This document shows, piece after piece, positions 1-64,000 of a DNA stretch of 64,000 nucleotides (positions are counted from its first letter, which is position 1; every line of letters starts with the position of its first letter). The stretch lies in assembly GCA_945874145.1 (NCBI GenBank), contig CAMCFN010000001.1, forward strand, positions 62,001 through 126,000. The letters are read 5' to 3'. Source of the DNA: Akkermansia muciniphila. GTDB taxonomy: Bacteria; Verrucomicrobiota; Verrucomicrobiia; Limisphaerales; SXTU01. The notes beneath the pieces were generated by a model. It saw only the letters and a program-made list of their open reading frames with translations. It was not told the origin of the DNA and searched no databases. A program made the position numbers and the translations under genes.

Positions 1-554
1 CCAACAACGGCGTCCACGCGCTCGACGTTTCCCGCTGGGGTCTGGGCGTGGACTATCCCACGAAGGTTACTTTTCTGGGCGGGCGTTACCATTTTGACGA
101 CGATCAGGAGACCCCGGACACCGGTTCCGCCGTGTATGACTTCGGCCACTGCGGCGCGTCGTGGGATGACAGCTCCTGCAATCCGCGCAAAGGTGAGAAA
201 AACCCGTTCGTCGCGTTTTACGGGGACAAGGGCATGATGACGATGAGCGGGGGCAACGACTACATCGTGTATGACCTGAACGGCAAGGAGCTGGACAAGA
301 AGTCCGGCGGCCCTGGGGGTGGTGACGTGCCGCACTTCCAAAATTTTGCGGACGCGATCCGCGAAAACAAACCGTTGAACTCCGACATCCGCGAAGGCCA
401 GAAGAGCGCCCAGCTCTGCCACCTCGCCAACATCGCCTACCGCACCAACTCCGCCTTGAACATCGACCCCAAGACAGGCCGCATCCTTGGCAACCCCGAG
501 GCTCAGAAACTCTGGAAGCGCGAATATCGTCCCGGCTGGGAACCCAAGGTGTAA
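1..554 (+). CDS. Gfo/Idh/MocA family oxidoreductase, C-terminal part
   Basis: The 5' end lies outside the window; the frame is open from base 3. The visible part reads NNGVHALDVSRWGLGVDYPT, followed by a GGRYHFDDDQETPDT segment, which is characteristic of the C-terminal substrate-binding domain of Gfo/Idh/MocA NAD(P)-dependent oxidoreductases common in Planctomycetes and Verrucomicrobia. The protein ends with a KLWKREYRPGWEP tail, also usual in this group. The Rossmann domain and any twin-arginine leader are outside the window. The substrate is presumably a sugar or sugar derivative, but this cannot be told from the sequence. Confidence 0.88.
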   Translation, partial: NNGVHALDVSRWGLGVDYPTKVTFLGGRYHFDDDQETPDTGSAVYDFGHCGASWDDSSCNPRKGEKNPFVAFYGDKGMMTMSGGNDYIVYDLNGKELDKKSGGPGGGDVPHFQNFADAIRENKPLNSDIREGQKSAQLCHLANIAYRTNSALNIDPKTGRILGNPEAQKLWKREYRPGWEPKV

Positions 555-590
555 GCGGCGCAGGGTTTTCGCGGTGACTCCACGATTGTT

Positions 591-619
591 TTGACCTCGT
601 GCGCCCCGGGCGTTAAACT
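591..619 (+). promoter_or_regulatory. sigma70-like promoter of the Tol-Pal cluster
   Basis: A TTGACC -35 element at 591-596 and a TAAACT -10 element at 614-619 are separated by 17 bases. This places a start of transcription about 30 bases before the TolQ-like start codon at 655. It is the only good promoter match seen in the 100 bases before the cluster. Confidence 0.6.
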
Positions 620-654
620 AAACGGACCACTTGGTGCCGGGTTGATTTCACTGC

Positions 655-1374
655 ATGAACGCGCCGCTCGGTTTGTTTTTTGCTGCGGGGACAAACTCCC
701 AGATTGGCTACATCTGGGAGAAGGCGACCATTGAGGCGAAGGTCATCATCGTCTTCTTGATGATCTTCTCGATGTTCGCGTGGTCCATCATGGTTTCCAA
801 GAGCCTGCAAATGCGGCGCGCGCGCCGGCTCAACGAGCTCTTCATGGCCGAATTTCGTGCGCAGCGGACGGTGCTGGACATCCACGACCGTCGCGTGCAA
901 GTCGAAGGCTGCCCCCTTTTCACCGTGTATCAGGAAGGCTGCGTGGAAACGGAGGCCCGACTCAAGCTGCCGGAAGGTGGGCGCAAAAAGCATGTCTCCC
1001 TCAAGTCCATGGAGCACATCAAACGCACGCTCGAAGGGGCCGTCGCGCGCGAGGCGCTGGCCTTGGAATCCGGCATCATCCTGCTGGCCTTGGCGGTCAG
1101 CGGCGCTCCGTTTCTCGGATTGCTCGGCACCGTGTGGGGCGTGATGGACACCTTTGCCGGCGTGGCGCAGGCGGGCAAAGCGGATCTCGCCGCCATGGCC
1201 CCCGGCGTGGCCGCCGCGCTGGTCACCACCGTGGCTGGCCTGTTGGTGGCAATCCCCTCAATGTTCGGCTACAACTGGCTGGTCCACAATCTCCGCATCC
1301 AGACCGTCGAGCTGGATAACTTTGCCCAAGAGCTGGCATCAAAACTGGAGACCGAGTTTCTAAAGGATGAGTGA
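655..1374 (+). CDS. tolQ: MotA/TolQ/ExbB proton channel family protein
   Basis: This is a 239-aa inner-membrane protein with three hydrophobic segments at about 29-46, 141-165 and 181-203, in the order typical of TolQ/ExbB. The family signature GLLGTVWGVMDTF is at 155-167. With the TolR-like protein it should form the proton-motive-force motor that energises the TolA/TonB-like protein downstream. The cytoplasmic region between segments 1 and 2 is about 95 residues long. The gene overlaps the following zinc-ribbon gene by 8 bases. Context with TolB and Pal homologues favours TolQ over ExbB, but sequence alone does not separate them. No Shine-Dalgarno sequence is visible before the ATG. Confidence 0.9.
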   Translation: MNAPLGLFFAAGTNSQIGYIWEKATIEAKVIIVFLMIFSMFAWSIMVSKSLQMRRARRLNELFMAEFRAQRTVLDIHDRRVQVEGCPLFTVYQEGCVETEARLKLPEGGRKKHVSLKSMEHIKRTLEGAVAREALALESGIILLALAVSGAPFLGLLGTVWGVMDTFAGVAQAGKADLAAMAPGVAAALVTTVAGLLVAIPSMFGYNWLVHNLRIQTVELDNFAQELASKLETEFLKDE

Positions 1375-1735
1375 TTCAGAGGCACACAACGAACCCGCCA
1401 ACGCCGTCCCCAAACCGGTGGAAGCAAGTGCCAACCCCGTTCACTGTGCCAAATGCTTTCAATTCAATCCACGCGAGGCAGACCGGTGCATCGCGTGCGG
1501 GGCGCACCTCTGGGTCAAGTGCCGCAAATGTGGCAAAAAGAACGTGCGCACCGCCAGCCGGTGCGTCAAATGCATCGCAGATTTACACCCGCTGGCCTTC
1601 CTCGCTTTGCCTGGTCTCCCCCGGTGGTTCCGGAACCGCAAACGCAAGCGTCTCGTCTCCGTGCTGGGGCTGCTCCTGCTGGCCGCCGCTGTGGTTTTGG
1701 TTAGCTTACCAAAACCTTTGAACCCGACCACATGA
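1367..1735 (+). CDS. Double zinc-ribbon protein with C-terminal membrane anchor
   Basis: A 122-aa protein of unknown function. It has four CxxC pairs (C27/C30, C41/C44, C52/C55, C66/C69), enough for two zinc ribbons, followed by a basic stretch RNRKRKR and one hydrophobic helix at about 97-113. The predicted topology is ribbons in the cytoplasm with a tail anchor. It starts inside the end of the TolQ-like gene (8-base overlap), so it is probably translationally coupled, and it lies between the two channel subunits. This position is not part of the classical Tol-Pal layout. Function is not known. Confidence 0.75.
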   Translation: MSDSEAHNEPANAVPKPVEASANPVHCAKCFQFNPREADRCIACGAHLWVKCRKCGKKNVRTASRCVKCIADLHPLAFLALPGLPRWFRNRKRKRLVSVLGLLLLAAAVVLVSLPKPLNPTT

Positions 1736-1772
1736 AGCCCAGCACCGCGAAGTCGATCAGATAGTTTAGTCT

Positions 1773-2192
1773 ATGCGTCGTTTTTCCCAGCGCAATTCCC
1801 TCGTGACGTTGAGCGAGCTCAACGTCACGCCTCTGCTGGACCTCGCGTTCGTCTTGCTCATCATTTTCGTGATCACGACGCCGATGCTCGAAGGCTCGCT
1901 GACAGTGAACCTGCCCGGCGAAGCGCCCAATGCCAACAAGGCCCGGCCACCCAAGGCCGAGGACATCCGCACCGTCGAGATCGACCGGATCGGAAACTTC
2001 CGGCTCCAGAAATCGCCGATGTCTCTGGCCCAGATCGAGGCCCGGCTCGTCGCGGATTTCCGTGCGAACCCGAACCTCATCATCCGGGTGCGGGCGGACA
2101 AGGATGGCAAACTGGACTTCGCGGCGAAGATCATGGAGCTCTGCCAGCGCCATGGCATCACGCAGTTCAGCTTCAGCACGGAGCTGCGTTAA
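1773..2192 (+). CDS. tolR: ExbD/TolR family biopolymer transport protein
   Basis: A 139-aa protein with a short basic N-terminus, one transmembrane helix at about 22-38 and a periplasmic domain. The helix carries the conserved aspartate D23 (NVTPLLDLAFVLLIIF), the residue used for proton translocation in the family. It should pair with the TolQ-like channel. It starts 37 bases after the zinc-ribbon gene and is followed by the TolA/TonB-like gene in another frame. TolR is preferred over ExbD because TolB and Pal homologues follow. Confidence 0.9.
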   Translation: MRRFSQRNSLVTLSELNVTPLLDLAFVLLIIFVITTPMLEGSLTVNLPGEAPNANKARPPKAEDIRTVEIDRIGNFRLQKSPMSLAQIEARLVADFRANPNLIIRVRADKDGKLDFAAKIMELCQRHGITQFSFSTELR

Positions 2193-2325
2193 TGAGCCCC
2201 TCGCCAATCCGCCAACTGACTTCGGCAAGAAAAGCTGCGATTCTCCGGAGCGTGGAGCTTTCGTTCTCGTCCAACCTCTATTCGTCGGTGAATTTGGACC
2301 GGCGAACGCTAATCTCTTTGAGCCA

Positions 2326-3429
2326 GTGAACCGCCGGTTGCACAACCAATGTTTTTTCGCCTCCGCCGCGCTGCATGCGCTGCTGGTGGCGATTGTAATC
2401 ATCGCGCCCGCCTTCCTGCCCGAGCCGCCCAAGGTCAACACCCCGGTCCTCAATTTCCGCAAGGATAGCGAGATCGAAGCCATCCTGCGGGCCGCCGAAA
2501 CGCCCGCCGCGCACCCACCAGCCATCGCTGCCCCCTCTGCTCCCACGCAAATTGAGCCCTCCCCGGCGCCCGCTCAACCCGCGCCGCCTGCGCCGACTCC
2601 TCCACCCCCGCCCGTCCCGGCGAAGAAAGTTGAGCCTCCGCCGCCCGCCAAGCCCGTCGAGAAGGCCCCCGCGCCGCCGCCAAAACCTCCTGACGTGCCC
2701 AAGAAAACCGCCGTCAAAGAACCCCCAGCAAAGCCTGCGAAAACGGAACCGCGCGCCTTGGCCATCACTCCCAAAGGCAAGGAAGTCCCCACGAAGAAGG
2801 ACCATAAAAAGGAAGCCAAGAAAACCAAGGACCCCGAGCCGGACCCCGAGCCAACCCCAGCCAAGAGCGCCAAGTCCACCGCCGCACCCAGCAAGTCCAC
2901 CATCAAGCTCGCGGACACCAAGCACTTGGTTTCCCGACAGTCCGAAATCAACACGCAAGCCCGGGAAAAAGCGGACGCGGACGCCCGCGCCAGAGCGCGG
3001 GCTGACGAGCACGCAGCCCAGTTCGCCCGCCAGCAACTGGCCACCAAAATGAAGTCCATCATCGGTGGCTTGCAAGGCGGCTTGTCTGCGCCGGTGGACG
3101 TGCAGGTGGATGCCGGTGGCGGGCCCAACGCCCTGGCTTTCCTCGATTACGGCCAGACGATGGTGCGGCTCTACGAACAGATGTGGCTCGCGCCGCCCAA
3201 CCTCAGCGAGGCGCACGCCGTCGTCAGTGTGACGGTCACCGTGGCCCGCGACGGCCGCGTGATCTCCTGGCGGGTCAGCCGCCCGACGGGCAATGCCGCC
3301 GTTGACAAATCGGTGCGCGAAACACTCGAAAAGGTTCGCCAATTCGAGGCCTTCCCTGCGAGCTTTCGTGAGTCCCAACGGACATTCAATATCGACTTCA
3401 ATCTGAAAGCCAAACGCTCGTCCGGATGA
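2326..3429 (+). CDS. TolA/TonB-like energy transducer with C-terminal TonB domain
   Basis: Starting from GTG at 2326 gives 367 aa. This start is chosen because a short basic stretch (NRRLHNQ) and one membrane helix (about 11-31) then follow directly, as in TonB/TolA; the frame is open further upstream but that part overlaps the TolR gene. Residues 60-135 are Pro/Ala-rich and 135-185 are Lys/Pro/Glu-rich, giving a long periplasm-spanning linker. Residues 205-240 are a charged helical stretch. Residues about 290-360 resemble the TonB C-terminal domain (VTVARDGRVISWRV, then AVDKSVRETLEKV). The protein should transmit energy from TolQR to TolB/Pal. The following TolB gene overlaps it by 4 bases. 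Confidence 0.8.
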   Translation: MNRRLHNQCFFASAALHALLVAIVIIAPAFLPEPPKVNTPVLNFRKDSEIEAILRAAETPAAHPPAIAAPSAPTQIEPSPAPAQPAPPAPTPPPPPVPAKKVEPPPPAKPVEKAPAPPPKPPDVPKKTAVKEPPAKPAKTEPRALAITPKGKEVPTKKDHKKEAKKTKDPEPDPEPTPAKSAKSTAAPSKSTIKLADTKHLVSRQSEINTQAREKADADARARARADEHAAQFARQQLATKMKSIIGGLQGGLSAPVDVQVDAGGGPNALAFLDYGQTMVRLYEQMWLAPPNLSEAHAVVSVTVTVARDGRVISWRVSRPTGNAAVDKSVRETLEKVRQFEAFPASFRESQRTFNIDFNLKAKRSSG

Positions 3430-4598
3430 ACTTGAACCGCCGCCAGTTTACCGCCGCCCTGCTCACGACTGCTGCCGCCCCGCTGGGTGCGCAGGCCGCC
3501 GAGCCGTCACTGACCGTCAACAAGCTGGTGGACCCGTCCAAGCTGATCCCCATCGCCATCAGCGGCTTCACCGGCGAAACCGCCAGCACCCTCCGCTTCG
3601 ATCTGGAAGTGGCCGGCTGCGCCGTGGTCAGCGCCGATCAGGCCGTGGCGCTCGTGCATGGCACCAATGGCGCGCGCCTGGAAGGCTTCGTCTCCGATCG
3701 CGCGAAGAATTATCTCCTGACCAAAGGCTATACGGGTGCCAGCGCCCGGCAGCTCGCGCACGCGTTTGCGGATGACGTAATTTTTGCACTCACCCGCACC
3801 CGGGGCATCGCCCAGACGCGCGTGGCCTTCAAGGCCAAGGCCGCCAACAACACCGGCGAGATTTTTGTCGCGGACTACGATGGGCACAACGCCGTAGCCA
3901 TCACGCGGGACGGGGCCATCATCGCCGCGCCTTCCTGGGGACCGGGCAGCCAATGGCTGGCCTACACTTCCTACAAGCTTAACAATCCCGACATCTTTTC
4001 GCACAACCTCGCCACCGGCGAGCGGCACATTGTCGCGCGCTATGGCGGCTCGAACATGTCCCCGGCGGTCGCCCCCGGTGGCCGACTGGTCGCGATGGTG
4101 CTGAGCAAGGACGGTAAGCCCGACCTTTACGTGGCCGACATTCATGGTCGCGGCCTGCAACAGCTCACGCGTTCACGGGAAGGCGTTTCATCGCCCTGCT
4201 GGTCTCCGGATGGCCAGTGGCTTTGCTACACCTCCAACGACGACGGTCCGGCATTGCTCTACCGTATTCCTGCAAATGGCGGCGCGCCGCAACGTCTGCG
4301 CACCACCGGCGTCTTCAACGCCACCGAACCGGACTGGTCGCCCGATGGTAAAACCATCTCGTTTACCACCCAGAGCGGCGGCTTCGAGATCTGCGTTGTG
4401 CCGGCGGGCGGAGGCGAGGTGCAGCGCCTGTGCAGCGGGCAAGATCCCACGTGGGCGCCGAACTCGCGCACCATCATGTTCAGCAAACGCGGGCGGGGCG
4501 GGCCAATGTCCCTGTCTCTGCTTGACGTGCCCACCAAGCGCGTCAAGGATGTGCCGCTGAACTTGGGAAACTGCTCGCAGCCCGCATGGGCCCGCTGA
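3426..4598 (+). CDS. tolB: TolB-like periplasmic beta-propeller protein with twin-arginine leader
   Basis: A 390-aa protein with ATGA overlap to the preceding gene. The N-terminus NLNRRQFTAALLTTAAA has a twin-arginine motif followed by a hydrophobic segment and an AQA cleavage-like site, so export is probably by Tat rather than Sec. Residues 30-130 look like the TolB N-terminal domain, and about 140-390 hold WD40-like/PD40 propeller blades (for example SPCWSPDGQWLCYTS and PDWSPDGKTISFTT). TolB binds Pal and takes part in outer-membrane constriction. Tat genes are encoded just downstream in the same direction. Confidence 0.87.
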   Translation: MNLNRRQFTAALLTTAAAPLGAQAAEPSLTVNKLVDPSKLIPIAISGFTGETASTLRFDLEVAGCAVVSADQAVALVHGTNGARLEGFVSDRAKNYLLTKGYTGASARQLAHAFADDVIFALTRTRGIAQTRVAFKAKAANNTGEIFVADYDGHNAVAITRDGAIIAAPSWGPGSQWLAYTSYKLNNPDIFSHNLATGERHIVARYGGSNMSPAVAPGGRLVAMVLSKDGKPDLYVADIHGRGLQQLTRSREGVSSPCWSPDGQWLCYTSNDDGPALLYRIPANGGAPQRLRTTGVFNATEPDWSPDGKTISFTTQSGGFEICVVPAGGGEVQRLCSGQDPTWAPNSRTIMFSKRGRGGPMSLSLLDVPTKRVKDVPLNLGNCSQPAWAR

Positions 4599-4621
4599 AG
4601 ATTTTCACCAGTAAAACATCT

Positions 4622-5317
4622 ATGAAACGCTCCCTTTTCCTCAAACTTTCCGCCCTTACCCTGCTGCTGGCCGTCGCGGCCACCGGCTGCAAAAAGACGC
4701 CCAAGAACGTCACGCCCATTTACGGGGCCAAGACCAGTGTTGATGAGCGTGGCAACGCCCCGACACTCCCGCAAACGCCCACCAATCCTCGGACGCCCAC
4801 CACGCTGGATGTTGGCAATCCTTTGACACCACTGACGCCTGTTCGCCCCATTGACAATAATCCCCCATCAATCGGCAACACTCCGCCCCCGAATTTCAAT
4901 CCCACCAGTCCCGAAGGTGGTTTCCGATCCGCCGACCTGGGCGAGTTTGAGGGCATGCTCACTGACCGCGAGGCGCTCCGCGGCAGCACGGTCCACTTCG
5001 ACTACGACAAGTCCATCGTGAAGGCCACCGAAGTCGTGAAGCTTCAGGAAGCCGCCAGGGCCCTTAAGTCAAACCCCAACTACAAGCTTCTGATCGAAGG
5101 CCATTGTGATGAACGCGGCACTGAAGAATACAACCGTGCCCTCGGTGAGCGGCGTGCCCTGTCGGTCCGGGCGCAACTCATCAAGTCCGGCATCGCCCCC
5201 ACCCGCCTCCGCACCCTTTCCTACGGCGAAGACAAGCCCGCCGAACTCGGCCATACCGAGGCCGCGTGGGCCAAGAACCGCCGCAGCGACCTCGTCCTCC
5301 TCAAGCCAAAGAATTAG
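4622..5317 (+). CDS. pal: OmpA-family peptidoglycan-associated lipoprotein (Pal)
   Basis: The ATG at 4622 gives 231 aa with a lipoprotein signal peptide ending in AATGC (lipid-modified C23); an upstream in-frame ATG at 4586 would spoil this signal. Residues 25-110 are a Pro/Thr/Asn-rich linker. The C-terminal 110 residues form an OmpA-like peptidoglycan-binding domain with VHFDYDKS, the GHCDERGTEEYNRALGERRA signature and a final KNRRSDLVL stretch. It should anchor the outer membrane to peptidoglycan and bind TolB. The linker is longer than that of E. coli Pal. Confidence 0.92.
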   Translation: MKRSLFLKLSALTLLLAVAATGCKKTPKNVTPIYGAKTSVDERGNAPTLPQTPTNPRTPTTLDVGNPLTPLTPVRPIDNNPPSIGNTPPPNFNPTSPEGGFRSADLGEFEGMLTDREALRGSTVHFDYDKSIVKATEVVKLQEAARALKSNPNYKLLIEGHCDERGTEEYNRALGERRALSVRAQLIKSGIAPTRLRTLSYGEDKPAELGHTEAAWAKNRRSDLVLLKPKN

Positions 5318-5446
5318 CTTGAACGCTTTCCGGCTGTTCGCGTCGAATAGCCGGACGTTTGCTGGCAACGGCAGACACCGAAAGACATCCGCCTGATGCC
5401 GGCATCCGCCTGATGTGTTTCGCAAACCTAAACAGTTAGTGAAACC

Positions 5447-5737
5447 ATGAACGCACCCATGTTAGCAATGCTCGGTTGGCCGGAAATCATCGGCATCCTC
5501 GTCGTCGTCCTCATCCTCTTCGGAGCCAAGAAGCTTCCGGAACTCGCCAAAGGCCTCGGCCAAGGCATCAAAGAATTCAAGAAGGCTTCCAGTGACATCC
5601 ACAGCGATTTGCAGCGCACGATACACGAAGAGCCCCGTCCCGCTGAACCGCCTGTGAGGGCGGCGGCCCCCGCCCCTCAGCCAGCTCCCCAAGCGGCTGC
5701 TCAACCCAGTCAACCCGCGACTGCGCCCAAGGCCTGA
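5447..5737 (+). CDS. tatA: Sec-independent translocase subunit TatA/TatB-like
   Basis: A 96-aa protein with a short N-terminus, one membrane helix (about 10-25, [20 protein letters not shown]), the [17 protein letters not shown] amphipathic helix typical of TatA, and a Pro/Ala-rich tail. The FG at the end of the helix matches the TatA hinge. It is followed after 18 bases by tatC. Only one TatA/B-type gene is present here, so it may serve both roles, or a TatB gene may lie elsewhere. Confidence 0.93.
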
Positions 5738-5755
5738 ACCTCAGGAAGTCCGGTC

Positions 5756-7312
5756 ATGGCGAGTGAGCCAGAGGGCGCGCCCCAGCAGCCTGTTTCTTCG
5801 GATGGCTTGAAGCCTTCCGCCGAGCCGTCTGCCGCCCCATCAACCCCGAAGGAAGTTCCGGCTCAGGCTGGCGCGTCTGCGTCACCTGCGCCGGGCAGCC
5901 TCCCGGCAGGCACTGAAGCCGCCGCCAGCTCCCTTCCGCCCGGCACGGTTGCCCAGTCGGAGGCAACGCCAGCTTCCCCCGTGCCCCAGAACCCCGAGGG
6001 CTATCCCTCCGAGGAACTGGCCCGCTCCGCGCCGGTGGGCGATCCGCACACGATTGACCCTCACGCTCACGGTGAAGACCCGTATCATCAAGAATACCAC
6101 CACGACGATCCGCACCACCATGATTCCTATCATGGCGACGCGCATCTCGGCGATTCAGGTCATCAGCACGATGAGTATGGGCACCATCATGGTGGCGACG
6201 ATCATTACTCCGGGGGCTATACTCCGCCGCCGCCCGAGGAGGAGCACGGCTTCGTAAAAGCTGTCCGCAGCGTCACCAATGTTCTGCGCACCGACGACGA
6301 TGCCGGCGGCGAAGGCGGTGGTCCGGTGAAACCATTTCTTGACCATCTGGAAGACTTCCGCTGGATGCTCATCAAGGTCGTTGCCGCCCTGCTGGTGGCG
6401 ATGATGGCCTGTCTGGTCGGAGCCAATGCGCTGGTGAAGTTCTTGGTCTGGCCGCTCAAGGAGGCTCGGGTCCAGTCCCAACTGGAAGCGCTCAAGGCCG
6501 ACAAGCCGCAGGTGGCCGTGCCGGTGATGTTCGACACCAACCGCATCGGCACGCTCCAGCTTCAGCTTCTTGGAATCGATCCTGTGGTCAACCACACCAA
6601 TCTTCAGGGCCACATCCGCAGCGTGCAGGTTGTCCCCGTGGACTTGGGATCCAATAAATTCCTCGGCCTGCAAATCACCACCAACTCGCCGCGGGCCACT
6701 GATCCGCTCGTGGAACTGGTGATCCTCGGGCCGCTCGACGTGATCTGGATCACGCTTCAACTCGCGCTCTTTGGCGGCTTGGTGATCGCCGCGCCGTTCG
6801 TGTTTTACTTCATTGGGCAGTTTGTTTTGCCGGCCTTGCGCGTGAACGAGAAGGAGTTTCTGAAGCCCTTCGCGTTCTGGGGCACGCTTTTGTTTCTGTC
6901 CGGGGTAGCGTTCTGCTACCTAGTCATCCTGCCGCTCATGCTGCGGATGACCGTGGAATTCTCGCAATGGCTCGGCTTCAGCGCGGAGCAATGGCGGGCG
7001 CAGGAATATCTCAGCATGGTGCCCAAGTTCCTGCTCGCAATGGGCCTGAGCTTCGAGATGCCGGTCGTCATCCTGACCATCGTAAAAATTGGCCTGCTGG
7101 ACTCGAAAAAGCTCAGTTGGTTCCGCGCCTACTTCGTGGTGATTAACCTCTTCGTCTGCGCGGTCGTCAGCCCGTCGGGTGATCCGTTCACCATGTTCCT
7201 CATGGCCGCCCCGCTCTGCGTGCTCTACGAAGCGTGCATCCTCATTGCCCGCTTCTGGGAATGGCGCGATCGCAAACGCGAAGCGTCCAGCAGCAAACCA
7301 GCGGGTGAGTAA
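5756..7312 (+). CDS. tatC: Sec-independent translocase subunit TatC with His-rich N-terminal extension
   Basis: A 518-aa protein, about twice the usual TatC length (near 250). Residues 1-95 are Ala/Pro-rich. Residues about 97-165 hold some 18 histidines mixed with Asp/Glu/Gly (for example YHQEYHHDDPHHHDSYHGD). The TatC core starts near 194 with FLDHLEDFRWMLIK, followed by a first helix (205-224), a periplasmic loop of about 100 residues that is also longer than usual, and further helices, with VLPALRVNEKEFLKPF and the GLSFEMPVV motif. TatC binds twin-arginine signal peptides. The extension is on the N-terminal, cytoplasmic side and looks like a metal-binding or disordered tail; its role is unknown. 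Confidence 0.9.
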   Translation: MASEPEGAPQQPVSSDGLKPSAEPSAAPSTPKEVPAQAGASASPAPGSLPAGTEAAASSLPPGTVAQSEATPASPVPQNPEGYPSEELARSAPVGDPHTIDPHAHGEDPYHQEYHHDDPHHHDSYHGDAHLGDSGHQHDEYGHHHGGDDHYSGGYTPPPPEEEHGFVKAVRSVTNVLRTDDDAGGEGGGPVKPFLDHLEDFRWMLIKVVAALLVAMMACLVGANALVKFLVWPLKEARVQSQLEALKADKPQVAVPVMFDTNRIGTLQLQLLGIDPVVNHTNLQGHIRSVQVVPVDLGSNKFLGLQITTNSPRATDPLVELVILGPLDVIWITLQLALFGGLVIAAPFVFYFIGQFVLPALRVNEKEFLKPFAFWGTLLFLSGVAFCYLVILPLMLRMTVEFSQWLGFSAEQWRAQEYLSMVPKFLLAMGLSFEMPVVILTIVKIGLLDSKKLSWFRAYFVVINLFVCAVVSPSGDPFTMFLMAAPLCVLYEACILIARFWEWRDRKREASSSKPAGE

Positions 7313-7375
7313 GGGCCAGTAATCGGCTTGGCAGACATTGTCCCCCCGCGACACCGGAACATTTCGGCAAACCCT

Positions 7376-7397
7376 CCCGCGCTGGCGTCAGCGCGGG
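7376..7397. terminator. Strong GC hairpin between convergent tatC and GNAT-like gene
   Basis: CCCGCGCTG (7376-7384) and CAGCGCGGG (7389-7397) form a perfect 9-bp stem with a 4-base loop. It lies where the plus-strand tat genes and the minus-strand gene meet and covers the stop codon of the latter. There is no T-tract, so it may act as a hairpin boundary rather than as a classical intrinsic terminator. Confidence 0.5.
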
Positions 7398-8047
7398 GCG
7401 CGGGGCGAATAGCGCTCGTCGGGCGAGAACCGCTGAATCCGCCGGTAGCGCCACAGGTAGCGCCCGAAGATCGCCAGCAGCACGATGAAGATGACTGCGG
7501 CGATGGCGGCCACGAGCTTGAGCGTCTTCGCCTGCCGAAGCATTCGTTCTGTATCTTCGCGCAGCGGTTGTTTGAGCAAGATTTCCTCCTGCTCAGGCGT
7601 CATCTCGGCGAAGGGATCATCGCGGAGCTTGAGCGTGAACAACGGACCGAGTTCGGCTGCTCCGAACGCTACGGGAAACCGTCCTAGTTGCTCTTCGTCC
7701 GGCGGATCAAAGCCCAACCCACGCCAGAAGAGCAGGCTCTCCCGCGTCCACATCCGGGCCAGAGAATGGTTGCGACTGACAGTTTTCACCCGCTCCCAAA
7801 GGATTGGCCGCAGGGTGTCCGCGAGTGCGAAGTCAGCGAAGACTTCGCTGTGAAGTAGCCCCTGCGGTTTACTGAGTTGCAGCCCGATGGCACCCAACAC
7901 CCGACCTTCCGTGTCGCAGATGATTTGAAATTCCGTCAGGCGCTTTTCCAACAGGACGGGATCCAACCGCTCCGCCTCCCACAACGGCCGCAACGCCGGG
8001 AGATCATCCAGGGTGGCGCGGCGCGTGTGGAATTCCAGCTCCGTCAT
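7388..8047 (-). CDS. GNAT-like N-acetyltransferase-fold protein with C-terminal membrane helix
   Basis: A 219-aa protein. The start FHTRRATLDDLPALRPLWEAERL and the later IICDTEGRVLGAIGLQ resemble the first strands of GNAT acetyltransferases. Residues about 175-195 form a single hydrophobic helix (LVAAIAAVIFIVLLAIFGRYL), followed by a basic tail. The acetyl-CoA-binding RxxGxG/A loop is not obvious, so catalytic activity is uncertain. The tail anchor is unusual for this fold. Neighbours give no functional hint. Confidence 0.6.
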   Translation of the reverse strand: MTELEFHTRRATLDDLPALRPLWEAERLDPVLLEKRLTEFQIICDTEGRVLGAIGLQLSKPQGLLHSEVFADFALADTLRPILWERVKTVSRNHSLARMWTRESLLFWRGLGFDPPDEEQLGRFPVAFGAAELGPLFTLKLRDDPFAEMTPEQEEILLKQPLREDTERMLRQAKTLKLVAAIAAVIFIVLLAIFGRYLWRYRRIQRFSPDERYSPRAPR

Positions 8048-8133
8048 GCGAGCAGGGAGACTAGAGACCGACCGGCACAGCGTAAAGACCGGGCATAGTT
8101 TGAGGCGCTACCCTCCGAACACAAAGGGGGCAC

Positions 8134-8229
8134 GGCGCGGCGTTTACGCCGCTTCACGGTCCGAACGTCCAAAGCCGTATCGATTTGCCCTCGTCCGTTC
8201 GGACGCTGAAGCGGCTTGAAAGCCGCGCC
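8134..8229. repeat. Long imperfect inverted repeat (34-bp arms)
   Basis: Bases 8134-8167 and 8196-8229 are inverted copies that match at 29 of 34 positions, around a 28-base loop. The arms contain GCGGCGTTTACGCCGC-type smaller palindromes. It lies between two minus-strand genes. A related GCGGCGTTCACGCCGC unit is at about 24099, which suggests a dispersed family. Confidence 0.75.
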
Positions 8230-8269
8230 CCGGAGGATTGCCGAGCTGGCCTTGCCAGTGCCTTCGCGC

Positions 8270-8989
8270 TCAAGTCCACCGCGCGATGCGGCTGTCGAGT
8301 TGGAAAAATTGACCGGAGATGTTGCGAGTGCCGGCGATGAACGCAGCGAAGCGGGCCACTTCCTCGAGGTCGTTAAGGCGGCCGAGTGCGTTCGCTGCGG
8401 CAAACGCTTCGAGTTGCTTTGGCGTCAGCTGGGCAGTCATGGGCGTGGGCAGCACGCCGGGGAGCAGGACGTTGACGCGCACGTTGCGTGAACCGACCTC
8501 TTTGGCGAGCGAGGTGGTGAGGCCGAGCAGCGCGGCCTTGGCGGCGGCGTAGTTGGCTTGGCCGCGATTGCCGGTGCGCGCGCTGAAGGAGGCGAGGTTG
8601 AGAATGTGGCCGTCACGCTGCTTGAGCATGGGGCGTAGGACGGCTTGCGAGCAGAGGAACGCGCCTTTGAGATGCACGTCGAGGACGCGTTGCCAGTCGT
8701 CGTCACTCAGTTGCCACGAGAGATTGTCCGCTGTGCTGCCGGCGTTGTTGATCAGCAGGTCCACGCGTTGCCAGCGGGCGAGCACTTGATCGACGGCCGC
8801 TTGGACTGCGTCGCGCGAAGTGACGTCGAGCGGGAGCGGCAGCAGGCATTCGCTTTCCGGGTGGACGTTCTCGTGGCGATAACCGGCGGCCACCCGCCAG
8901 CCTTGGGCAAGGAACTCGGCGACCAAGGCGCGACCGAGGCCGCCGGAAGCACCGGTGATCAGGGCAACTCGTGGAGCGGGTGAGGTCAT
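8270..8989 (-). CDS. SDR-family oxidoreductase (FabG-like)
   Basis: The start is set at the ATG of MTSPAPRVALITGAS (239 aa); the frame is open further upstream but that part is not conserved in kind. The protein has the Rossmann cofactor motif TGASGGLG near residues 12-19, NNAG, a serine in the LNLASFSARTG strand and the YAAAK catalytic pair, the SDR Ser-Tyr-Lys arrangement, and a C-terminal NISGQFFQLDSR stretch like FabG enzymes (which reduce 3-oxoacyl-ACP). The true substrate is not clear, because no fatty-acid synthesis genes are adjacent. Confidence 0.85.
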   Translation of the reverse strand: MTSPAPRVALITGASGGLGRALVAEFLAQGWRVAAGYRHENVHPESECLLPLPLDVTSRDAVQAAVDQVLARWQRVDLLINNAGSTADNLSWQLSDDDWQRVLDVHLKGAFLCSQAVLRPMLKQRDGHILNLASFSARTGNRGQANYAAAKAALLGLTTSLAKEVGSRNVRVNVLLPGVLPTPMTAQLTPKQLEAFAAANALGRLNDLEEVARFAAFIAGTRNISGQFFQLDSRIARWT

Positions 8990-9140
8990 GCTAATTCCGG
9001 CAGGGGGGATTGAACGCAAGGGCGAAAAGGAAGCCGCGCCGCTCTGCTCGTTGCCCGACCGTGCTGCGGCAATGGCAAGCGCCCCATTTCCTTGGCGTCC
9101 TCGCGCCTTTGCGGCTGTGCGATAAACGCCGTGGTTGGGT

Positions 9141-10412
9141 TCATGACTGGGCGGGTGGCTCAATGGCCCACTCGCCGCCGAGCATCACGCCTGCGATGGT
9201 CGGCAGGGTTTGCACGGTGGTTTCCACGGCTTGCTTGACCGTCGTATCCGAACGCAGCACGAGCAAGTCTGCGTAAGCCCGGCGCGTCAATTGTCCGACT
9301 TTTCCACGCAGGCAAATCGCCGCGGCGGCGTTGCGGGTGACCAGATCGAGAAGTTCGGCCGGAGAGAACTCGGGGTGCTTCACAGCGAAAAGACGGAGTT
9401 CGGCGAAGAGGTCCAGCTCGGGCAGGCGGCGGCCATCCTTGCCGATGCTCGCCAGACTGTCGGTGCCGAGGCAGAGGTTCACGCCCGCCGCGCGCAGCTC
9501 CTGGGCCGGGAAAGTTTGGTGGTTGAAAAACGCATGGCTGCGCGGGCAATGCACCACACTCGCCCCGGCGTGCCCAAGCAAATCCGCGTCCCCAGGTGCC
9601 AGATGGTTCACATGGACGGCCAAAAACCTCGGATCAAGCAGATGGAGCGCCGCCAGTTGCTGGACCGGGGAACGCGTGCCGCAATCGCTCATGTCCCGGC
9701 CGTTTTTGCGCAACCAGTCAAACATGGCTCCGCGTCCGTGGCGGAACATTTCGAACTCAGATGCGGACTCCGCGACGTGCATGGTGAGCGGCCAGCCGGC
9801 GCGGTGGGCGCTGCGGCGCACGAGCTTCAGCAGCTCCGGGTTCGTGGTGTAGAGCGCGTGGGGCGAAAGCGCCGCGCGGCTGCGGCCCACCGGCAGTTCA
9901 CGGAGTTGCTGAAGGGTTTGCCGGACCAGCGTGGCCGGGCGCAGCCGGCGGCGGACGGAGATCAGTTCAAGGTGGGAAATCACCCGCAACGGCGTGGCTT
10001 CCCACACCTCGGGCAACAGCTCGGGAACTGCCTCGATGTCGCCGACGGTGGTGCAGCCATGCGTGAGGAGCTGCCGGGCACCGTGGAGCCAGGACTGGGC
10101 GAAGTCGGTGTAGCTCCAGCCGGCCTTGAGCGCGACAATCGCCTCGACCCAGTTCAGGAAGGACTTGGGCGGCGGAATCGCCCCCGCCATGTCGGTGTAG
10201 TCGAGATGGCAATGGGCGTTGACGAGGCCGGGCAGGAGGACGACTTCCCCGAGGTCGCGCTTTTGCGCCGGGGCCTCGCGCCGGAGATCACGCCAGCGCC
10301 CCACCGCCACAATGCGGCCTCGGGAAACGAAAACCGCGCCGTCCTCAATCGCCGGCTGGGCGACTGGCAGGACGACGCGGGCACGGTAAGTGACCGGGGG
10401 CGGCTGGGCCAT
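9141..10412 (-). CDS. Amidohydrolase-family metal-dependent deaminase/hydrolase (TRZ/ATZ type)
   Basis: A 423-aa cytosolic enzyme. The metal-binding NAHCHLDYTD motif (H67, H69) follows a short beta-sandwich start. Further ligands are in the LSPHALYTTN, LTMHVAESASEFEMF and LGTDSLAS segments. The end of the protein rebuilds the beta-sandwich (DLLVLRSD, then a final GVMLGGEW). The HVAES segment resembles the aminodeoxyfutalosine deaminase/SAH deaminase branch, but the substrate cannot be fixed. It overlaps the start side of the hpf gene by one base (TGATG), suggesting coupling. Confidence 0.8.
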   Translation of the reverse strand: MAQPPPVTYRARVVLPVAQPAIEDGAVFVSRGRIVAVGRWRDLRREAPAQKRDLGEVVLLPGLVNAHCHLDYTDMAGAIPPPKSFLNWVEAIVALKAGWSYTDFAQSWLHGARQLLTHGCTTVGDIEAVPELLPEVWEATPLRVISHLELISVRRRLRPATLVRQTLQQLRELPVGRSRAALSPHALYTTNPELLKLVRRSAHRAGWPLTMHVAESASEFEMFRHGRGAMFDWLRKNGRDMSDCGTRSPVQQLAALHLLDPRFLAVHVNHLAPGDADLLGHAGASVVHCPRSHAFFNHQTFPAQELRAAGVNLCLGTDSLASIGKDGRRLPELDLFAELRLFAVKHPEFSPAELLDLVTRNAAAAICLRGKVGQLTRRAYADLLVLRSDTTVKQAVETTVQTLPTIAGVMLGGEWAIEPPAQS

Positions 10413-10759
10413 CAGGCGGCCCGCCGGCGCTCTTTGCTCGCGGCCGCCTCGGTGTGCTTCTTTGCCTTGGTCTTGCTGTGGCGCTTGCGGATTTGCTGCT
10501 CGATCTTCTTCGTGACGGCATCGATGGCCGCGTAGAGATCCGCCTCGTGGTCTTCGGCGAAGAGATCCGGTCCGCGAATGCCGATACGCATGGAGCAGCC
10601 GAACGCCTTGGCGGGGTCGCGGGTGTCGTCGTGTTCGATGGTGACCCGGGCATCAATCGTCCAGCGGTCGAAATGCTCGAGCTTGTCGATCTTGGCGAGG
10701 ATGTGGTCCTCGATGGCCTTGGTCAAAGTGACGTTGTGGGTTGAGAGAATCAACTTCAT
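10412..10759 (-). CDS. hpf: Ribosome hibernation-promoting factor / sigma54 modulation protein, short form
   Basis: The ATG at 10759 gives 115 aa starting MKLILSTHNVTLTKAIEDHI. It has the HPF/RaiA beta-alpha fold features: STHNVTLT, KIDKLEHFDRWTIDARVTIE, a DLFAEDHEADLYAAIDAVTKKIEQQIRK helix and a basic, Ala-rich tail. It lacks the C-terminal dimerisation domain of long HPF. The protein should bind the 30S subunit under stress or stationary conditions. It is the second gene in a run comF-hpf-amidohydrolase. Confidence 0.92.
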   Translation of the reverse strand: MKLILSTHNVTLTKAIEDHILAKIDKLEHFDRWTIDARVTIEHDDTRDPAKAFGCSMRIGIRGPDLFAEDHEADLYAAIDAVTKKIEQQIRKRHSKTKAKKHTEAAASKERRRAA

Positions 10760-10816
10760 GCGGAGAGCTTGGCGGTGAGGCGGCGGGAAATCCAGCCGGG
10801 AATTGGCGGACATGCA

Positions 10817-11563
10817 TCACAAACCGCGCGCCAGTGTCCAGACGAGCACTTCGCCCGCGCCGATTTCGCGGAGAATCCGGGCCACGGCACTGGTTGTGGC
10901 CCCGGTGGTGAGCACGTCATCCAGCACGAGCAGCCGCTCGCCGTGCAAGGACTTGGGCCGCACGGGGGCGAAGGCGCGGCGGACGTTGTCGGCACGCGCA
11001 TGTTTGTCGAGCTGGGTTTGCGTGCGGGTAGGCTGGTCGCGCCGGACGAGGTCGGTGCGGACGGGGATTCCCAGCGCCGTGGCGAGGGGTCGGGCTAGGC
11101 GTTCGGCTTGGTTGAACTCGCGCTCGCGCTCCTTTACCGGGTGGAGTGGCACCGGCACGATGCCAGCCAGCTTTTCCGCCCGTAGCGCGGGGACGGCTTG
11201 GCGGAGCAGCAGTTCCGCCAGAAATGGCTCAAACCACAGATCCCGGTTGTATTTGTAGCGGTGGATGACTTCGCGCACGCGGTCGTTGGCCACCACGGCG
11301 GCGCGGGCGGAAACGAAGTGAAGTTCGAGGTCGCGGCAATTCGAGCACTCGAACGCGGTCGTGATGTCGCCGGCGAAAGGCAGCCCGCAGCGGTCGCAGC
11401 AAGGGGGTTGGACAAAGCGGACCTGCTCCCAGCAATGCTCGCAGACGTAGCCCTCGGCCGCCCCGGCCCGGTGCTTCTGGCAGAGCTGGCAGACGGGTGG
11501 ATAGAGGAAGGCCAGCGCGGCCTCGCTCCACTCACGCAAGCGGGGGGCGGTTGAGAGGTTCAT
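10817..11563 (-). CDS. comF: ComF family phosphoribosyltransferase-like protein
   Basis: From ATG at 11563 the protein has 248 aa. Cysteine pairs CQLCQK, CEHCW, CDRCG and CSNC in the N-terminal third form a zinc-ribbon, followed by a phosphoribosyltransferase fold with KYNRD and the PRPP-binding LLVLDDVLTTGATT motif near the C-terminus. ComF proteins act in DNA uptake or recombination in competent bacteria, but the exact role is unclear outside those. The ATG lies inside the end of the upstream protease gene (32-base overlap), so the two are coupled. Confidence 0.9.
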   Translation of the reverse strand: MNLSTAPRLREWSEAALAFLYPPVCQLCQKHRAGAAEGYVCEHCWEQVRFVQPPCCDRCGLPFAGDITTAFECSNCRDLELHFVSARAAVVANDRVREVIHRYKYNRDLWFEPFLAELLLRQAVPALRAEKLAGIVPVPLHPVKEREREFNQAERLARPLATALGIPVRTDLVRRDQPTRTQTQLDKHARADNVRRAFAPVRPKSLHGERLLVLDDVLTTGATTSAVARILREIGAGEVLVWTLARGL

Positions 11564-12464
11564 CGGGAGTGGATGGCGTTTGCGCCTGCCAGCGTATGCA
11601 CGCGACACCGGCGAGCAGCCCCAGCATGACCAGCAGCGCGAGCCAGCCATCGAGCAGCTTGTCCGTGCCCCAAAAGGCCCCGCCGGGATGGGTGCCAGGC
11701 CCGGTCAGGGACTTGAAAACTTTCAGCCAAAAGACCCAGCCCGCGTGCAGACCGATGGAAAACCACAGGCTCCCCGTCCGCGCATACGCCAGCGCCAGCA
11801 CCGCCCCGCCCACAGTGAGCGTCAACCCCGCCGGAAACAGGTTTTCCGGCGCGATCATCCCCTGCATCATGCGGGGCAAGAGCGACAGCCCCGAATGCCA
11901 CACTACGGGACCGGGATGCTCCACGCGCGCCATAAAATGGAGGACCGCGTAAATGACTCCGCTGCTGACGATGGCCACTGGGAGTGACCAAGATTGACGC
12001 ATTGCCCCAAAGATGACGCCCCGGAACAGCACCTCTTCGAGCACGGCCACGACGATGGCGGTGAGCGCGGCTTTGCCCACCAGCGCGAGGAGCAGCGGCA
12101 GGGACGGGGGGAGGTTCAGGCTCCGCACCCCGACCGCCACGACGCCCAGCGCCACCGCGCTCAGGGAGACGAAACCCACCGCCAGCCCCAGCCCCAGCCG
12201 CCGTCCGGCCAGCGGTGTCCAAGCCCAGCCCAGCGCCACCGTGCGGTTGAGGCGAAAGGCCCGGATGAACGGCCACAATCCGACCAGCGCCGCGATCAGC
12301 AGGCAGCGGTTGAGATAGCGGTGGAAAGGCTGCTTGGCCAGGCCAGGCAGCAGCCCGGCATCAACCGCCGCCCACTGGCCGAGCTGATGGAGCGGCGGGG
12401 CCAGCAACGCGGCCCCCAACAGCACGCCGAGCAGATAAAGCAGGAGAAGACCAGCAGCGCGCAC
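11532..12464 (-). CDS. CPBP-family intramembrane metalloprotease
   Basis: A polytopic membrane protein (310 aa from the GTG at 12464, before RAAGLLLLYLLGVLLG). An ATG at 12575 would add 37 residues that look non-coding and would overlap the region upstream of the divergent kinase-like gene, so the later start is preferred. The CPBP motif EEVLFRG is present with downstream helix motifs RxxxS-type and AVLHFMAR. CPBP proteases (type II CAAX family) cleave within membranes or process prenylated or bacteriocin-related peptides; the substrate is unknown. It is probably the first gene of the comF-hpf run. Confidence 0.8.
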   Translation of the reverse strand: MRAAGLLLLYLLGVLLGAALLAPPLHQLGQWAAVDAGLLPGLAKQPFHRYLNRCLLIAALVGLWPFIRAFRLNRTVALGWAWTPLAGRRLGLGLAVGFVSLSAVALGVVAVGVRSLNLPPSLPLLLALVGKAALTAIVVAVLEEVLFRGVIFGAMRQSWSLPVAIVSSGVIYAVLHFMARVEHPGPVVWHSGLSLLPRMMQGMIAPENLFPAGLTLTVGGAVLALAYARTGSLWFSIGLHAGWVFWLKVFKSLTGPGTHPGGAFWGTDKLLDGWLALLVMLGLLAGVACIRWQAQTPSTPDEPLNRPPLA

Positions 12465-12629
12465 GGAGGGATTAGAAGACCTTGCCGCTGACCCGCCAAG
12501 CGCATATTGTCCGCCCCCGGAGACGAGGCGGGCCCAGCAAATGCCGAGCCGGCGTGATTGCCTGTTACCATTCATGCCCCAGCAACGTCCCTTGCGCCGA
12601 AGCAGTCAGCGACCCATAGCCCAAAGACC

Positions 12630-13505
12630 ATGTTACCGCTGGGAATTTTCCGGAAGAAACCGAAGCCGACCGTCAGCGACCCCGATGCGGCCCATCTTTT
12701 TGGCCCCTATTCGCTCCATGAGCTGATCAACCGCGGCGGAACAGCGGAGATTTGGTCGGCCACCGATCAGGACGGCCAGCGATACGCCCTCCGCCGCCTG
12801 CTCGGGAAGGGCACCGCCTCCAAAGTGGCGCGGAAGCAATTCCTGCATGGCTGCGACGTGCTGGAGGCGATCCACGGCCACCCTTTCATCGTCGGCTTTC
12901 ACCAGCATGGGAAAATTGGCGGGGTGGATTTCACGCTGCTGGAGCAAGTGGACGGCGCCAACCTCAAGCTGCTCATCACCCGGAGCGATCCGATGCTCGG
13001 CGAGTTCGTGGGCAACATCCTGATCGACATGGCCGTGGCCTTGGAGCACATGCACGAGAAGGGTTTTATCCACCTCGACTTCAAGCCCGAGAACGTGCTG
13101 GTGACGCGCGCCGGTGACATCCGGTTGGTGGACTTCGACCTCGCCCAGCCGCTGCCCAAGAAGCCCACCCGGATGCCCAGCAACGCCGGCACCGCCGCTT
13201 ACATGTCGCCCGAGCAGCTCCACAACGATCCGCTCGACCAGCGGGCCGACATCTTCTCCTACGGCGTGACTGCCTATGAGCTGCTCACCTTCCGCAAACC
13301 CTTCACTGGCGACACCCCGGAGGCCGTCCTGCGCAAACAGCTCGACGAAAAGCACCCCGTCCCGCCGCCACGGGACTTCAATGACGACATCCCCATCGCC
13401 GTCGAGCGCATCATTCTCAAGTGCTTGGAACGCGATCCCGAGAAGCGCATCCCGAACGCGCACGTGCTGGTCACCCAGATGCAGCAGGCGCTGTATGTGA
13501 AGTAG
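12630..13505 (+). CDS. Serine/threonine protein kinase-like protein with altered ATP-binding residues
   Basis: From ATG at 12630 the protein has 291 aa. It keeps a glycine-rich INRGGTAEIW loop, a catalytic loop HLDFKPENVL (D150, K152, N155), the metal-binding D168 in DFD (instead of DFG), the SPE motif (193-195), the D207 of the F helix and R273. However, the beta3 lysine is replaced by R55 (YALRRL), and the alpha-C glutamate position appears to be G74 (QFLHGCDVLEAI). The residues that transfer phosphate are present but the Lys-Glu pair is not, so it may be an atypical kinase or a pseudokinase. No transmembrane or sensor domain is seen. Confidence 0.82.
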   Translation: MLPLGIFRKKPKPTVSDPDAAHLFGPYSLHELINRGGTAEIWSATDQDGQRYALRRLLGKGTASKVARKQFLHGCDVLEAIHGHPFIVGFHQHGKIGGVDFTLLEQVDGANLKLLITRSDPMLGEFVGNILIDMAVALEHMHEKGFIHLDFKPENVLVTRAGDIRLVDFDLAQPLPKKPTRMPSNAGTAAYMSPEQLHNDPLDQRADIFSYGVTAYELLTFRKPFTGDTPEAVLRKQLDEKHPVPPPRDFNDDIPIAVERIILKCLERDPEKRIPNAHVLVTQMQQALYVK

Positions 13506-13555
13506 GTGCCGCTTCCGACTTGCACGCGGCGGCGCGGTCTTCAACCTATCGCCGT

Positions 13556-14269
13556 ATGTCATCCAAAACCGCAGTAGTCACCGGGGCCGGCAGTGGAGTC
13601 GGCCAAGCCATCGCCTTGAAACTCGCCGCGCAGGGCTGGAAGGTCGCCATCCTCGGCCGACGCGAGGAAGCCTTGAAAAACACCGTCAAGCTGGCGAAGA
13701 AGCACGCCAAGCAGTTGCTCGTCATCCCCTGCGACATCGGCGAGGTGGCGCAAGTCGGCGCAATGACCAAGACGGTGCTCGCCAAGTTCAAGTCCGTGGA
13801 AGTGCTCGTGAACGCGGCGGGCACGAACATTCCGCGTCGCTCGTTGGTCGAGCTTTCGCTGGAAGATTACCACGCCGTCATGGCTGCGAACCTCCACGGT
13901 TCCTACTACTGCGCGCAGGCGTTCCTACCGCAAATGCGCGCGCGCAAGTCCGGCACCATCGTGAACATCGTTTCCGAAGCCGGACTCAAGGCCAGCCCCA
14001 AGAGCGGGCCGAGCTACGTGCTCTCGAAGTTCGGCCAGGCCGGGCTGACGCAGTGCATCAACGCCGAAGAGCGCGCCAACGGCATCCGCGCCTGCTCCAT
14101 CTTCCCCGGTGACATCGACACCGAGTTGCTCGGTAAGCGCCCCGTCGTGCCCGACGCCGTCGCCCGCGCCAAGATGATGAAGCCCGAGGACATCGCCGAT
14201 TGCGCCCTGCTGGCCATCAACCTCCCGTTCCGCTGCGTCGTGGAGGAGATGCTGGTGCGGCCGGGTTGA
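13556..14269 (+). CDS. SDR-family oxidoreductase
   Basis: A 237-aa protein from ATG at 13556, with a TGAGSGVG cofactor loop near residue 9, NAAG, the VNIVSEAG strand and a YVLSK active-site pair. It is a classical short-chain dehydrogenase/reductase that should use NAD(P)H. It starts 50 bases after the kinase-like gene on the same strand. The substrate is not known. Its 3' side is followed by a strong inverted repeat. Confidence 0.85.
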   Translation: MSSKTAVVTGAGSGVGQAIALKLAAQGWKVAILGRREEALKNTVKLAKKHAKQLLVIPCDIGEVAQVGAMTKTVLAKFKSVEVLVNAAGTNIPRRSLVELSLEDYHAVMAANLHGSYYCAQAFLPQMRARKSGTIVNIVSEAGLKASPKSGPSYVLSKFGQAGLTQCINAEERANGIRACSIFPGDIDTELLGKRPVVPDAVARAKMMKPEDIADCALLAINLPFRCVVEEMLVRPG

Positions 14270-14281
14270 ACCCCATCTCGC

Positions 14282-14353
14282 AGGAGACGACGTAAGGAGT
14301 CTCTAACTTCTCCGCCTTCCGAGTTTGAAGTGAGACTCCTCACGTCGTCTCCT
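14282..14353. repeat. Inverted repeat with 23-bp arms (GAGACGACGT type)
   Basis: AGGAGACGACGT... at 14282-14304 pairs with the inverted copy at 14331-14353, 21 of 23 positions matching, around a 26-base loop. It lies between the SDR gene and the M16 peptidase pair. A smaller element, CGAAGTGA-TCACTTCG followed by TCTCCTACG at 63303-63331, resembles it, so this is probably a dispersed family. It may also act as a transcription boundary. Confidence 0.75.
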
Positions 14354-14418
14354 ACGGTGCAATTGACGCCGCTCCCCCTTTCAGGCTTTCTTTCCCGCAC
14401 GTTCAACCGCCGCCACGC

Positions 14419-16155
14419 ATGACCTCCAAGTTCCTCCCGCTCTGCCTCCTCCTCGCCGCCCTCGCCCTGCCCGCCCGCGCGCAGAAGGTGCCCGTCATCG
14501 AGAAGACGCTCTCCAACGGAATGCGCCTCCTCCTGTTCCCGCGCCACGACGAGCCGACTGTCGCCGGCGGCTGGGTCGCGCACGTGGGCAGCGCCAACGA
14601 GCGGCCCGGCATCACGGGCATCGCGCACCTCTTCGAGCACATGATGTTCAAGGGCACGCCCACGCTCGGCACCAAGGACTACAAGAAGGACGTTGAAATC
14701 ATCAACGAGCAGGAGCGCGTGCGTGACTTGATGCGCCAGGAAGAGTCCGTGATGCGCACGATGTGGCGGCGCGGGGAAATCACCGACCTGCAAAACCCGG
14801 ACACCTGGACGCCGCGCTTCAAGGAGCTCCAAGCCCAGTTCAAGAAGCTCGTGGATGCGCAGCGCGAAATCCTCGTGAAGAACGAGTTCGACCGCATTTA
14901 CACCTCCAACGGCGGCTCGCAGATGAACGCCTACACCAGCCAGGACGTGACGGTCTATTTCACCACCGTCCCGGCGAACAAGCTGGAGCTGTGGATGTGG
15001 ATGGAGAGCGGGCGCCTGCTCGCGCCGGTCTTCCGCGAGTTCTACGCCGAGCGCGACGTGGTCTTCGAGGAGCGCCGGATGCGCACCGAGTCCACGCCCA
15101 CGGGCCGCATCGAGGAGTCGTTTTGGGCAATGTTCTGGGAGTCGCACCCGTATTCTTGGCCGGTCGTCGGCTGGCCTTCCGACATCCCCGCCATCTCGAA
15201 GAAGCAGGCGGATGAGTTCTACGCCCTCTACTACGCGCCGCAAAACCTCACCACCGTCCTCGTCGGTGACTTCGACCCCGACAAAGCCACCGCGCTGGCC
15301 GAGAAGTATCTCGGCCGCATTCCGCGCGGCAAGGAAGCCGCGCCCGACGTGGTCACGCTCGAAATCAAACAGCCCGCCGAGAAGCGCATGAACGGCGAGG
15401 CCGACACCAACCCGCAGGTGGACATCATGTGGCACACGCCCGCGTTCGGTCACAAGGACACTTACCCACTCGCCGTCCTCGCGCAGCTCCTTTCCACCCG
15501 CACAGGCCGTCTGTACAAGGGCCTCGTGGTTAGCTCGAAGGTCGCGACCGAGGCCTACGCGCAGCAGCACTCGATGCGCTGGGCGAGCTTGTTCAACGTG
15601 GGCGGTGAGGTGACCGACGGCAAAACGCCTGCGGACCTTGAGACTGGCCTGCTGGCCGAGATTGAGAGAATCAAGACGAGTGAAGTGCCGCCCGAGGAAT
15701 TGCAGAAGGTGAAGAACAACTTCGCCGCCGCCGAATACCGCAAGCTCTCCAACAACCACGCCATCATGCAAGCGCTGCTGCGCTACGACGGCCTCGGCCA
15801 CTGGCAGGAAATCAACGAGGCCGGCCCCAAGCTCCAGGCCGTCACCGCCGCCGACGTGAAGCGCGTGGCCGAGACTTACCTCACGAAGGAAAACCGGAAC
15901 GTCGCCTCCATCGTCCGCAAGGCCGGCAAGAGCGCGAGTGACGACCCCGACCTCGTGGGGCTGTCCGCTCAGCAGTTGCCCGCCGTGCGGCAGTTCATCG
16001 GCCGGCTGAAGGAAGAGAAGAACGTCGAGGCGCTCAAGACGCGGCTGAAGCAGATGGAAGAGCAGGCCGCGAAAGCCGACGCGAAGAACCAGCAGTTCCT
16101 GACCATCCTCAAGAAGAAGACCGCCGAGCGCATCGCGGAACTGGAGAAGAAGTAA
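14419..16155 (+). CDS. M16 family zinc metallopeptidase, active subunit
   Basis: A 578-aa exported protein with a signal peptide (MTSKFLPLCLLLAALALPARAQ). The HxxEH zinc motif is HLFEH (H70, E73, H74), and a distal glutamate lies in the FREFYAERDVVFEERRM stretch. About 60 additional residues lie between the zinc motif and the NAYTSQDVTVYF segment, compared with the usual family layout. The C-terminus is a charged coiled-coil-like tail ending KKKTAERIAELEKK. The protein is followed after 15 bases by a second M16 gene that lacks the zinc motif. Together they should form a heterodimeric periplasmic peptidase of the M16B kind. Confidence 0.9.
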   Translation: MTSKFLPLCLLLAALALPARAQKVPVIEKTLSNGMRLLLFPRHDEPTVAGGWVAHVGSANERPGITGIAHLFEHMMFKGTPTLGTKDYKKDVEIINEQERVRDLMRQEESVMRTMWRRGEITDLQNPDTWTPRFKELQAQFKKLVDAQREILVKNEFDRIYTSNGGSQMNAYTSQDVTVYFTTVPANKLELWMWMESGRLLAPVFREFYAERDVVFEERRMRTESTPTGRIEESFWAMFWESHPYSWPVVGWPSDIPAISKKQADEFYALYYAPQNLTTVLVGDFDPDKATALAEKYLGRIPRGKEAAPDVVTLEIKQPAEKRMNGEADTNPQVDIMWHTPAFGHKDTYPLAVLAQLLSTRTGRLYKGLVVSSKVATEAYAQQHSMRWASLFNVGGEVTDGKTPADLETGLLAEIERIKTSEVPPEELQKVKNNFAAAEYRKLSNNHAIMQALLRYDGLGHWQEINEAGPKLQAVTAADVKRVAETYLTKENRNVASIVRKAGKSASDDPDLVGLSAQQLPAVRQFIGRLKEEKNVEALKTRLKQMEEQAAKADAKNQQFLTILKKKTAERIAELEKK

Positions 16156-16170
16156 CTTAAGACCTTTCCC

Positions 16171-17658
16171 ATGAAGCAGACCCGAATCCTCTCGTTGCTC
16201 GCGTGCTCCGTGTTCGCGCAGTGCGCCTTCGCCGCCGCCATCCCGGACCGGCCGGAGAAGCTCACCTACCCGCAGCTCAACTACTCCCCGCCAGACGCCA
16301 AGCAGTTCCGCGTCGCACTCAAGGCCGGGCCGGTCGCCTACGTGGTGCCGGACCGCGAGCTGCCGCTGGTGAACATTTCCATTCTGGTCCGCACGGGCGA
16401 TTACCTCGACCCCGTCGGCAAGGAAGGGCTTGCGGGCGTCACCGGCTACTTGCTCGCGCGCGGCGGCACGCAGTCGAAGAAGGCGGAGGACCTCGAAGAG
16501 CGACTCGCCTTCCTCGCCGCGAATCTCACCTCCGCCGCCAGTGACACGCAGGGCAGCGTCAGCCTGAACCTCCTCTCCAAGGACCTCGACGAGGGTTTCG
16601 CCATCCTGCGCGAGGTGCTCACTGCTCCGCGTTTCCAAGACGATAAGCTCGTGCTCCGCAAGCAGCAGAGCTTGCAGGCGATGAAGCAGCGCAACGACGA
16701 CGCGGCGGAAATCGAGCAGCGCGAGCGCCGCTTCCTCGCGTATGGCGACGGCTTCTACTTCAACCGCCACAGCACGCAGGCCTCGCTGGAGTCCATCACC
16801 CGCGCGGATTTGGAGGCATTTCACAAGCGCTGGTTCCACCCGAAGAACTTCGTCATCGCGGTGAACGGCGACTTCGACTCCGCTGCGATGACCGCGCGGT
16901 TGGAGAAGCTCTTCACCGCGTGGCCCTTCACCGGCGAAGTCCCGCCGCCCGTGCCCACGGCCAAAAAGTTCGCCCAACCCGGCGTCTATCTCGTGGACAA
17001 GGAAGTGCCCCAAGGTCGCGTGACCATCCTGCTGCCCGGCATCCAGCGCGAGGACCCGGATTTCCCGGCGACGCAGGTGATGAATGACATACTCGGCGGC
17101 GGCGGCTTCACCTCGCGCATCATGAACCGCGTCCGCTCGGACGAGGGCCTGGCCTACTCGGCGGGCAGCGGCTTCCCCGGCGGCGTGTATCACCCGATGA
17201 GCTTCCTCGCGGCGTTCCAGTCGAAGTCCCGCACCGTCGCCTACGCCACGAGCATCGTGCTGGAGGAGATGAAGAAGGTGGCGAGCGACACCGTGACGGA
17301 CGAGGAGTTGAACACGACGAAGAAGCAGTTCATCGAGACCTTCCCGGCCACGTTCGCCACCAAGCGGCAGGTGGCCGGAACGCTCGCAGGCGATGAGTTC
17401 ACGGGCCGTTTCGCGAAGGAACCCGACTACTGGAAAACCTACCGCTCGAAGATTGACGCCGTGACGAAGGCGGACGTGAAGCGCGTCGCCGCCAAGTATC
17501 TCACGCCGGAGAAGGTGGTCATCCTCGTCGTCGGCACGAAGGAAGAAATCCTCAAGGGCCACCCCGACCATCCGGTGAAGCTGGAGTCGCTCGCCGGCGG
17601 CCGCCTCGTGGATCAGCCGCTGCGCGACCCGCTTACAATGAAGCCGGCTGCGAAGTGA
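16171..17658 (+). CDS. M16 family protein, inactive partner subunit
   Basis: A 495-aa exported protein with an N-terminal signal (SLLACSVFAQCAFAAA). It has M16 folds but no HxxEH: the equivalent position reads LAGVTGYLLARGGT. The second-domain signature, an R/Y pair in RIMNRVRSDEGLAYSAGSGF, is present near 310-325. In M16B and PqqL-like systems one subunit is catalytic and the other supplies the RY pair, and this gene has the features of the latter. It is separated from the active subunit by 15 bases. Confidence 0.88.
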   Translation: MKQTRILSLLACSVFAQCAFAAAIPDRPEKLTYPQLNYSPPDAKQFRVALKAGPVAYVVPDRELPLVNISILVRTGDYLDPVGKEGLAGVTGYLLARGGTQSKKAEDLEERLAFLAANLTSAASDTQGSVSLNLLSKDLDEGFAILREVLTAPRFQDDKLVLRKQQSLQAMKQRNDDAAEIEQRERRFLAYGDGFYFNRHSTQASLESITRADLEAFHKRWFHPKNFVIAVNGDFDSAAMTARLEKLFTAWPFTGEVPPPVPTAKKFAQPGVYLVDKEVPQGRVTILLPGIQREDPDFPATQVMNDILGGGGFTSRIMNRVRSDEGLAYSAGSGFPGGVYHPMSFLAAFQSKSRTVAYATSIVLEEMKKVASDTVTDEELNTTKKQFIETFPATFATKRQVAGTLAGDEFTGRFAKEPDYWKTYRSKIDAVTKADVKRVAAKYLTPEKVVILVVGTKEEILKGHPDHPVKLESLAGGRLVDQPLRDPLTMKPAAK

Positions 17659-17790
17659 GCCTCCGGACAACGGCACTTGACCGCATAGCAAGGCCGCACC
17701 GTGCCGTCATGGGGCTATTTCGGGATTGCAGCCTCGCACCGGGACTGATTCGCTATCGGCAGCAGCCCCCCTTCCAGCCGCATCACCGCC

Positions 17791-19020
17791 ATGACCGCCC
17801 CCCTGCCATCCAACGAGCCGGAGCGTCTGGCTGCCCTGCGCGAAATGCACCTGCTGGACACCCCACCCGAGCAGGCGTTTGATGACATCGCCCAGCTGGC
17901 CTCGGAGATTTGCGGCACGCCGATCAGTCTGGTGTCCCTCGTGGATGAACACCGCCAGTGGTTCAAGGCGAAGGTGGGCCTGGCTGCCACCGAGGCTTCC
18001 CGGCATGCGTCATTCTGTGCCCATGCCATTCTGCAACCAGACGAATTGTTCATCGTCCCGGATGCGCAGCGCGATCCGCGGTTCCACCTGAACCAGCTCG
18101 TGGTCGGGGAACCCTACATCGGCTTCTACGCCGGCATGCCGTTAGTGACCTCTGACGGGCACTCGTTGGGCACGCTTTGCGTGATCGACTGCCGCCCACG
18201 GGAGCTGACTCCCGCGCAGATGGACGGCCTCCGCCGGCTGGCGCGGCAGCTCGGCACGCATCTGGAACTGCGCCGGCTTTCACAACGGCTGGCCGTAGCT
18301 GAGGATCAGATGCAAAGCTGGGCCGGAGACGTGGCCCGGACCAACCTCCGGCTGCACTCTGAAATGCAGGAGCGCGAACGGATTGAGAACGAGCTGCGCG
18401 AGCGCGAGGAGCAGTTGCGGGACTTGTTTGAAAACGCCACGGACCTCATCCAGAGCGTCGCGCCGGACGGGCGGCTGCTCTTCGTGAACCGCGCCTGGCT
18501 CACCACGCTGGGCTACCGTATCAGCGACCTCGCCACGCTCACCATCTTTGACATCATCCACCCAGACTGCCTCGCGGAGTGTCGCGCACAGTTCACGCGA
18601 GTGATGCAGGGCGAGGCGCTGGATAACTTGCAGGCCATCTTCCGTGCGAAGGACGGGCATAAGATACATGTCGAGGGCAACGCCAGTTGTCGCGTCGAAA
18701 ACGGCCGAGCCGTCGCCACGCGTGCCATCTTCCGCGACATCACCAAGCGCAAGCTCGTCGAGGCGGAGCGCGAGCGGCTGATTAAGGAGCTGCAGGCGGC
18801 ACTGGCCGAAGTCCAGACCCTCAGCGGCCTGCTGCCCATCTGCGGGTGGTGCAAAAAGATCCGCGACGACAGCGGCTATTGGAACAGCGTGGAAGGCTAC
18901 TTCAAACAGCGCGCCGCGGTGGAATTCACCCATGGCATCTGCCCCGAGTGCTCCGCGAAGGTGGCGGCCGACTTGGACAAAATCGCCAGCCCGCCGCCGA
19001 ACGCGCCGTCCAGCCCGTAA
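17791..19020 (+). CDS. GAF-PAS sensor protein with C-terminal Cys motif
   Basis: A 409-aa soluble protein. Residues about 10-160 form a GAF domain (LREMHLLDTPPEQAFDDIAQ...), then a coiled-coil (about 165-215), a PAS/PAC domain (about 210-320, FENATDLIQSVAPDGRLLFVN and RAIFRDITKRK) and a further coiled-coil. The tail is a LPICGWCKKIRDDSGYWNSV...HGICPECSAK segment with two CxxC pairs. No histidine-kinase, GGDEF or HTH output domain follows, so the tail may be the effector or a zinc-binding partner site. The same tail is seen at the end of many sensor proteins in environmental bacteria. Signal and output are not known. Confidence 0.8.
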   Translation: MTAPLPSNEPERLAALREMHLLDTPPEQAFDDIAQLASEICGTPISLVSLVDEHRQWFKAKVGLAATEASRHASFCAHAILQPDELFIVPDAQRDPRFHLNQLVVGEPYIGFYAGMPLVTSDGHSLGTLCVIDCRPRELTPAQMDGLRRLARQLGTHLELRRLSQRLAVAEDQMQSWAGDVARTNLRLHSEMQERERIENELREREEQLRDLFENATDLIQSVAPDGRLLFVNRAWLTTLGYRISDLATLTIFDIIHPDCLAECRAQFTRVMQGEALDNLQAIFRAKDGHKIHVEGNASCRVENGRAVATRAIFRDITKRKLVEAERERLIKELQAALAEVQTLSGLLPICGWCKKIRDDSGYWNSVEGYFKQRAAVEFTHGICPECSAKVAADLDKIASPPPNAPSSP

Positions 19021-19077
19021 CCGCTGGCTTCAACCCGTGCAGCGGAGCTTCGTAAGCGGAAGGCTGCGACCACGGAG

Positions 19078-20136
19078 TCACAACCCCATCAGTTCGCGCT
19101 GCCAGTTGAGCAACAGCGTGGTGGGTTTGCTGCCACCCCGCGACAGCAGCTCAAGGGTCAACTTGCTGGCGATCAGCGTCGGGTCGATGCCGAGTTCCAC
19201 GGACCGTCGGTCTCGGTGGGACTTGAGCCGGTCGAAGCGTGAACGCTCCGCGTCCGTGGGATGATACGAAACGCCCCGCAGGATCCGCGGACACTCATCC
19301 GGCGGCACGCCGAGCCCGCGCGCGATGGCCTGCACCACGCCCTCGCGGCGGTGCGGGGCGAAGCGGCGCGGGAGCAGCGCATCCAACGGCGCGTCGTCCA
19401 CCGCGGCAATACAAAGGTCGATCAACAGCTCGTGGCTCAGGAGGAAAAACGGCGGGCGGTTGCACCGCGTGGCCTCGCGCTCCCGCCAGTGCCACAACTC
19501 GCGCAGCACCGCCAGTTCGGAGCGGGTCAGCCGGGCCGCGCCTTTGATGCGCCACTCGCGATCCGGCTCCGGCGGCGGGAGGATGGCGCACTCGGCCACG
19601 AGCGCGGCGCAGCTTTCCTCCGCCCAAGCGAGCCGGCCCTTGGCGACGAGCTGTTCGCGTAGTTTGGTGACGAGCGGGTGCAGATAACGCGTGTCGTTGC
19701 GGGCGTAGTTTTCCATCCGTTCGGTGAGCGGTCGCTGCGCCCAGTCGGCCTTCTGCGGACCCTTCTCGAGCACGACGCCGAGCATCTGGCCCACGAGATC
19801 CTGCAAACCGAAGCGCAGCGTCCCCAGCAAACGCGCGGCAATCATCGTGTCGAAGATCGCGTGCGGCACAAAGTGGTGATGCTCCCGGAGCAACCGCAGA
19901 TCGTAGTCGCTGCCATGCAGCAGCAATTCGCGGCCGTGCAGCGTTTCCCAAAGCGGTGCCAGGTCCATCGCCGCCAGCGGGTCCACGAGCTCGTCTGCGC
20001 CAGGGATGCTGAACTGGAGCAGGCAGAGCTTGGCCGGGTAGGCGTGCAAGCTGTCCGCCTCCGTGTCCAAGGCAATCCACGCCGCCGCCCGCAAACGTGG
20101 CAGGAAGTCGGCAAGCCGTTCCGCAGTGTCAATCAC
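19078..20136 (-). CDS. rnd: Ribonuclease D / 3'-5' exonuclease with HRDC domain
   Basis: GTG at 20136 gives 352 aa. The DEDD exonuclease motifs are visible: LDTEADS (motif I), LLLHGSDYDLRLL (motif II) and NYARNDTRYLHPL (motif III). The second half (about 200-352) has an HRDC-like helical region and a second HRDC-like part ending in LLLNWQRELMGL. RNase D trims 3' ends of tRNA and other small RNAs. The start is chosen where an exonuclease-like beta-strand begins; the frame is open upstream but that part looks non-coding. It is divergent from the acyl-CoA synthetase gene. Confidence 0.87.
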   Translation of the reverse strand: MIDTAERLADFLPRLRAAAWIALDTEADSLHAYPAKLCLLQFSIPGADELVDPLAAMDLAPLWETLHGRELLLHGSDYDLRLLREHHHFVPHAIFDTMIAARLLGTLRFGLQDLVGQMLGVVLEKGPQKADWAQRPLTERMENYARNDTRYLHPLVTKLREQLVAKGRLAWAEESCAALVAECAILPPPEPDREWRIKGAARLTRSELAVLRELWHWREREATRCNRPPFFLLSHELLIDLCIAAVDDAPLDALLPRRFAPHRREGVVQAIARGLGVPPDECPRILRGVSYHPTDAERSRFDRLKSHRDRRSVELGIDPTLIASKLTLELLSRGGSKPTTLLLNWQRELMGL

Positions 20137-20320
20137 GGCGCTAGGATAGGCTTCAGGCGCAAAAGACCAATTCTGATTTTTGCAAGGCAGGCGGAAGCGC
20201 AGGCAGGCAGCGGCACACCAACTCGCCTCTGCTTTGCATCCCTCCTGGCTTCCTGATCTTTTTATAGATTTCTCTGAATTGAGTGTTGGCGTTGCCACCA
20301 TTTTTCCTACCCTCCAGCCC

Positions 20321-21802
20321 ATGAACCTCTTCGCCGCCTTTGCGGAGACCGTCGCGCGCCGCCGCTACCATCCCGCCCTCTTCTGGGGCGAGGCCCAGCT
20401 CGCCTACGACTGGCTCGCCCAACGCGCCGCGTGGCTGGCGCGCGCGCTCACGCGGGACTTCGCCGTCCAGCGCGGCGACCGAGTGGCCGTGTGGCTGAAG
20501 AACTGCCCGGAGTTTCCCGCCGCGCTCTTCGGCGTCTGGCGCGCGGGCGGCGTGGTGACGGTCATCAACAACTTCCTCAAGCCCGAGGAAGTCGCCTTCA
20601 TCCTCGCCGACTCCGGCGCGCGCCTCGTCATCACCGACCACAGCCTGTCGGAGCATCAGGCCAAGCTCGCCGTGCTCCGACCCGATGTGCAGTTCCTCCG
20701 CGTGGAAGACTTCGCCGCGCTGGCCGAGGAGGAAGCGCCGTTGCCCGCCGACTTGAACGAGGCCGACCTCGCCGCGTTGCTCTACACCTCGGGCACCACG
20801 GGCCGGCCCAAGGGCGCGATGCTCACGCACGGCAATTTCCTCGCCAACGTCGCCAGTTGCATCACCTGTCTCGACTTCCAGGAGGAGGACCGGCTGCTCG
20901 TGCTGTTGCCGCAGTTCCACAGCTTCATGTTCACCGTCGGCACGCTCTGCCCGCTGCTCAAGGGCGCGAGCGTCGTGCTGGTGAAGTCCGTCAGCCCGTT
21001 CAAGCACGTCCTCGACGACATCCACCACCGCCGCGCGACGATGCTGCCCGCCGTGCCGCCGATTCACCGCGCGCTGGCGGGCCTGCCAGCGGGCGTCGAG
21101 CTGCCGTCCTTGCGACTGTGCATCAGCGGCGGCGCGCCGTTGCCGATGGAAGTGCTCCGGCAGTTCCACGCGCGCTTCCCGAAGCTGCCGCTCATCGAAG
21201 GCTACGGCCCCACGGAGTCCAGCCCGGTCGCCACCGTGAACCCCCTCTTCGGCACGCCCAAGGCCGGGAGCGTCGGGCTGCCGATTCCCGGCGTGGAGTT
21301 GAGCATCCGCGATGATGGCGGCAACGAACTCCCCGTGGGCGCGACCGGCGAGCTGTGCATTCGCGGCCCGAACGTGATGCGCGGCTACTGGAATCAGCCG
21401 GAGGAAACTGCCCTCGTCCTGCGCGACGCCTGGCTCTACACCGGCGACCTCGGCCATCGCGACGCCGACGGCTTCTACTTCATCACCGACCGCAAGAAGG
21501 ACATGCTCCTGGTCAACGGTATCAACGTGTATCCGCGCGAGGTCGAGGAGGTCATCCACAAGTTCCCCGGCGTGAAGGACGCGGCGGTCATCGGCGTGCC
21601 GGACGCGCGGCGCGGTGAGCAACCGCTGGCCTTCGTGGTGCTGACCGACGGCGTGACACTCGACGAGAAGGCCCTGCACGAGTTCGTGCGCGAGAAGCTG
21701 GCGGACTACAAAGTCCCGCGCCACTTCCGCGTCCTCCCCGCGCTCCCGCGCAACGCCACCGGCAAGGTGCTCAAGACCGCGCTGCGCGAGCTGGCGAAGT
21801 AG
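20321..21802 (+). CDS. AMP-dependent acyl-CoA synthetase/ligase
   Basis: From ATG at 20321 the protein has 493 aa. It carries the ANL-family motifs: the P-loop LLYTSGTTGRPKGAM, the EGYGPTESSP motif, the hinge segment TGDLGHRDADGFYFITDRKKDM and the final PRNATGKVLK lysine motif. It should activate a carboxylic acid, probably a fatty acid, by adenylation and thioesterification to CoA. It is divergent from the RNase D gene; no beta-oxidation genes are adjacent, so chain-length preference is unknown. Confidence 0.92.
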   Translation: MNLFAAFAETVARRRYHPALFWGEAQLAYDWLAQRAAWLARALTRDFAVQRGDRVAVWLKNCPEFPAALFGVWRAGGVVTVINNFLKPEEVAFILADSGARLVITDHSLSEHQAKLAVLRPDVQFLRVEDFAALAEEEAPLPADLNEADLAALLYTSGTTGRPKGAMLTHGNFLANVASCITCLDFQEEDRLLVLLPQFHSFMFTVGTLCPLLKGASVVLVKSVSPFKHVLDDIHHRRATMLPAVPPIHRALAGLPAGVELPSLRLCISGGAPLPMEVLRQFHARFPKLPLIEGYGPTESSPVATVNPLFGTPKAGSVGLPIPGVELSIRDDGGNELPVGATGELCIRGPNVMRGYWNQPEETALVLRDAWLYTGDLGHRDADGFYFITDRKKDMLLVNGINVYPREVEEVIHKFPGVKDAAVIGVPDARRGEQPLAFVVLTDGVTLDEKALHEFVREKLADYKVPRHFRVLPALPRNATGKVLKTALRELAK

Positions 21803-21932
21803 CGCCCCCCGCAGCCGCCAAGATAAAGAGGCGGAGGTAACTGCGTTCCAACAGCGCCCCCGCCGCTCGCCGTAACCCCCAAAAATTCCTGTAAGCTTTC
21901 TCCGCTCCGCCGCTATACCCGTGCAGAAGCTC

Positions 21933-22511
21933 ATGCCGATCGAAGCCATCACTCCTAACGCGACCGAGGCCGCGCTCATCCGCGCCGTGCAGGCCGGGGA
22001 CACCGCCGCCTTCGAGCCGCTCGTGGACACGCACCTCGATTCCCTCCGCGCCTTCATCGCGCTGAAACTCCCCGTCGCGCACCTCGTGGATGAGCTGGCC
22101 CACGAGACCTTCGTCTTCGCCTTTCGCAACCTCTCCGGCTTCACCGCCGGCACCAGTTTCCGCGCCTGGCTCCGGGCCATCGCCGCGAACCTCATTCGCG
22201 CCGAGCTCCAGCGCTACGCCCGCGAGCAGCAGAACCAGTTCAACTACGCCCGCGCCCGCGAGCTGGAACGCAGCTTGATGACCGGCCCCGGCGCGAGCGA
22301 ATCCGCCGAGGTCGAGCACCTGCGCGATTGCGTCGCCGGCCTGCCGCCGCATTTGCAGGAACTGGTCGAACTGAAATACACGCAAGACCAGCCCATCGAG
22401 ACCATCGCCACCAAGCTCACGCGGTCGGAAAACGCCGTGTGGCAAGCCCTCTTCCGCCTCCGCGCGCAGCTCAAGCTGTGCGTCGAAGACAAACTCGGGA
22501 GGACGGCGTGA
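21933..22511 (+). CDS. RNA polymerase sigma factor, ECF-like (sigma70 family)
   Basis: A 192-aa protein from the ATG at 21933 (an in-frame GTG at 21921 would give 196 aa). The N-terminal region LIRAVQAGDTAAFEPLVDTHLDSLRAFI matches sigma region 2, and AGLPPHLQELVELKYTQDQPIETIATKLTRSENAVWQALFRLRAQL matches the region 4 helix-turn-helix. Intermediate regions are short, as in ECF sigma factors. It is followed by a membrane protein with an anti-sigma-like N-terminus, and the two are separated by a repeat-containing 94-base gap. Confidence 0.9.
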   Translation: MPIEAITPNATEAALIRAVQAGDTAAFEPLVDTHLDSLRAFIALKLPVAHLVDELAHETFVFAFRNLSGFTAGTSFRAWLRAIAANLIRAELQRYAREQQNQFNYARARELERSLMTGPGASESAEVEHLRDCVAGLPPHLQELVELKYTQDQPIETIATKLTRSENAVWQALFRLRAQLKLCVEDKLGRTA

Positions 22512-22601
22512 ACTGCGAATGGCGAATGGCGAATGGGGAACCTTACTTCGGCGCGCTGCCGAACACCGATTCGCCATTCGTCATTCGCAACTCGCCATTC
22601 C
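22511..22601. repeat. Inverted repeat of GCGAATG units between sigma factor and anti-sigma-like gene
   Basis: About three tandem copies of GCGAATG read out of the sigma factor stop codon (22514-22535), and an inverted set of the same units (TCGCCATTCGTCATTCGCAA and CTCGCCATTCC) lies at 22569-22601. The two arms could form a long stem in the intercistronic RNA. Whether this affects expression is not known. Confidence 0.65.
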
Positions 22602-22605
22602 ACTC

Positions 22606-24093
22606 ATGATTTCCGACGACCAACTCATCGCCTACCTCGCCGGCACGCTGCCCGCCGAGGAGAGCGCGCGCGTCGAGACCGAACTGGCGAGCGACCCCGA
22701 GAGCTTGCGTCGCGTGCTGGACCAAGAGCGCCTCGACACCGCGCTCAAGCTCCTGCTCAACCCCGCCGCCACCCGCGAGCGCGTGAAGGCCTCCGTCCTC
22801 GCCGGCATCCGCACCCCTACGCACACCGTCTCCGCCGAGGAAGTGATGAAGCGCGTGTTACTGGAGACGGGAAAAAGCGCCTTGGCCTATCGCCCGTCGA
22901 AGGACGAGCAAGGGCCGGGACTGCTGGCCGCTCTGCGAGGCGCGTTGATGGAATGGCTGGGCACCGCCCAAGGACGCGTCGTTTTCGCCACCGCCGCCCT
23001 CGCGCTGCTGTTCGTCCTCGTGCAAACGTGGCGTCCGCCTGCGGGTAAACCGGTCGGCAACTTGGCCCAAAAGCCCGCCGTCACCTCGACGAACTCCGTC
23101 CCGTCGGTGGCTGGCGCGGTTGCCCCGCCCACCGCCCGCGACCCCGTCCTCTGGCCCTTCGCCGCCGACTCGCCGTGGAACACACCCATCGGCTCCGGCG
23201 CGCAATTCGCTGCCGTTGCGCCCGGCGGCCTCGACCTCACCACCGGCATCATGCTCGTCTCCGCGCGGCTCTCGCACCCCAGCTTCCGCGAGACGCCCAC
23301 GGATGCGCCCGTTGAGTTGCTCGTCGCCGGCCAACCCGCCCCACTCGCCACGCTGCGCCTGCCGGACGCCGCGCTCGCCGCCACCGCTGTCGCGCGTCAG
23401 CTCCACCTCATCGCCGCCGACGGCTTCACCCTTTACGAAGTCTTCGGGGCCCAACGCGCCGCCGGGCGCGTGCTCACCGCAAACAACATCAAACGCCACG
23501 ACCTGCGTGGCTCCGGCGTCCCGCCCGACTTCGCCAGTGCCAACGGCAGTGGCCTCACGCCCTTCGCCGGCAGCCTCACGCGCGCCGAATTGAACGGCCC
23601 CATCCGCCGCGTCCTCGGCTCCGTCGTGCCCTTGGAAGCCGTTGCTACGAAAGCCGACGGAGCCGCGCACGTCTGGCCCGCTGGCTGGTCCCCGGCGAAC
23701 AACCCCGCCCTCCGCGCCAAACTCGCCCCGCGCGGCAACGTCCACCTCGGCTCGCTCCTCGCCCTCCCGCCCAGTGTGGACCTCGCGAGCCTCGGTGTCG
23801 GCACGAACGGCCCGGCCTACGAAATCGCCCGCGCCCTGCAAGACTACGGCCTTTACGTGAAGGATGCCTTCGACGGCGAGTGGTTCACCGAGTGGCACCA
23901 ACTCGGCAGCCCCCACCTCATCATTTGCGGCGACTTCGCCTCCCCCGCCGACCTCCCGCCCAACCTTCGCGCGCAACTCGCCCTCGTCATCCACCACCTG
24001 CAAGTGGTCGTGAACAACGGCCCTGGCAACATCGGCGGCGGCGGCCAACCCCGCGTGCAAGCACCCGCCCCGCCCTTCATCACACCACCGTGA
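22606..24093 (+). CDS. Putative membrane anti-sigma-like protein with large periplasmic domain
   Basis: A 495-aa protein from ATG at 22606. Residues 1-90 (ISDDQLIAYLAGTLPAEESARVETELASDPESL) resemble the N-terminus of anti-sigma factors, without the HxxxCxxC zinc motif. One transmembrane helix is at about 123-141. Residues about 175-495 form a large extracytoplasmic domain starting WPFAADSPWNTPIGSGAQF that I do not recognise as a named family. Its position directly after the sigma factor gene suggests a regulator that senses an envelope signal through the outer domain. This is inference from context. Confidence 0.65.
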   Translation: MISDDQLIAYLAGTLPAEESARVETELASDPESLRRVLDQERLDTALKLLLNPAATRERVKASVLAGIRTPTHTVSAEEVMKRVLLETGKSALAYRPSKDEQGPGLLAALRGALMEWLGTAQGRVVFATAALALLFVLVQTWRPPAGKPVGNLAQKPAVTSTNSVPSVAGAVAPPTARDPVLWPFAADSPWNTPIGSGAQFAAVAPGGLDLTTGIMLVSARLSHPSFRETPTDAPVELLVAGQPAPLATLRLPDAALAATAVARQLHLIAADGFTLYEVFGAQRAAGRVLTANNIKRHDLRGSGVPPDFASANGSGLTPFAGSLTRAELNGPIRRVLGSVVPLEAVATKADGAAHVWPAGWSPANNPALRAKLAPRGNVHLGSLLALPPSVDLASLGVGTNGPAYEIARALQDYGLYVKDAFDGEWFTEWHQLGSPHLIICGDFASPADLPPNLRAQLALVIHHLQVVVNNGPGNIGGGGQPRVQAPAPPFITPP

Positions 24094-24214
24094 GGAGCGC
24101 GGCGTTCACGCCGCACCAGTCTGCCAAATAGAGCGTAAGATTTCCCGAACTTGTGCTATTCCGTTCCAAGCAACGGACGCTGCGCAACCGCCGCAGCCAA
24201 CAGAATCAACCATC

Positions 24215-24607
24215 ATGAAAACTCGCCTCCTCCTCCCCGCCTCGCTCGTGCTCCTCACCCTCCTCGCCCCGCTCCGTCCGGTAGACGCCGCCGAGGCTGC
24301 CAAAGCCTGGACCGGCACATGGAACAACCGCAAATACGGCACCAGCGGCCAGCTCATCTGCACCGTCATCGGTGAGCAGAACGGCCAGTGGATCGCCAAG
24401 TTCACCGGCACCGCGCTCGGCAAACCCATCAGCTACACCGCGCTGATGACGCCCAAGCAGAACGGGGCGAACACCACGCTGACCGGCACGACCAAGGTGG
24501 ACGGCTTCGACTACCAATGGTCTGCGACCGTCGCCGGCAAATCGCTCAATGGCGGCTACAAGGCCTCCAACGGCAACAACGGCGAGTTCAAGCTGCAGGC
24601 CAAGTAG
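24215..24607 (+). CDS. Small secreted protein of unknown function
   Basis: A 130-aa protein with a Sec signal peptide (MKTRLLLPASLVLLTLLAPLRPVDAAEA). The mature part, KAWTGTWNNRKYGTSGQLICTV...GKPISYTALMTP...GTTKVDGFDYQWSATVAGKSLNGGY, looks like a small beta-barrel with alternating polar and hydrophobic residues. I do not recognise a named family. It stands alone between repeat-rich gaps, in the same direction as its neighbours. Confidence 0.6.
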   Translation: MKTRLLLPASLVLLTLLAPLRPVDAAEAAKAWTGTWNNRKYGTSGQLICTVIGEQNGQWIAKFTGTALGKPISYTALMTPKQNGANTTLTGTTKVDGFDYQWSATVAGKSLNGGYKASNGNNGEFKLQAK

Positions 24608-24825
24608 CCGCCTTCACGTAGCCGCCGAGGTCAGGAGACGGAATCGTTCGCGGCCAACCGAATCCGCCTGCTTACGGCGGCGGCGTGCTGTAAGGAGTCT
24701 CCTCACGCGCCCGACGAAAGCGCCATCGCCATTGCACTCTGCTCTCCAGCTAACCGCCGGAACTACAGCAAACTCCCGAGTCCGCCGGCCGTAAGCAAAC
24801 CGCCGCCGCCGCTATAAAAGGGCAA

Positions 24826-27800
24826 ATGAACGCCACGCAATTTTCTTCCCGCAGCTGCTCTCCCGCCATTCTCCTCCTCTTGCTCGGCCTCCTTCTCCCC
24901 GCCGCTGCACAGACGCTCCCGGCGCATTACCGGCAGACCAACAACATCCCTTACGTCGCTGGCGGCGGGCATCGCCAGTGGCTCGACCTCTACCACGTCC
25001 CCGGCGCGACTAGTCCCACGCCCGTCGTCGTGTGGGTCCACGGCGGCGGCTGGCTTACCGGTGATGAGAACTTCCCCCGTGCCCTCGCGCTCACGAACCA
25101 CAACGTCGCCGTCGCCGCCATCAGCTACCGATTCACCACGAATCAATTCGCGCCGAGCTATCCTGCCAACGTCCCGCACCCCGCGCAAATCCAGGACGTG
25201 AAGTCCGCCATTCGCTGGCTCCGCGCCAACGCCGCGCAGTTCAACCTCGACCCAGCCCGCATCGGCATCTGGGGCTATTCCTCCGGCGGTCATCTCGCCG
25301 CGCTCGCGGGCACGACCGGCCATACAAACCTCTTCGATGTCGGTGAAAATCTCGGGCAATCCAGCGCCGTGCAAGCCGTCGCGGACATGAGCGGGCCGGC
25401 CAACATCGGCCTCGCCACCGCGAACCAACAGACCGCCGGCTTCTTCACGCTGCTGCTCGGCGCGCCCGCTGCGAGCAGCCCTCCAACGCTCGCCACAGTG
25501 AACCCGATGTCCCACGTCCGCGCCGGTGGGCCGCCCTTCCTGCTCATCCACGGCGAGACGGACCCGGAGGTCGTCATCGCGCACAGCGAGCAGCTTCACA
25601 ACGCGCTGACGAACACCGGGCCTTCCTCGCTCTTCGTGCGTCTGCCCGGCATCGGCCACACCATTCCCGCGAGCCAAGACCCGCTCACCGCGCAATGGCT
25701 CGCGGACACTCTCGCCGCCGTCGGCGCGACGAACGCGCCGCCCGCCGACACGCTCCGCGCGCACGAGCCATTCGCGGCAGCGGCGGGGACGTTCCTCCAC
25801 GGGCAGAGCGGTGGCACCGGATTCGCGTCGGCGTGGACGGTGCTGGGCTTCGACTCGAATGCGAACCAGTTCCGCAACGCCAGCGCGGCCCCACTCGCGT
25901 CCGGGACGCTGCTCGCCACCGGCAACTACGTGGTCGGCGGCTATAACAACTTCACCGCCAACCGCCGGCTCGATGTGACCGGCGCGTTTTCGAATCACGC
26001 CGTCGTCGGCAGCAACCCCGCCGTCATCGGGCGCGACGGCACGACGCTCTGGCTCGCCGCGCTGGTGCGGAAGGACAGCAACGACGACGTGCAGCTCGCC
26101 GTCACGCTCGCGAACGGGGACGACATGGGCAACGTGAACAATCTCCGTGTCGGCACGGGCTACTATGGCACTCCCTCGAACAGCGGCGGGCAGCGCTTCT
26201 GGTCCCTGCTCATCAACAACCCCGGCGTGGACAACTTCACCTTTGTGCCCGGCAACGTGCCCATCACCATTGGCGTCGCTACGCTGCTCGTGGTGCGGAT
26301 TCAGTTCGGGGTGACGGACCAGATTGACCTCTTCGTGAACCCGCCGCTGGGCGGGGCCGCGCCCGTCACACCCAATGCCACGCGCAGCACCACGGGCGGG
26401 GCGAACATTCTTTTCCGCACCGTCGCCTTCTGGTCGTCCGCCAACCAGAACAACGCCGCGATGGACGAACTACGCCTCGGCGACACCTTTGCCGCCGTCA
26501 CGCCCACCACCGCGCCGGTCGCAACGCCCGGCACGCTGCAGTTCAGCGCCGCGAGCTACTCCGTCGCCGAGAACGCCGGCACCGCGAGCATCACCGTCAC
26601 CCGCACCGGCGGCAGCAGCGGGGCGGTGGGCGTGAGCTACGCGACGAGCAACGGCAGCGCCACGGCGGGCAGTGATTACACGGCGAGCAGCGGCACATTG
26701 GGCTGGGCCAACGGCGATGCGGCGAACAAATCATTCTCCGTCACCGTGCTGGACGACACGACTGTCGAGACCAACGAGACAGCGAATCTTTCGCTGAGCA
26801 ACCCCACCGGCGGCGCGACACTCGGCTCGCCCGCCAGCGCCGTGCTGACGCTCACGAATGATGACGCCCCGCCCTTCATCAACGACCTCGCCGCGCTCTC
26901 CGACGAGTTCGACAGTGCCGCGACGCTCGCCAGCTACCAGCGCGTCAACACAGTCGAGGGCTGGAACGCCGACAAGCTGGAAGCCCGCGACATCAACACT
27001 TCGCGCGCGGGCCGCATGACGATGCTGCCGCGCACCGGCGGCTGGTTTAACGACTACATCGGCGAGCTTACCTTCCGGCCCGTGAGCGGCGATTTCGTCG
27101 TCACCACCGAGGTCATCCCGCGCAACCGCGCCGGCACCGCTGCCCCGAGCGGCGAGTATTCCCTTGCCGGCCTCATGATGCGCACGCCCACCACGCACAC
27201 GACGGGCGCGACCGGCTGGCAGTTGGGCCAGCAGAACTACGTCTTCCTCTCGATGGGCGCGGCGAACAACCCGGGCACGTATCAGTTCGAGGTGAAGAAC
27301 ACGGTGAACAGCTCCTCGACCCTCACCATATCGAGCGCGCCCTCGACACAGACGGAACTGCAAATCGCCCGAATCGGCGGCGCGGTCATCACGTTGCGCC
27401 GCGACGCGGGCGGGCAATGGCTTGTGCATCGGCGGTTCGCGCGCACGGACTTCCCGGCCGCCGTGCAGGTCGGTCTCGTCGCCTACACGGACTGGCTCGG
27501 AATTCAGGCGCGCTTCCCGATTGCCCAGCCCGGCAGCTACCTGGCCCAAAACTCCAGCGTCATCACCGACCAGAACCCCGACCTCCGCGCCGAGTTCGAG
27601 TATCTCCGCTACCACCGCCCGCAAATCCCCGCGAACCTCGCGGGCCGCGACTTCTCGAACGCCGCGCAAGTCAGCGACGCCGAGTTGCTCGCCTTCCTCG
27701 GCGCGAACGCGAACACACCCGCGACGAACGCGCCGCTGAATGTTGCGCCGGTGCTCACCAACAACCCGCAGAGCCAGGCCGTGAACGTAGGCGCGAACGT

Positions 27801-28512
27801 GACTTTCTCCGCCGCCGCCACCGGCACGCCGCCGCCGGCGTTCCAGTGGCAACGCAGCGGGACGAATCTTCCGGGGGCGACCGGTGCCACGCTGACCTTG
27901 AACAGTGTGCGGGTCAGCGACGCGGGCAATTACAGCGTGGTGGCGAGCAACGTGGCGGGTCTCGCGACCAGCCCGGCGGCCACGCTGACCGTGAACGTGC
28001 CGGCCACGCCCCCGGCGGTTACTTCGCAGCCCAGCGGCGCGGTGGTCGTCGCGGGCAGCACCTTCACCTTCACCGTCAGCGCCAGCGGCGCGCCGCCGCT
28101 GAGTTACCAATGGCTGCGCAACACCGTGGCCCTCCCGGGGGCGACCAGCCCGACGCTCGCGCTGACGAACGTGGGGCGCACGAACACCGGCAGTTACGTA
28201 GTGCAAATCAGCGGTCCCGGTGGCGGGACCGCGAGCCAGCCCGCGACGTTGCGGGTGCTCAACTTCCCCCGCCTGCACCCGCCGCAGCGCCTGCCCGACG
28301 GCTCGCTCCGCCTGCACTTCAACGACCACGACGGCGGCCTGCTTGCGCTCGGGAACACGCCGGACTTCGAGGTCTGGGTGGGCACGAACCTGCTCGCCAC
28401 CAATTGGATTCGCCTCAACCTCCCGCTCACGGTCACCAATGGTCTGCTTACGCTCGACGACCCCGCCGCCGCGCAGCACCCGCACCGCTTCTACCGCGTC
28501 CTCGAACGGTAG
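24826..28512 (+). CDS. Secreted multidomain protein: alpha/beta hydrolase esterase with Calx-beta and Ig-like domains
   Basis: A 1228-aa exported protein with a Sec signal (about 1-28). Residues about 30-300 form a BD-FAE/esterase-like hydrolase with HGGGW, GYSSGGH (nucleophile near S152), HGETDPEV (Asp near 246) and GIGHTIP (His near 279). A beta-rich LamG-like segment follows, then a Calx-beta domain (about 565-685, SYSVAENAGTASITVTRTGG), another beta-rich part and two Ig-like domains (about 980-1140, with SQAVNVGANVTFSAAATGTP). The C-terminus ends HPHRFYRVLER, a tail seen in other secreted Verrucomicrobia proteins. It may deacylate polysaccharides. The start is preceded by AAAGGG, one of the few Shine-Dalgarno-like sites. 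Confidence 0.8.
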   Translation: MNATQFSSRSCSPAILLLLLGLLLPAAAQTLPAHYRQTNNIPYVAGGGHRQWLDLYHVPGATSPTPVVVWVHGGGWLTGDENFPRALALTNHNVAVAAISYRFTTNQFAPSYPANVPHPAQIQDVKSAIRWLRANAAQFNLDPARIGIWGYSSGGHLAALAGTTGHTNLFDVGENLGQSSAVQAVADMSGPANIGLATANQQTAGFFTLLLGAPAASSPPTLATVNPMSHVRAGGPPFLLIHGETDPEVVIAHSEQLHNALTNTGPSSLFVRLPGIGHTIPASQDPLTAQWLADTLAAVGATNAPPADTLRAHEPFAAAAGTFLHGQSGGTGFASAWTVLGFDSNANQFRNASAAPLASGTLLATGNYVVGGYNNFTANRRLDVTGAFSNHAVVGSNPAVIGRDGTTLWLAALVRKDSNDDVQLAVTLANGDDMGNVNNLRVGTGYYGTPSNSGGQRFWSLLINNPGVDNFTFVPGNVPITIGVATLLVVRIQFGVTDQIDLFVNPPLGGAAPVTPNATRSTTGGANILFRTVAFWSSANQNNAAMDELRLGDTFAAVTPTTAPVATPGTLQFSAASYSVAENAGTASITVTRTGGSSGAVGVSYATSNGSATAGSDYTASSGTLGWANGDAANKSFSVTVLDDTTVETNETANLSLSNPTGGATLGSPASAVLTLTNDDAPPFINDLAALSDEFDSAATLASYQRVNTVEGWNADKLEARDINTSRAGRMTMLPRTGGWFNDYIGELTFRPVSGDFVVTTEVIPRNRAGTAAPSGEYSLAGLMMRTPTTHTTGATGWQLGQQNYVFLSMGAANNPGTYQFEVKNTVNSSSTLTISSAPSTQTELQIARIGGAVITLRRDAGGQWLVHRRFARTDFPAAVQVGLVAYTDWLGIQARFPIAQPGSYLAQNSSVITDQNPDLRAEFEYLRYHRPQIPANLAGRDFSNAAQVSDAELLAFLGANANTPATNAPLNVAPVLTNNPQSQAVNVGANVTFSAAATGTPPPAFQWQRSGTNLPGATGATLTLNSVRVSDAGNYSVVASNVAGLATSPAATLTVNVPATPPAVTSQPSGAVVVAGSTFTFTVSASGAPPLSYQWLRNTVALPGATSPTLALTNVGRTNTGSYVVQISGPGGGTASQPATLRVLNFPRLHPPQRLPDGSLRLHFNDHDGGLLALGNTPDFEVWVGTNLLATNWIRLNLPLTVTNGLLTLDDPAAAQHPHRFYRVLER

Positions 28513-28521
28513 CCGCCGACG

Positions 28522-28545
28522 TGAGGGGACACTCCTGTCCCCATG
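28522..28545. repeat. Short perfect hairpin GGGGACA-TGTCCCC
   Basis: GGGGACACTCCTGTCCCC has 7-bp perfect arms. It lies in the 185-base gap between the large esterase and the deacetylase genes. Similar GGACA/TGTCC repeats occur at about 55310-55370, so it belongs to a dispersed repeat class. Confidence 0.55.
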
Positions 28546-28697
28546 CGCGCGTCCGTGGCACCGTGGCTTCGTTCGGCACTCACAGAGCGCTGCTACAGTT
28601 TTTGAACGGAAGGGGAACAAGAGTGGCCCCGCCACGGGCGATTCGGAGCAGGGAATTGACGTGGTGCCGGGCCGCGCGGGCAGTTAATCTCCCGCTC

Positions 28698-29441
28698 ATG
28701 AGACGCTGGTTTGGCTGGGTGTTGCTGCACATTTGGGTTGCCGCTGCGGGGGCGGCGGAACGGGTGCCGGATCGGCTGGTGGTGCTGACGTTTGATGATT
28801 CCGTGGCCAGCCACGCCACCTTCGTTGCCCCGCTGCTGAAGCGGCTGGGCTTCGGGGCAACGTTCTTCATCACGGAGGGTTTTGAGTTCGCCACCGACAA
28901 GACCAATTACATGACGTGGGAACAGATCCGGGGCCTGCATGACGCTGGCTTCGAGGTCGGCAACCACACTCGGCGGCACTTGGGCGTGCCACGGCAGAAG
29001 CCTGCGGACTTGGTGGCCGATGTGGAATACATCGAGCAGCAGTGTGCGCAGCGGGGCATTCCGCGACCGACGAGTTTTTGCTACCCAGGTTACCAGACCA
29101 GCGAAAGCGCGGTGAAGTTGTTGCGGGAGCGCGGCTACCGGTTCGCGCGGGCCGGGGGTGCCCGGGCGTTTAATCCGCAGGTGGATGAACCGCTCACACT
29201 GCCGCAGGCGTTTGATGGCAAGCCTGACTCGACCTTGGAAACCTTCAAGGCAGCGGTGGCGCTCGCGAAAGATGGGAAGATTGCCGTGATGACTTTTCAC
29301 GGTGTGCCGGATCGCAAGCATCCGTGGGTCAATACGGACCCAGCAAAGTTTGAAAGCTACCTGGCTCACTTGAAGGAGCAGGGCTGCCGTGTGGTCGCCC
29401 TGCGGGATGTGGAACGCTACTTGCCCGCGCGAAAGCCATGA
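28698..29441 (+). CDS. Secreted polysaccharide deacetylase (NodB-homology)
   Basis: A 247-aa protein from ATG at 28698; the open frame extends far upstream inside the previous gene but that part is a shadow. The N-terminus is a signal peptide (RRWFGWVLLHIWVAAAGAAE). The NodB motifs are TFDDS (motif 1, D-D) and GNHTRRH (motif 2, with the two metal-binding histidines), and CYPGYQ matches motif 3. It should remove acetyl groups from a polysaccharide, for example peptidoglycan or an extracellular glycan. It is followed by an esterase gene with an ATGA overlap. Confidence 0.9.
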   Translation: MRRWFGWVLLHIWVAAAGAAERVPDRLVVLTFDDSVASHATFVAPLLKRLGFGATFFITEGFEFATDKTNYMTWEQIRGLHDAGFEVGNHTRRHLGVPRQKPADLVADVEYIEQQCAQRGIPRPTSFCYPGYQTSESAVKLLRERGYRFARAGGARAFNPQVDEPLTLPQAFDGKPDSTLETFKAAVALAKDGKIAVMTFHGVPDRKHPWVNTDPAKFESYLAHLKEQGCRVVALRDVERYLPARKP

Positions 29442-30424
29442 ATGTTTCATCTGTTTCCCGGTTCCTCTCTGTCTGGTTCGCCGGGCTGGGTGTGGGCGTC
29501 ACCGCATCAGCCGCTGAACCGGCCTTGAGCAAGTCCACGCACGTTTACAAAACGGTGGGCGCGGTAAAGATCGAAGCGGAGGTCCACCGGCCGTCGGGCA
29601 CGGAATCGCGTCCGGTGCTGGTGTGGTTGCACGGCGGCGCGCTGATCGTGGGCAGCCGGACACAACTGCCCAAAAGTTTGGTGGAGCTTTGCACGCAGGA
29701 GCGCTGGGTTTTGGTCTCGCTGGATTACCGGCTCGCACCGGAGGTAAAGCTGCCGGAAATCGCCGAGGACTTGCGGGATGCGTTTCGCTGGTTGCACGCC
29801 GAGGGTCCACGGCTCTTTCAGGCGGACCTGCGGCGCGTCGTCGTGGCGGGCGGTTCCGCCGGTGGGTTTCTCACGATGCTGGCCGGGGTGATCGCCGAGC
29901 CTCGGCCCACTGCGTTGCTTGCCTACTGGGGTTACGGGGACATTGACAACGAGTGGGCGCGGGCGAAGTCGTCGCATCACGGTGCGCCGGTGAGTCGCGA
30001 GGAGGCGCTGGCGGCGGTCAACTTGGGCCGGGTGCTGACCAACACCGACGACCCCGCAGTCGGCAAGGCGCGCGGCAATTACTACCGCCATCTGCGACAA
30101 ACGGGCGGCTGGGCGTTCGGTGTGACGGGCGTGGATGCGGCGAAGGAACCAGCGCGGCTGAGGCCGTTTTGCCCCGTGCGGCTGATCACCCGTGACTACC
30201 CGCCCATGCTCATGGTTCACGGCACCGAGGACACGGATGTGCCCTACGCCTGCTCGGCGGACATGGCCCGCGAGCTGGCCCGCCACGGGGTGAAGCATGA
30301 ATTGATCACCGTCCCCGGGGGCGAACATGGTTTGCGCGGAGCCGATCCACAGGCCATTGCTCAAGCGAATGAGCGGGTCGCCCGGTTCCTGCGCGACCAC
30401 CTCTTAACCAGCCACCGGAAATGA
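29438..30424 (+). CDS. Secreted alpha/beta hydrolase (esterase/lipase-like)
   Basis: A 328-aa exported protein with a signal peptide (about 1-26). Motifs are LHGGALIVGSR (oxyanion hole), GGSAGGF (nucleophile serine), HGTEDTDVPY (Asp) and PGGEHGLRG (His). This is the arrangement of BD-FAE-like and other carboxylesterases. It overlaps the deacetylase gene before it and the SASA-like gene after it by 4 bases each, which indicates a translationally coupled group. Probably it acts on acetylated or feruloylated glycans, but the substrate is inferred only. Confidence 0.85.
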   Translation: MNVSSVSRFLSVWFAGLGVGVTASAAEPALSKSTHVYKTVGAVKIEAEVHRPSGTESRPVLVWLHGGALIVGSRTQLPKSLVELCTQERWVLVSLDYRLAPEVKLPEIAEDLRDAFRWLHAEGPRLFQADLRRVVVAGGSAGGFLTMLAGVIAEPRPTALLAYWGYGDIDNEWARAKSSHHGAPVSREEALAAVNLGRVLTNTDDPAVGKARGNYYRHLRQTGGWAFGVTGVDAAKEPARLRPFCPVRLITRDYPPMLMVHGTEDTDVPYACSADMARELARHGVKHELITVPGGEHGLRGADPQAIAQANERVARFLRDHLLTSHRK

Positions 30425-31296
30425 CCCCTGCCGTGACGCGCCCTGCCCGCCGTGGTTTCGTGCTCTTGCTTTTGCTTGGCTGCCTGCTGGGCATGGGCAC
30501 CTCCGCCGGAGCCGCGCATTACCAACTCTTCGTGCTCACCGGACAGTCCAATGCGCTGGGCACCACAGATGGCGGGGAGGCGGACCCCTCGCCCGGCGTG
30601 GACCCAGCGGATGCGCACATCCGGTTCTGCTGGCACAATCTGGCCAACGCCAAGACTTCGCTGGGCAGCTCGGACGGTGCGTTGGTTAAGCTCCAGCCGC
30701 AGCAAGGTGGGTTTTACAAAGGCAGCGCAACGCACTGGGGGCCGGAGATTTCCTTTGGCCGCAGTCTCTTCCGCACGGGCGTGACCAACCTCGGCATCAT
30801 CAAGGCCAGCCGGGGCGGCGGGGGAAATTCCTTTTGGGCCAAGAGTGCGGCGGACCATCACATGTATGATCATGTGGTGAAAACCGTGACGGCGGCTGCC
30901 CTGCGCCTGCGGACTGAGGGGCATACTTTCGAGATGGTCGGGCTGCTGTATCTGCAAGGCGAGAGCGACTCGGCTGCCGAGGCTGCCGTCGCCGATCAAC
31001 GCCTCAAGGAGCTGGTGGACAATCTGCGCGCTGATTTGCCGCAGGCGACGGCGATGCGCGCGGTCATCGGCGGCATCGCAGCGGCGGGTGCCACGCGCGA
31101 AATTGTGCGGGCCAAACACGCGGACATCGCGGCGCGCACGCCTTACTTCAGCACGTTCGCGACCACGGATTTGCGCGGCCAGATGCCAGACGCGCTGCAC
31201 TTCAACCGGGCCGCCAAACTCACCGTGGGCGAACGCTTCGCCCGGGCGGTTTTGCCAGCGGCCACTTCGGGCAGCAAGCCGTCTGCGGGGCGCTGA
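30421..31296 (+). CDS. Secreted sialate O-acetylesterase-like (SASA) protein
   Basis: A 291-aa exported protein with a signal peptide (about 1-34). It has the SASA/SGNH features FVLTGQSNA (catalytic serine) near 39-48, YLQGESDS, and a final DALHFNRAAKLTVGERFA with the Asp-His pair. SASA-type enzymes remove acetyl groups from sialic acid or other sugars. The gene is the last of three coupled secreted esterase/deacetylase genes, consistent with a joint role in de-acetylating an external polysaccharide. Confidence 0.87.
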   Translation: MTPAVTRPARRGFVLLLLLGCLLGMGTSAGAAHYQLFVLTGQSNALGTTDGGEADPSPGVDPADAHIRFCWHNLANAKTSLGSSDGALVKLQPQQGGFYKGSATHWGPEISFGRSLFRTGVTNLGIIKASRGGGGNSFWAKSAADHHMYDHVVKTVTAAALRLRTEGHTFEMVGLLYLQGESDSAAEAAVADQRLKELVDNLRADLPQATAMRAVIGGIAAAGATREIVRAKHADIAARTPYFSTFATTDLRGQMPDALHFNRAAKLTVGERFARAVLPAATSGSKPSAGR

Positions 31297-31362
31297 ACTC
31301 AGCAGGTTTCCGCACGCTGCGGCTTGTGTCCGCCGCTGAACAAAGGCTCGCTGCCACAGCTC

Positions 31363-32448
31363 ATGCACCGTGTCATCCTGCATCTCGACATGGACGCGTT
31401 CTACGCCTCCGTGGAGCAGCGCGACAACCCCGCGCTGGCGGGCCGGCCCGTCATCGTCGGTGCGCCGCCCACCCAGCGCGGAGTCGTCGCGGCGGCGAGC
31501 TACGAGGCGCGCAAATTCGGGGTGCGTTCGGCGATGCCCAGCGTGACCGCAGGGCGGCTGTGTCCAGACGGGGTGTTCGTCCGGCCTCGTATGGAGGCGT
31601 ATCGCGCGGAGTCCCACGCCATCATGGACTTGGTTCGGCAAAGCGCGGGCGAACTCGTCCAGCAAGTGTCAGTGGATGAGGCTTACATGGACGTTTCCGC
31701 GCAGGCGCAAGGCGCCGCAGCCGACGCCAGTCTGGCATGCGCCTTGCCGCTGGCCCGTCGGCTCAAGCAAGTCATCCGGACGCAGCGCCAGCTCACGGCC
31801 ACCGTGGGCATCGCCGCGAACAAACTCCTGGCCAAGCTCGCGAGTGACTTCCAAAAGCCCGACGGGCTGACGTTGATTCGCGAGGCGGAAAAAGTGGCCT
31901 TCCTGCGGCCGCTGCCGGTGCGTTCACTCCATGGCGTCGGCGAAGTCACGGAAAAGAACCTGTCCGGGGCCGGCCTGCGCACGGTGGGGGATTTGCAGGA
32001 TTATCGCGGCGACCTGCGAGCTTTGGTGGGTTCGTGGGGGCCGGAGCTGAAGCGCTTTGCTTTCGGCGAGGACGACCGCGCACTCGATTTGGGCGACGAG
32101 GTCAAAAGCATCAGCAGCGAGAACACCTTCCTGCGGGACACCGAGGATCGGCCCACGTTGCGGGCCTGTCTCGAGGAACAGGCCGCCGACATCGCCGGCA
32201 AGCTGGCCCGCTATCGCCTCGCGGCGTTCACGGTGCAGGTGAAGGTGCGCTACGGCGACTTCACGACGCTCACCCGGCAGATCTCCGTGGAAGAGCCGCT
32301 GCACGAGGCGCGGGAGATCTACCGTCTCGGCTGCTGGCTGCTGGCCCGCGAGAAACTGGTGCACCGTCCACTGCGGTTGATCGGCCTGGGCGTGAGCGGG
32401 CTGATCGAAGCGCAGGCGCGCCAGCTCCCGCTGGAGTTCGTGGCTTGA
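31363..32448 (+). CDS. dinB: DNA polymerase IV (Y family)
   Basis: From ATG at 31363 the protein has 361 aa, the size of DinB. It shows HLDMDAFYASVEQ (metal site), YEARKFGVRSAMP, SVDEAYMDV and GIAANKLLAKLASDFQKPDGLT, with the little-finger domain following. It performs translesion DNA synthesis. No LexA-like box was recognised upstream. It is convergent with ilvC, separated by a terminator hairpin. Confidence 0.95.
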   Translation: MHRVILHLDMDAFYASVEQRDNPALAGRPVIVGAPPTQRGVVAAASYEARKFGVRSAMPSVTAGRLCPDGVFVRPRMEAYRAESHAIMDLVRQSAGELVQQVSVDEAYMDVSAQAQGAAADASLACALPLARRLKQVIRTQRQLTATVGIAANKLLAKLASDFQKPDGLTLIREAEKVAFLRPLPVRSLHGVGEVTEKNLSGAGLRTVGDLQDYRGDLRALVGSWGPELKRFAFGEDDRALDLGDEVKSISSENTFLRDTEDRPTLRACLEEQAADIAGKLARYRLAAFTVQVKVRYGDFTTLTRQISVEEPLHEAREIYRLGCWLLAREKLVHRPLRLIGLGVSGLIEAQARQLPLEFVA

Positions 32449-32454
32449 CGGGCG

Positions 32455-32496
32455 CGAAAAGCAAAAACCGCCGGCAGCTTGCGCTCCCGGCGGTTT
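32455..32496 (-). terminator. Intrinsic terminator after ilvC
   Basis: On the minus strand AAACCGCCGG and CCGGCGGTTT (pairing bases 32487-32496 with 32465-32474) form a 10-bp stem, followed by TTTTTGCTTTT. It lies 36 bases after the ilvC stop codon. The T-rich tail is only on the minus side, so it serves ilvC, not dinB. Confidence 0.85.
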
Positions 32497-32531
32497 GAAG
32501 TGATGGCGTTTCGAGTTTCCTCGTTCCGCGT

Positions 32532-33554
32532 TTAGTAGGCGGCTTGCACGCCCTTGACGTTGCGCTTGGGCATCCACGGCATCAGGCCACGGAGACGTTC
32601 ACCGGTCTTCTCGATGCCGTGGTTCTCGTCGGCCTTGAGCAGCGCGTTGTATTTCTTGTAGCCGCCCTTGTATTCAGCGACCCACTCCTTGGCAAACTTG
32701 CCGGTCTGGATGTCCTTGAGGGCCTGCTTCATCCGCTTCTTGACGGAGGCGTCGATGATCTTCGGGCCGACGCTCACGTCGCCCCACTTCGCGGTCTCGC
32801 TGATGGAGAAGCGCATCCCGGCGATGCCCTTTTCGTTCATCAAGTCCACGATGAGCTTCAGCTCGTGCAGGCACTCGAAGTAAGCCATCTCGGGCGAGTA
32901 ACCAGCCTCGACGAGCACTTCGTAACCGGCCTTCACCAACGCGGTGCAACCGCCGCAGAGGACGGTCTGCTCGCCGAACAAGTCGGTCTCGGTCTCTTCC
33001 TTGAAGTCCGTCTCAATGACGCCGGCGCGGGTGCCGCCGATGCCCTTGGCCCACGCAAGCGCGACCTTCTTCGCCGCACTGCCGCCCTGATGCACCGCGA
33101 TGAGCGCGGGCACGCCTTTGCCCTCGGTGTATTGGCGGCGGACGATGTGGCCGGGGCCTTTCGGCGCGACCATGATGACGTTCACGTTCTTCGGCACGAC
33201 GACCGTCTTGAAGTGGATGGCGAAGCCGTGGCTGAAGAGGAGGGTCTTGCCCTTGGTGAGGTTGGGCGCGATGTCCTTCTCGTAGGCGGCGGCCTGCTTG
33301 GTGTCGGGCAGCGCGACCATGATGACGTCGGCGCGCTTCACGGCCTCGGCGGTAGGCACGACCTCGAAGCCCTTTTCGCGCGCGACCGCGATCGACTTGG
33401 ATCCTTCATAGAGGCCGATGATGACGTTGAGGCCGCTGTCCTTCAGATTCAACGCGTGGGCGTGGCCTTGAGAGCCGAAGCCGAGGACGGCGAGGGTTTT
33501 GTTTTTGAGCACGCCGAGATCGGCGTCTTTGTCGGAATAGACTTTAGCGGGCAT
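32532..33554 (-). CDS. ilvC: Ketol-acid reductoisomerase (NADP+)
   Basis: A 340-aa protein of class I length. It has the N-terminal [17 protein letters not shown] nucleotide-binding loop and the C-terminal knotted domain with [21 protein letters not shown] and [18 protein letters not shown] metal-binding helices. It catalyses the second step of valine and isoleucine synthesis in the cytoplasm. It follows ilvN by 47 bases on the same strand. The large acetolactate synthase subunit (ilvB) is not in the window. Confidence 0.96.
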
Positions 33555-33601
33555 AGGTCGTGTTGCGTGTTGGCTGACTGAAAACTGTTTGCTGAAACTG
33601 G

Positions 33602-34075
33602 CTACTTCCGCGGCAAGGCCACCTTGCCGGTGCGCGTGAGGTCAAGCACGCCGAAGGTCTGCATGAGGGTCAGGAACTTCTCGATCTTGGACTCGTTGCC
33701 CGTGATCTCGATGGTGAGGCTCTTGGGCTGCACATCCACAATCTTGGCGCGGAAGATGTCCGTGATCTGCATCACCTCGGCGCGGGACTTGGAATCCACG
33801 CCCACCTTCACCAGCACCAGTTCGCGGTCGATGTATTCGCCGTCACGGAAATCAATCACCTTGAGCACGTCCACCAGCTTGTTGAGCTGCTTGACGATCT
33901 GTTCCAGCGTGGCGTCATCACCTCGGGTGACGACGGTCATGCGGGAAACGCTGGGGTCCTGGGTCGGGGCGACATTGAGCGTGTCAATGTTGTAGCCACG
34001 CCCCGAGAAGAGGCCGGCCACGCGCGTGAGCACGCCGAACTTGTTTTCCACCAGCACTGAAATCGTGTGACGCAT
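33602..34075 (-). CDS. ilvN: Acetolactate synthase small (regulatory) subunit
   Basis: The ATG at 34075 gives 157 aa ([23 protein letters not shown]). An ACT domain lies at residues 1-75, with [18 protein letters not shown] and [11 protein letters not shown], followed by the ALS small-subunit C-terminal domain ([22 protein letters not shown]). It should bind valine and regulate the catalytic subunit. Upstream lie a perfect hairpin (34141-34166) and tRNA-Leu. ilvB must be elsewhere in the genome. Confidence 0.95.
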
Positions 34076-34140
34076 ACAAACTGGCAGCCGAGAACAGCCG
34101 CCAAAGGGCGCGAAACCTAACAAGCAACCCCGAGCAGGGT

Positions 34141-34166
34141 CAACCATGGTTTTGACACCATGGTTG
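34141..34166. promoter_or_regulatory. Perfect 10-bp inverted repeat upstream of ilvN
   Basis: CAACCATGGT (34141-34150) and ACCATGGTTG (34157-34166) form a perfect stem with a 6-base loop. It lies between the 3' end of tRNA-Leu and ilvN on the minus strand. It could be a processing or termination hairpin for the tRNA transcript, or an operator; no T-tract follows. A possible TTGACC (34138-34143) lies at its edge, with TAGGTT 18 bases away at 34114-34119, as a weak ilvN promoter. Confidence 0.5.
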
Positions 34167-34321
34167 GGGCCGCCCTTGGGAGGATTGAAGGTCGCGCATC
34201 TTGGACACGCGGCCTGCCGAGCCGTCGGCAGTCGTTCTCGTCCTACTGCTCATACCATCCGCTCCATCGGGGTCTTGGGAATGGCGCCTTCCATCTTTTG
34301 CCACCGGGCCGGCGCAGGCGG

Positions 34322-34405
34322 TGGTGGGCACGACAGGACTTGAACCTGCAAGGATTGCTCCACTGGATCCTAAGTCCAGCGCGTCTGCCATTCCGCCACG
34401 TGCCC
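34322..34405 (-). tRNA. tRNA-Leu (anticodon TAG)
   Basis: On the minus strand an 84-base gene has a 7-bp acceptor stem GGGCACG/CGTGCCC, a D-arm (GTGGCGGAATGGCAGACGC), an anticodon arm CTGGA-CTTAGGA-TCCAG with anticodon TAG, a class II variable arm (TGGAGCAATCC) and a T-arm with TTCAAGT. The 3' CCA is encoded. It reads CUN leucine codons. It is upstream of ilvN, which encodes a step of branched-chain amino acid synthesis; a functional link is not proven. Confidence 0.92.
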
Positions 34406-34578
34406 GACGATGCTTCTGGCATCGTCCTCTCGCCGTTTTCCCACGTCAAGCAACGCCACGCCGGAACCCTCAGCTTGCTCGCGCTGGTCGAACTTGCTCC
34501 CCAGACCACTTCTCGGCTCGCCGCCAACCGGGGCTTTACCGCAGATTCCCGCCGGCCGCCGGCCAGGCCGCCGTTCCC

Positions 34579-35505
34579 GTGTTCACGAGTCGCAATCATT
34601 CTGTCATCGCCGCCGGGTTGGGCTGCGCCATCCTCTTTTGGGGCGCGAACAACACCGGCGTGAAGTATCTCGTTCGCGAGTGGCCGCCGGTGTGGATTGC
34701 CTGTAGCCGGATGTGGCTGGTGGGCCTGATTTTCTTTGTGTTGCTGCGCTGGACGAACTGGTTCGGTCCGACGCACCCGCTCACTCCCGAACTACGCCGC
34801 AGCTTGTGGCGGCGCGCCAGCCTCAGTCTGGCGGTTTACGTCGTGACCTTCACGGTGTCGCTGCAATTCACCTCGGCATCGCACGTCGCGCTTTATCTCA
34901 GCACCTCGCCCGTGTGGGCGCTGCTGGCCGAGGGCGGACCGCAGGCCAATCGCGATTCACTCCGCCGCTACGCCGCAGCCGGGCTGGCGCTGAGCGGAGT
35001 CATGACGCTGTTTTGGCCGAAGTTGCAGGCGGGCGGGAGTGACTGGCGCGGCGATTTGCTGGCTTTGGGCGCGAGCTGCTTGTGGATGTTTTACGGTCGG
35101 CATTGCCGCGAACTCGCGCAGACGCTGAGCGGGGCGGAAATCACCTCCGCAACGATGTGGCGGGCCGCCGCGTGGCTCACGCCGGGGGCGATCTGGGAGG
35201 TCGCGCGGGGCGGGCTGGTTTTTGGCTGGGGGCTGATCGGCGTCCATGCCTATTGCACGTTGTTTGGCGGGGTCATTTCCTTCGCGCTCTACAACAACGC
35301 CCTGCGGCACTGGCCGGTGAGCCAAGTCCTGCTCTTCAGCAATTTCATCCCCGCCAGCACGATGATCTGGGCGTGGTGGCTGCTCGGCGAACCCATCACG
35401 CCCACCTTCTGGCCGGCCATGCTGCTGGTGTTCGCCGGGGTGGGCTTGGGCCAATGGTGGCCGCGCGCGAAAGCGAGCGAGCCGCCTGCTCCGCAGCCCG
35501 AGTAA
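34579..35505 (+). CDS. EamA/DMT-family transporter
   Basis: GTG at 34579 gives 308 aa; the open frame extends upstream through the opposite-strand tRNA, so the start must be near here. Ten hydrophobic segments are visible as two EamA repeats (VIAAGLGCAILFWGANNTGVKYL... and the second from about 155). Such proteins export or import small metabolites. The helix-loop pattern and the absence of other domains support this; substrate is unknown. Confidence 0.85.
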   Translation: MFTSRNHSVIAAGLGCAILFWGANNTGVKYLVREWPPVWIACSRMWLVGLIFFVLLRWTNWFGPTHPLTPELRRSLWRRASLSLAVYVVTFTVSLQFTSASHVALYLSTSPVWALLAEGGPQANRDSLRRYAAAGLALSGVMTLFWPKLQAGGSDWRGDLLALGASCLWMFYGRHCRELAQTLSGAEITSATMWRAAAWLTPGAIWEVARGGLVFGWGLIGVHAYCTLFGGVISFALYNNALRHWPVSQVLLFSNFIPASTMIWAWWLLGEPITPTFWPAMLLVFAGVGLGQWWPRAKASEPPAPQPE

Positions 35506-35523
35506 GCGCCGGCTGGTCCGCCC

Positions 35524-36174
35524 TTACTTGGCCTCGCCGGCGGTCAACCCATCGAACGCGGTCACCGCATCGGCCTTGGTCCAGAATCCAATCCGGCCGG
35601 GCTGGCTGATCTCGCTGTCCTTGCCTTCCAGCAGCAGCTTGCCGTTCAAGTGGCATTGAATCTGATCGCCGCGATGCACCACGCGCAGCGTGTGCCATTG
35701 GCCAGCCGGAAGGTCCGTGTTGGCGTTGGCGAGCTGTTTGCGTTTGCCCGCGATCACCTTGTAGAGCCGGAAGTTGTCCTCCAACGGATTCAGCCGGGCG
35801 ACGTAGTAGTTCTGCGCATCCTGATACCGCCAGACCAGGCCACCACCGGTGTCGATCTCGCCTTTGATCGCCTTGAAGGACACGGACAGATCGACATTCG
35901 CCGACTTGGGACCGTCCGTCACGCAGAGGTTGAAAAGGGGACTCGGTCCGGCCGAGGAAGTTTGCGCCAGCGTCTTTGCCCCGTGCGGCGACGAGGCATC
36001 CAACTGCACCTGCCACACGCTGCCCGGGCCTTCGCCAGTCTTCGCGGAAACCCAGCCCGCCGGGAGCGAGCCCGGGGTGGCGTCTTCAAAGTTCCACTTC
36101 CGCCCGGGCACGTCCGCCGCGAACAACGTCACGCCCGCCAAACCCGCCACCACCAGCATGCTCTTGCAGTTCAT
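35524..36174 (-). CDS. Secreted concanavalin-like (LamG/3-keto-disaccharide hydrolase type) protein
   Basis: A 216-aa protein from ATG at 36174 with a short Sec signal (NCKSMLVVAGLAGVTLFAADV). The mature part resembles DUF1080/LamG beta-sandwiches: WNFEDATPGSLPAGW, GGGLVWRYQDAQNYYVARLNPLEDNFRLYKV, WHTLRVVHRGDQIQCHLNGKLLLEG. Such domains bind or cleave carbohydrates. No catalytic residues could be assigned, so a binding role is equally likely. Confidence 0.75.
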   Translation of the reverse strand: MNCKSMLVVAGLAGVTLFAADVPGRKWNFEDATPGSLPAGWVSAKTGEGPGSVWQVQLDASSPHGAKTLAQTSSAGPSPLFNLCVTDGPKSANVDLSVSFKAIKGEIDTGGGLVWRYQDAQNYYVARLNPLEDNFRLYKVIAGKRKQLANANTDLPAGQWHTLRVVHRGDQIQCHLNGKLLLEGKDSEISQPGRIGFWTKADAVTAFDGLTAGEAK

Positions 36175-36222
36175 GGCGGAACTCTCTGCCAACAGCGCAA
36201 CCGCCAGCAAGGGCGAAGCGCA

Positions 36223-37599
36223 TCATCCCTGGGCCGACACCGCCTCGTCCGTTGCTTCTGCGAGCACGGCCAGTGACTCCTCCAACGCCTCGCGCGGAAT
36301 CGTCAGCGGCGGGGCGATCTTCACCGTTTGCCCCCACGCACCGACGGGCGCGAAGAGCAGCAGCCCCTTCCACATGCAGCGCTCAATGATCGCATGCGCG
36401 AGGTCGTGGTCGGGCTGCTTCGTGCCGGGCTTCACCGTCTGCATTCCTGCGACGAGTCCGCGCGCGGTGATGTGGCCGATGACGCTCGGGTGCTTCGCTT
36501 GAATCGCCTTCAACCCCGCCAGCAGCACCGGCTCCAGGGCGGCGGCATTTTCCGTCAGCTTGTCGCGGATGATCTTCCGCACGCTCGCCAGCGCGGCGGC
36601 GACGCACACCGGGTTGCCCGTGTGCGTGCTGGTCATCGAGCCGGGCGGGAACTGATCCATGATGGCCTCGCGCCCAATGACGGCCGAGAGCGGCAGCGAG
36701 CTGCTGATGCCCTTGCCGCAGCAAATCACGTCCGGCGTCACGCCGTAGTGCTCAAACGCCCAAAACTTGCCCGTGCGCCCGAAGCCCGCCTGCACCTCGT
36801 CGAACGTCAGCACAATCTGGTGCTGGTCGCACCACGCGCGGAGTTTCTGCACGAACTCCACCGGCGCGAAGTCCGGCCCCACACCCTGATACGTCTCCAT
36901 GATGACGCCGGCGACGTTCTCCGGCTGAAGCCCGCGCGCGGCGACTGACTTGAGGAACGATTCAAAGCTCGTGTCCTGCTGCCAGTAGCCATCCGGGAAC
37001 GGCGCGGTGATAATCGCGGGGTCTTCGTTCACAATCCACGACTTCTGCCCCGCCATGCCGCCCGCCTGCTGCGACCCGAGCGTGCGTCCGTGGAAGCCGC
37101 GTTCCCAGCCGATGATGCCAATCTTCTTGTTCCCGCCGACCTTGATGCCGTGTGCACGGCTCAACTTGATCGCGCACTCCGTCGCCTCCGAACCGGTGGT
37201 GAGCAGGAACACCTTCTTCAAACCCTCCGGCGCGACCGCGGCGAGTTCGCCCGCTAGCTCCGCGCGCTCCTCGCTCGGGAAGACGTAATTGTGCAGCAGG
37301 TTGCTGTTCACCTGGTCGAGGATGGCGCGCTTCACCTCCGGCGCGCAGTGGCCGGCATTCGTCACCAGCACGCCGCTCGACCAGTCGATCCAGCGGTTGC
37401 CGTATTTGTCATACACGAAAATGTCCTGCGCGTGGTCCCACACGATGGGCGGCTGCCCGCGCATGGACTGCGGCTCGAAGCGGCGGAGTTTCTCCAAGGT
37501 CGGCACCGAGTCCGGATGCGGCACCGGCGTGACGATCCGGCGATACTTGGTTTCGACATGCGGAACGGTCCGCGGCGTGATGCTGAATTCTTTGCCCAT
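36223..37599 (-). CDS. Class III aminotransferase (4-aminobutyrate-type)
   Basis: A 458-aa cytosolic PLP enzyme. The class III signature FDEVQAGFGRTGKFWAFEHYGVTPDVICCGKGISS includes the PLP-binding lysine in GKG. Other features are GSEATECAIKLSRAHG and SMTSTHTGNPVCVAAA. Candidates are GABA, acetylornithine or diaminobutyrate aminotransferases; sequence alone does not fix the substrate. It is preceded on the minus strand by the terminator of the RNR gene and so has its own transcription unit. Confidence 0.88.
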   Translation of the reverse strand: MGKEFSITPRTVPHVETKYRRIVTPVPHPDSVPTLEKLRRFEPQSMRGQPPIVWDHAQDIFVYDKYGNRWIDWSSGVLVTNAGHCAPEVKRAILDQVNSNLLHNYVFPSEERAELAGELAAVAPEGLKKVFLLTTGSEATECAIKLSRAHGIKVGGNKKIGIIGWERGFHGRTLGSQQAGGMAGQKSWIVNEDPAIITAPFPDGYWQQDTSFESFLKSVAARGLQPENVAGVIMETYQGVGPDFAPVEFVQKLRAWCDQHQIVLTFDEVQAGFGRTGKFWAFEHYGVTPDVICCGKGISSSLPLSAVIGREAIMDQFPPGSMTSTHTGNPVCVAAALASVRKIIRDKLTENAAALEPVLLAGLKAIQAKHPSVIGHITARGLVAGMQTVKPGTKQPDHDLAHAIIERCMWKGLLLFAPVGAWGQTVKIAPPLTIPREALEESLAVLAEATDEAVSAQG

Positions 37600-37688
37600 A
37601 AATTGTGGCCTGAGGTTCCCTGCTTGCTTCCTTGCGAGCTACGTGTTTTGTCACGCCTTTCAATACTCTTGTGGCTTCGGACAACGGA

Positions 37689-37718
37689 AAAAGGCCGGGG
37701 ATTGCTCCCCGGCCTTTT
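37689..37718 (-). terminator. Intrinsic terminator after the ribonucleotide reductase gene
   Basis: AAAAGGCCGGGG (37689-37700) and CCCCGGCCTTTT (37707-37718) form a perfect 12-bp stem with a 6-base loop. On the minus strand it is followed by a T5 run. It lies 22 bases after the RNR stop codon and separates that gene from the aminotransferase gene. Confidence 0.9.
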
Positions 37719-37740
37719 GAAGCAGAACCACTTCAAGCGG

Positions 37741-40700
37741 TTACGAGCAGCCGAGGCTCTCGCCGCAGTTGAGGCACTTGAAGCACGCGCCATTGCGCAC
37801 GGCGATGTGGCCACACTTGGGGCAAGGCGGGGCGTCTTTCATGAGGCCTTCGAGCGCATCGCTGAGGCTGTTGATTTTGCGGTCGGGGTGAGCGTTGCCG
37901 CCGACCGGCTTCATGATTTCACTCTTCACGAGGATGTCGGTGTCCCCGGAGAGCGGCAGCTCGGGCACGGAGCGGTTCACGCTCTGGCGCTCGATTTCGG
38001 TCAAGCCAGGTAGCGGGAGGTTGGGCTGGCCGTCCTTGGCGTTCGCCTCGCGGTAGCCGGGGATGAACTGAAAGGCAAGCCAGCGGAACACGTAGTCAAT
38101 GATGCTGCTGGCGCGGCCAATCTCCGGGTTCTTGGTGAAGCCACTCGGCTCGAAGCGCTGATGTGCGAACTTGCGGACGAGCGCCTCCATCGGCACGCCG
38201 TATTGCAGCGACATGCTGGTGAGCGCGGCCACGCTGTCCATGAGGCCGCCGATGGTGGAGCCCTCCTTCGACATGGTGATGAACAGCTCGCCGGGCGTGC
38301 CATCCGGGAAGACCCCGACGGTGAGGTAGCCTTCGTGGCCGGCCACGTCGAACTTGTGCGTGTAGGCCGCGCGCGTCTCGGGGAGCTTGCGGCGGAGGGG
38401 CTTGCCAACTTCCCCATGCAGCCGCATCAGTTCGGTCTCCAGGTCCTTGATGCGGTTTTCCAGCGTGACGGTCTGCTCGGCGGCGGTGGCGGCGGCGTTC
38501 GCGGCCTTGTCCCCGCCTTCGTTGGTCTTCTTGGTGTTGAGCGGCTGCGAGCGCTTGGAGCCGTCGCGGTAGATGGCGACGCACTTGAGGCCCATGCGCC
38601 AGGCCTGCACGTAGGCGTCGCGAACGTCGGCGACGGTGGCGTCGCTCGGGAGGTTGACGGTCTTGCTGATGGCGCCGGAGATGAACGGCTGGGCGGCGGC
38701 CATCATGCTGAGGTGCGCCATGTAGTGGATGCTGCGTTTGCCTTTGTGGGCCTTGAACGCGCAGTCGAAGACTTCGAGGTGCTGAAGCTTGAGGCCACTC
38801 TTGATGGTCTGGCCGTTCTCTTCGACGTCTTCGATGGTGTCGTGCTTCTCGATGTGCGCGATGATGGACTCGATTTTCGTCTCGTCGTAGCCGAGGCGGC
38901 GGAGGGCGTCGGGCACGCCGCGATTGACGATTTTGAGCATGCCGCCGCCAGCGAGGAGCTTGTATTTCACCAGCGCGATGTCGGGCTCGATGCCGGTGGT
39001 GTCGCAGTCCATGAGGAAGCCGATAGTGCCGGTGGGGGCGAGGACGGTGACTTGGGCGTTGCGATAGCCGTGCTTCTTACCCTTGGCCAGCGCGCCGTCC
39101 CAGACGCGGCGGGCTTCGTCCTTGAGGTAGTTGAACTCCTCGCTGGGCTGGATGTCCTCGACCGCCGTGCGGTGTTGGTGGATGACGCTCAACATGGAGT
39201 CCACGTTGTCCTTCTTGAGCGGCTGCGTGACGCCGGAGCAGCGGGCGTCGCGGTAGCCCTTGAACGCGCCCATCTGCGCGGCGAGTTCCGCGCTCTGTTC
39301 GTAGGCGTGGCCGGTCATGATGGCGGTGATGGCCCCGGCGAGAGCGCGGCCTTCGTGCGAATCGTAGGGCAGGCCGTAGCTCATGCAGAGCGAGCCGAGG
39401 TTCGCGAAGCCCAGGCCCAGCGTGCGGAAGATGTGCGAGTTCTCGGCGATTTCCTGCGTCGGATAGCTCGCGTTGTCCACGAGAATTTCCTGCGCGGTGA
39501 TGTAGATGCGCACGGCGGCTTTGAAGCGCTCGACATCGAAGGTGCTGTCTTCGCGCTTGAACTTCATGAGGTTCAGCGAGGCGAGGTTGCAGGCGGTGTT
39601 GTTGAGGAACACGTATTCCGAACACGGGTTCGTGGAGTGAATCGGCTCGGTGCCCTTGCAGGTGTGCCACTTCTGAATCGCGCCGTCGTATTGCAGGCCG
39701 GGGTCGCCGCAGATGTGGGTGCCCTCGGCGATTTTGTGCAGCAGGTGGCCCGCATCTTTCTTTTCGAGGCGTTCGCCGGTGGTGGTGGATTTGGTCCACC
39801 ATTCCTTGCCTTCAAGGGCGGCGCTCATGAACTCGTCGGAGACGCGCACGGAGAGGTTTTCGTTCTGATACATCACGGAGCCGTAGGCCTCGCCGTTGAA
39901 GGAGCCGTCGTAACCCTGTTCGATGAGCGCCCAAGCCTTCTTCTCCTCCTTCTGCTTCGCGTCAATGAACTCCTCGATGTCGCCGTGCCAGTCGCGCAGC
40001 GTGTTCATCTTGGCGGCGCGACGGGTCTTGCCGCCGGACTTCACGACGTTGGCGACCTGGTCGTAAACGCGGAGGAAGGACATCGGGCCGCTGGGCTTGC
40101 CGCCGCCGGAGAGCTTCTCGCGGGAGCTGCGGATGGGGGTGAGGTCCGTGCCGGTGCCGGAGCCGAGCTTGAAGAGCATGGCCTCGGCGTATGCGAGGTG
40201 CATGATGGACTCCATGTCGTCCTTGACGGCCTGAATGAAGCACGCGCTGCCCTGCGGATATTCGTATTGGGTGTGGGCGCGCTCGGCGATGCTGGTCTTG
40301 CGGTTTACGAACCAGTTGCCTTTGCCGGAGTTTTTGCCCACGCCGTATTGGTGGTAGAGGCCGACGTTGAACCAGACTGGGGAGTTGAACGCGCCGTATT
40401 GGTTCACACAGAGCCAAGTCAGCTCGTCATAAAAAATTTCGCCGTCCGCCTTGGAGAAATAGCCGTCCTTCACCCCCCAGTCCGCGAGCGTGCGGGTGAC
40501 GCGGTGGATGAGCTGCCGGACCGACTTTTCACGCTCGGCCTTGAGGGGGTCACCGTAAAAATACTTGGAGCAAACCACCTTCGTGGCGAGCAGCGACCAG
40601 CTCTTGGGCACTTCGACACCCTCCTGCTTGAAAATGGTCTTGCCGGAGTCGTCGGTAATTTCGGCGGTGCGGCGGTCCCATTCGATTTGGTCGAAGGGCT

Positions 40701-40851
40701 TGATCTTGGCGTCGGAAAATACGCGTTGGAACGAAGGGCTTTTCTTACCGGATTTGGCAGTGGCTTTCACAGGGCGAGCGGCGGAAACCGTGGCCTTGGG
40801 GCGACGGGCGGAGGAGGCAGGGGCGGGCAGTTGCTCTTGGGCGTCAATCAT
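37741..40851 (-). CDS. nrdJ: Adenosylcobalamin-dependent (class II) ribonucleotide reductase
   Basis: A 1036-aa protein from the ATG at 40851; an in-frame ATG at 40902 would start exactly at the predicted transcription start, giving 17 more residues. Features are the N-terminal tail rich in Lys/Ala, the LTPIRSSREKLSGGGKPSGPM and NPCSEYVFLNNTACNLASLN segments of the active site, VLAPTGTIGFLMDCDTTGIEPD, and a C-terminal CPKCGHIAVRNGACFKCLNCG tail. These match the B12-dependent class. It makes deoxyribonucleotides without oxygen. It has its own promoter and terminator. Confidence 0.94.
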   Translation of the reverse strand: MIDAQEQLPAPASSARRPKATVSAARPVKATAKSGKKSPSFQRVFSDAKIKPFDQIEWDRRTAEITDDSGKTIFKQEGVEVPKSWSLLATKVVCSKYFYGDPLKAEREKSVRQLIHRVTRTLADWGVKDGYFSKADGEIFYDELTWLCVNQYGAFNSPVWFNVGLYHQYGVGKNSGKGNWFVNRKTSIAERAHTQYEYPQGSACFIQAVKDDMESIMHLAYAEAMLFKLGSGTGTDLTPIRSSREKLSGGGKPSGPMSFLRVYDQVANVVKSGGKTRRAAKMNTLRDWHGDIEEFIDAKQKEEKKAWALIEQGYDGSFNGEAYGSVMYQNENLSVRVSDEFMSAALEGKEWWTKSTTTGERLEKKDAGHLLHKIAEGTHICGDPGLQYDGAIQKWHTCKGTEPIHSTNPCSEYVFLNNTACNLASLNLMKFKREDSTFDVERFKAAVRIYITAQEILVDNASYPTQEIAENSHIFRTLGLGFANLGSLCMSYGLPYDSHEGRALAGAITAIMTGHAYEQSAELAAQMGAFKGYRDARCSGVTQPLKKDNVDSMLSVIHQHRTAVEDIQPSEEFNYLKDEARRVWDGALAKGKKHGYRNAQVTVLAPTGTIGFLMDCDTTGIEPDIALVKYKLLAGGGMLKIVNRGVPDALRRLGYDETKIESIIAHIEKHDTIEDVEENGQTIKSGLKLQHLEVFDCAFKAHKGKRSIHYMAHLSMMAAAQPFISGAISKTVNLPSDATVADVRDAYVQAWRMGLKCVAIYRDGSKRSQPLNTKKTNEGGDKAANAAATAAEQTVTLENRIKDLETELMRLHGEVGKPLRRKLPETRAAYTHKFDVAGHEGYLTVGVFPDGTPGELFITMSKEGSTIGGLMDSVAALTSMSLQYGVPMEALVRKFAHQRFEPSGFTKNPEIGRASSIIDYVFRWLAFQFIPGYREANAKDGQPNLPLPGLTEIERQSVNRSVPELPLSGDTDILVKSEIMKPVGGNAHPDRKINSLSDALEGLMKDAPPCPKCGHIAVRNGACFKCLNCGESLGCS

Positions 40852-40908
40852 GGGATTCGGATGGCTAAAATTGTCAGTCTTGGAGGCACCTTTTCCGCTC
40901 ATGGCCGC

Positions 40909-40938
40909 ACTATACAGCCGGACCGAATCAGACGCCAA
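40909..40938 (-). promoter_or_regulatory. sigma70-like promoter of nrdJ
   Basis: On the minus strand TTGGCG (40933-40938) and TATAGT (40909-40914) are separated by 18 bases. The predicted start of transcription is close to 40902, giving a leader of about 50 bases before the ATG at 40851. The region 40852-41262 holds no gene apart from this. Confidence 0.65.
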
Positions 40939-41019
40939 GGCTCCCCTCGCTGTTGGAGTTTCCCGATTGGGCTTACTTCGCGGGTTACCCCATTGGTTGG
41001 GGAGCGGCGGCGAGGCTAG

Positions 41020-41147
41020 CACTAGATGTAGTGGTGACAAGTAGATTTTATAGAAAAGTTATTCATGGGGTTATTCGCCTTGGAAAGCCCCTGAAATATG
41101 GGATTCCGACCGGTTTCTGGGAATGCCGGCCGCTGGTGTGTGAATAA
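41020..41147. promoter_or_regulatory. Possible NrdR-like palindrome and DnaA-box-like sites upstream of nrdJ
   Basis: CACTAGATGTAGTG at 41020-41033 has perfect CACTA/TAGTG arms and resembles NrdR boxes, but the second, spaced box is not present. Further out, TTATTCACA (minus strand, 41139-41147) matches the DnaA-box consensus TTWTNCACA, and TTATTCATG at 41060-41068 differs in one position. AGTTATTCA (41057-41065) and TGAATAACT (41141-41149) form a 9-bp inverted pair. Individually such matches can arise by chance. Confidence 0.35.
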
Positions 41148-41262
41148 CTGGGGCTCCGCTGCTGAATACCAGAGCCCGCATGGAAAAACACCTCTTGCCA
41201 AGCCCGGAAGCGGGGTCTGCCACTGGAATCCTTGGTCGCGCTGCGGCCGCCTAGTCCCCCGA

Positions 41263-41958
41263 TCAGCCTTGCAAGGCTTTTGGCGGGGCGAGCACGAAGG
41301 AAGCAAGCAGCGCTTGGCGGGCGGTGGCGGGTTGACGCAGGAGGGCCACAACCGCCCGGGCGTCGGTATTGATGCCGCGAGCAAGCGGGACCGGTGCATG
41401 CAGGGGCTTGCCGTGCTTCTCGGTCTGCTCGTCCACGTGCCGCATACGAGCGGCAACGGTCTCGTGGAGGTGGGTAGCGCGATGATAAGCGTGGGTCGAT
41501 TTGCCCAGCGTGGCGAGCGGCTTCGTCGGTTCCGGCAAGCTGTCGAGCGAAGTATCCTTCCACGGCGAGGAGCTTTCGCGGGAAGCGATGCTCTCCTCGT
41601 CGATGCCTACCGACTCGCGCGAGACAGGCGCTGGCACCGGTGGCGGAGTCCGGCGAATGATGGGCGGTGGTGGTGGTGGCGGCGCACTTACTGTGCCGTC
41701 GAGTGGCGGTTTGCCTTCGAGCAGACGCTTGAGCTCTTCCTCCCAGTTCAACGGCTGGTTGGGATTCGGCGCGGACGGGGAGGTGCTGCCCGTTCGTTGT
41801 TGGCGATAAGTCTCCTCGTCCTCGCCGCCCCACGGTTGAGGTTGCCCGTCCTTTTTGTTGCGGCTCTGGAACCAGCTCGACAGCGCCGAGATGACGACGA
41901 CGGCGAGCATCACCCAGATGTTGTCTATGGCGGCGAGCATTGTGCTAACGAGTGTCAT
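41263..41958 (-). CDS. Single-pass membrane protein with proline-rich linker, function unknown
   Basis: A 231-aa protein from ATG at 41958. One transmembrane helix lies at about 10-28 (NIWVMLAVVVISALSSWF). Residues about 60-125 are Pro/Gly/Ser/Glu-rich with a run of prolines (SAPPPPPPPIIRR). The C-terminal 90 residues (from HAYHRATHLHETVAARMRHVDE to VVALLRQPATARQALLASFVLAPP) look helical. No family is recognised. It overlaps the preceding zinc-ribbon gene by 4 bases and is the end of the nfeD-floA group. Confidence 0.65.
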   Translation of the reverse strand: MTLVSTMLAAIDNIWVMLAVVVISALSSWFQSRNKKDGQPQPWGGEDEETYRQQRTGSTSPSAPNPNQPLNWEEELKRLLEGKPPLDGTVSAPPPPPPPIIRRTPPPVPAPVSRESVGIDEESIASRESSSPWKDTSLDSLPEPTKPLATLGKSTHAYHRATHLHETVAARMRHVDEQTEKHGKPLHAPVPLARGINTDARAVVALLRQPATARQALLASFVLAPPKALQG

Positions 41959-42332
41959 GCCGGTGATTCCTCCGTGATGACTCGCTTGCCGCAATAGGCG
42001 CAGTTGCGACTTCCGACCACTACCATCGCTACCATCGGAGCCGACAGGTCTTTCTCGCAGTGGGGGCATTTTACCGACTGACCGCTCTCCAGCTTTCTCG
42101 ACATGAGCAGTCCACCCCCTGCGGCGCCGGCCAAGATGACGAAAAGTGGAGTCACGAGAAGCAGTCCGGCCGCGAACGGTTCAAATCGTTCGTCCAAATA
42201 AGGCTCTAACCGGCGCATGAATGACAGGTAGGCAAACACAGGAATCATCCAGCCGGCTATCCAAATGACGCAGAGCCGAAGTGACCGCCGGTTATGCTCA
42301 GTCGTCATTTGGATGAACTCAGCCAGCTTCAT
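41955..42332 (-). CDS. Two-helix membrane protein with C-terminal zinc ribbon
   Basis: A 125-aa protein. Two hydrophobic helices (about 21-38 and 56-78) are followed by a zinc-ribbon with CPHC and CAYC pairs (VKCPHCEKDLSAPMVAM...SRNCAYCGKRVITEE). It begins 13 bases after floA and overlaps the next gene. No named family. The position suggests it works with the FloA/NfeD pair, but that is inference only. Confidence 0.7.
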   Translation of the reverse strand: MKLAEFIQMTTEHNRRSLRLCVIWIAGWMIPVFAYLSFMRRLEPYLDERFEPFAAGLLLVTPLFVILAGAAGGGLLMSRKLESGQSVKCPHCEKDLSAPMVAMVVVGSRNCAYCGKRVITEESPA

Positions 42333-42345
42333 GCGGGCAGATTCG

Positions 42346-43392
42346 TTATGACTTCACCTGCGGCGTGGCGCCCGCCGTGGCGATGCTCTCGCGCATGCCG
42401 GTGTCGGCCTGCATGTTCTTCATCTTGTAGTAGTCCATCACGCCCAAGTTGCCGTTGCGGAAGGCCTCGGCCATCGCCAGCGGCACCTGCGCCTCGGCTT
42501 CGACGACGCGCGCGCGCATCTCGGACACGCGAGCGACCATCTCCTGCTCGGTCGCCACGGCGGCAGCGCGGCGGACTTCGGCCTGCGCCTGCGCAATGAG
42601 CTTGTTCGCCTCGGCCTGCTCGGCCTGCAACTTCGCGCCGACGTTCTCGCCCACGTCCACGTCCGCGATGTCAATCGAGAGGATTTCAAACGCAGTGCCG
42701 GAATCTAGGCCCTTCTCGAGCACGGTCTTGGAAATGCGGTCGGGGTTTTCGAGCACGGCTTTGTAGCTCACGGAGGAACCGATGGTGGTGACGATGCCCT
42801 CGCCGACGCGCGCGATGATAGTTTCCTCCGTAGCACCGCCGACGAAGCGGTCGAGGTTCGTGCGCACGGTCACGCGGGCCTTCACCTTCACGGCGATGCC
42901 GTCCTTGGCCACGGCGTCAATCGTCACCTTGCCGGACGAGGCGGCAGGGCAGTCAATGACCTTCGGATTCACCGAGGTCCGCACGGCTTCGAGGACGGTC
43001 TTGCCCGTGCCCTTGGTGGCGAGGTCAATCGCGCAACTGCGGTCGAAGTCGAGATGGATGCCGGCCTTCTTCGCCGCGATGAGCGCCTGCACGACGGCCT
43101 CGACGTTGCCGCCGGCGAGATAGTAGTTCGAGAGGTCGTCGATGCTGAGGGGGATGCCGGACTTCACCGCCGTGATGCGCGTGTCCACGATGAGGCCCAC
43201 GGGCACACTGCGGAGTTTCAGCGCAATCAGCTCGGTGAACGTCACGCGCGCGCCGGAGGTCCAGGCGCGCACCCAGATCATGCCGAAGTTCAGCACGAGA
43301 ATGGCGAAGACAAAGCCGGCGACGCCCAGCGCGCCCCAGAGCAGGACCATGCCTTTGCCTTCGAGTTGAGCGAGCAGCGGGGTGAGTTCCAT
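42346..43392 (-). CDS. floA: Flotillin-like protein FloA
   Basis: A 348-aa protein. An N-terminal membrane segment (about 15-42, [28 protein letters not shown]) precedes the SPFH-like FloA region with [26 protein letters not shown] and [30 protein letters not shown]. The C-terminal part is a coiled-coil rich in Ala/Glu ([23 protein letters not shown]). FloA proteins organise membrane microdomains together with NfeD. It follows nfeD by 38 bases. Confidence 0.94.
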
Positions 43393-43430
43393 AATTCGAT
43401 TGGGTTGTTTGTTGTTCTACCGGGAGAAAT

Positions 43431-43886
43431 TCAAGCCTTGCGGACGACCACGCGCATTCCTTCGACAGCGATGACCCGCACGTTGTCGCCGCGCTCAATC
43501 AACGCGCCCTCAGCGACCACGTCCACGCGCTGGCCGCCGATGACCGCCACGCCTGCCGGACGCAGCGCCGTGTGCGCCACGCCGGACTGCCCGACGAGTT
43601 CAGGCCGCTCCGTGCCGATGTCGCCCACCACGCCGTCGGACGCGTAAAGCCGGCCGAACCGGCTGCTGGGAAAATACTTCACCCACAGCATAAAGCCGAT
43701 GAGCAGCCCGACGATCGTGCCGAGGAGAATCCAATTGCCGGTGGTCGCGCCAAACTCCTGATAGCCCATCGTGACTCCACCGATGATGCAAAGCACGCCG
43801 AGTATTCCCGCAATCATCCCCGGCAGCACCGTCTCCGCGAGCAGCAGAATCGCGCCCACGAACAGCAGCGTGAGGACAAGGACCAT
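43431..43886 (-). CDS. nfeD: NfeD family membrane protein
   Basis: A 151-aa protein from ATG at 43886. Three hydrophobic helices occupy residues 1-80, and the C-terminal OB-fold has GVVGDIGTERPELVGQSGVAHTALRPAGVAVIGGQRVDVVAEG, the NfeD signature (AHTxLRPAG, GxRxDVVxEG). NfeD partners with flotillins and STOMATIN-like proteins. This is the short form without the serine-protease domain. Confidence 0.93.
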   Translation of the reverse strand: MVLVLTLLFVGAILLLAETVLPGMIAGILGVLCIIGGVTMGYQEFGATTGNWILLGTIVGLLIGFMLWVKYFPSSRFGRLYASDGVVGDIGTERPELVGQSGVAHTALRPAGVAVIGGQRVDVVAEGALIERGDNVRVIAVEGMRVVVRKA

Positions 43887-44031
43887 GGCGCGGAGAATAG
43901 GCCGGTGCGCCGCGCGGGCCAAGTGGAATCCCCGCAACCGATTTGTAGCCGGCGTGCGGGAAATTATTCGCGTTGGCTAATCCCGATCAATCGGGCGCAG
44001 GACTAAACACTAACTGCTCTCTCGTCCCGCC

Positions 44032-45369
44032 TCACATCCCGGGCAATGGCCGCCCCGGCATCGGCGCAGGCAGGGCCTTCCAAGTGAAGGTTGGCTGATA
44101 GCGGATCGCCGCCAGGTGCGGCGTCTCCAGCCGTCGCCCGCCCTGTAGGCGGGATTGAAAGGCCGCCGCGAGAATGCCCGTGGTCAACAGCGTGCGCTCG
44201 ATCGGCCAGGTGGGCTTGCCGGTGTAAATCATCTGCTCGATGCCCTGCACGAGGAACCCAAAGTGCCCAAGTGGCCGCGCCTCCTGCGTCCAAAACGCGG
44301 TCGCCGGCCGGTCCTTCCGCCCTTGCTCCTCCCACGCCACGATCCACTCGTTGTGGCCGTCCTTGCGGTCATGGAGCAACACGCTCTTGAAGCCGTCGCA
44401 ATGCTCAATGAAGAACGCGGCCGGACTGCGCACCTGTTCCTCGAAGGGCTTCTTGAACCGGGCCTTGTTCTCGCGCGCATCCACGGCCGCTTGGAACACT
44501 GCGCGGCTGAAACGGCCTCGGCGCAATTCCTCCCAGACTTCCGGCCCCTCCATGAGCTGCACCGCCGCCACGCCGCTCTCCCCGCCGCGCCGCCGCTCGG
44601 AAAGCGCCTGCAACGCCTCCAGCCCGTGAAAGCCATAGCCTTCAAGCGGCCCATACGAAAGCCCCACCGCCTCCGTGGCAGGCACGCCCAGCTTCATCTC
44701 CACCGCCGGATGCCGCCACCCGCCCGGCACCGAGGAGCCTGCCATCAACGGCACACCCAGCTCGCGCGCGGTGTCATACATCCACTTCGCGTCGGTCCAG
44801 TTCCACGCGAGATGTTTGTCCGTGAACACGGGCACACTGCGCCCGCTCTGGCGGAACACCGCCGCCGTCTCCTCGAAGAACCGTCGGCGCGGATACATGA
44901 TCTGCCCCGTGTCTGAAAGCGGATACTTGCCGTGCTCGCCGATGAGCAGCACGCCATCCACGGCGAGCGTCTTGCCACCCAACGTGAGCGCTTGCTCAAT
45001 GCTTCCGGCGAGCAGGAAACCGTGCTCCTGGGCCAGCCGTTCGCTGGTATCGCGCGGATGCTTCTGGTCCACGTGCATGCTGACGAGCTTCAGGTTGGGC
45101 CAGCCGTTGCCCGGCGGCCACGCGCCCTTTCCGTCCATCGAATGGCTGTGCAACAGCCGACCCACAATCACATCGCCGTGCGAGTTGTGAATGTATTCGG
45201 TGACGATGGCGGCCACGCGCTTGGGCGGCGCGATCGCCGCGCGGGACCATTCCGCACCCGCTGCCAGCGCCAGCCCGCCGATGAACTGTCGGCGGGAAGC
45301 TCCCCCCGTGGACCTCGGAGCAGAACGCGACGAGACGGCCGGAACAAGAGTCGGTTGGTTGGATTGCAC
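44032..45369 (-). CDS. Tat-exported protein of unknown function
   Basis: A 445-aa protein; start placed at the GTG at 45369 so that a twin-arginine leader (GGASRRQFIGGLALAAGAEW) lies near residues 27-45. The mature part has VAAIVTEYIHNSHGDVIVGRLLHSHSMDGKG, VDGVLLIGEHGKYPLSDTGQIMYPRRRF and a VPVFTDKHLAWNW segment. No known catalytic motif was recognised. Such proteins are frequent in secreted complements of PVC bacteria. The open frame reaches upstream to 45525 but that part looks non-coding. Confidence 0.6.
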   Translation of the reverse strand: MQSNQPTLVPAVSSRSAPRSTGGASRRQFIGGLALAAGAEWSRAAIAPPKRVAAIVTEYIHNSHGDVIVGRLLHSHSMDGKGAWPPGNGWPNLKLVSMHVDQKHPRDTSERLAQEHGFLLAGSIEQALTLGGKTLAVDGVLLIGEHGKYPLSDTGQIMYPRRRFFEETAAVFRQSGRSVPVFTDKHLAWNWTDAKWMYDTARELGVPLMAGSSVPGGWRHPAVEMKLGVPATEAVGLSYGPLEGYGFHGLEALQALSERRRGGESGVAAVQLMEGPEVWEELRRGRFSRAVFQAAVDARENKARFKKPFEEQVRSPAAFFIEHCDGFKSVLLHDRKDGHNEWIVAWEEQGRKDRPATAFWTQEARPLGHFGFLVQGIEQMIYTGKPTWPIERTLLTTGILAAAFQSRLQGGRRLETPHLAAIRYQPTFTWKALPAPMPGRPLPGM

Positions 45370-45558
45370 GGGCAGTGGACGCGCCGAACAATCCGCATCT
45401 TGAAGAAAACTGCGATGAGCAAGGGAGAATCGCCGGTCAGCCAAGCGGGCGGGCCGCCCGCGCTCCGGATCGTGGGGTAGCCCCGCAGGTAAGGAGGGCC
45501 GGGCTGAGGGAGAACGGCCACCCACTTACGAAAACGCGGCGAGCTTTGGATGCGCCGA

Positions 45559-46971
<1,413 letters not shown>

Positions 46972-47009
46972 GTTTGGGAAAGAGGTAAGAGTTTGAGTCG
47001 TCGGCTGGC

Positions 47010-48272
47010 TTACAGGGCAACGTCCTTCTCGGCGAAACCTTCGATGGCCGCGAGCAGGTCCACGGTGAACCGCGCTGCTGCGCCGCCATCAATGACACGG
47101 TGGTCGTAGCTGATGGCAATGGGCAGCATCATGCGCTGGACAATTTGCTTCTCGCGCACGACGGCTTTCAACGCGCCTTTGCCGAGGCCGAGGATGGCGA
47201 CCTCGGGCTTGTTCACGATGGGCGTGAAGTGCGCACCGCCGATGCCGCCTTGGTTCGAGATGGTGAACGTGCCACCTTTCAGCTCGTCGCCGGAGACCTT
47301 GCGATCGCGGGCTTTCTTCGCGAACTCCTCAATGTCCTTGGACAGTTCCAGCAGGCTCTTTTTGTCCGCGTCGCGGAGGACGGGGACGATGAGGCCGGCG
47401 TCGGTGTCCACGGCGAGGCCGAGGTGGACGTATTCCTTGAGCACGATTTCGTTGGCTGCCTCGTCGAGCGAGCTGTTGAAGATGGGGTGTTTCTTCAGCG
47501 TGGCGGCGACGGCCTTCAGCGCGAAGGAAGTCAGCGTGAGCCGCGTGCCCTTGGCCTCGTAGGCGGGGGCGAACTTCTTGCGCAGCTCCAGCAGCGCGGT
47601 GATGTCGGCCTCGTCGAACTGCGTGACGTGCGGGATGGCGTTCCAGTTCTCGGTCATGCGGCGCGCAATGACTTTGCGCAGCATGGACATGGGCTTCTTC
47701 GAGATTTCACCCCACTTGGAGAAGTCCACGCTCTCCACGGCGGGCTTCTCGGCCACGGCGGCGGCGGGCGCGGCTTTCGGAGCGGCGGCGAGACTCTGAA
47801 GCTGCGCGATGTAAGCGCGCACGTCGCTCATCACGATGCGACCACCGCGCTCGCTCGCGCGGACTTGCGTGAGGTCAATGCCCAGCTCGCGTGCCATGCG
47901 GCGGATGGAAGGCGAAGCGGTCGGCTCCACGCCGGGCTGCGCGGGCGGCAAGTCGGCGAGCGGGACCTCGGTGACGGCGGGTTGCGCGGCGACGGGGGCC
48001 TTCGCAACGGGCGCGGCAGCGGGGGCCGGAGCGGCACCGCCAGCTTCGCCGATGACGAGCAGGCGCTGCCCGACGCCGACCTTGTCGCCGACTTTCACGA
48101 AGACTTGGCCGACGACGCCTGCCGCCGGAGCGGGGATGGTGGCGACGGCTTTTTCGCTTTCGAGTTCGAGGAGGCCTTGGCCGGCGGTGACGGTGTCGCC
48201 TGCCTTGACGAGCAGGTTGACGACGGTGCCGGAGTCGGCGCCTTCGCCGAGGTTGGGGAGCTTAACGTCCAT
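47010..48272 (-). CDS. aceF: Dihydrolipoamide acetyltransferase (E2 of pyruvate dehydrogenase)
   Basis: A 420-aa protein with one N-terminal lipoyl domain (lysine in LLELESEKAVATIPAPAAG), an Ala/Pro-rich linker, an E3-binding domain (SPSIRRMARELGIDLTQVRASERGGRIVMSDV) and a catalytic domain ending with the YDHRVIDGGAAARF active-site motif. E. coli AceF has three lipoyl domains, so this is a compact form. The gene lies between aceE and lpd, 33 bases after aceE. Confidence 0.95.
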   Translation of the reverse strand: MDVKLPNLGEGADSGTVVNLLVKAGDTVTAGQGLLELESEKAVATIPAPAAGVVGQVFVKVGDKVGVGQRLLVIGEAGGAAPAPAAAPVAKAPVAAQPAVTEVPLADLPPAQPGVEPTASPSIRRMARELGIDLTQVRASERGGRIVMSDVRAYIAQLQSLAAAPKAAPAAAVAEKPAVESVDFSKWGEISKKPMSMLRKVIARRMTENWNAIPHVTQFDEADITALLELRKKFAPAYEAKGTRLTLTSFALKAVAATLKKHPIFNSSLDEAANEIVLKEYVHLGLAVDTDAGLIVPVLRDADKKSLLELSKDIEEFAKKARDRKVSGDELKGGTFTISNQGGIGGAHFTPIVNKPEVAILGLGKGALKAVVREKQIVQRMMLPIAISYDHRVIDGGAAARFTVDLLAAIEGFAEKDVAL

Positions 48273-48305
48273 AAATTCAGATGCGGGTGTTGCGAACAGG
48301 ATTGT

Positions 48306-51017
48306 TCAGAGAAGAACCGGCGCGAGTTTCTCGGGGTTCACGTTCAAGTCCTTGATGGCTTGCGCGACGACGGTGCGCTCAATGGCACCTTTCTTGGCCA
48401 GCGCGTGCAGGGTGGCGATGACGGTCAGTTCCGCGTCCACCTCGAAGAAGCGACGGAGACGCTCCCGGGTGTCGCTGCGGCCGAAGCCGTCTGTGCCGAG
48501 CGTGGTGAGGCCACCGGGCACCCACGGCGCGATTTGGTCGGGCACAATCTTCATGTTGTCGGACACGGCGACGAAGATGCCTTGCTCCTTCTCAAGCATC
48601 TCGGTGACGCGCGGCTTCTTCGCCGGCTCGGTGGGATGCAGCATGTTCCAACGCTCGCACCGGAGGGCGTCGTTGCGGAGCAGCTTGTAGTTGGTCGCGC
48701 TCCAGACATCGGCGGAGACGTTGTAGCGTTCGAGGATTTCCTGGGCGCGGGTCGCGCTGTTGATGATGGGGCCGCTGCCGATGAGGTGGGCCTTGTGCGC
48801 CTTGCCGGTCGCGCCGGGGCGGAACTTGTAGAGGCCGTCGAGGATGCCTTGCTCGACACCGGCGGGCATCGCGGGCTGCGCGTAGTTGTCGTTGTAGAGG
48901 CAGAGGTAATAGAAGATTTCCTCGCCCTCCTGATACATCCGGCGCAGGCCCTCCGCGATGATGACGGCGACTTCGTAGGCGAAGGCGGCGTCGTAAGCCA
49001 TGAGCGTCGGGATGGTGCTCGCGAGCAAGAGGCTGTGGCCGTCCTGGTGTTGGAGACCTTCGCCATTGAGGGAAGTGCGGCCGCTCGTCGCGCCGAGGAG
49101 GAAGCCCTTCGCCTTGATGTCGCCGGCGAGCCAGACTTGGTCGCCGATGCGCTGGAAGCCGAACATCGAGTAGTAGGTGTAGAAGGGAATCATGTTCACG
49201 CCGTGCGTGGCGTAAGCCGTGCCCGCCGCGATGAACGACGCCATGGAGCCAGCCTCGGTGATGCCTTCCTCGAGAATCTGTCCGTCCTTCGTCTCGTGGT
49301 AATAGAGCAGGGACTTCTTATCCACCGGCTCGTAGAGCTGGCCCTTGTGCGCGTAGATGCCGACCTCACGGAAGAGCGCGTCCATGCCGAACGTGCGCGC
49401 CTCGTCGGGGATAATAGGGACGATGTTGCGGCCGATGGCGGGGTTCTTGAGCAGACCGCGCAGCAGGCCGACGAAGGCCATCGTGGTCGAGGCCGAGGCC
49501 TTGCCGGAGCCTTTGAGCGAGTCGGCAAAGTAATCGAGCTTCGGCACCGTGAGGGCGGGGGCGTTGACGATGCGCTTCGGGAGGAAGCCGCCGAGTTTCT
49601 TGCGCCGCTCCAGCAGATACTTCGTCTCCGCGCTGTCGGGCGCGGGGCGGTAGAAGGGCATCTCGGCAATCTCGTCATCGCCGATGGGAACCTTGAAGCG
49701 CTCGCGAAATTCGCGGAGCTCCTTCTCGTTCATCTTCTTCTGGTTGTGGGAAATGTTGCGGCCCTCGCCCGCCTCGCCCAGGCCGTAGCCCTTGATGGTC
49801 TTCGCGAGAATGACCGTGGGCGAACCCTTGTGCTCCACAGCGGCCTTGTAAGCGGCATAGACCTTGCGCGTGTCGTGACCGCCGCGCATAAGCTTGCGAA
49901 GCTGCTCATCGGTGAGGTGGTTCACCAGCGGGAGCAGCTCGGGATACTTGCCGAAGAAATGCTTTCGGATATAGCTGCCCGGCTCGACCGTGTATTTCTG
50001 GAAGTCGCCGTCCACGGCCTCTTCCATGCGCTTGAGTAGCAGACCGGTCGTGTCGCGCGCGAGGAGGTCGTCCCAGTCGCTGCCCCAGATGACCTTGATG
50101 ACATTCCAGCCCGCACCACGGAAAAGCGCTTCGAGCTCTTGGATGATTTTGCTATTCCCGCGCACCGGGCCGTCGAGGCGCTGGAGGTTGCAGTTGATGA
50201 CCCAGACGAGGTTGTCGAGGTTCTCGCGGGAACCGAGCGTGATGGAGCCGAGCGACTCCGGTTCGTCGCTCTCGCCGTCGCCGACGAAGCACCAGACCTT
50301 CGACTCCTCGCCCTTGATGAAGCCGCGCGCCTTCATGTAGCGGTTGAAGCGCGCTTGATAGATGGAGCCGATGGGGCCGAGGCCCATCGAGACCGTCGGG
50401 AACTGCCAGAACTCCGGCATCAAATACGGATGCGGATAGGAGGAAAGCCCGCCGCCCTCGGCGAGTTCCTGACGGAAGTTGTCCAACTGCTTCTCATCTA
50501 AACGCCGTTCCAGAAAAGCCCGCGCGTAAATGCCCGGCGATGCGTGGCCTTGGAAGTAAACCAAGTCGCCGTTGAAGTCCCCGTGGCGGCCGCGGAAGAA
50601 GTTGTTGAACGCCACGTCGTAAAGCGTCGCGCTCGACGCGAACGAGGAGATGTGGCCGCCGACGTTGGTGTGCGAGTTGGCGCGCACGACCATCGCCATC
50701 GCATTCCAGCGGATGAGGTTCTTGATTTTGACCTCCATCTGCCAGTCACCGGGATATGCCGGCTGGTCCTCGACCGGGATGGTGTTGACGTAGGGCGTCT
50801 GGACCGTGTGCGGCACTTCGAGGCCGGCCTCGTGCAGCCGGGAGACAATCTTCTCGAGGAAGAGCGCCGCGGACTCCGGCTCCTGGCTGGTCAACGTGGT
50901 GGCGAAGAAATCCTCCAGCGCATCGAACACGCGGCGCGTCTCCGCGCGGGCGAGCAGGCGGGCGTTGTCGTTGGCCGGGCGGTTCCCGGCGGGCGCGGAT
51001 GGTTTATGGCGTTGCAT
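48306..51017 (-). CDS. aceE: Pyruvate dehydrogenase E1 component, homodimeric type
   Basis: A 903-aa protein from the ATG at 51017. It is the size of AceE and has the TPP-binding GDGESDEPESLGSI...NCNLQRLDGPVRGN region and the SFASSATLYDVAFNNFFRGRHGDF segment near the start. It catalyses oxidative decarboxylation of pyruvate and reductive acetylation of the E2 lipoyl group. It is the first gene of the operon, with a long leader upstream containing an 18-bp palindrome. Confidence 0.96.
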   Translation of the reverse strand: MQRHKPSAPAGNRPANDNARLLARAETRRVFDALEDFFATTLTSQEPESAALFLEKIVSRLHEAGLEVPHTVQTPYVNTIPVEDQPAYPGDWQMEVKIKNLIRWNAMAMVVRANSHTNVGGHISSFASSATLYDVAFNNFFRGRHGDFNGDLVYFQGHASPGIYARAFLERRLDEKQLDNFRQELAEGGGLSSYPHPYLMPEFWQFPTVSMGLGPIGSIYQARFNRYMKARGFIKGEESKVWCFVGDGESDEPESLGSITLGSRENLDNLVWVINCNLQRLDGPVRGNSKIIQELEALFRGAGWNVIKVIWGSDWDDLLARDTTGLLLKRMEEAVDGDFQKYTVEPGSYIRKHFFGKYPELLPLVNHLTDEQLRKLMRGGHDTRKVYAAYKAAVEHKGSPTVILAKTIKGYGLGEAGEGRNISHNQKKMNEKELREFRERFKVPIGDDEIAEMPFYRPAPDSAETKYLLERRKKLGGFLPKRIVNAPALTVPKLDYFADSLKGSGKASASTTMAFVGLLRGLLKNPAIGRNIVPIIPDEARTFGMDALFREVGIYAHKGQLYEPVDKKSLLYYHETKDGQILEEGITEAGSMASFIAAGTAYATHGVNMIPFYTYYSMFGFQRIGDQVWLAGDIKAKGFLLGATSGRTSLNGEGLQHQDGHSLLLASTIPTLMAYDAAFAYEVAVIIAEGLRRMYQEGEEIFYYLCLYNDNYAQPAMPAGVEQGILDGLYKFRPGATGKAHKAHLIGSGPIINSATRAQEILERYNVSADVWSATNYKLLRNDALRCERWNMLHPTEPAKKPRVTEMLEKEQGIFVAVSDNMKIVPDQIAPWVPGGLTTLGTDGFGRSDTRERLRRFFEVDAELTVIATLHALAKKGAIERTVVAQAIKDLNVNPEKLAPVLL

Positions 51018-51086
51018 TCGCAATCAGTCATTCGGTGGCAGGTCACGACCGCAGGCAGGCAAGCTGCGGGTAGTTCTGCTCGGTTG

Positions 51087-51104
51087 AAAGCCAACAGGCG
51101 GCCG
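51087..51104. promoter_or_regulatory. 18-bp GC-only palindrome in the aceE leader
   Basis: GGCGGCCGGCCGGCCGCC at 51087-51104 is a perfect palindrome that could fold into a very stable stem in RNA. It lies about 70 bases before the aceE ATG and downstream of the predicted promoter, so it would be in the leader RNA. It is also a possible binding site. Confidence 0.5.
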
Positions 51105-51177
51105 GCCGGCCGCCCGTGCACTACAGCTCTGTTTCGCAAGAGAGCCATGCGGATTCGCTTCTCTCTTAGCGGAGCGG

Positions 51178-51205
51178 ACTATACGGGGGCGCGATGGTCA
51201 CACAA
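51178..51205 (-). promoter_or_regulatory. sigma70-like promoter of the pyruvate dehydrogenase operon
   Basis: On the minus strand TTGTGT (51200-51205) and TATAGT (51178-51183) are separated by 16 bases. The leader to the aceE ATG at 51017 would be about 155 bases. The TATAGT -10 box is the same as in the nrdJ promoter. Confidence 0.55.
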
Positions 51206-51290
51206 CCAAATATCTTGGACCGGACCACTGGCACGGCCTAGAAGATCAGCCGGCAGGTGGAGTGGGTTCCGCTACTGCCCTCGCCCAACT

Positions 51291-52139
51291 TCAGAACCAA
51301 TGCGCTTCGGCCCCAACCGCCAGTTCGTCAATCCACAGCGTCTGCGCGTGCGGCAGCTGGCCGGGGCCGAAGTAGGGTTTCAGCAGGAACTGGTTGAACC
51401 TCATCTTCGGGAAATCCGTGGAGCGCAGCACGACGTTGGTCCGGTCCACCACGAGCTTGCCGTCAAACCACGCCCGCACGATGCCGTCGGGGTTGGGCTT
51501 GTCCGCCTTCAGATCGAGCTTGTTGAGCTGGAACATCGCCTTGATGCAGTGCCACTGCTCATCAGTGAAGAGCGCCTCCGCGCTGTCGAACATCTGCGCG
51601 TTATAGCCGCCGCGCAGCGGGCCTTGCGTGAGGCCGTGGGGTTGGTCCTTGTTCTGGATGTCCTGCGCGGCCAGGCGCAACCGGCCATCCCACGGCTCGA
51701 CATAGACGGTCAGATGGCTCGCCGCCGGCCCGCGCCACTGATCGTTCTCCGTGGTCATGAACTGAATCAAGTGCGGGTGATAGCCCCGCCCCGTCCAGCC
51801 CAAGCCTTTGGACAGCCGCATGTGGAAGCGCAGATGAACAGTCTCGGTCGGCTCAAAGATGCGGCGCATCCCAACCGAGTTGGCCGGCGTCGTGCCCCGG
51901 TCCTGCCAGCGGAACTCGATGCAACCGCTACCGGCATAGGCATCCTTCGCGCCGATGGTGAACTGGTCTCCGTCATACCAGCCGCGCTGGAGCAGGCGGG
52001 CATCCTCGAAGCTCTCTGTGAAGAAGGAGGTGCCTTGGGGCTTGGTTGGTTCCGCCGCTGCCGTGAGAGAGTTGTTGCACAAGACCGACATGAACAGAAC
52101 GGCGACACCGCTAAGTGATGCTGCGAGGTCGGTTCTCAT
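51291..52139 (-). CDS. Secreted concanavalin/LamG-like protein of unknown function
   Basis: A 282-aa protein from ATG at 52139 with a Sec signal peptide (MRTDLAASLSGVAVLFMSVLC...). The mature part, EPTKPQGTSFFTESFEDARLLQRGWYDGDQF..., has beta-sandwich patterns such as VHLRFHMRLSKGLGWTGRGYHPHLIQFMT and GIVRAWFDGKLVVDRTNVVLR. A polysaccharide lyase-like fold is possible, but no catalytic residues could be assigned. It is 20 bases after the PVC cytochrome gene on the same strand. Confidence 0.6.
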   Translation of the reverse strand: MRTDLAASLSGVAVLFMSVLCNNSLTAAAEPTKPQGTSFFTESFEDARLLQRGWYDGDQFTIGAKDAYAGSGCIEFRWQDRGTTPANSVGMRRIFEPTETVHLRFHMRLSKGLGWTGRGYHPHLIQFMTTENDQWRGPAASHLTVYVEPWDGRLRLAAQDIQNKDQPHGLTQGPLRGGYNAQMFDSAEALFTDEQWHCIKAMFQLNKLDLKADKPNPDGIVRAWFDGKLVVDRTNVVLRSTDFPKMRFNQFLLKPYFGPGQLPHAQTLWIDELAVGAEAHWF

Positions 52140-52159
52140 GGAGAGAATCTTCCCGCTGG

Positions 52160-55100
52160 TCACTTCTTTCCTGTCGCGACTGGCGCACCCGAAATGAAGT
52201 AGGCGAACAAGTCCTTCACCTGCTGCTCGGTCATCGCATCGAGCAGGCCTTCGGGCATGAGGGAGGTGTGGCTGGCGCGCATGTCCTTGATGTTCGTCCG
52301 CGAGAGCACGGTTTTGTTGCCGCCGATGTCCAACAGCGTGACGGAGGTTTTCGACAACTCAGTGACGAGGCCGGTTAGGGCCTGGTCGTCGTGCGTGGTG
52401 ATGTTGAAGGCGATGAACTCTTCGCGGATGGCCAGGCTCGGGTCCACGATGGCGGGGAGGATGAAGTCCAGGTTGTCGCGCTCGTAGCCGGTGAGGTCGG
52501 GGCCGATTTTGCCGCCTTCCTTGTTCAACGTGTGGCAGACGGCGCAGGCGAGCTTGAAGACTTCCTGGCCGGCTTTCGCGTCGCCCCTCGGGCCGGCGAG
52601 GAGTTTCTTCACCTTCGCGATTTGGGCTTCCTTCTCCTCGCTGCTCTTGGTGAGGCGGCCCCAGTGCTTCTTGATGACCGCGTCGCTGGCGGCGTCCTTG
52701 AACGCGGTGATGGCGAGCAGGTTCGCGATGGAGATTTGCTCCTTCTTGAGCTGGCCCTCGTCCACGGCGGCGAGGAGGCGGCGGGACCAATTGGGTCGGC
52801 TGGCGAGCGCAGCTTGCGCGGTGTCGCGAAGCTTTCCACTGAAGCCGGGGTAAAGGTCGAGCAGCTCGCGCGCGATGTCCGGCGAGGCGAAGCGCTGGAG
52901 GGCGTTGACCAAGTCAAGGCGCAGCGCGTCGCTCTTCTCGAAGCGCAGGAGCTTCAGGAAGGTCGGCACGGCGGCCTCCACGCGGCGCTCGGCGAGGAGC
53001 GTGATGGTCTTGCGACGGTCGGGCTCGGGGACTTTCGCGTCGCTGATGCGGGCGAGCGCGGCCTGCGCGGCGGGCGCGTGACCGAGGCGGACGGCGAAGC
53101 TGATGAGCGTGGGCGTGGGCGGACGGCTGGCCCACAACTCGGCAACCTTCTTCGCGAGCACGGCGGGAACGGACTTTACCGGGTCCCCTTGCAGGCCGGC
53201 TTCCATGCCCTTGATGAGTTCGTCGGCATCAGCGGGGCTGGGTGCGAGGGCGAAGAGTTTCGCGGCGGTTTCGAGATTCGCGGCGGTGCGCTCGGCGGTG
53301 AAGCGCTGGCCGAGGCGCGCGATGATAAACTTCTGCACGATGGGCGCGTGCCAGAAGGTGCTGTCCTCCAACATGCGGAGAATGGCGTCGCGGTCGGTGA
53401 CGCACTTGCTCTCGACGGCCCACCAGAGCAGGAGGGGAACGTGCTTGTCGGTCACGTCCTCGCTGCGCAGGAGCAGTTCACGTGTGATGGGCAGGGCGTC
53501 CTTGCCCGGCAGTCGCGTGACGGTGCTGGCGAGCTGCGCGCGGACTTCGGCGGCGGGTTCGAATTTCGCAGTGGCGAGCAGGGCGACCTGCTGCGCGGGC
53601 GTGACGCGCTTGCGGTCACCGAGCAGGCGGATGGTCCAGTAGCGGACCATTTCGTTCGGGTGCTTGAGGGTTTGCAACGCGAAGGAGTCGTCGAAGCCGC
53701 CGCAAGCGTTCACGGCCCAGAAGGCTTCCAAGGCCAAGTGTTCAGTGTTCAGTGATTCAGTATTCAGTTTGGCGGTCGAGGCCACGTTGGCCTTCGGGGA
53801 CTGAACACTGAACACTGACTTACTGAACACTAGCTCCTTGAGCTTCGGCACGAGCGCCTTGTCCCCCCGGTCCCACAGCACGCGCAGTGCGGTCTGGCGG
53901 TGCCACTTGTTCGGGTGGCCGAGGAGCTTGAGGAGTTCGTCGCTGGACAGCTTGCCGAAATCCATTTTCTCCCAGCCCACTTTCGCACCGGTCGCGGAGA
54001 GCCGGTAGATGCGGCCGGACTCCTTGTCCCAGGTGTCGCGCGGGTCGAGGTGGCTGAGGCGGCTGTCGCACCAGTCGGCGAAGTAAATCGCGCCGTCGGG
54101 GCCGGTCTTCATGTCCACGGGGCGGAACCAGCGGTTGCTGGAGAGCACGCTCGTCTCGATGTCGGCGGTCTGGAAGCTCGAGGTGTCGCGCGCAACCTTG
54201 CTCGCCATCACGCGGCTCGTGAGCGCCATGCCGACAACGATGTGCCCCTCGTATTGCGGAATCGCGCCGCCCTCGTAGTAGAGCATCGCCTGCGGGAAAC
54301 GCGGCTCGTAACCCTTGTGCGCCATGTGCTCGAACCACCCAAAGCGATACGGGCTCATCGCGGGGCCGTGCTTGGACCAGCCCTTGATGTAGAGCGCGCC
54401 TTGGGCGTAATGCAGGCCGCGCGTCTGGCCGTAATTCGAACCGGAGAAGACGCGGCCTTGCGCATCGAACTCGACGGAGAACGTGTTGCCACCGCCCTCG
54501 GCAAAGACCTCGAAGTCGCCGCTCACGGGATGATAACGCCAGATGGCCTGGCCGAGGAACTTCACGCCCTTGATGTCCGCCGTGCAGGTGCTGCCGTGCG
54601 CGCCGTAAAGCCAGCCGTCCGGCCCCCACGCGAGCGAGTTCGCGCCGCTGTGCGTGTCTTCGAGGCCGAAGCCGGAGAGCTTCACCTCGGGCGGGCCGTC
54701 GGGGATGTCGTCACGGTTCTTGTCCGGGTAGAAGAGGAGATACGGCGGGTTCAACACCCACACGCCGCCGCGACCGGTGACGACACTGCGCGCAATGTTC
54801 AGGTCGGAGACGAAGTCCTTGGCCTTGTCGAAGACGCCGTCGCCGTTGGTGTCCTCGAGGATGGTGATGCGGTCCTTGCCCTTGAAGTGGTTCGGCGGCG
54901 GCGGCGGAACCTTGTCGTAAATGGCGCGGAGGTATTGATCATACTTCGTGACCTTGAGACCGGCGGGGAAAGGGTATTGGAGATACTGCACGACCCACAT
55001 CCGGCCACGGTCATCGAAGTGGATATTCAGCGGCTGGCGGACCATCGGCTCGGTGGCGGCGAGGTCCCAGCGGAGGCCGGGGGCGACTTGGAATTGCGCG

Positions 55101-55267
55101 AGCGACTCGGCGGGCGTGGGCTTCGCGGAACCGTCCTGAAGCATCCCACCGCCTTTGAAGCGCTTCACGAACTCGGCCATCTCGGGCGTGAAGCGCGGGT
55201 CCGGCGGCGCGTCAGCGGCGTGAAGGGAAACGGCGATGGCGAGAGCAGCGAAGGTAAGCAGGCGCAT
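52160..55267 (-). CDS. PVC-type heme-binding CxxCH protein (propeller, HEAT repeats, cytochrome c)
   Basis: A 1035-aa exported protein from ATG at 55267 with a Sec signal. Residues about 50-470 form a glucose/sorbosone dehydrogenase-like propeller (IHFDDRGRMWVVQYLQYPFP, LAWGPDGWLYGAHG). About 520-880 are HEAT repeats. The C-terminal region has a cytochrome c site, KLACAVCHTLNKEGGKIGPDLTGYERDNLDF, followed by an end region with FNITTHDDQALTGLV. Residues about 479-511 are encoded by an inverted repeat (see 53737-53831), placed between propeller and HEAT part. Such proteins are abundant in Planctomycetes/Verrucomicrobia and are thought to act in sugar oxidation or electron transfer. Confidence 0.9.
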   Translation of the reverse strand: MRLLTFAALAIAVSLHAADAPPDPRFTPEMAEFVKRFKGGGMLQDGSAKPTPAESLAQFQVAPGLRWDLAATEPMVRQPLNIHFDDRGRMWVVQYLQYPFPAGLKVTKYDQYLRAIYDKVPPPPPNHFKGKDRITILEDTNGDGVFDKAKDFVSDLNIARSVVTGRGGVWVLNPPYLLFYPDKNRDDIPDGPPEVKLSGFGLEDTHSGANSLAWGPDGWLYGAHGSTCTADIKGVKFLGQAIWRYHPVSGDFEVFAEGGGNTFSVEFDAQGRVFSGSNYGQTRGLHYAQGALYIKGWSKHGPAMSPYRFGWFEHMAHKGYEPRFPQAMLYYEGGAIPQYEGHIVVGMALTSRVMASKVARDTSSFQTADIETSVLSSNRWFRPVDMKTGPDGAIYFADWCDSRLSHLDPRDTWDKESGRIYRLSATGAKVGWEKMDFGKLSSDELLKLLGHPNKWHRQTALRVLWDRGDKALVPKLKELVFSKSVFSVQSPKANVASTAKLNTESLNTEHLALEAFWAVNACGGFDDSFALQTLKHPNEMVRYWTIRLLGDRKRVTPAQQVALLATAKFEPAAEVRAQLASTVTRLPGKDALPITRELLLRSEDVTDKHVPLLLWWAVESKCVTDRDAILRMLEDSTFWHAPIVQKFIIARLGQRFTAERTAANLETAAKLFALAPSPADADELIKGMEAGLQGDPVKSVPAVLAKKVAELWASRPPTPTLISFAVRLGHAPAAQAALARISDAKVPEPDRRKTITLLAERRVEAAVPTFLKLLRFEKSDALRLDLVNALQRFASPDIARELLDLYPGFSGKLRDTAQAALASRPNWSRRLLAAVDEGQLKKEQISIANLLAITAFKDAASDAVIKKHWGRLTKSSEEKEAQIAKVKKLLAGPRGDAKAGQEVFKLACAVCHTLNKEGGKIGPDLTGYERDNLDFILPAIVDPSLAIREEFIAFNITTHDDQALTGLVTELSKTSVTLLDIGGNKTVLSRTNIKDMRASHTSLMPEGLLDAMTEQQVKDLFAYFISGAPVATGKK
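53737..53831. repeat. AGTGTTCAGT inverted repeat inside the PVC cytochrome gene
   Basis: The arms at 53737-53768 and 53800-53831 are made of AGTGTTCAGT-type units in opposite orientation, separated by a 31-base loop. The frame stays open, so the element encodes SVFSVQSPKAN...STAKLNTESLNTEHL in the protein. This kind of repeat is normally seen between genes. Confidence 0.85.
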
Positions 55268-55299
55268 AACGTGCAACGGGTGCGGAGTTCGTGATACCG

Positions 55300-55400
55300 G
55301 CGTTCGACGCGGGGGACAAGGCGGGTGTTCGGCGCGGGCCGTAAGGCGGACACTCTTGTCCGCTGTGGGTGGCTGCGCGGCATTGCAGACCGGGGATAGG
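55300..55400. repeat. Imperfect inverted repeats with GGACA/TGTCC units
   Basis: GGGGGACAAGGCGGGTGTT and GCGGACACTCTTGTCCGC lie close together in inverted orientation, and GGGGATAGGAGAGTCCCC follows. They occupy the 143-base gap between the PVC cytochrome start and plsC. The element is related to the hairpin at 28522-28545. Confidence 0.5.
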
Positions 55401-55410
55401 AGAGTCCCCG

Positions 55411-56055
55411 TTACGGTGCATCCTCAACCGGCTCCAGCTTCGCAGTCGCGGCCATGAGCTGGTCGGCGATCTCCTGATAGATTTGCTTCAGACGCGGCTT
55501 GGAACAGGTCTTGGCCTCCGCGCGCAGGGCATTGAAATCCATCGGTGCGCCATATTTCACCATCACGCGACGCGGGCGGGGAAATTTCATGTGCCGGCTC
55601 CACGCTTCGAAGGTGCCGAACACGCGCACGGGCACGACGGGCGCGTCGGACTTGATGACGGTGAGGCCGATGCCCGCGCGGGCGGGCTGGAACTGGCCAT
55701 CGCGGGTGCGCGTGCCCTCGGGGAAGAGGATGACCGCACCGCCGGCGTGCAGGCGGTCGAGAATGCCTTTCAAGCCCGCTGCACCGCCGCCGTCGCGGTC
55801 CACGGGCACGACGTTGAGCGCACGCAGATACCAGCCGAAGATGGGGGAGCGGAAGAGCGATTCGCGCGCAAGGTAGTTGATGGGCCGGCACACGCCGCTG
55901 CCGATGAGCGGCGGGTCGAGATAACTGGCATGATTCGCCGCGAGAATGACCGGGCCGGTGAGCGGGACGCGTTCCGCGTTGAGCACGCGCCAGCGGTGGC
56001 CGAGGGCGAAGCTGGCCCGCGCAAACAGCCAGGTGAGAAGATAGACCGGCCTCAT
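55411..56055 (-). CDS. plsC: 1-acyl-sn-glycerol-3-phosphate acyltransferase
   Basis: A 214-aa protein from ATG at 56055. It has an N-terminal hydrophobic segment, the catalytic motif NHASYLDPP (HxxxxD, near 41-49), the FPEGTRTRDGQF substrate-binding motif and a VPVRVFGTFEAW strand. It converts lysophosphatidate to phosphatidate. It follows cmk by 11 bases on the same strand, in an aroA-cmk-plsC series reading on the minus strand in the order aroA, cmk, plsC. Confidence 0.93.
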   Translation of the reverse strand: MRPVYLLTWLFARASFALGHRWRVLNAERVPLTGPVILAANHASYLDPPLIGSGVCRPINYLARESLFRSPIFGWYLRALNVVPVDRDGGGAAGLKGILDRLHAGGAVILFPEGTRTRDGQFQPARAGIGLTVIKSDAPVVPVRVFGTFEAWSRHMKFPRPRRVMVKYGAPMDFNALRAEAKTCSKPRLKQIYQEIADQLMAATAKLEPVEDAP

Positions 56056-56066
56056 GCGTGGCGGGC

Positions 56067-56747
56067 TCACGCCACCGGCACGAGCGGCTTCAGCCCGTTC
56101 GCCTTTCGCCGCCGGTTGACCTCCGCGAGCATGATGTCGCACGTCTCCTGCACGCCCTGGTGTGAGTTGTCCACGATCAACGCTCCCAGCGAGGGCATGA
56201 GCGGCGAGTGCGCGCGCTGGCTGTCGCGCTTGTCGCGCGCGTGGACGTCCTCCTTCACGCCGTCGCGCTCGCGGCGGAACTTGCGAACCTCGGGGCTGGC
56301 ATCGAGGAAGAACTTGTAGTCCGTCTCCGGAAAGATGTTCGAGCCGATGTCGCGGCCCTCCATGACGAGGCTGCCGAACTGGATGCACTCGCGCTGCTTG
56401 GCCTTCATCCAGTCGCGGACGGCGCGGACCTGCGCGACGTGCGCGACGGCGGCGCTGGCCTCGGAGGTGCGGATTTCCTGCGCGGGATAATAGCCGTCCA
56501 CCAGCAGTCGCACATGGGCGTCGGCGACGACGAGCGAGGTCTTCCACTTGCGGCAGAGCGCGGCGACCTTCTTGTCGTCGTTCACGTCCACCTTCGTGCG
56601 GAGGCAATGCCACGCGAGCGTGCGATACATCGCGCCGGTGTCCACGGTGAGCAGGCCGAGCATCTGCGCAAGGCGGCGCGAGGTGACGCCCTTGCCGCTG
56701 GCGCTGGGCCCGTCAATGGCGATGACGAAGGGTTTGGAGTTGGGCAT
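56067..56747 (-). CDS. cmk: Cytidylate kinase
   Basis: A 226-aa protein from ATG at 56747. The P-loop is IAIDGPSASGKG at the start, followed by GLLTVDTGAMYRTLA. The EGRDIGSNIFPETDYKFFLDASPEVR segment matches the CMP kinase fold. It phosphorylates CMP and dCMP. aroA-cmk linkage is found in many bacteria. Confidence 0.94.
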   Translation of the reverse strand: MPNSKPFVIAIDGPSASGKGVTSRRLAQMLGLLTVDTGAMYRTLAWHCLRTKVDVNDDKKVAALCRKWKTSLVVADAHVRLLVDGYYPAQEIRTSEASAAVAHVAQVRAVRDWMKAKQRECIQFGSLVMEGRDIGSNIFPETDYKFFLDASPEVRKFRRERDGVKEDVHARDKRDSQRAHSPLMPSLGALIVDNSHQGVQETCDIMLAEVNRRRKANGLKPLVPVA

Positions 56748-56771
56748 GGGGTTTAACGCAGAGGCGAAGGA

Positions 56772-56889
56772 AACCACGAATGGACACTAATGCACGCTAG
56801 CGGGAAGACCCGACGGGGAAGGCAGCTCATCGGCGAGCGCAGGCATGCAATCGGTTCTGATTCGTGTTCATTCGTGTCCATTCGTGGTT
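56772..56889. repeat. Inverted repeat of AACCACGAATGGACAC units between cmk and aroA
   Basis: AACCACGAATGGACACTAATGCACG at 56772-56798 and its inverted relative TTCGTGTTCATTCGTGTCCATTCGTGGTT (in segments, 56860-56889) make arms of about 27-30 bp with few mismatches around a 61-base spacer. The unit CGTGTCCATTCG is a widely seen intergenic repeat. The element lies between genes that are otherwise expected to be cotranscribed. Confidence 0.75.
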
Positions 56890-56894
56890 GAGCA

Positions 56895-58322
56895 TCAGTC
56901 CGCAAACAGCTCCTCCACCGCGAGCTTGCGGCCGGTGGCGGCGTCGCGGATTTCGGCGCCGAGGCCGTGGGGGGGCGGGGTGGCGAGCTTCTGGAAAAAG
57001 TTGGGGAAGGTCTTCTTCACGCAGGCGGGATGCTTGAGTTTGATGCCGTGTACTTTCAAGCCGAGAACCGCGAAGCACATCGCCATGCGATGGTCGTCGT
57101 AGGTTTCGATTTCCGCGCCGTGGAGCGCCGAGGGGAAAACCGTCAGCGTGTCGCCCTCCTCGATGATCTTCGCGCCGCACTTGGTCAGCTCCGTCCGCAA
57201 CGCGACCACGCGCTCGCACTCCTGCACGCGCAGGCGACCGAGGTCGGTGAAGTTGGCTTGCTTCATCACCAGCAGCGGAGCGGTGGCAATCGCGGTCATT
57301 ATCGAGTCGCCCAAGTCACGAATCCGTGAAACGTCGAGCTCCGGCCCGTGTTGAGCATCTTCAGCCTGCTTCTTCGCAAATGCGGCAGCGTCCAGTGCAA
57401 AGACTTGCTTCACGAATGAGGGGGTGAGCGATTGAGCACCGGCGAAGTAGGTGAAGAAACGTTCGTCAATCTGCCAGCCGGACCGGGGCCAATTCTTGAC
57501 CTGAACGGCAGGGCGTGAACTCCACCCGGTTTGGCCACTAGCGTCTTTGGTGTTCTCCAGTAACTCAAGCGTACCTGCCGCCCAAAAATAACTCCCGCTC
57601 GACGCGTCCGGCTCGATTTGGAACTCGCCGCCCTTGGCCGGGAAGACCTTCACCAGCTCGCGGGTCATGTCCACGTAGGGCAGTTCGTCCTCGTTCGCGC
57701 CGGTGATTTCCACCTGCCAGCCGCCCACGCCGCCCGCCAGCAGCAGCGCGGAGGCAAACTGCGAACTGTCCGCCACACTGACCGAACACGCACTTTTGCC
57801 TTTTGCCTTTTGCCTTTTGCCTTCGCCGTAGATGACGGCGGGCAGCTTGTCGTTCGGCGAGTCCACGCGGTAGCCAAGTTCGCGCAGGGCGGCGAAGAGC
57901 GCGGCTTGCGGGCGCTCGTGCATCCGGGGCACGCCGCTGAGGCGATACACGCCGTCGCCGAGGCAGACCATCGCCGCGAGGAAGCGCGCCGCCGTGCCCG
58001 CGTTGCCGACGAACAGCTCCAGCGGCCGCTCCGCCGTGCCCGCGCGCGGGAGGCGTCCGCCGAGGCCGTCCACGGTGATGGTGCGGTTGCAGGACTCGGC
58101 GGGGTCGGGCTGCACGTCCACGGTGAAGCCCAGAGCGCGGAGGCAGTCGGTCATCACCTGCGTGTCCTCGCTCCAGAGCGCGCCGCGCAAGGTGGTGCTA
58201 CCATCGGCGAGCGCGGCGAGGATGAGGGCGCGGTTGGTGATGCTCTTGGAGCCGGGCACGGTGACCTCCGCGCGCACGGGCGGCGTGAGCGGGACAATCT
58301 CGATGAGCGGTGGCAGCGGCAT
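56895..58322 (-). CDS. aroA: 3-phosphoshikimate 1-carboxyvinyltransferase
   Basis: A 475-aa protein from ATG at 58322, longer than the usual ~430. Motifs are PGSKSITNRALILAALADG, FVGNAGTAARFLAAM, ASGSYFWAA, RDLGDSIMTAIA and the ETYDDHRMAM catalytic stretch. It makes EPSP in aromatic amino acid synthesis. Extra segments lie at about 168-177 (encoded by a tandem heptamer repeat) and, compared with other family members, at about 252-276 and 291-331. The core motifs are intact, so it is likely active. Confidence 0.92.
   Translation of the reverse strand: MPLPPLIEIVPLTPPVRAEVTVPGSKSITNRALILAALADGSTTLRGALWSEDTQVMTDCLRALGFTVDVQPDPAESCNRTITVDGLGGRLPRAGTAERPLELFVGNAGTAARFLAAMVCLGDGVYRLSGVPRMHERPQAALFAALRELGYRVDSPNDKLPAVIYGEGKRQKAKGKSACSVSVADSSQFASALLLAGGVGGWQVEITGANEDELPYVDMTRELVKVFPAKGGEFQIEPDASSGSYFWAAGTLELLENTKDASGQTGWSSRPAVQVKNWPRSGWQIDERFFTYFAGAQSLTPSFVKQVFALDAAAFAKKQAEDAQHGPELDVSRIRDLGDSIMTAIATAPLLVMKQANFTDLGRLRVQECERVVALRTELTKCGAKIIEEGDTLTVFPSALHGAEIETYDDHRMAMCFAVLGLKVHGIKLKHPACVKKTFPNFFQKLATPPPHGLGAEIRDAATGRKLAVEELFAD
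57794..57821. repeat. Four perfect 7-bp tandem copies (TTTTGCC) inside aroA
   Basis: TTTTGCC is repeated four times exactly at 57794-57821. The element reads in frame on the minus strand as GKRQKAKGKS. Seven-base repeats rotate the reading frame, so the peptide is a mix of Lys/Ala/Gly. Similar short tandem repeats are known between genes in cyanobacteria and other environmental bacteria. Confidence 0.85.
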
Positions 58323-58410
58323 TCGGAATGGCGAAGCCCAAATGTCGAATGACGAACTCCGCGCGGCGCAGAGTTTCCAGCCGGGTGGCGAAGCGTCAAC
58401 TGTTTTGGCT

Positions 58411-58606
58411 GGAGCGCCGGTCTCCGACCCGGCGCGAGCATCGTCTGGATTTTTGCCCGCGAAACCCGTGAACCGAACGGAACGAGCCGGCGAGTGGAAC
58501 CGTCGTCCAGTTGTGTTGACTGCCGCTTTTGCGCCGTTTGGCGTGTTTCGCGGGCAGAACCGGAGTTGCTGTTCACCGAACACGCCGGGTCGGACACCTG
58601 CGCTCC
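58411..58606. repeat. Long inverted repeat between aroA and the ThuA gene
   Basis: GGAGCGCCGGTCTCCGACCC (58411-58430, continuing GGCG) has an inverted copy at 58583-58606 (22 of 24 bases), and CCCGCGAAAC (58456-58465) has an inverted copy at 58544-58553. These pairs nest, giving a large imperfect hairpin of about 195 bases. Nearby CGGAATGGCGAAGC...AATGTCGAATGACG (58324-58355) is a further dispersed unit. Nothing coding was found in 58323-58609. Confidence 0.7.
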
Positions 58607-58609
58607 GGG

Positions 58610-59518
58610 CTACTTCTTCGGCTCTTCCTTCTTCACCGGCGGCTTGGCCCCACCCTTGGGGTCGAGGTTCGCCATGAGCTCCTCCTGCGTGACGGTGGAC
58701 TCCACGCCGTTGACCGGCACGTTGGCCTTGGCGACCCAGAGGATGGCGTTGAGGACGAGCTTGCGCTGGTCGTGGTTGCCCCAGCCGAGGTGGTTGTGGC
58801 CGCCAGTGAAGCCGAAGCCGCGCCCGCCGCCAACGCGCGTGGCCGTCCACATGACGTGCTGAGACGCGCCGCTCTTGACGGATTCGCGCACGGCCGGGTT
58901 GCCGCTGTGGGGGCCGTCGCCACGGTTCATCGTGTTCGTAGGAGCCACCGCGCTGAGGATGGGCGTCACGTCCTTCATGCCGTCACGGAAGCGCATATGG
59001 AAATACCATTCGTCATTCGTCTTGAACGGCTTCACGCCACTGGCGACGGGGTGCTTGGGTAGCGTCTTGAAGTCGCCGTCCCAGTGCGGGTTCACCGACC
59101 AGTGCGTCTCGAAGCAGCCCCCAATCCAGTCGCGGAACTCGGCATTGCCCTTCGCCGTGGTCGGCTCGACGGCGTAGTGAAGCGCGCCCAGGCCGACGCC
59201 TTTCTTCATCAGCGCGCCAATCTTCTCCAGCTTGTCGTCCTTGAGGAAGGGATGGCCGCCGCCGCCGTCGCTGTAAACCACGATGGCCGCCGCGCCCTCG
59301 AAGACCTTCTCGTCGCTGACCCAGCCGTTGGTGTGGACCTCGGTAACGACGCCCTTCACGCCCGCGAGCGACTTCGCGAGGAGCAGACAGCCGGCGCGGT
59401 GCTCGTGCGCGAGTGGCCCGTGGCTGGGCCGGCCCGCGATGAAGATGATTTTGGTGTCGGCGGCTTGAACAACACACGCGGCGGCGAAGAGCGAAAGAGT
59501 CAGGAGCAGTTTTTTCAT
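58610..59518 (-). CDS. Secreted ThuA-domain protein
   Basis: A 302-aa protein with a Sec signal (KKLLLTLSLFAAACVVQAAD). The ThuA fold is shown by KIIFIAGRPSHG..., GVGLGALHYAVE and GHNHLGWGNHDQRKLVLNAILWVA near the end. ThuA-like proteins are linked to trehalose or sugar metabolism; in PVC bacteria they are often found with secreted sugar oxidation genes. The C-terminus carries a Lys/Pro-rich tail. Confidence 0.87.
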   Translation of the reverse strand: MKKLLLTLSLFAAACVVQAADTKIIFIAGRPSHGPLAHEHRAGCLLLAKSLAGVKGVVTEVHTNGWVSDEKVFEGAAAIVVYSDGGGGHPFLKDDKLEKIGALMKKGVGLGALHYAVEPTTAKGNAEFRDWIGGCFETHWSVNPHWDGDFKTLPKHPVASGVKPFKTNDEWYFHMRFRDGMKDVTPILSAVAPTNTMNRGDGPHSGNPAVRESVKSGASQHVMWTATRVGGGRGFGFTGGHNHLGWGNHDQRKLVLNAILWVAKANVPVNGVESTVTQEELMANLDPKGGAKPPVKKEEPKK

Positions 59519-59621
59519 GTCGGTTGCGGGGTCAGACTGAACGGGTGGAGCGAGGCTTCAAGGCGAAAAGGGGTGGTTGCCGATGGGAAGCAGACGGCTT
59601 TTGCACCGGGGCGGCGGGTCG

Positions 59622-60167
59622 TCAGGCTTGCCGGGGCGGTGGCGGTGCCGCTTCCGACGCCTCTGGCACCCGGCGCAACAAGGCCGCCATGGCGGTGGCG
59701 AGGATCATGCCCATGATCAGGGTGCGGATCGGCTCCAGCAGCAGTTGGAAGACGAGCGTTTGGGAGACGTTGGCGATGGCCTCGTGACGGCCCCAGTCCT
59801 GTTCCTTCGCCCCCGCCGCGATGAGACCGGCCTTTTGCCATTCCCAAGCGCGTTGCAGCCAGCCGGGGTTCAGCACCCGACTGTAAACCGCGAGGAACGG
59901 TCCACTGAGGAACGCGGCGATGGCGCTGACGATCACGCCGGTTTGAAACCCTTCGCCGAACTGGAGGTAACCGCCCTGCTGCTGGTCCCGCCGGTGGCGC
60001 ACGGCCAGCCAAATGGTGATGGCATAAACCGCCGCCATTACCTGTTTGCCATGCTGTGCGCGCTCGAACTGGTCCGTGTGCCAGCCCAGTTGCCAGGCCA
60101 GCAAGGTCCAGCCGATCAGCCCCAGCACGGCCAGGAGCGCAAACTTGAATTCTGCTTTGAACCGCAT
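59622..60167 (-). CDS. DUF4199-like membrane protein
   Basis: A 181-aa protein with hydrophobic helices at about 8-26, 42-58, 76-95 and 143-165. The pattern KAEFKFALLAVLGLIGW, followed by GYLQFGEGFQTGVIVSAIAAFLSG, matches DUF4199 membrane proteins. Function is not known. It is monocistronic here. Confidence 0.75.
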   Translation of the reverse strand: MRFKAEFKFALLAVLGLIGWTLLAWQLGWHTDQFERAQHGKQVMAAVYAITIWLAVRHRRDQQQGGYLQFGEGFQTGVIVSAIAAFLSGPFLAVYSRVLNPGWLQRAWEWQKAGLIAAGAKEQDWGRHEAIANVSQTLVFQLLLEPIRTLIMGMILATAMAALLRRVPEASEAAPPPPRQA

Positions 60168-60299
60168 CTCGGCGCGGACCCTAGCGCAGGCCGGCGGAAC
60201 CGGGAAGGCAGCATTCGGGTTCGGTGGGAACGCGGCTGTATGCGGAACATCAGCCGCAGGGCAGGGGCGAAAGGCGCCGTGGGAACGGCGGCTCTCCCT

Positions 60300-61748
60300 T
60301 CACTTGCCCTCGGCCAGCCGACCTGGTTCGCGCACGCCGCTGCCTTTGCGCTGCGTGAGCGAGTCGCCTAGGTCTTCGCGCGCCTTTTCCGCGAGGGCGA
60401 GGAGTCGCTGAACTACCGCCGGGTTCGAGGAGGCCACATCGGTCTTCTCGCCAAGGTCATTGTGCAAGTCGTAGAGCTGTGGCTCGGTGATTTTGACGGG
60501 GGCGTATTTGGTGGGAATGCCATCCTTGCCGCCGGGCTGGCCGGCGAGGGAGCGGAACGTGTGCGGGAGTTGCAGTTTCCAGCGGCCATCGGGCGAGAAC
60601 ATCGCCTGCAATTCGTTCTGCGCGTAGTAGCTCCAGTAGGCTTCGTGCGGATTCTTAGCTCCCGACGCGGCAGTGAGGAGCGGCCACACGTCGAGGCCGT
60701 CAAGCTTGTGCTCCGGCAGCTTCGCGCCAATGAGCTTTGCGAAGGTCGGCAGCAGGTCAATGGTCATCAACATCTCGGCGCTGCTCGTGCCGGCGGGGAG
60801 CTTGCCCGGCCAGCGCATAAGGCACGGAACGCGTGTGCCGCCTTCCCACGCCGTCCCCTTGCCTTCACGCAAAGGTCCGGAGCTGCCGGCGTGCGTGCCG
60901 TAACTGAGCCACGGGCCGTTGTCGCTGGTGAAGACGACGAGGGTATGGTCGTCGAGGCCGTGCTTTTTCAACGCCCCCAGCACTTCGCCCACCGACCAGT
61001 CAATCTCCTGAATCACGTCGCCGAAGAGGCCCGCACCGGACTTGCCCTTGAACTTGTCGCTGACGAAGAGCGGGACGTGCGGCATCGAGTGGGCGAGGTA
61101 GAAGAAGAACGGCCGGTCCTTGTTCTGCGCGATGAACTTCACCGCGCGCTCGGCATACCAGGTCGTCAGGTTCGGCTGCTTCTCCGGCGTGATGTCGGGG
61201 TCGATCACCTTGTCACCCTCGATGAGCGGCAGGTTTGGGTAAGTGCCTTTCTTCGCCTCCGGATGGTGCGGCCACATGTCGTTGGAGTAAGGCAGGCCGA
61301 AGTATTCGTCGAAGCCGTGCCGCACCGGGAGGAACTGCGGGTGATGGCCGAGGTGCCACTTGCCCGCCATGCCGGTCGCGTAGCCCTTCTGCTTGAAGAC
61401 CTCGGCCATGGTCATCTCGTTCGCGTGGATGCCGATGCGCGAACCCGGCCCCAGCGCGCCGTGGATGCCGACGCGGTTGTTGTAACAGCCCGTGAGCAGC
61501 GCGGTGCGCGACGCGGAGCAGACCGCCTGTGAGACGTGAAAGTTGGTGAACTTACGACCCTCCTTCGCCATGCGGTCGAGGTGCGGCGTGGTGTAAGCCT
61601 TGCAACCGAACGGGCCGATGTCGCCGTAGCCCATGTCATCGCAGAAGATGACAATGACGTTGGGCAGGCGCGGCGCGGGCGCGGCGATGATGGTGAGTGA
61701 GGCGGCGCAGTGCAGGGCCACCAGTGCGAGACGGAGGAGTGCGTTCAT
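60300..61748 (-). CDS. Secreted sulfatase (arylsulfatase-type)
   Basis: A 482-aa protein with a Sec signal (about 1-24). [17 protein letters not shown] holds the metal-binding aspartates, and [12 protein letters not shown] (C77) fits the CxAxR motif for formylglycine conversion. Other parts are GKWHLGHHP and FTSDNGPW. It should hydrolyse sulfate esters of polysaccharides or other compounds. The maturase is not encoded in the window. Confidence 0.93.
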
Positions 61749-61769
61749 GGCGAGAGAAGAGTCAGTCGT

Positions 61770-62153
61770 TCAGTAGTCTTGGTAGCGCGCTTGGCCAGCA
61801 GTGACCAGTGCGTCGCTGATGTTGAGGGCGGCCGCGTTGGGCTGTTCCAGCCAGATTTCCGCGAGGTAGCGACCGTATTTCTCGCGCCGGTCCTTGATGG
61901 TTTGCAGCAGCACGGTTTTGCCTTCGATGAGGGCTTTGAGATGGTCCCGGGCGGCCTTGCCCTTCGTTTCATCCGCCCCGCGCAACTCGGGCGCGTTGAT
62001 GCGATGCAGCCGGAGCTTCTCGCCGCGCACCCAGATGCCCAGGCCGAGGTCAATGTCCACCGTGCAGGTGTCCCCGTCGTAAACGGCCGTGATGTGGGCG
62101 CGATACTGAAAGAGCTGCGTGGGCGGCGCGCTGGCGGGTGTGGGCGAGGGCAT
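61770..62153 (-). CDS. Thermonuclease-like (SNase-fold) protein
   Basis: A 127-aa protein from ATG at 62153. The SNase motifs are visible: ITAVYDGDTCTVDIDLG, LRLHRINAPELRG, ARDHLKALIEGKTVLLQ and KYGRYLAEIWL. The catalytic Arg of the RxNAPE motif and a second RxxxYG/R pair are present. No signal peptide is seen, so it may be intracellular or use another route. It is the closest minus-strand neighbour of the sulfatase (21 bases upstream). Confidence 0.87.
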   Translation of the reverse strand: MPSPTPASAPPTQLFQYRAHITAVYDGDTCTVDIDLGLGIWVRGEKLRLHRINAPELRGADETKGKAARDHLKALIEGKTVLLQTIKDRREKYGRYLAEIWLEQPNAAALNISDALVTAGQARYQDY

Positions 62154-62294
62154 GGCGGCAGCGTAGAAAACCAGCCGGGCTGGAACAAGCGTGATTCCTC
62201 GCACGGAGCCACTGGAAGCTCGGGGCCGGCGACTGGCAGCGCCGTCTGGGATGTGCTGCCAGTTGCGAGGGTTTCGATCTGTCCACACGCAACA

Positions 62295-62313
62295 CGGCGG
62301 CTGCACGCCGCCG
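62295..62313. repeat. Short hairpin CGGCGG-CCGCCG
   Basis: CGGCGG (62295-62300) and CCGCCG (62308-62313) form a 6-bp stem; the unit is related to the GCGGC...GCCGC repeats at 8134-8229 and 62843-62916. It lies between the divergent SNase and EVE genes. Confidence 0.5.
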
Positions 62314-62366
62314 GCACACCAGTTCATGGCCTCGACTTCGCGGCGGCCCAGCCACATGCTGCCGCC

Positions 62367-62780
62367 ATGAATTACTGGCTCGTTAAGTCGGAGCCCGAGG
62401 CCTACTCGTGGACGACTTTTGTAAAGGACGGCGGCACGGCGTGGACGGGCGTGCGGAACTTTCAGGCACGCATTTACCTGCGGGCCATGCGGAGCGGTGA
62501 CCTCGTCTGCTTTTATCACAGCGTGACCGACAAGCAGGTGGTCGGCCTGGCGAAAGTCGCCAAGGAAGCCTACCCGGACGCCACGGCCAAGGAAGGCGAC
62601 TGGTCCTGCGTGGACCTCGCGCCGGTGAAGCCGCTGGTGAAGCCCGTCCCGCTCGACACGATCAAGGCGGACAAGGTGCTAGCCGAAATTCCCCTCGTGA
62701 GGCAGTCGCGCCTTTCGGTGTCGCCGCTGACGAAGGAGCAATTTGCCCGACTACTGACGCTGGGTGGGACGAAGCTGTGA
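62367..62780 (+). CDS. EVE-domain protein
   Basis: A 137-aa protein from ATG at 62367. NYWLVKSEPEAYSW, TAWTGVRNFQARIYLRAMRSGDLVCFYHS and LAKVAKEAYPD are typical of EVE domains, which are thought to bind modified nucleotides in RNA or DNA. It overlaps the following secreted-protein gene by 4 bases, which is unexpected for an EVE gene. Confidence 0.92.
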   Translation: MNYWLVKSEPEAYSWTTFVKDGGTAWTGVRNFQARIYLRAMRSGDLVCFYHSVTDKQVVGLAKVAKEAYPDATAKEGDWSCVDLAPVKPLVKPVPLDTIKADKVLAEIPLVRQSRLSVSPLTKEQFARLLTLGGTKL

Positions 62781-63286
62781 GCAGTTGGTTTCGCCTCGCT
62801 CTCGTGGTGTCGGTGCTCTCCCTCGGCGCGGCGCGCGGTCTTCGTGCCGGCGATTCACAATCGCCGCCTCAGCCGAGGGCGGGATCAACGAACGGCGGTT
62901 GCAAACCGCCGGCACGAGCTTTCCAGAAATGGAACCCGGTTTGGTGGTTTGGCAACGTGGACGATCCGGAGCCGCCGGACTGGTATCGGCCCGGTTCACC
63001 CCACCGGGGCTGGCTGTGGCAACTGCGGAACCCGCTCCACAACTTCACCTTCTATGTCATCGGCATTGCGGACAAGTGCTTCACGCGCACCGGCAAGTTT
63101 CCGAAGGCAGTCTTTGCGCCGGACGGCGGCTGGAACTGGGCGGTCTCGCGCTATAGCTGGCTACGGTTACCCTTCATCTCCTTCAACGGCGAACACTGGC
63201 GGCTTTATCTCGGCTGGCGTGAGCGGGGGAATTTTGGCGGGAAGGTGAACTTCGGAAAACTTCCTGCCGCTGACCCCAAACCCTGA
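62777..63286 (+). CDS. Secreted protein of unknown function with repeat-derived N-terminal segment
   Basis: A 169-aa protein from GTG at 62777, overlapping the EVE stop codon. Residues 1-24 look like a Sec signal peptide. Residues 23-47 are encoded by an inverted repeat. The rest, FQKWNPVWWFGNVDDPEPPDWYRPGSPHRGWLWQLRNPLHNFTFYVIGIADK (in pieces), is aromatic-rich and looks conserved. I do not recognise a named family. Coupling with the EVE gene is probably translational only. Confidence 0.65.
   Translation: MSSWFRLALVVSVLSLGAARGLRAGDSQSPPQPRAGSTNGGCKPPARAFQKWNPVWWFGNVDDPEPPDWYRPGSPHRGWLWQLRNPLHNFTFYVIGIADKCFTRTGKFPKAVFAPDGGWNWAVSRYSWLRLPFISFNGEHWRLYLGWRERGNFGGKVNFGKLPAADPKP
62843..62916. repeat. 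Inverted repeat inside the secreted-protein gene
   Basis: CGTGCCGGCGATTCACAATC (62843-62862, continuing to 62866) and its inverted copy at 62893-62916 match at 20 of 24 positions around a 26-base loop. The repeat lies at the signal-peptide/mature junction, and the reading frame stays open through it. Confidence 0.8.
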
Positions 63287-63302
63287 ACGCCAGACTCCAA
63301 TC

Positions 63303-63324
63303 CGAAGTGAACCTCCTCACTTCG
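63303..63324. terminator. Hairpin between convergent genes
   Basis: CGAAGTGA (63303-63310) and TCACTTCG (63317-63324) form a perfect 8-bp stem with a 6-base loop. It lies in the 42-base gap between two convergent genes, and belongs to the repeat family of 14282-14353. No T-tract. Confidence 0.5.
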
Positions 63325-63328
63325 TCTC

Positions 63329-63775
63329 CTACGACAGTGGGACTTCGTGATACTCCAGCGCCCATTCCTGCATGTAGCGGACACGCGTGGGGCGGATGCG
63401 ATAGACCACGAGCTGCGGGTTGTCCAGCGAGCCAAGGAACTGGCGCATGAGCGGGTTCGCGTCCCAAATCTCCTGAAGCACCGGGCGTTCGGTAACGACT
63501 TCCGCGAGGCCGGTCAGCCGCACCTGGTTGTGGCAGTCGTCCATGTAGCAGAGTTCCACCTTCTTGTTCGCGGCGATTTCGGCAGTCTTGTGGTAGCTGC
63601 GCAAGTTCGCCACGAACACAGCGAACCCGTCCGTGCGCACGGGCGACACGGGCCGCACGCGCGCTTGGTCGCCGTCCAGCGTGGCGAGCACGGGGAAGCG
63701 GTCGGCCTTGAGAACGGCGAGGGCACGGTCGAGCAGTTCGGCAGGCTCGATGGGCTTGGGAACCGGCTTCGACAT
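63329..63775 (-). CDS. Pyridoxamine 5'-phosphate oxidase-fold protein
   Basis: A 148-aa protein from ATG at 63775. The split-barrel FMN-binding pattern is visible: FPVLATLDGDQARVRPVSPVRTDGF, VFVANLRSYHKTAEIAANKKVELCYMDDCHNQVRLTGLAEVV. The protein is like general-stress or small flavin-reductase proteins of this fold. The substrate is not known. Its start lies 6 bases before the stop of the next, upstream gene. Confidence 0.85.
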   Translation of the reverse strand: MSKPVPKPIEPAELLDRALAVLKADRFPVLATLDGDQARVRPVSPVRTDGFAVFVANLRSYHKTAEIAANKKVELCYMDDCHNQVRLTGLAEVVTERPVLQEIWDANPLMRQFLGSLDNPQLVVYRIRPTRVRYMQEWALEYHEVPLS

Positions 63776-63780
63776 GCAGC

Positions 63781-64000
63781 TCAAGCCTTGTAGTGGACCA
63801 GCACCCCGTATTCGGTGACGGGCGTGGAAAGCTCCTTGCCCTCGGCGTCCTTCTGCTTGAGGTGGTGCGTGTATTGGATGCCGGTGAGGCTGACGATGTC
63901 GTCCTCGGCATGTTGGCCGATGAAGTTGGAAACCGCGTCATCAAACGTGTCCTTGCCGTCCTTCACATGCTCGTGGTGGCGGAAGGATTTCACGCGCAGC
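63781..64000 (-). CDS. Small conserved-looking protein, 5' end possibly outside the window
   Basis: The visible frame reads LRVKSFRHHEHVKDGKDTF...HAEDDIVSLTGIQYTHHLKQKD...TPVTEYGVLVHYKA and ends at 63781. A GTG at 63993 is a possible start, giving 70 aa, but in-frame codons continue to the window edge, so it may be partial. The VKxF...GIQY pattern is weakly like small sporulation-linked Cse60-type proteins. Function is unknown. Confidence 0.55.
   Translation of the reverse strand, partial: LRVKSFRHHEHVKDGKDTFDDAVSNFIGQHAEDDIVSLTGIQYTHHLKQKDAEGKELSTPVTEYGVLVHYKA

Follow-up and report, generated by a model that had tools for sequence, protein, structure and literature searches.

The window, the 64,000-nucleotide stretch of contig CAMCFN010000001.1 (assembly GCA_945874145.1, here genome G000) that was analysed, carries on its minus strand an intact gene for a PVC-type cytochrome (Table 1), the product of which matches the Pfam families DUF7133, HEAT_2, and cytochrome c as well as TIGR02604 and TIGR02603. 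Inside this gene lie two arrays of heptanucleotide units in opposite orientation, each arm comprising four units, one of them 8 nt long, and a remainder. On the plus strand, the left arm, which is the 3' arm in the reading direction of the gene, reads AGTGTTC, AGTGTTC, AGTGATTC, AGTATTC, and AGT, and the right or 5' arm reads ACTGAAC, ACTGAAC, ACTGACTT, ACTGAAC, and ACT. The 8-nt unit of the left arm (plus strand, positions 53751 to 53758) is also present in the orthologues of G004, G006, and G007; that of the right arm (53814 to 53821) recurs in G004, and G006 has a shorter right arm. Eight matches to the unit with at most one mismatch were found in the window, six of them within positions 53737 to 53831, whereas 100 shuffles of the window averaged 1.49 matches and never exceeded 5. 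The 95-mer folds as DNA at -27.5 kcal/mol (z = -8.34) and as RNA at -47.9 (z = -9.44), and none of 200 shuffles folded as well in either case.

The cytochrome reading frame is open across the whole segment, and the earlier note's description of two opposed arms in the coding region with the frame unbroken is confirmed: the heptad-unit hairpin inside this gene is real. Two of its details need correction. Measured against relatives of about 60% identity that lack the insert, the extra length is about 24 residues rather than about 32. An AlphaFold model (24 sequences; mean pLDDT, 78.8) places the insert not between the propeller and the HEAT repeats but in a predicted loop (residues 487 to 511; pLDDT, <50) that joins two helices of the helical-repeat domain (473 to 483 and 514 to 524).

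Table 1. Heptad arrays and associated features in the window
Feature	Positions	Strand	Remarks
PVC-type cytochrome (DUF7133 / Piru_Ver_Nterm, HEAT repeats, CxxCH haem domain)	52160..55276	minus	1038 aa, intact; Pfam and TIGR matches
Left heptad arm	53737..53768	plus	32 nt, AGTGTTC family, 4.4 units
Core between arms	53769..53799		31 nt, unique
Right heptad arm, inverted	53800..53831	minus	32 nt
Intergenic heptad hairpin, other family (GCGAATG ... ATTCGCC)	22515..22600		
In-frame GGCAAAA x4.4 array in aroA (ORF 56895-58322, minus)	57793..57823	minus	

The seed AGTGTTCAGT was found 105 times (47 + 58) in the 4.58-Mb genome G000 and its reversed control 3 times (1 + 2), so the heptad unit is no chance word in this genome. 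One hundred of the 105 matches were followed, and 52 of the 60 stretches of G000 fetched besides the window were picked for their seed content; AACACTG arrays are over-represented in the sample for that reason, and the most strongly over-represented words in these mostly seed-picked stretches are 11-mers of the AGTGTTC-type unit. The 1.08 Mb covered holds 52 elements with at least two seeds, compared with 1 in the reversed sequence. They share a unit core of AGT..TC with two freer positions. Thirty-one are two-armed, with the same arm order in every one, and 21 carry seeds in one orientation only. By location, 28 are intergenic, 17 lie in frame within genes, and 7 lie at gene edges; the further copies that the earlier note proposed to look for in the genome, including those between genes, are thus present.

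Genes were called with our own scripts, and each of the 17 genic host proteins of G000 was confirmed by Pfam. Eleven are PSCyt1-PSCyt2-PSD1 paralogues (10 with all three Pfam domains and one without PSCyt1), and the others are the window cytochrome, PheT, LarC, DnaE, a U32 peptidase, and a glycosyltransferase. Judged by eye, 8 of the 11 PSD1 paralogues have the element in one linker, before a D-P-E-N motif or its place, and 2 have it in the linker before PSCyt2; a strict regular expression for the PSD1 linker, which gives no frequency, matched 8 times in G000 and never in G005 or G012. PSD1-family matches number 96 to 140 per genome in G000 and its congeners, a large paralogue family in which linkers are frequent sites of elements.

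The unit AGTNNTCAGTNNTCAGT is present in all 11 genomes of the genus, a group of uncultured Verrucomicrobia, with 25 to 229 matches each compared with 0 to 13 for the control, the margin being small in G008, G009, and G010 (32 to 45 compared with 9 to 12). Beyond the genus its distribution is patchy: counting even a single match, it occurs in 60 of the 146 genomes from the order and in 74 of the 288 from the phylum. The reversed control, itself a heptad of the TGACTNN type, is richer than the searched unit in G228, G244, and G326, with 232 to 314 matches. Congener records with known titles are metagenome-assembled genomes, and several titles (Klebsiella pneumoniae, Proteobacteria, and Akkermansia muciniphila; L061, L064, L071, and others) look wrong, as these records encode close orthologues of the cytochrome. 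Other heptad families occur in the window itself, where the intergenic hairpin of Table 1 fills a 94-bp gap between tandem predicted genes (21921 to 22511 and 22606 to 24093).

Orthologues of the cytochrome are 87 to 91% identical among congeners, and the fragment in G002, left out at the insert site because the gene is cut, is 96% identical. The same hairpin occupies the site in G000, G004, and G006, and a related hairpin with rewritten arms occupies it in G007. In G001, G003, G008, G009, and G010 (records L032, L033, L037, L039, and L041) the site has a palindrome of the GGGGAGAGGG type, with the sequence SPSPLGGERAGVRG or one near it, and G005 has another sequence. Outside the genus, G039 (69% identity) has yet another palindrome-like insert; the insert is absent from G012, G017, G027, L069, L070, and L114 at about 60 to 62% identity (some of these possibly one genome under two identifiers) and from G034 at 55%. 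The segment's absence from orthologues, which the earlier note had anticipated for an insertion, is thus borne out at about 60% identity and does not extend to the congeners G004 and G006, the copies of which are alignable, or G007; since the copies of G000, G004, and G006 can be aligned, the cytochrome copy is old rather than a fresh insertion. Framing the insert as a class of one unit also proved too narrow, as other heptad families and palindromes fill the same linkers in congeners, and the earlier interpretation of the cytochrome insert is, overall, partly supported. A palindrome related to the GGGGAGAGGG type was also seen in DnaE of G001 (L199).

Orthologues within the genus were compared for PheT, DnaE, one PSD1 protein, the U32 peptidase, and AroA, and each of the five has one loop in which the heptad arrays differ among congeners. 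The U32 loop holds seven kinds of array across the genus: CAGTGTT type in G000; CAGCGGT in G007, G008, and G010; AAAGTTC in G005; GTCGAGA in G004; GTGAC-like in G001 and G006; GCGAATT-like in G003 and G009; and CTCAACG-like in G002. In PheT the loop carries CAGTNNT in G000, G002, G004, G005, and G007, a CAGCGGT-like array in G008 to G010, AATCCAG in G003, a GCGGAGT-like array in G006, and another palindrome in G001. G007 and some others have a short PSD1 loop, and the LarC linker has CAGTNNT in G000 and a GTTCAAG-like array in G005. AroA, with an array of its own in the window (Table 1), is the cleanest case: its linker carries GGCAAAA in G000, G002, and G004, GAATCCA in G003, AATCAAA in G001, AATCCAA in G008, and CAAACTC in G006. 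In G005 and G007 a larger palindrome, its core containing heptads, occupies the linker, so that nine species show five heptad units or a heptad-bearing palindrome at one linker. The AroA search gave no match in G009 or G010. In G003 an identical 34-nt GAATCCA array was found, by eye, in the unrelated genes pheT and aroA (L183 and L292). When a small set of 80 gene pairs of G000 and G005 was surveyed for indels, 8 indel linkers were found, 2 of them with heptads. A longer palindrome that starts with GTAGGAGACGACGTGAGGAGTCTC and has heptad arrays in its core was noticed in aroA of G007 (L294), aroA of G005 (L297), and G005:C132:20001-40000 (L230), and neighboring genes of G005 have similar peptides (SSRREEAP ... 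SLLTS) flanking arrays.

Within G000, the elements have arms in common and hardly have cores in common: the mean core score is 6.86, compared with 6.22 to 6.45 for shuffled cores, and the core at 53769 to 53799 was not shared with other elements of that genome in an element-versus-element comparison. In the quarter of G000 searched, no match above control was found that would mark the cores as captured from elsewhere. The complementarity of an element's own arms did not exceed that of arms swapped between elements (793 of 2,000 permutations), and pairwise upkeep of each hairpin is for this reason not supported. Between species, mismatches were counted at 22 of 399 arm positions and 47 of 224 core positions in seven same-type pairs at four sites, a comparison limited to pairs classed beforehand as the same type, which biases it toward conserved arms, and in which the pairs are not independent. 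Arm changes fall evenly over the three codon positions (6/138, 7/128, and 9/133), as do not those of the host genes as a whole (569, 353, and 1,822 of 6,476); core changes number 19/73, 11/78, and 17/73. The arms thus look maintained as DNA and not as peptide.

Some arms appear to have changed in place. Arrays of different types in PheT align without gaps, most of their units being changed, and in both the cytochrome of G007 and the PSD1 protein of G005 most arm units have ACTAA in place of ACTGA, with the odd 8-nt unit retained. We read these arm changes as rewriting in place, for which replacement by an array of the same length may be an alternative; the weight lies with the gapless PheT alignment and the 8-nt unit shared in the cytochrome and PSD1. 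A lag-7 substitution test, which mostly reports array homogeneity, gave values below 0.025 in 8 of 10 cross-type pairs, the exceptions being two DnaE pairs, and 0 in two same-type pairs. Among two-armed elements, 8-nt unit spacings were found in genic copies (4 of 54 spacings) and not in the others (0 of 57 spacings), small numbers that are as expected if slips that keep the frame are retained. The frame is open in 12 of 12 genic elements, which are open by definition, and in 13 of 19 other two-armed elements (p = 0.059); selection for an open frame in genic elements is only suggested, and a genic enrichment is not claimed.

We favor, with modest confidence, a dispersed class of heptad-array hairpins that spreads, is rewritten as DNA, and is tolerated in protein loops. 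An array of the class repeats a short core up to about five times at a 7-nt pitch, to a length of up to about 31 to 35 nt (unit number by eye), and it is often paired with an inverted copy across 20 to 57 nt of unique core to give a hairpin of about 50 to 100 bp. Its copies occur in intergenic gaps and, in frame, in loops of ordinary proteins; one loop holds different heptad families across congeners; and in shared genic copies the arms are conserved as DNA, third codon positions included, while the cores diverge. As for mechanism, the arrays may spread as short fold-back DNA and would then be homogenized or overwritten, either between copies or between the two arms of one copy, so that some arms change unit by unit in place. 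A successful insertion would require both a protein that accepts a flexible linker and an open frame preserved by its length and by unit slips, and the encoded peptide itself would probably have no specific role. Weighing against this reading are the age of the cytochrome copy, the barely shared cores, the arms that pair no better within an element than between elements, the 2 of 8 indel linkers with heptads in G000 and G005, and the metagenomic origin of the congener records.

The strongest competitor, which we hold possible if unlikely, is local birth alone, in which slippage biased toward 7 nt and template switching between arms would make the arrays and nothing would move. Tandem units of exactly 7 nt exceed chance, and these counts, like the inverted pairing of the arrays, are evidence for the favored reading. 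At lag 7, the 1.08 Mb of G000 contains 49 arrays with at least 11 matches, 31 of them in coding sequence; the 0.8 Mb of G005 contains 39 and the 0.33 Mb of G012 contains 15, the G005 stretches having been chosen for length of contig and those of G012 by contig number and earlier matches; in the same parts, periods 4, 5, 8, 10, 11, and 13 gave 0 to 5 arrays and periods 6, 9, 12, 14, and 15 gave 2 to 18. A stricter scan of G005 gave 44 arrays of period 7 (23 intergenic, 17 inside predicted genes, these being gene predictions only, and 4 at edges) and 0 to 8 arrays of periods 5, 8, 10, 11, and 13; 17 of the 44 have an inverted partner within 110 bp, compared with 0 of 44 in the control. Slippage would be expected to make longer arrays progressively rarer. 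With a looser score, by which periods 6, 9, and 12 are also numerous (44, 45, and 31 in G005) but mostly shorter, period-7 lengths instead peak at 24 to 35 bp (51 of 67 in G005, 20 of 26 in G012, and 57 of 84 in G000). Single 7-nt steps would, moreover, break the frames of pheT, dnaE, and aroA. The frame problem and the length distribution together disfavor slippage alone, and the recurrence of one unit family at 52 sites within the 1.08 Mb of G000 and the 34-nt array in two unrelated genes of G003 also speak against purely local origins. On the other side stand the many different units within one genome and the stepwise, concerted unit changes seen in PheT and in AroA (AATCAAA, AATCCAA, and GAATCCA in G001, G008, and G003). 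Heptamers have also been reported as the most abundant long simple repeats in the majority of genomes surveyed, with polymerase slippage proposed as the cause (Mrazek 2007, as cited in PMC4679880).

The occurrence of different repeats at the same spot points to a process that repeatedly places or rewrites heptads in tolerant loops. A dedicated writing activity, in which a polymerase that is templated or iterates, or else an exchange of cassettes, would deposit arrays of some five units, frequently paired in inverted orientation, and could replace the array already in a loop with a new unit, is a speculative form of such a process that we regard as doubtful. Were it true, loops and gene gaps would be slots rewritten in step and not passive landing sites.

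An ordinary MITE or REP/REPIN, moved by a transposase (IS200/RAYT-like or other) that recognizes the hairpin ends, we consider improbable. The dispersed palindromes of about 50 to 100 bp, more than half of them intergenic (28/52), and the inverted arms (31/52) in constant order (31/31) are what it would lead one to expect, and Y1 transposase matches occur in 8 of the 11 genomes of the genus (1 to 3 each). However, no Y1_Tnp match was found in G000 (82% complete), G003, or G009, and a Y1 transposase is somewhat disfavored as the mover. REPINs depend on RAYT transposases, and REP/REPIN elements are not known to contain heptad arrays. Plain copy-and-paste predicts shared cores, and it is disfavored because the cores are hardly alike and had no match above control in the quarter of the genome searched; shared cores as proof of it were rejected. 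Many unit families with one architecture also fit this explanation poorly.

We think it more improbable still that the arms are inverted binding sites, iterated at a 7-nt pitch, for a DNA- or RNA-binding protein, kept by selection, for example, for mRNA stability or nucleoid organization. The scarcity of changes at third codon positions of the arms (9/133, compared with 1,822/6,476 in the same genes) and the unit core with its two freer positions are consistent with such sites, as are the gap sizes: 22 of the 34 non-genic copies with neighbors on both sides lie in gaps of 76 to 149 bp, many of them largely filled. Against this, related species hold different families at the same site, the genic copies lie in unrelated genes, and the unit is patchy over the order (60/146 genomes). 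Non-genic copies lie between tandem genes in 28 of 34 cases, compared with 340 of 494 gaps of at least 60 bp in the background, a preference too weak to claim.

Old allelic variety at the loops, redistributed between species as gene segments recombine homologously, is highly improbable: on a five-gene tree (node support, 48 to 100, some of it weak) the array types, labeled by the analyst from the orthologue comparison, change 26 times over five sites and, as recombination would have it, fit clearly better than shuffled labels at PheT only (19 of 1,000 shuffles as good, compared with 338 of 1,000 at the cytochrome and 1,000 of 1,000 at the remaining three sites), but in the cytochrome gene, the sole gene examined for this, same-type flanks are not consistently closer than different-type flanks, and flank recombination as the cause of type swapping was rejected.

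The favored reading, a spreading and rewritten class of heptad hairpins tolerated in loops, touches genes that are normally essential. The genes pheT, dnaE, and aroA are housekeeping genes of this kind, and their arrays have a period that is not a multiple of three and differ between related species at the same residues; interchangeable arrays in such genes are not easily explained by slippage or ordinary transposition. If confirmed in isolates, they would mean that repeat DNA supplies and re-supplies protein loops in free-living bacteria, would amount to many natural linker-exchange experiments, and would open to direct test why heptamers prevail among the simple repeats of bacteria. Peptides of such a kind probably turn up in many environmental genomes. 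Annotators would, on the same proviso, be warned that peptides such as SVFSVQS...LNTEH or KRQKAKGK are repeat derived.

The open-licence literature searched did not yield any account of heptad hairpins that replace one another in protein loops. The array sequence gave no hit on bacterial repeats by title, the peptide strings of the inserts, that of the GGGGAGAGGG-type palindrome included, gave no match, and searches naming Verrucomicrobia gave no such report, in line with the earlier note's remark that such elements are not known to be described for that phylum. That literature describes heptamer repeats and Rickettsia palindromic elements (RPEs), not their combination.

Several known systems share one side of the present elements. 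REP and REPIN sequences are short dispersed palindromes (PMC3733652) that are mostly intergenic, and the elements here are like them in these respects and unlike them in the lack of a Y1 match in G000. Heptamer long simple sequence repeats have a unit of 7 and are scattered in the genome (Mrazek 2007, via PMC4679880); unlike them, the arrays here have a length peak at 24 to 35 bp, often form inverted pairs, and are frequent in genes despite a unit length not divisible by 3. The TAACTGA repeats of Beggiatoaceae are described in the same source (MacGregor 2015, PMC4679880) as mostly direct repeats just upstream of start codons, with a few in ORFs and a single inverted set; heptamers related to them form repeats seldom if ever. 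They too are heptamer arrays, and TCAGTTA, their reverse complement, matches the TCAGTNN unit of the present elements. The present elements differ from those few-in-ORF repeats in their inverted arrays, many families, and in-frame loops: direct repeats upstream of start codons are not the rule, as 31 of 52 elements are inverted pairs and 17 of 52 lie in genes. The GGGAATC heptamer arrays of Xanthomonas and Nostoc, the majority of which have four units and some of which are intragenic, are G-rich, quadruplex-forming direct repeats according to PMC4692102, unlike the inverted pairs in interchangeable protein loops described here.

The closest parallel is with the protein-coding palindromes of Rickettsia (Ogata 2000, 2002), which measure about 105 to 150 bp and encode a conserved peptide according to PMC10969869 and PMC2229807, the latter of which also lists a reference whose title reports coding palindromes in Wolbachia. 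Like RPEs, the present elements are dispersed palindromes found both between genes and in frame in unrelated genes (28 intergenic, 17 in genes, and 7 at edges), where the protein tolerates them. Unlike RPEs, they have arms that are 7-nt arrays, cores that are not shared, and many coexisting families, different ones of which stand at one loop in different congeners, and they show no whole-element consensus with a conserved peptide: the arms are shared, the cores diverge, and unrelated units stand at the same loops. The earlier note's comparison with Rickettsia thus holds for in-frame copies in other genes and for intergenic copies and fails for a single conserved element, and on our best reading the class probably works like the Rickettsia protein-coding palindromes and is not a member of them.
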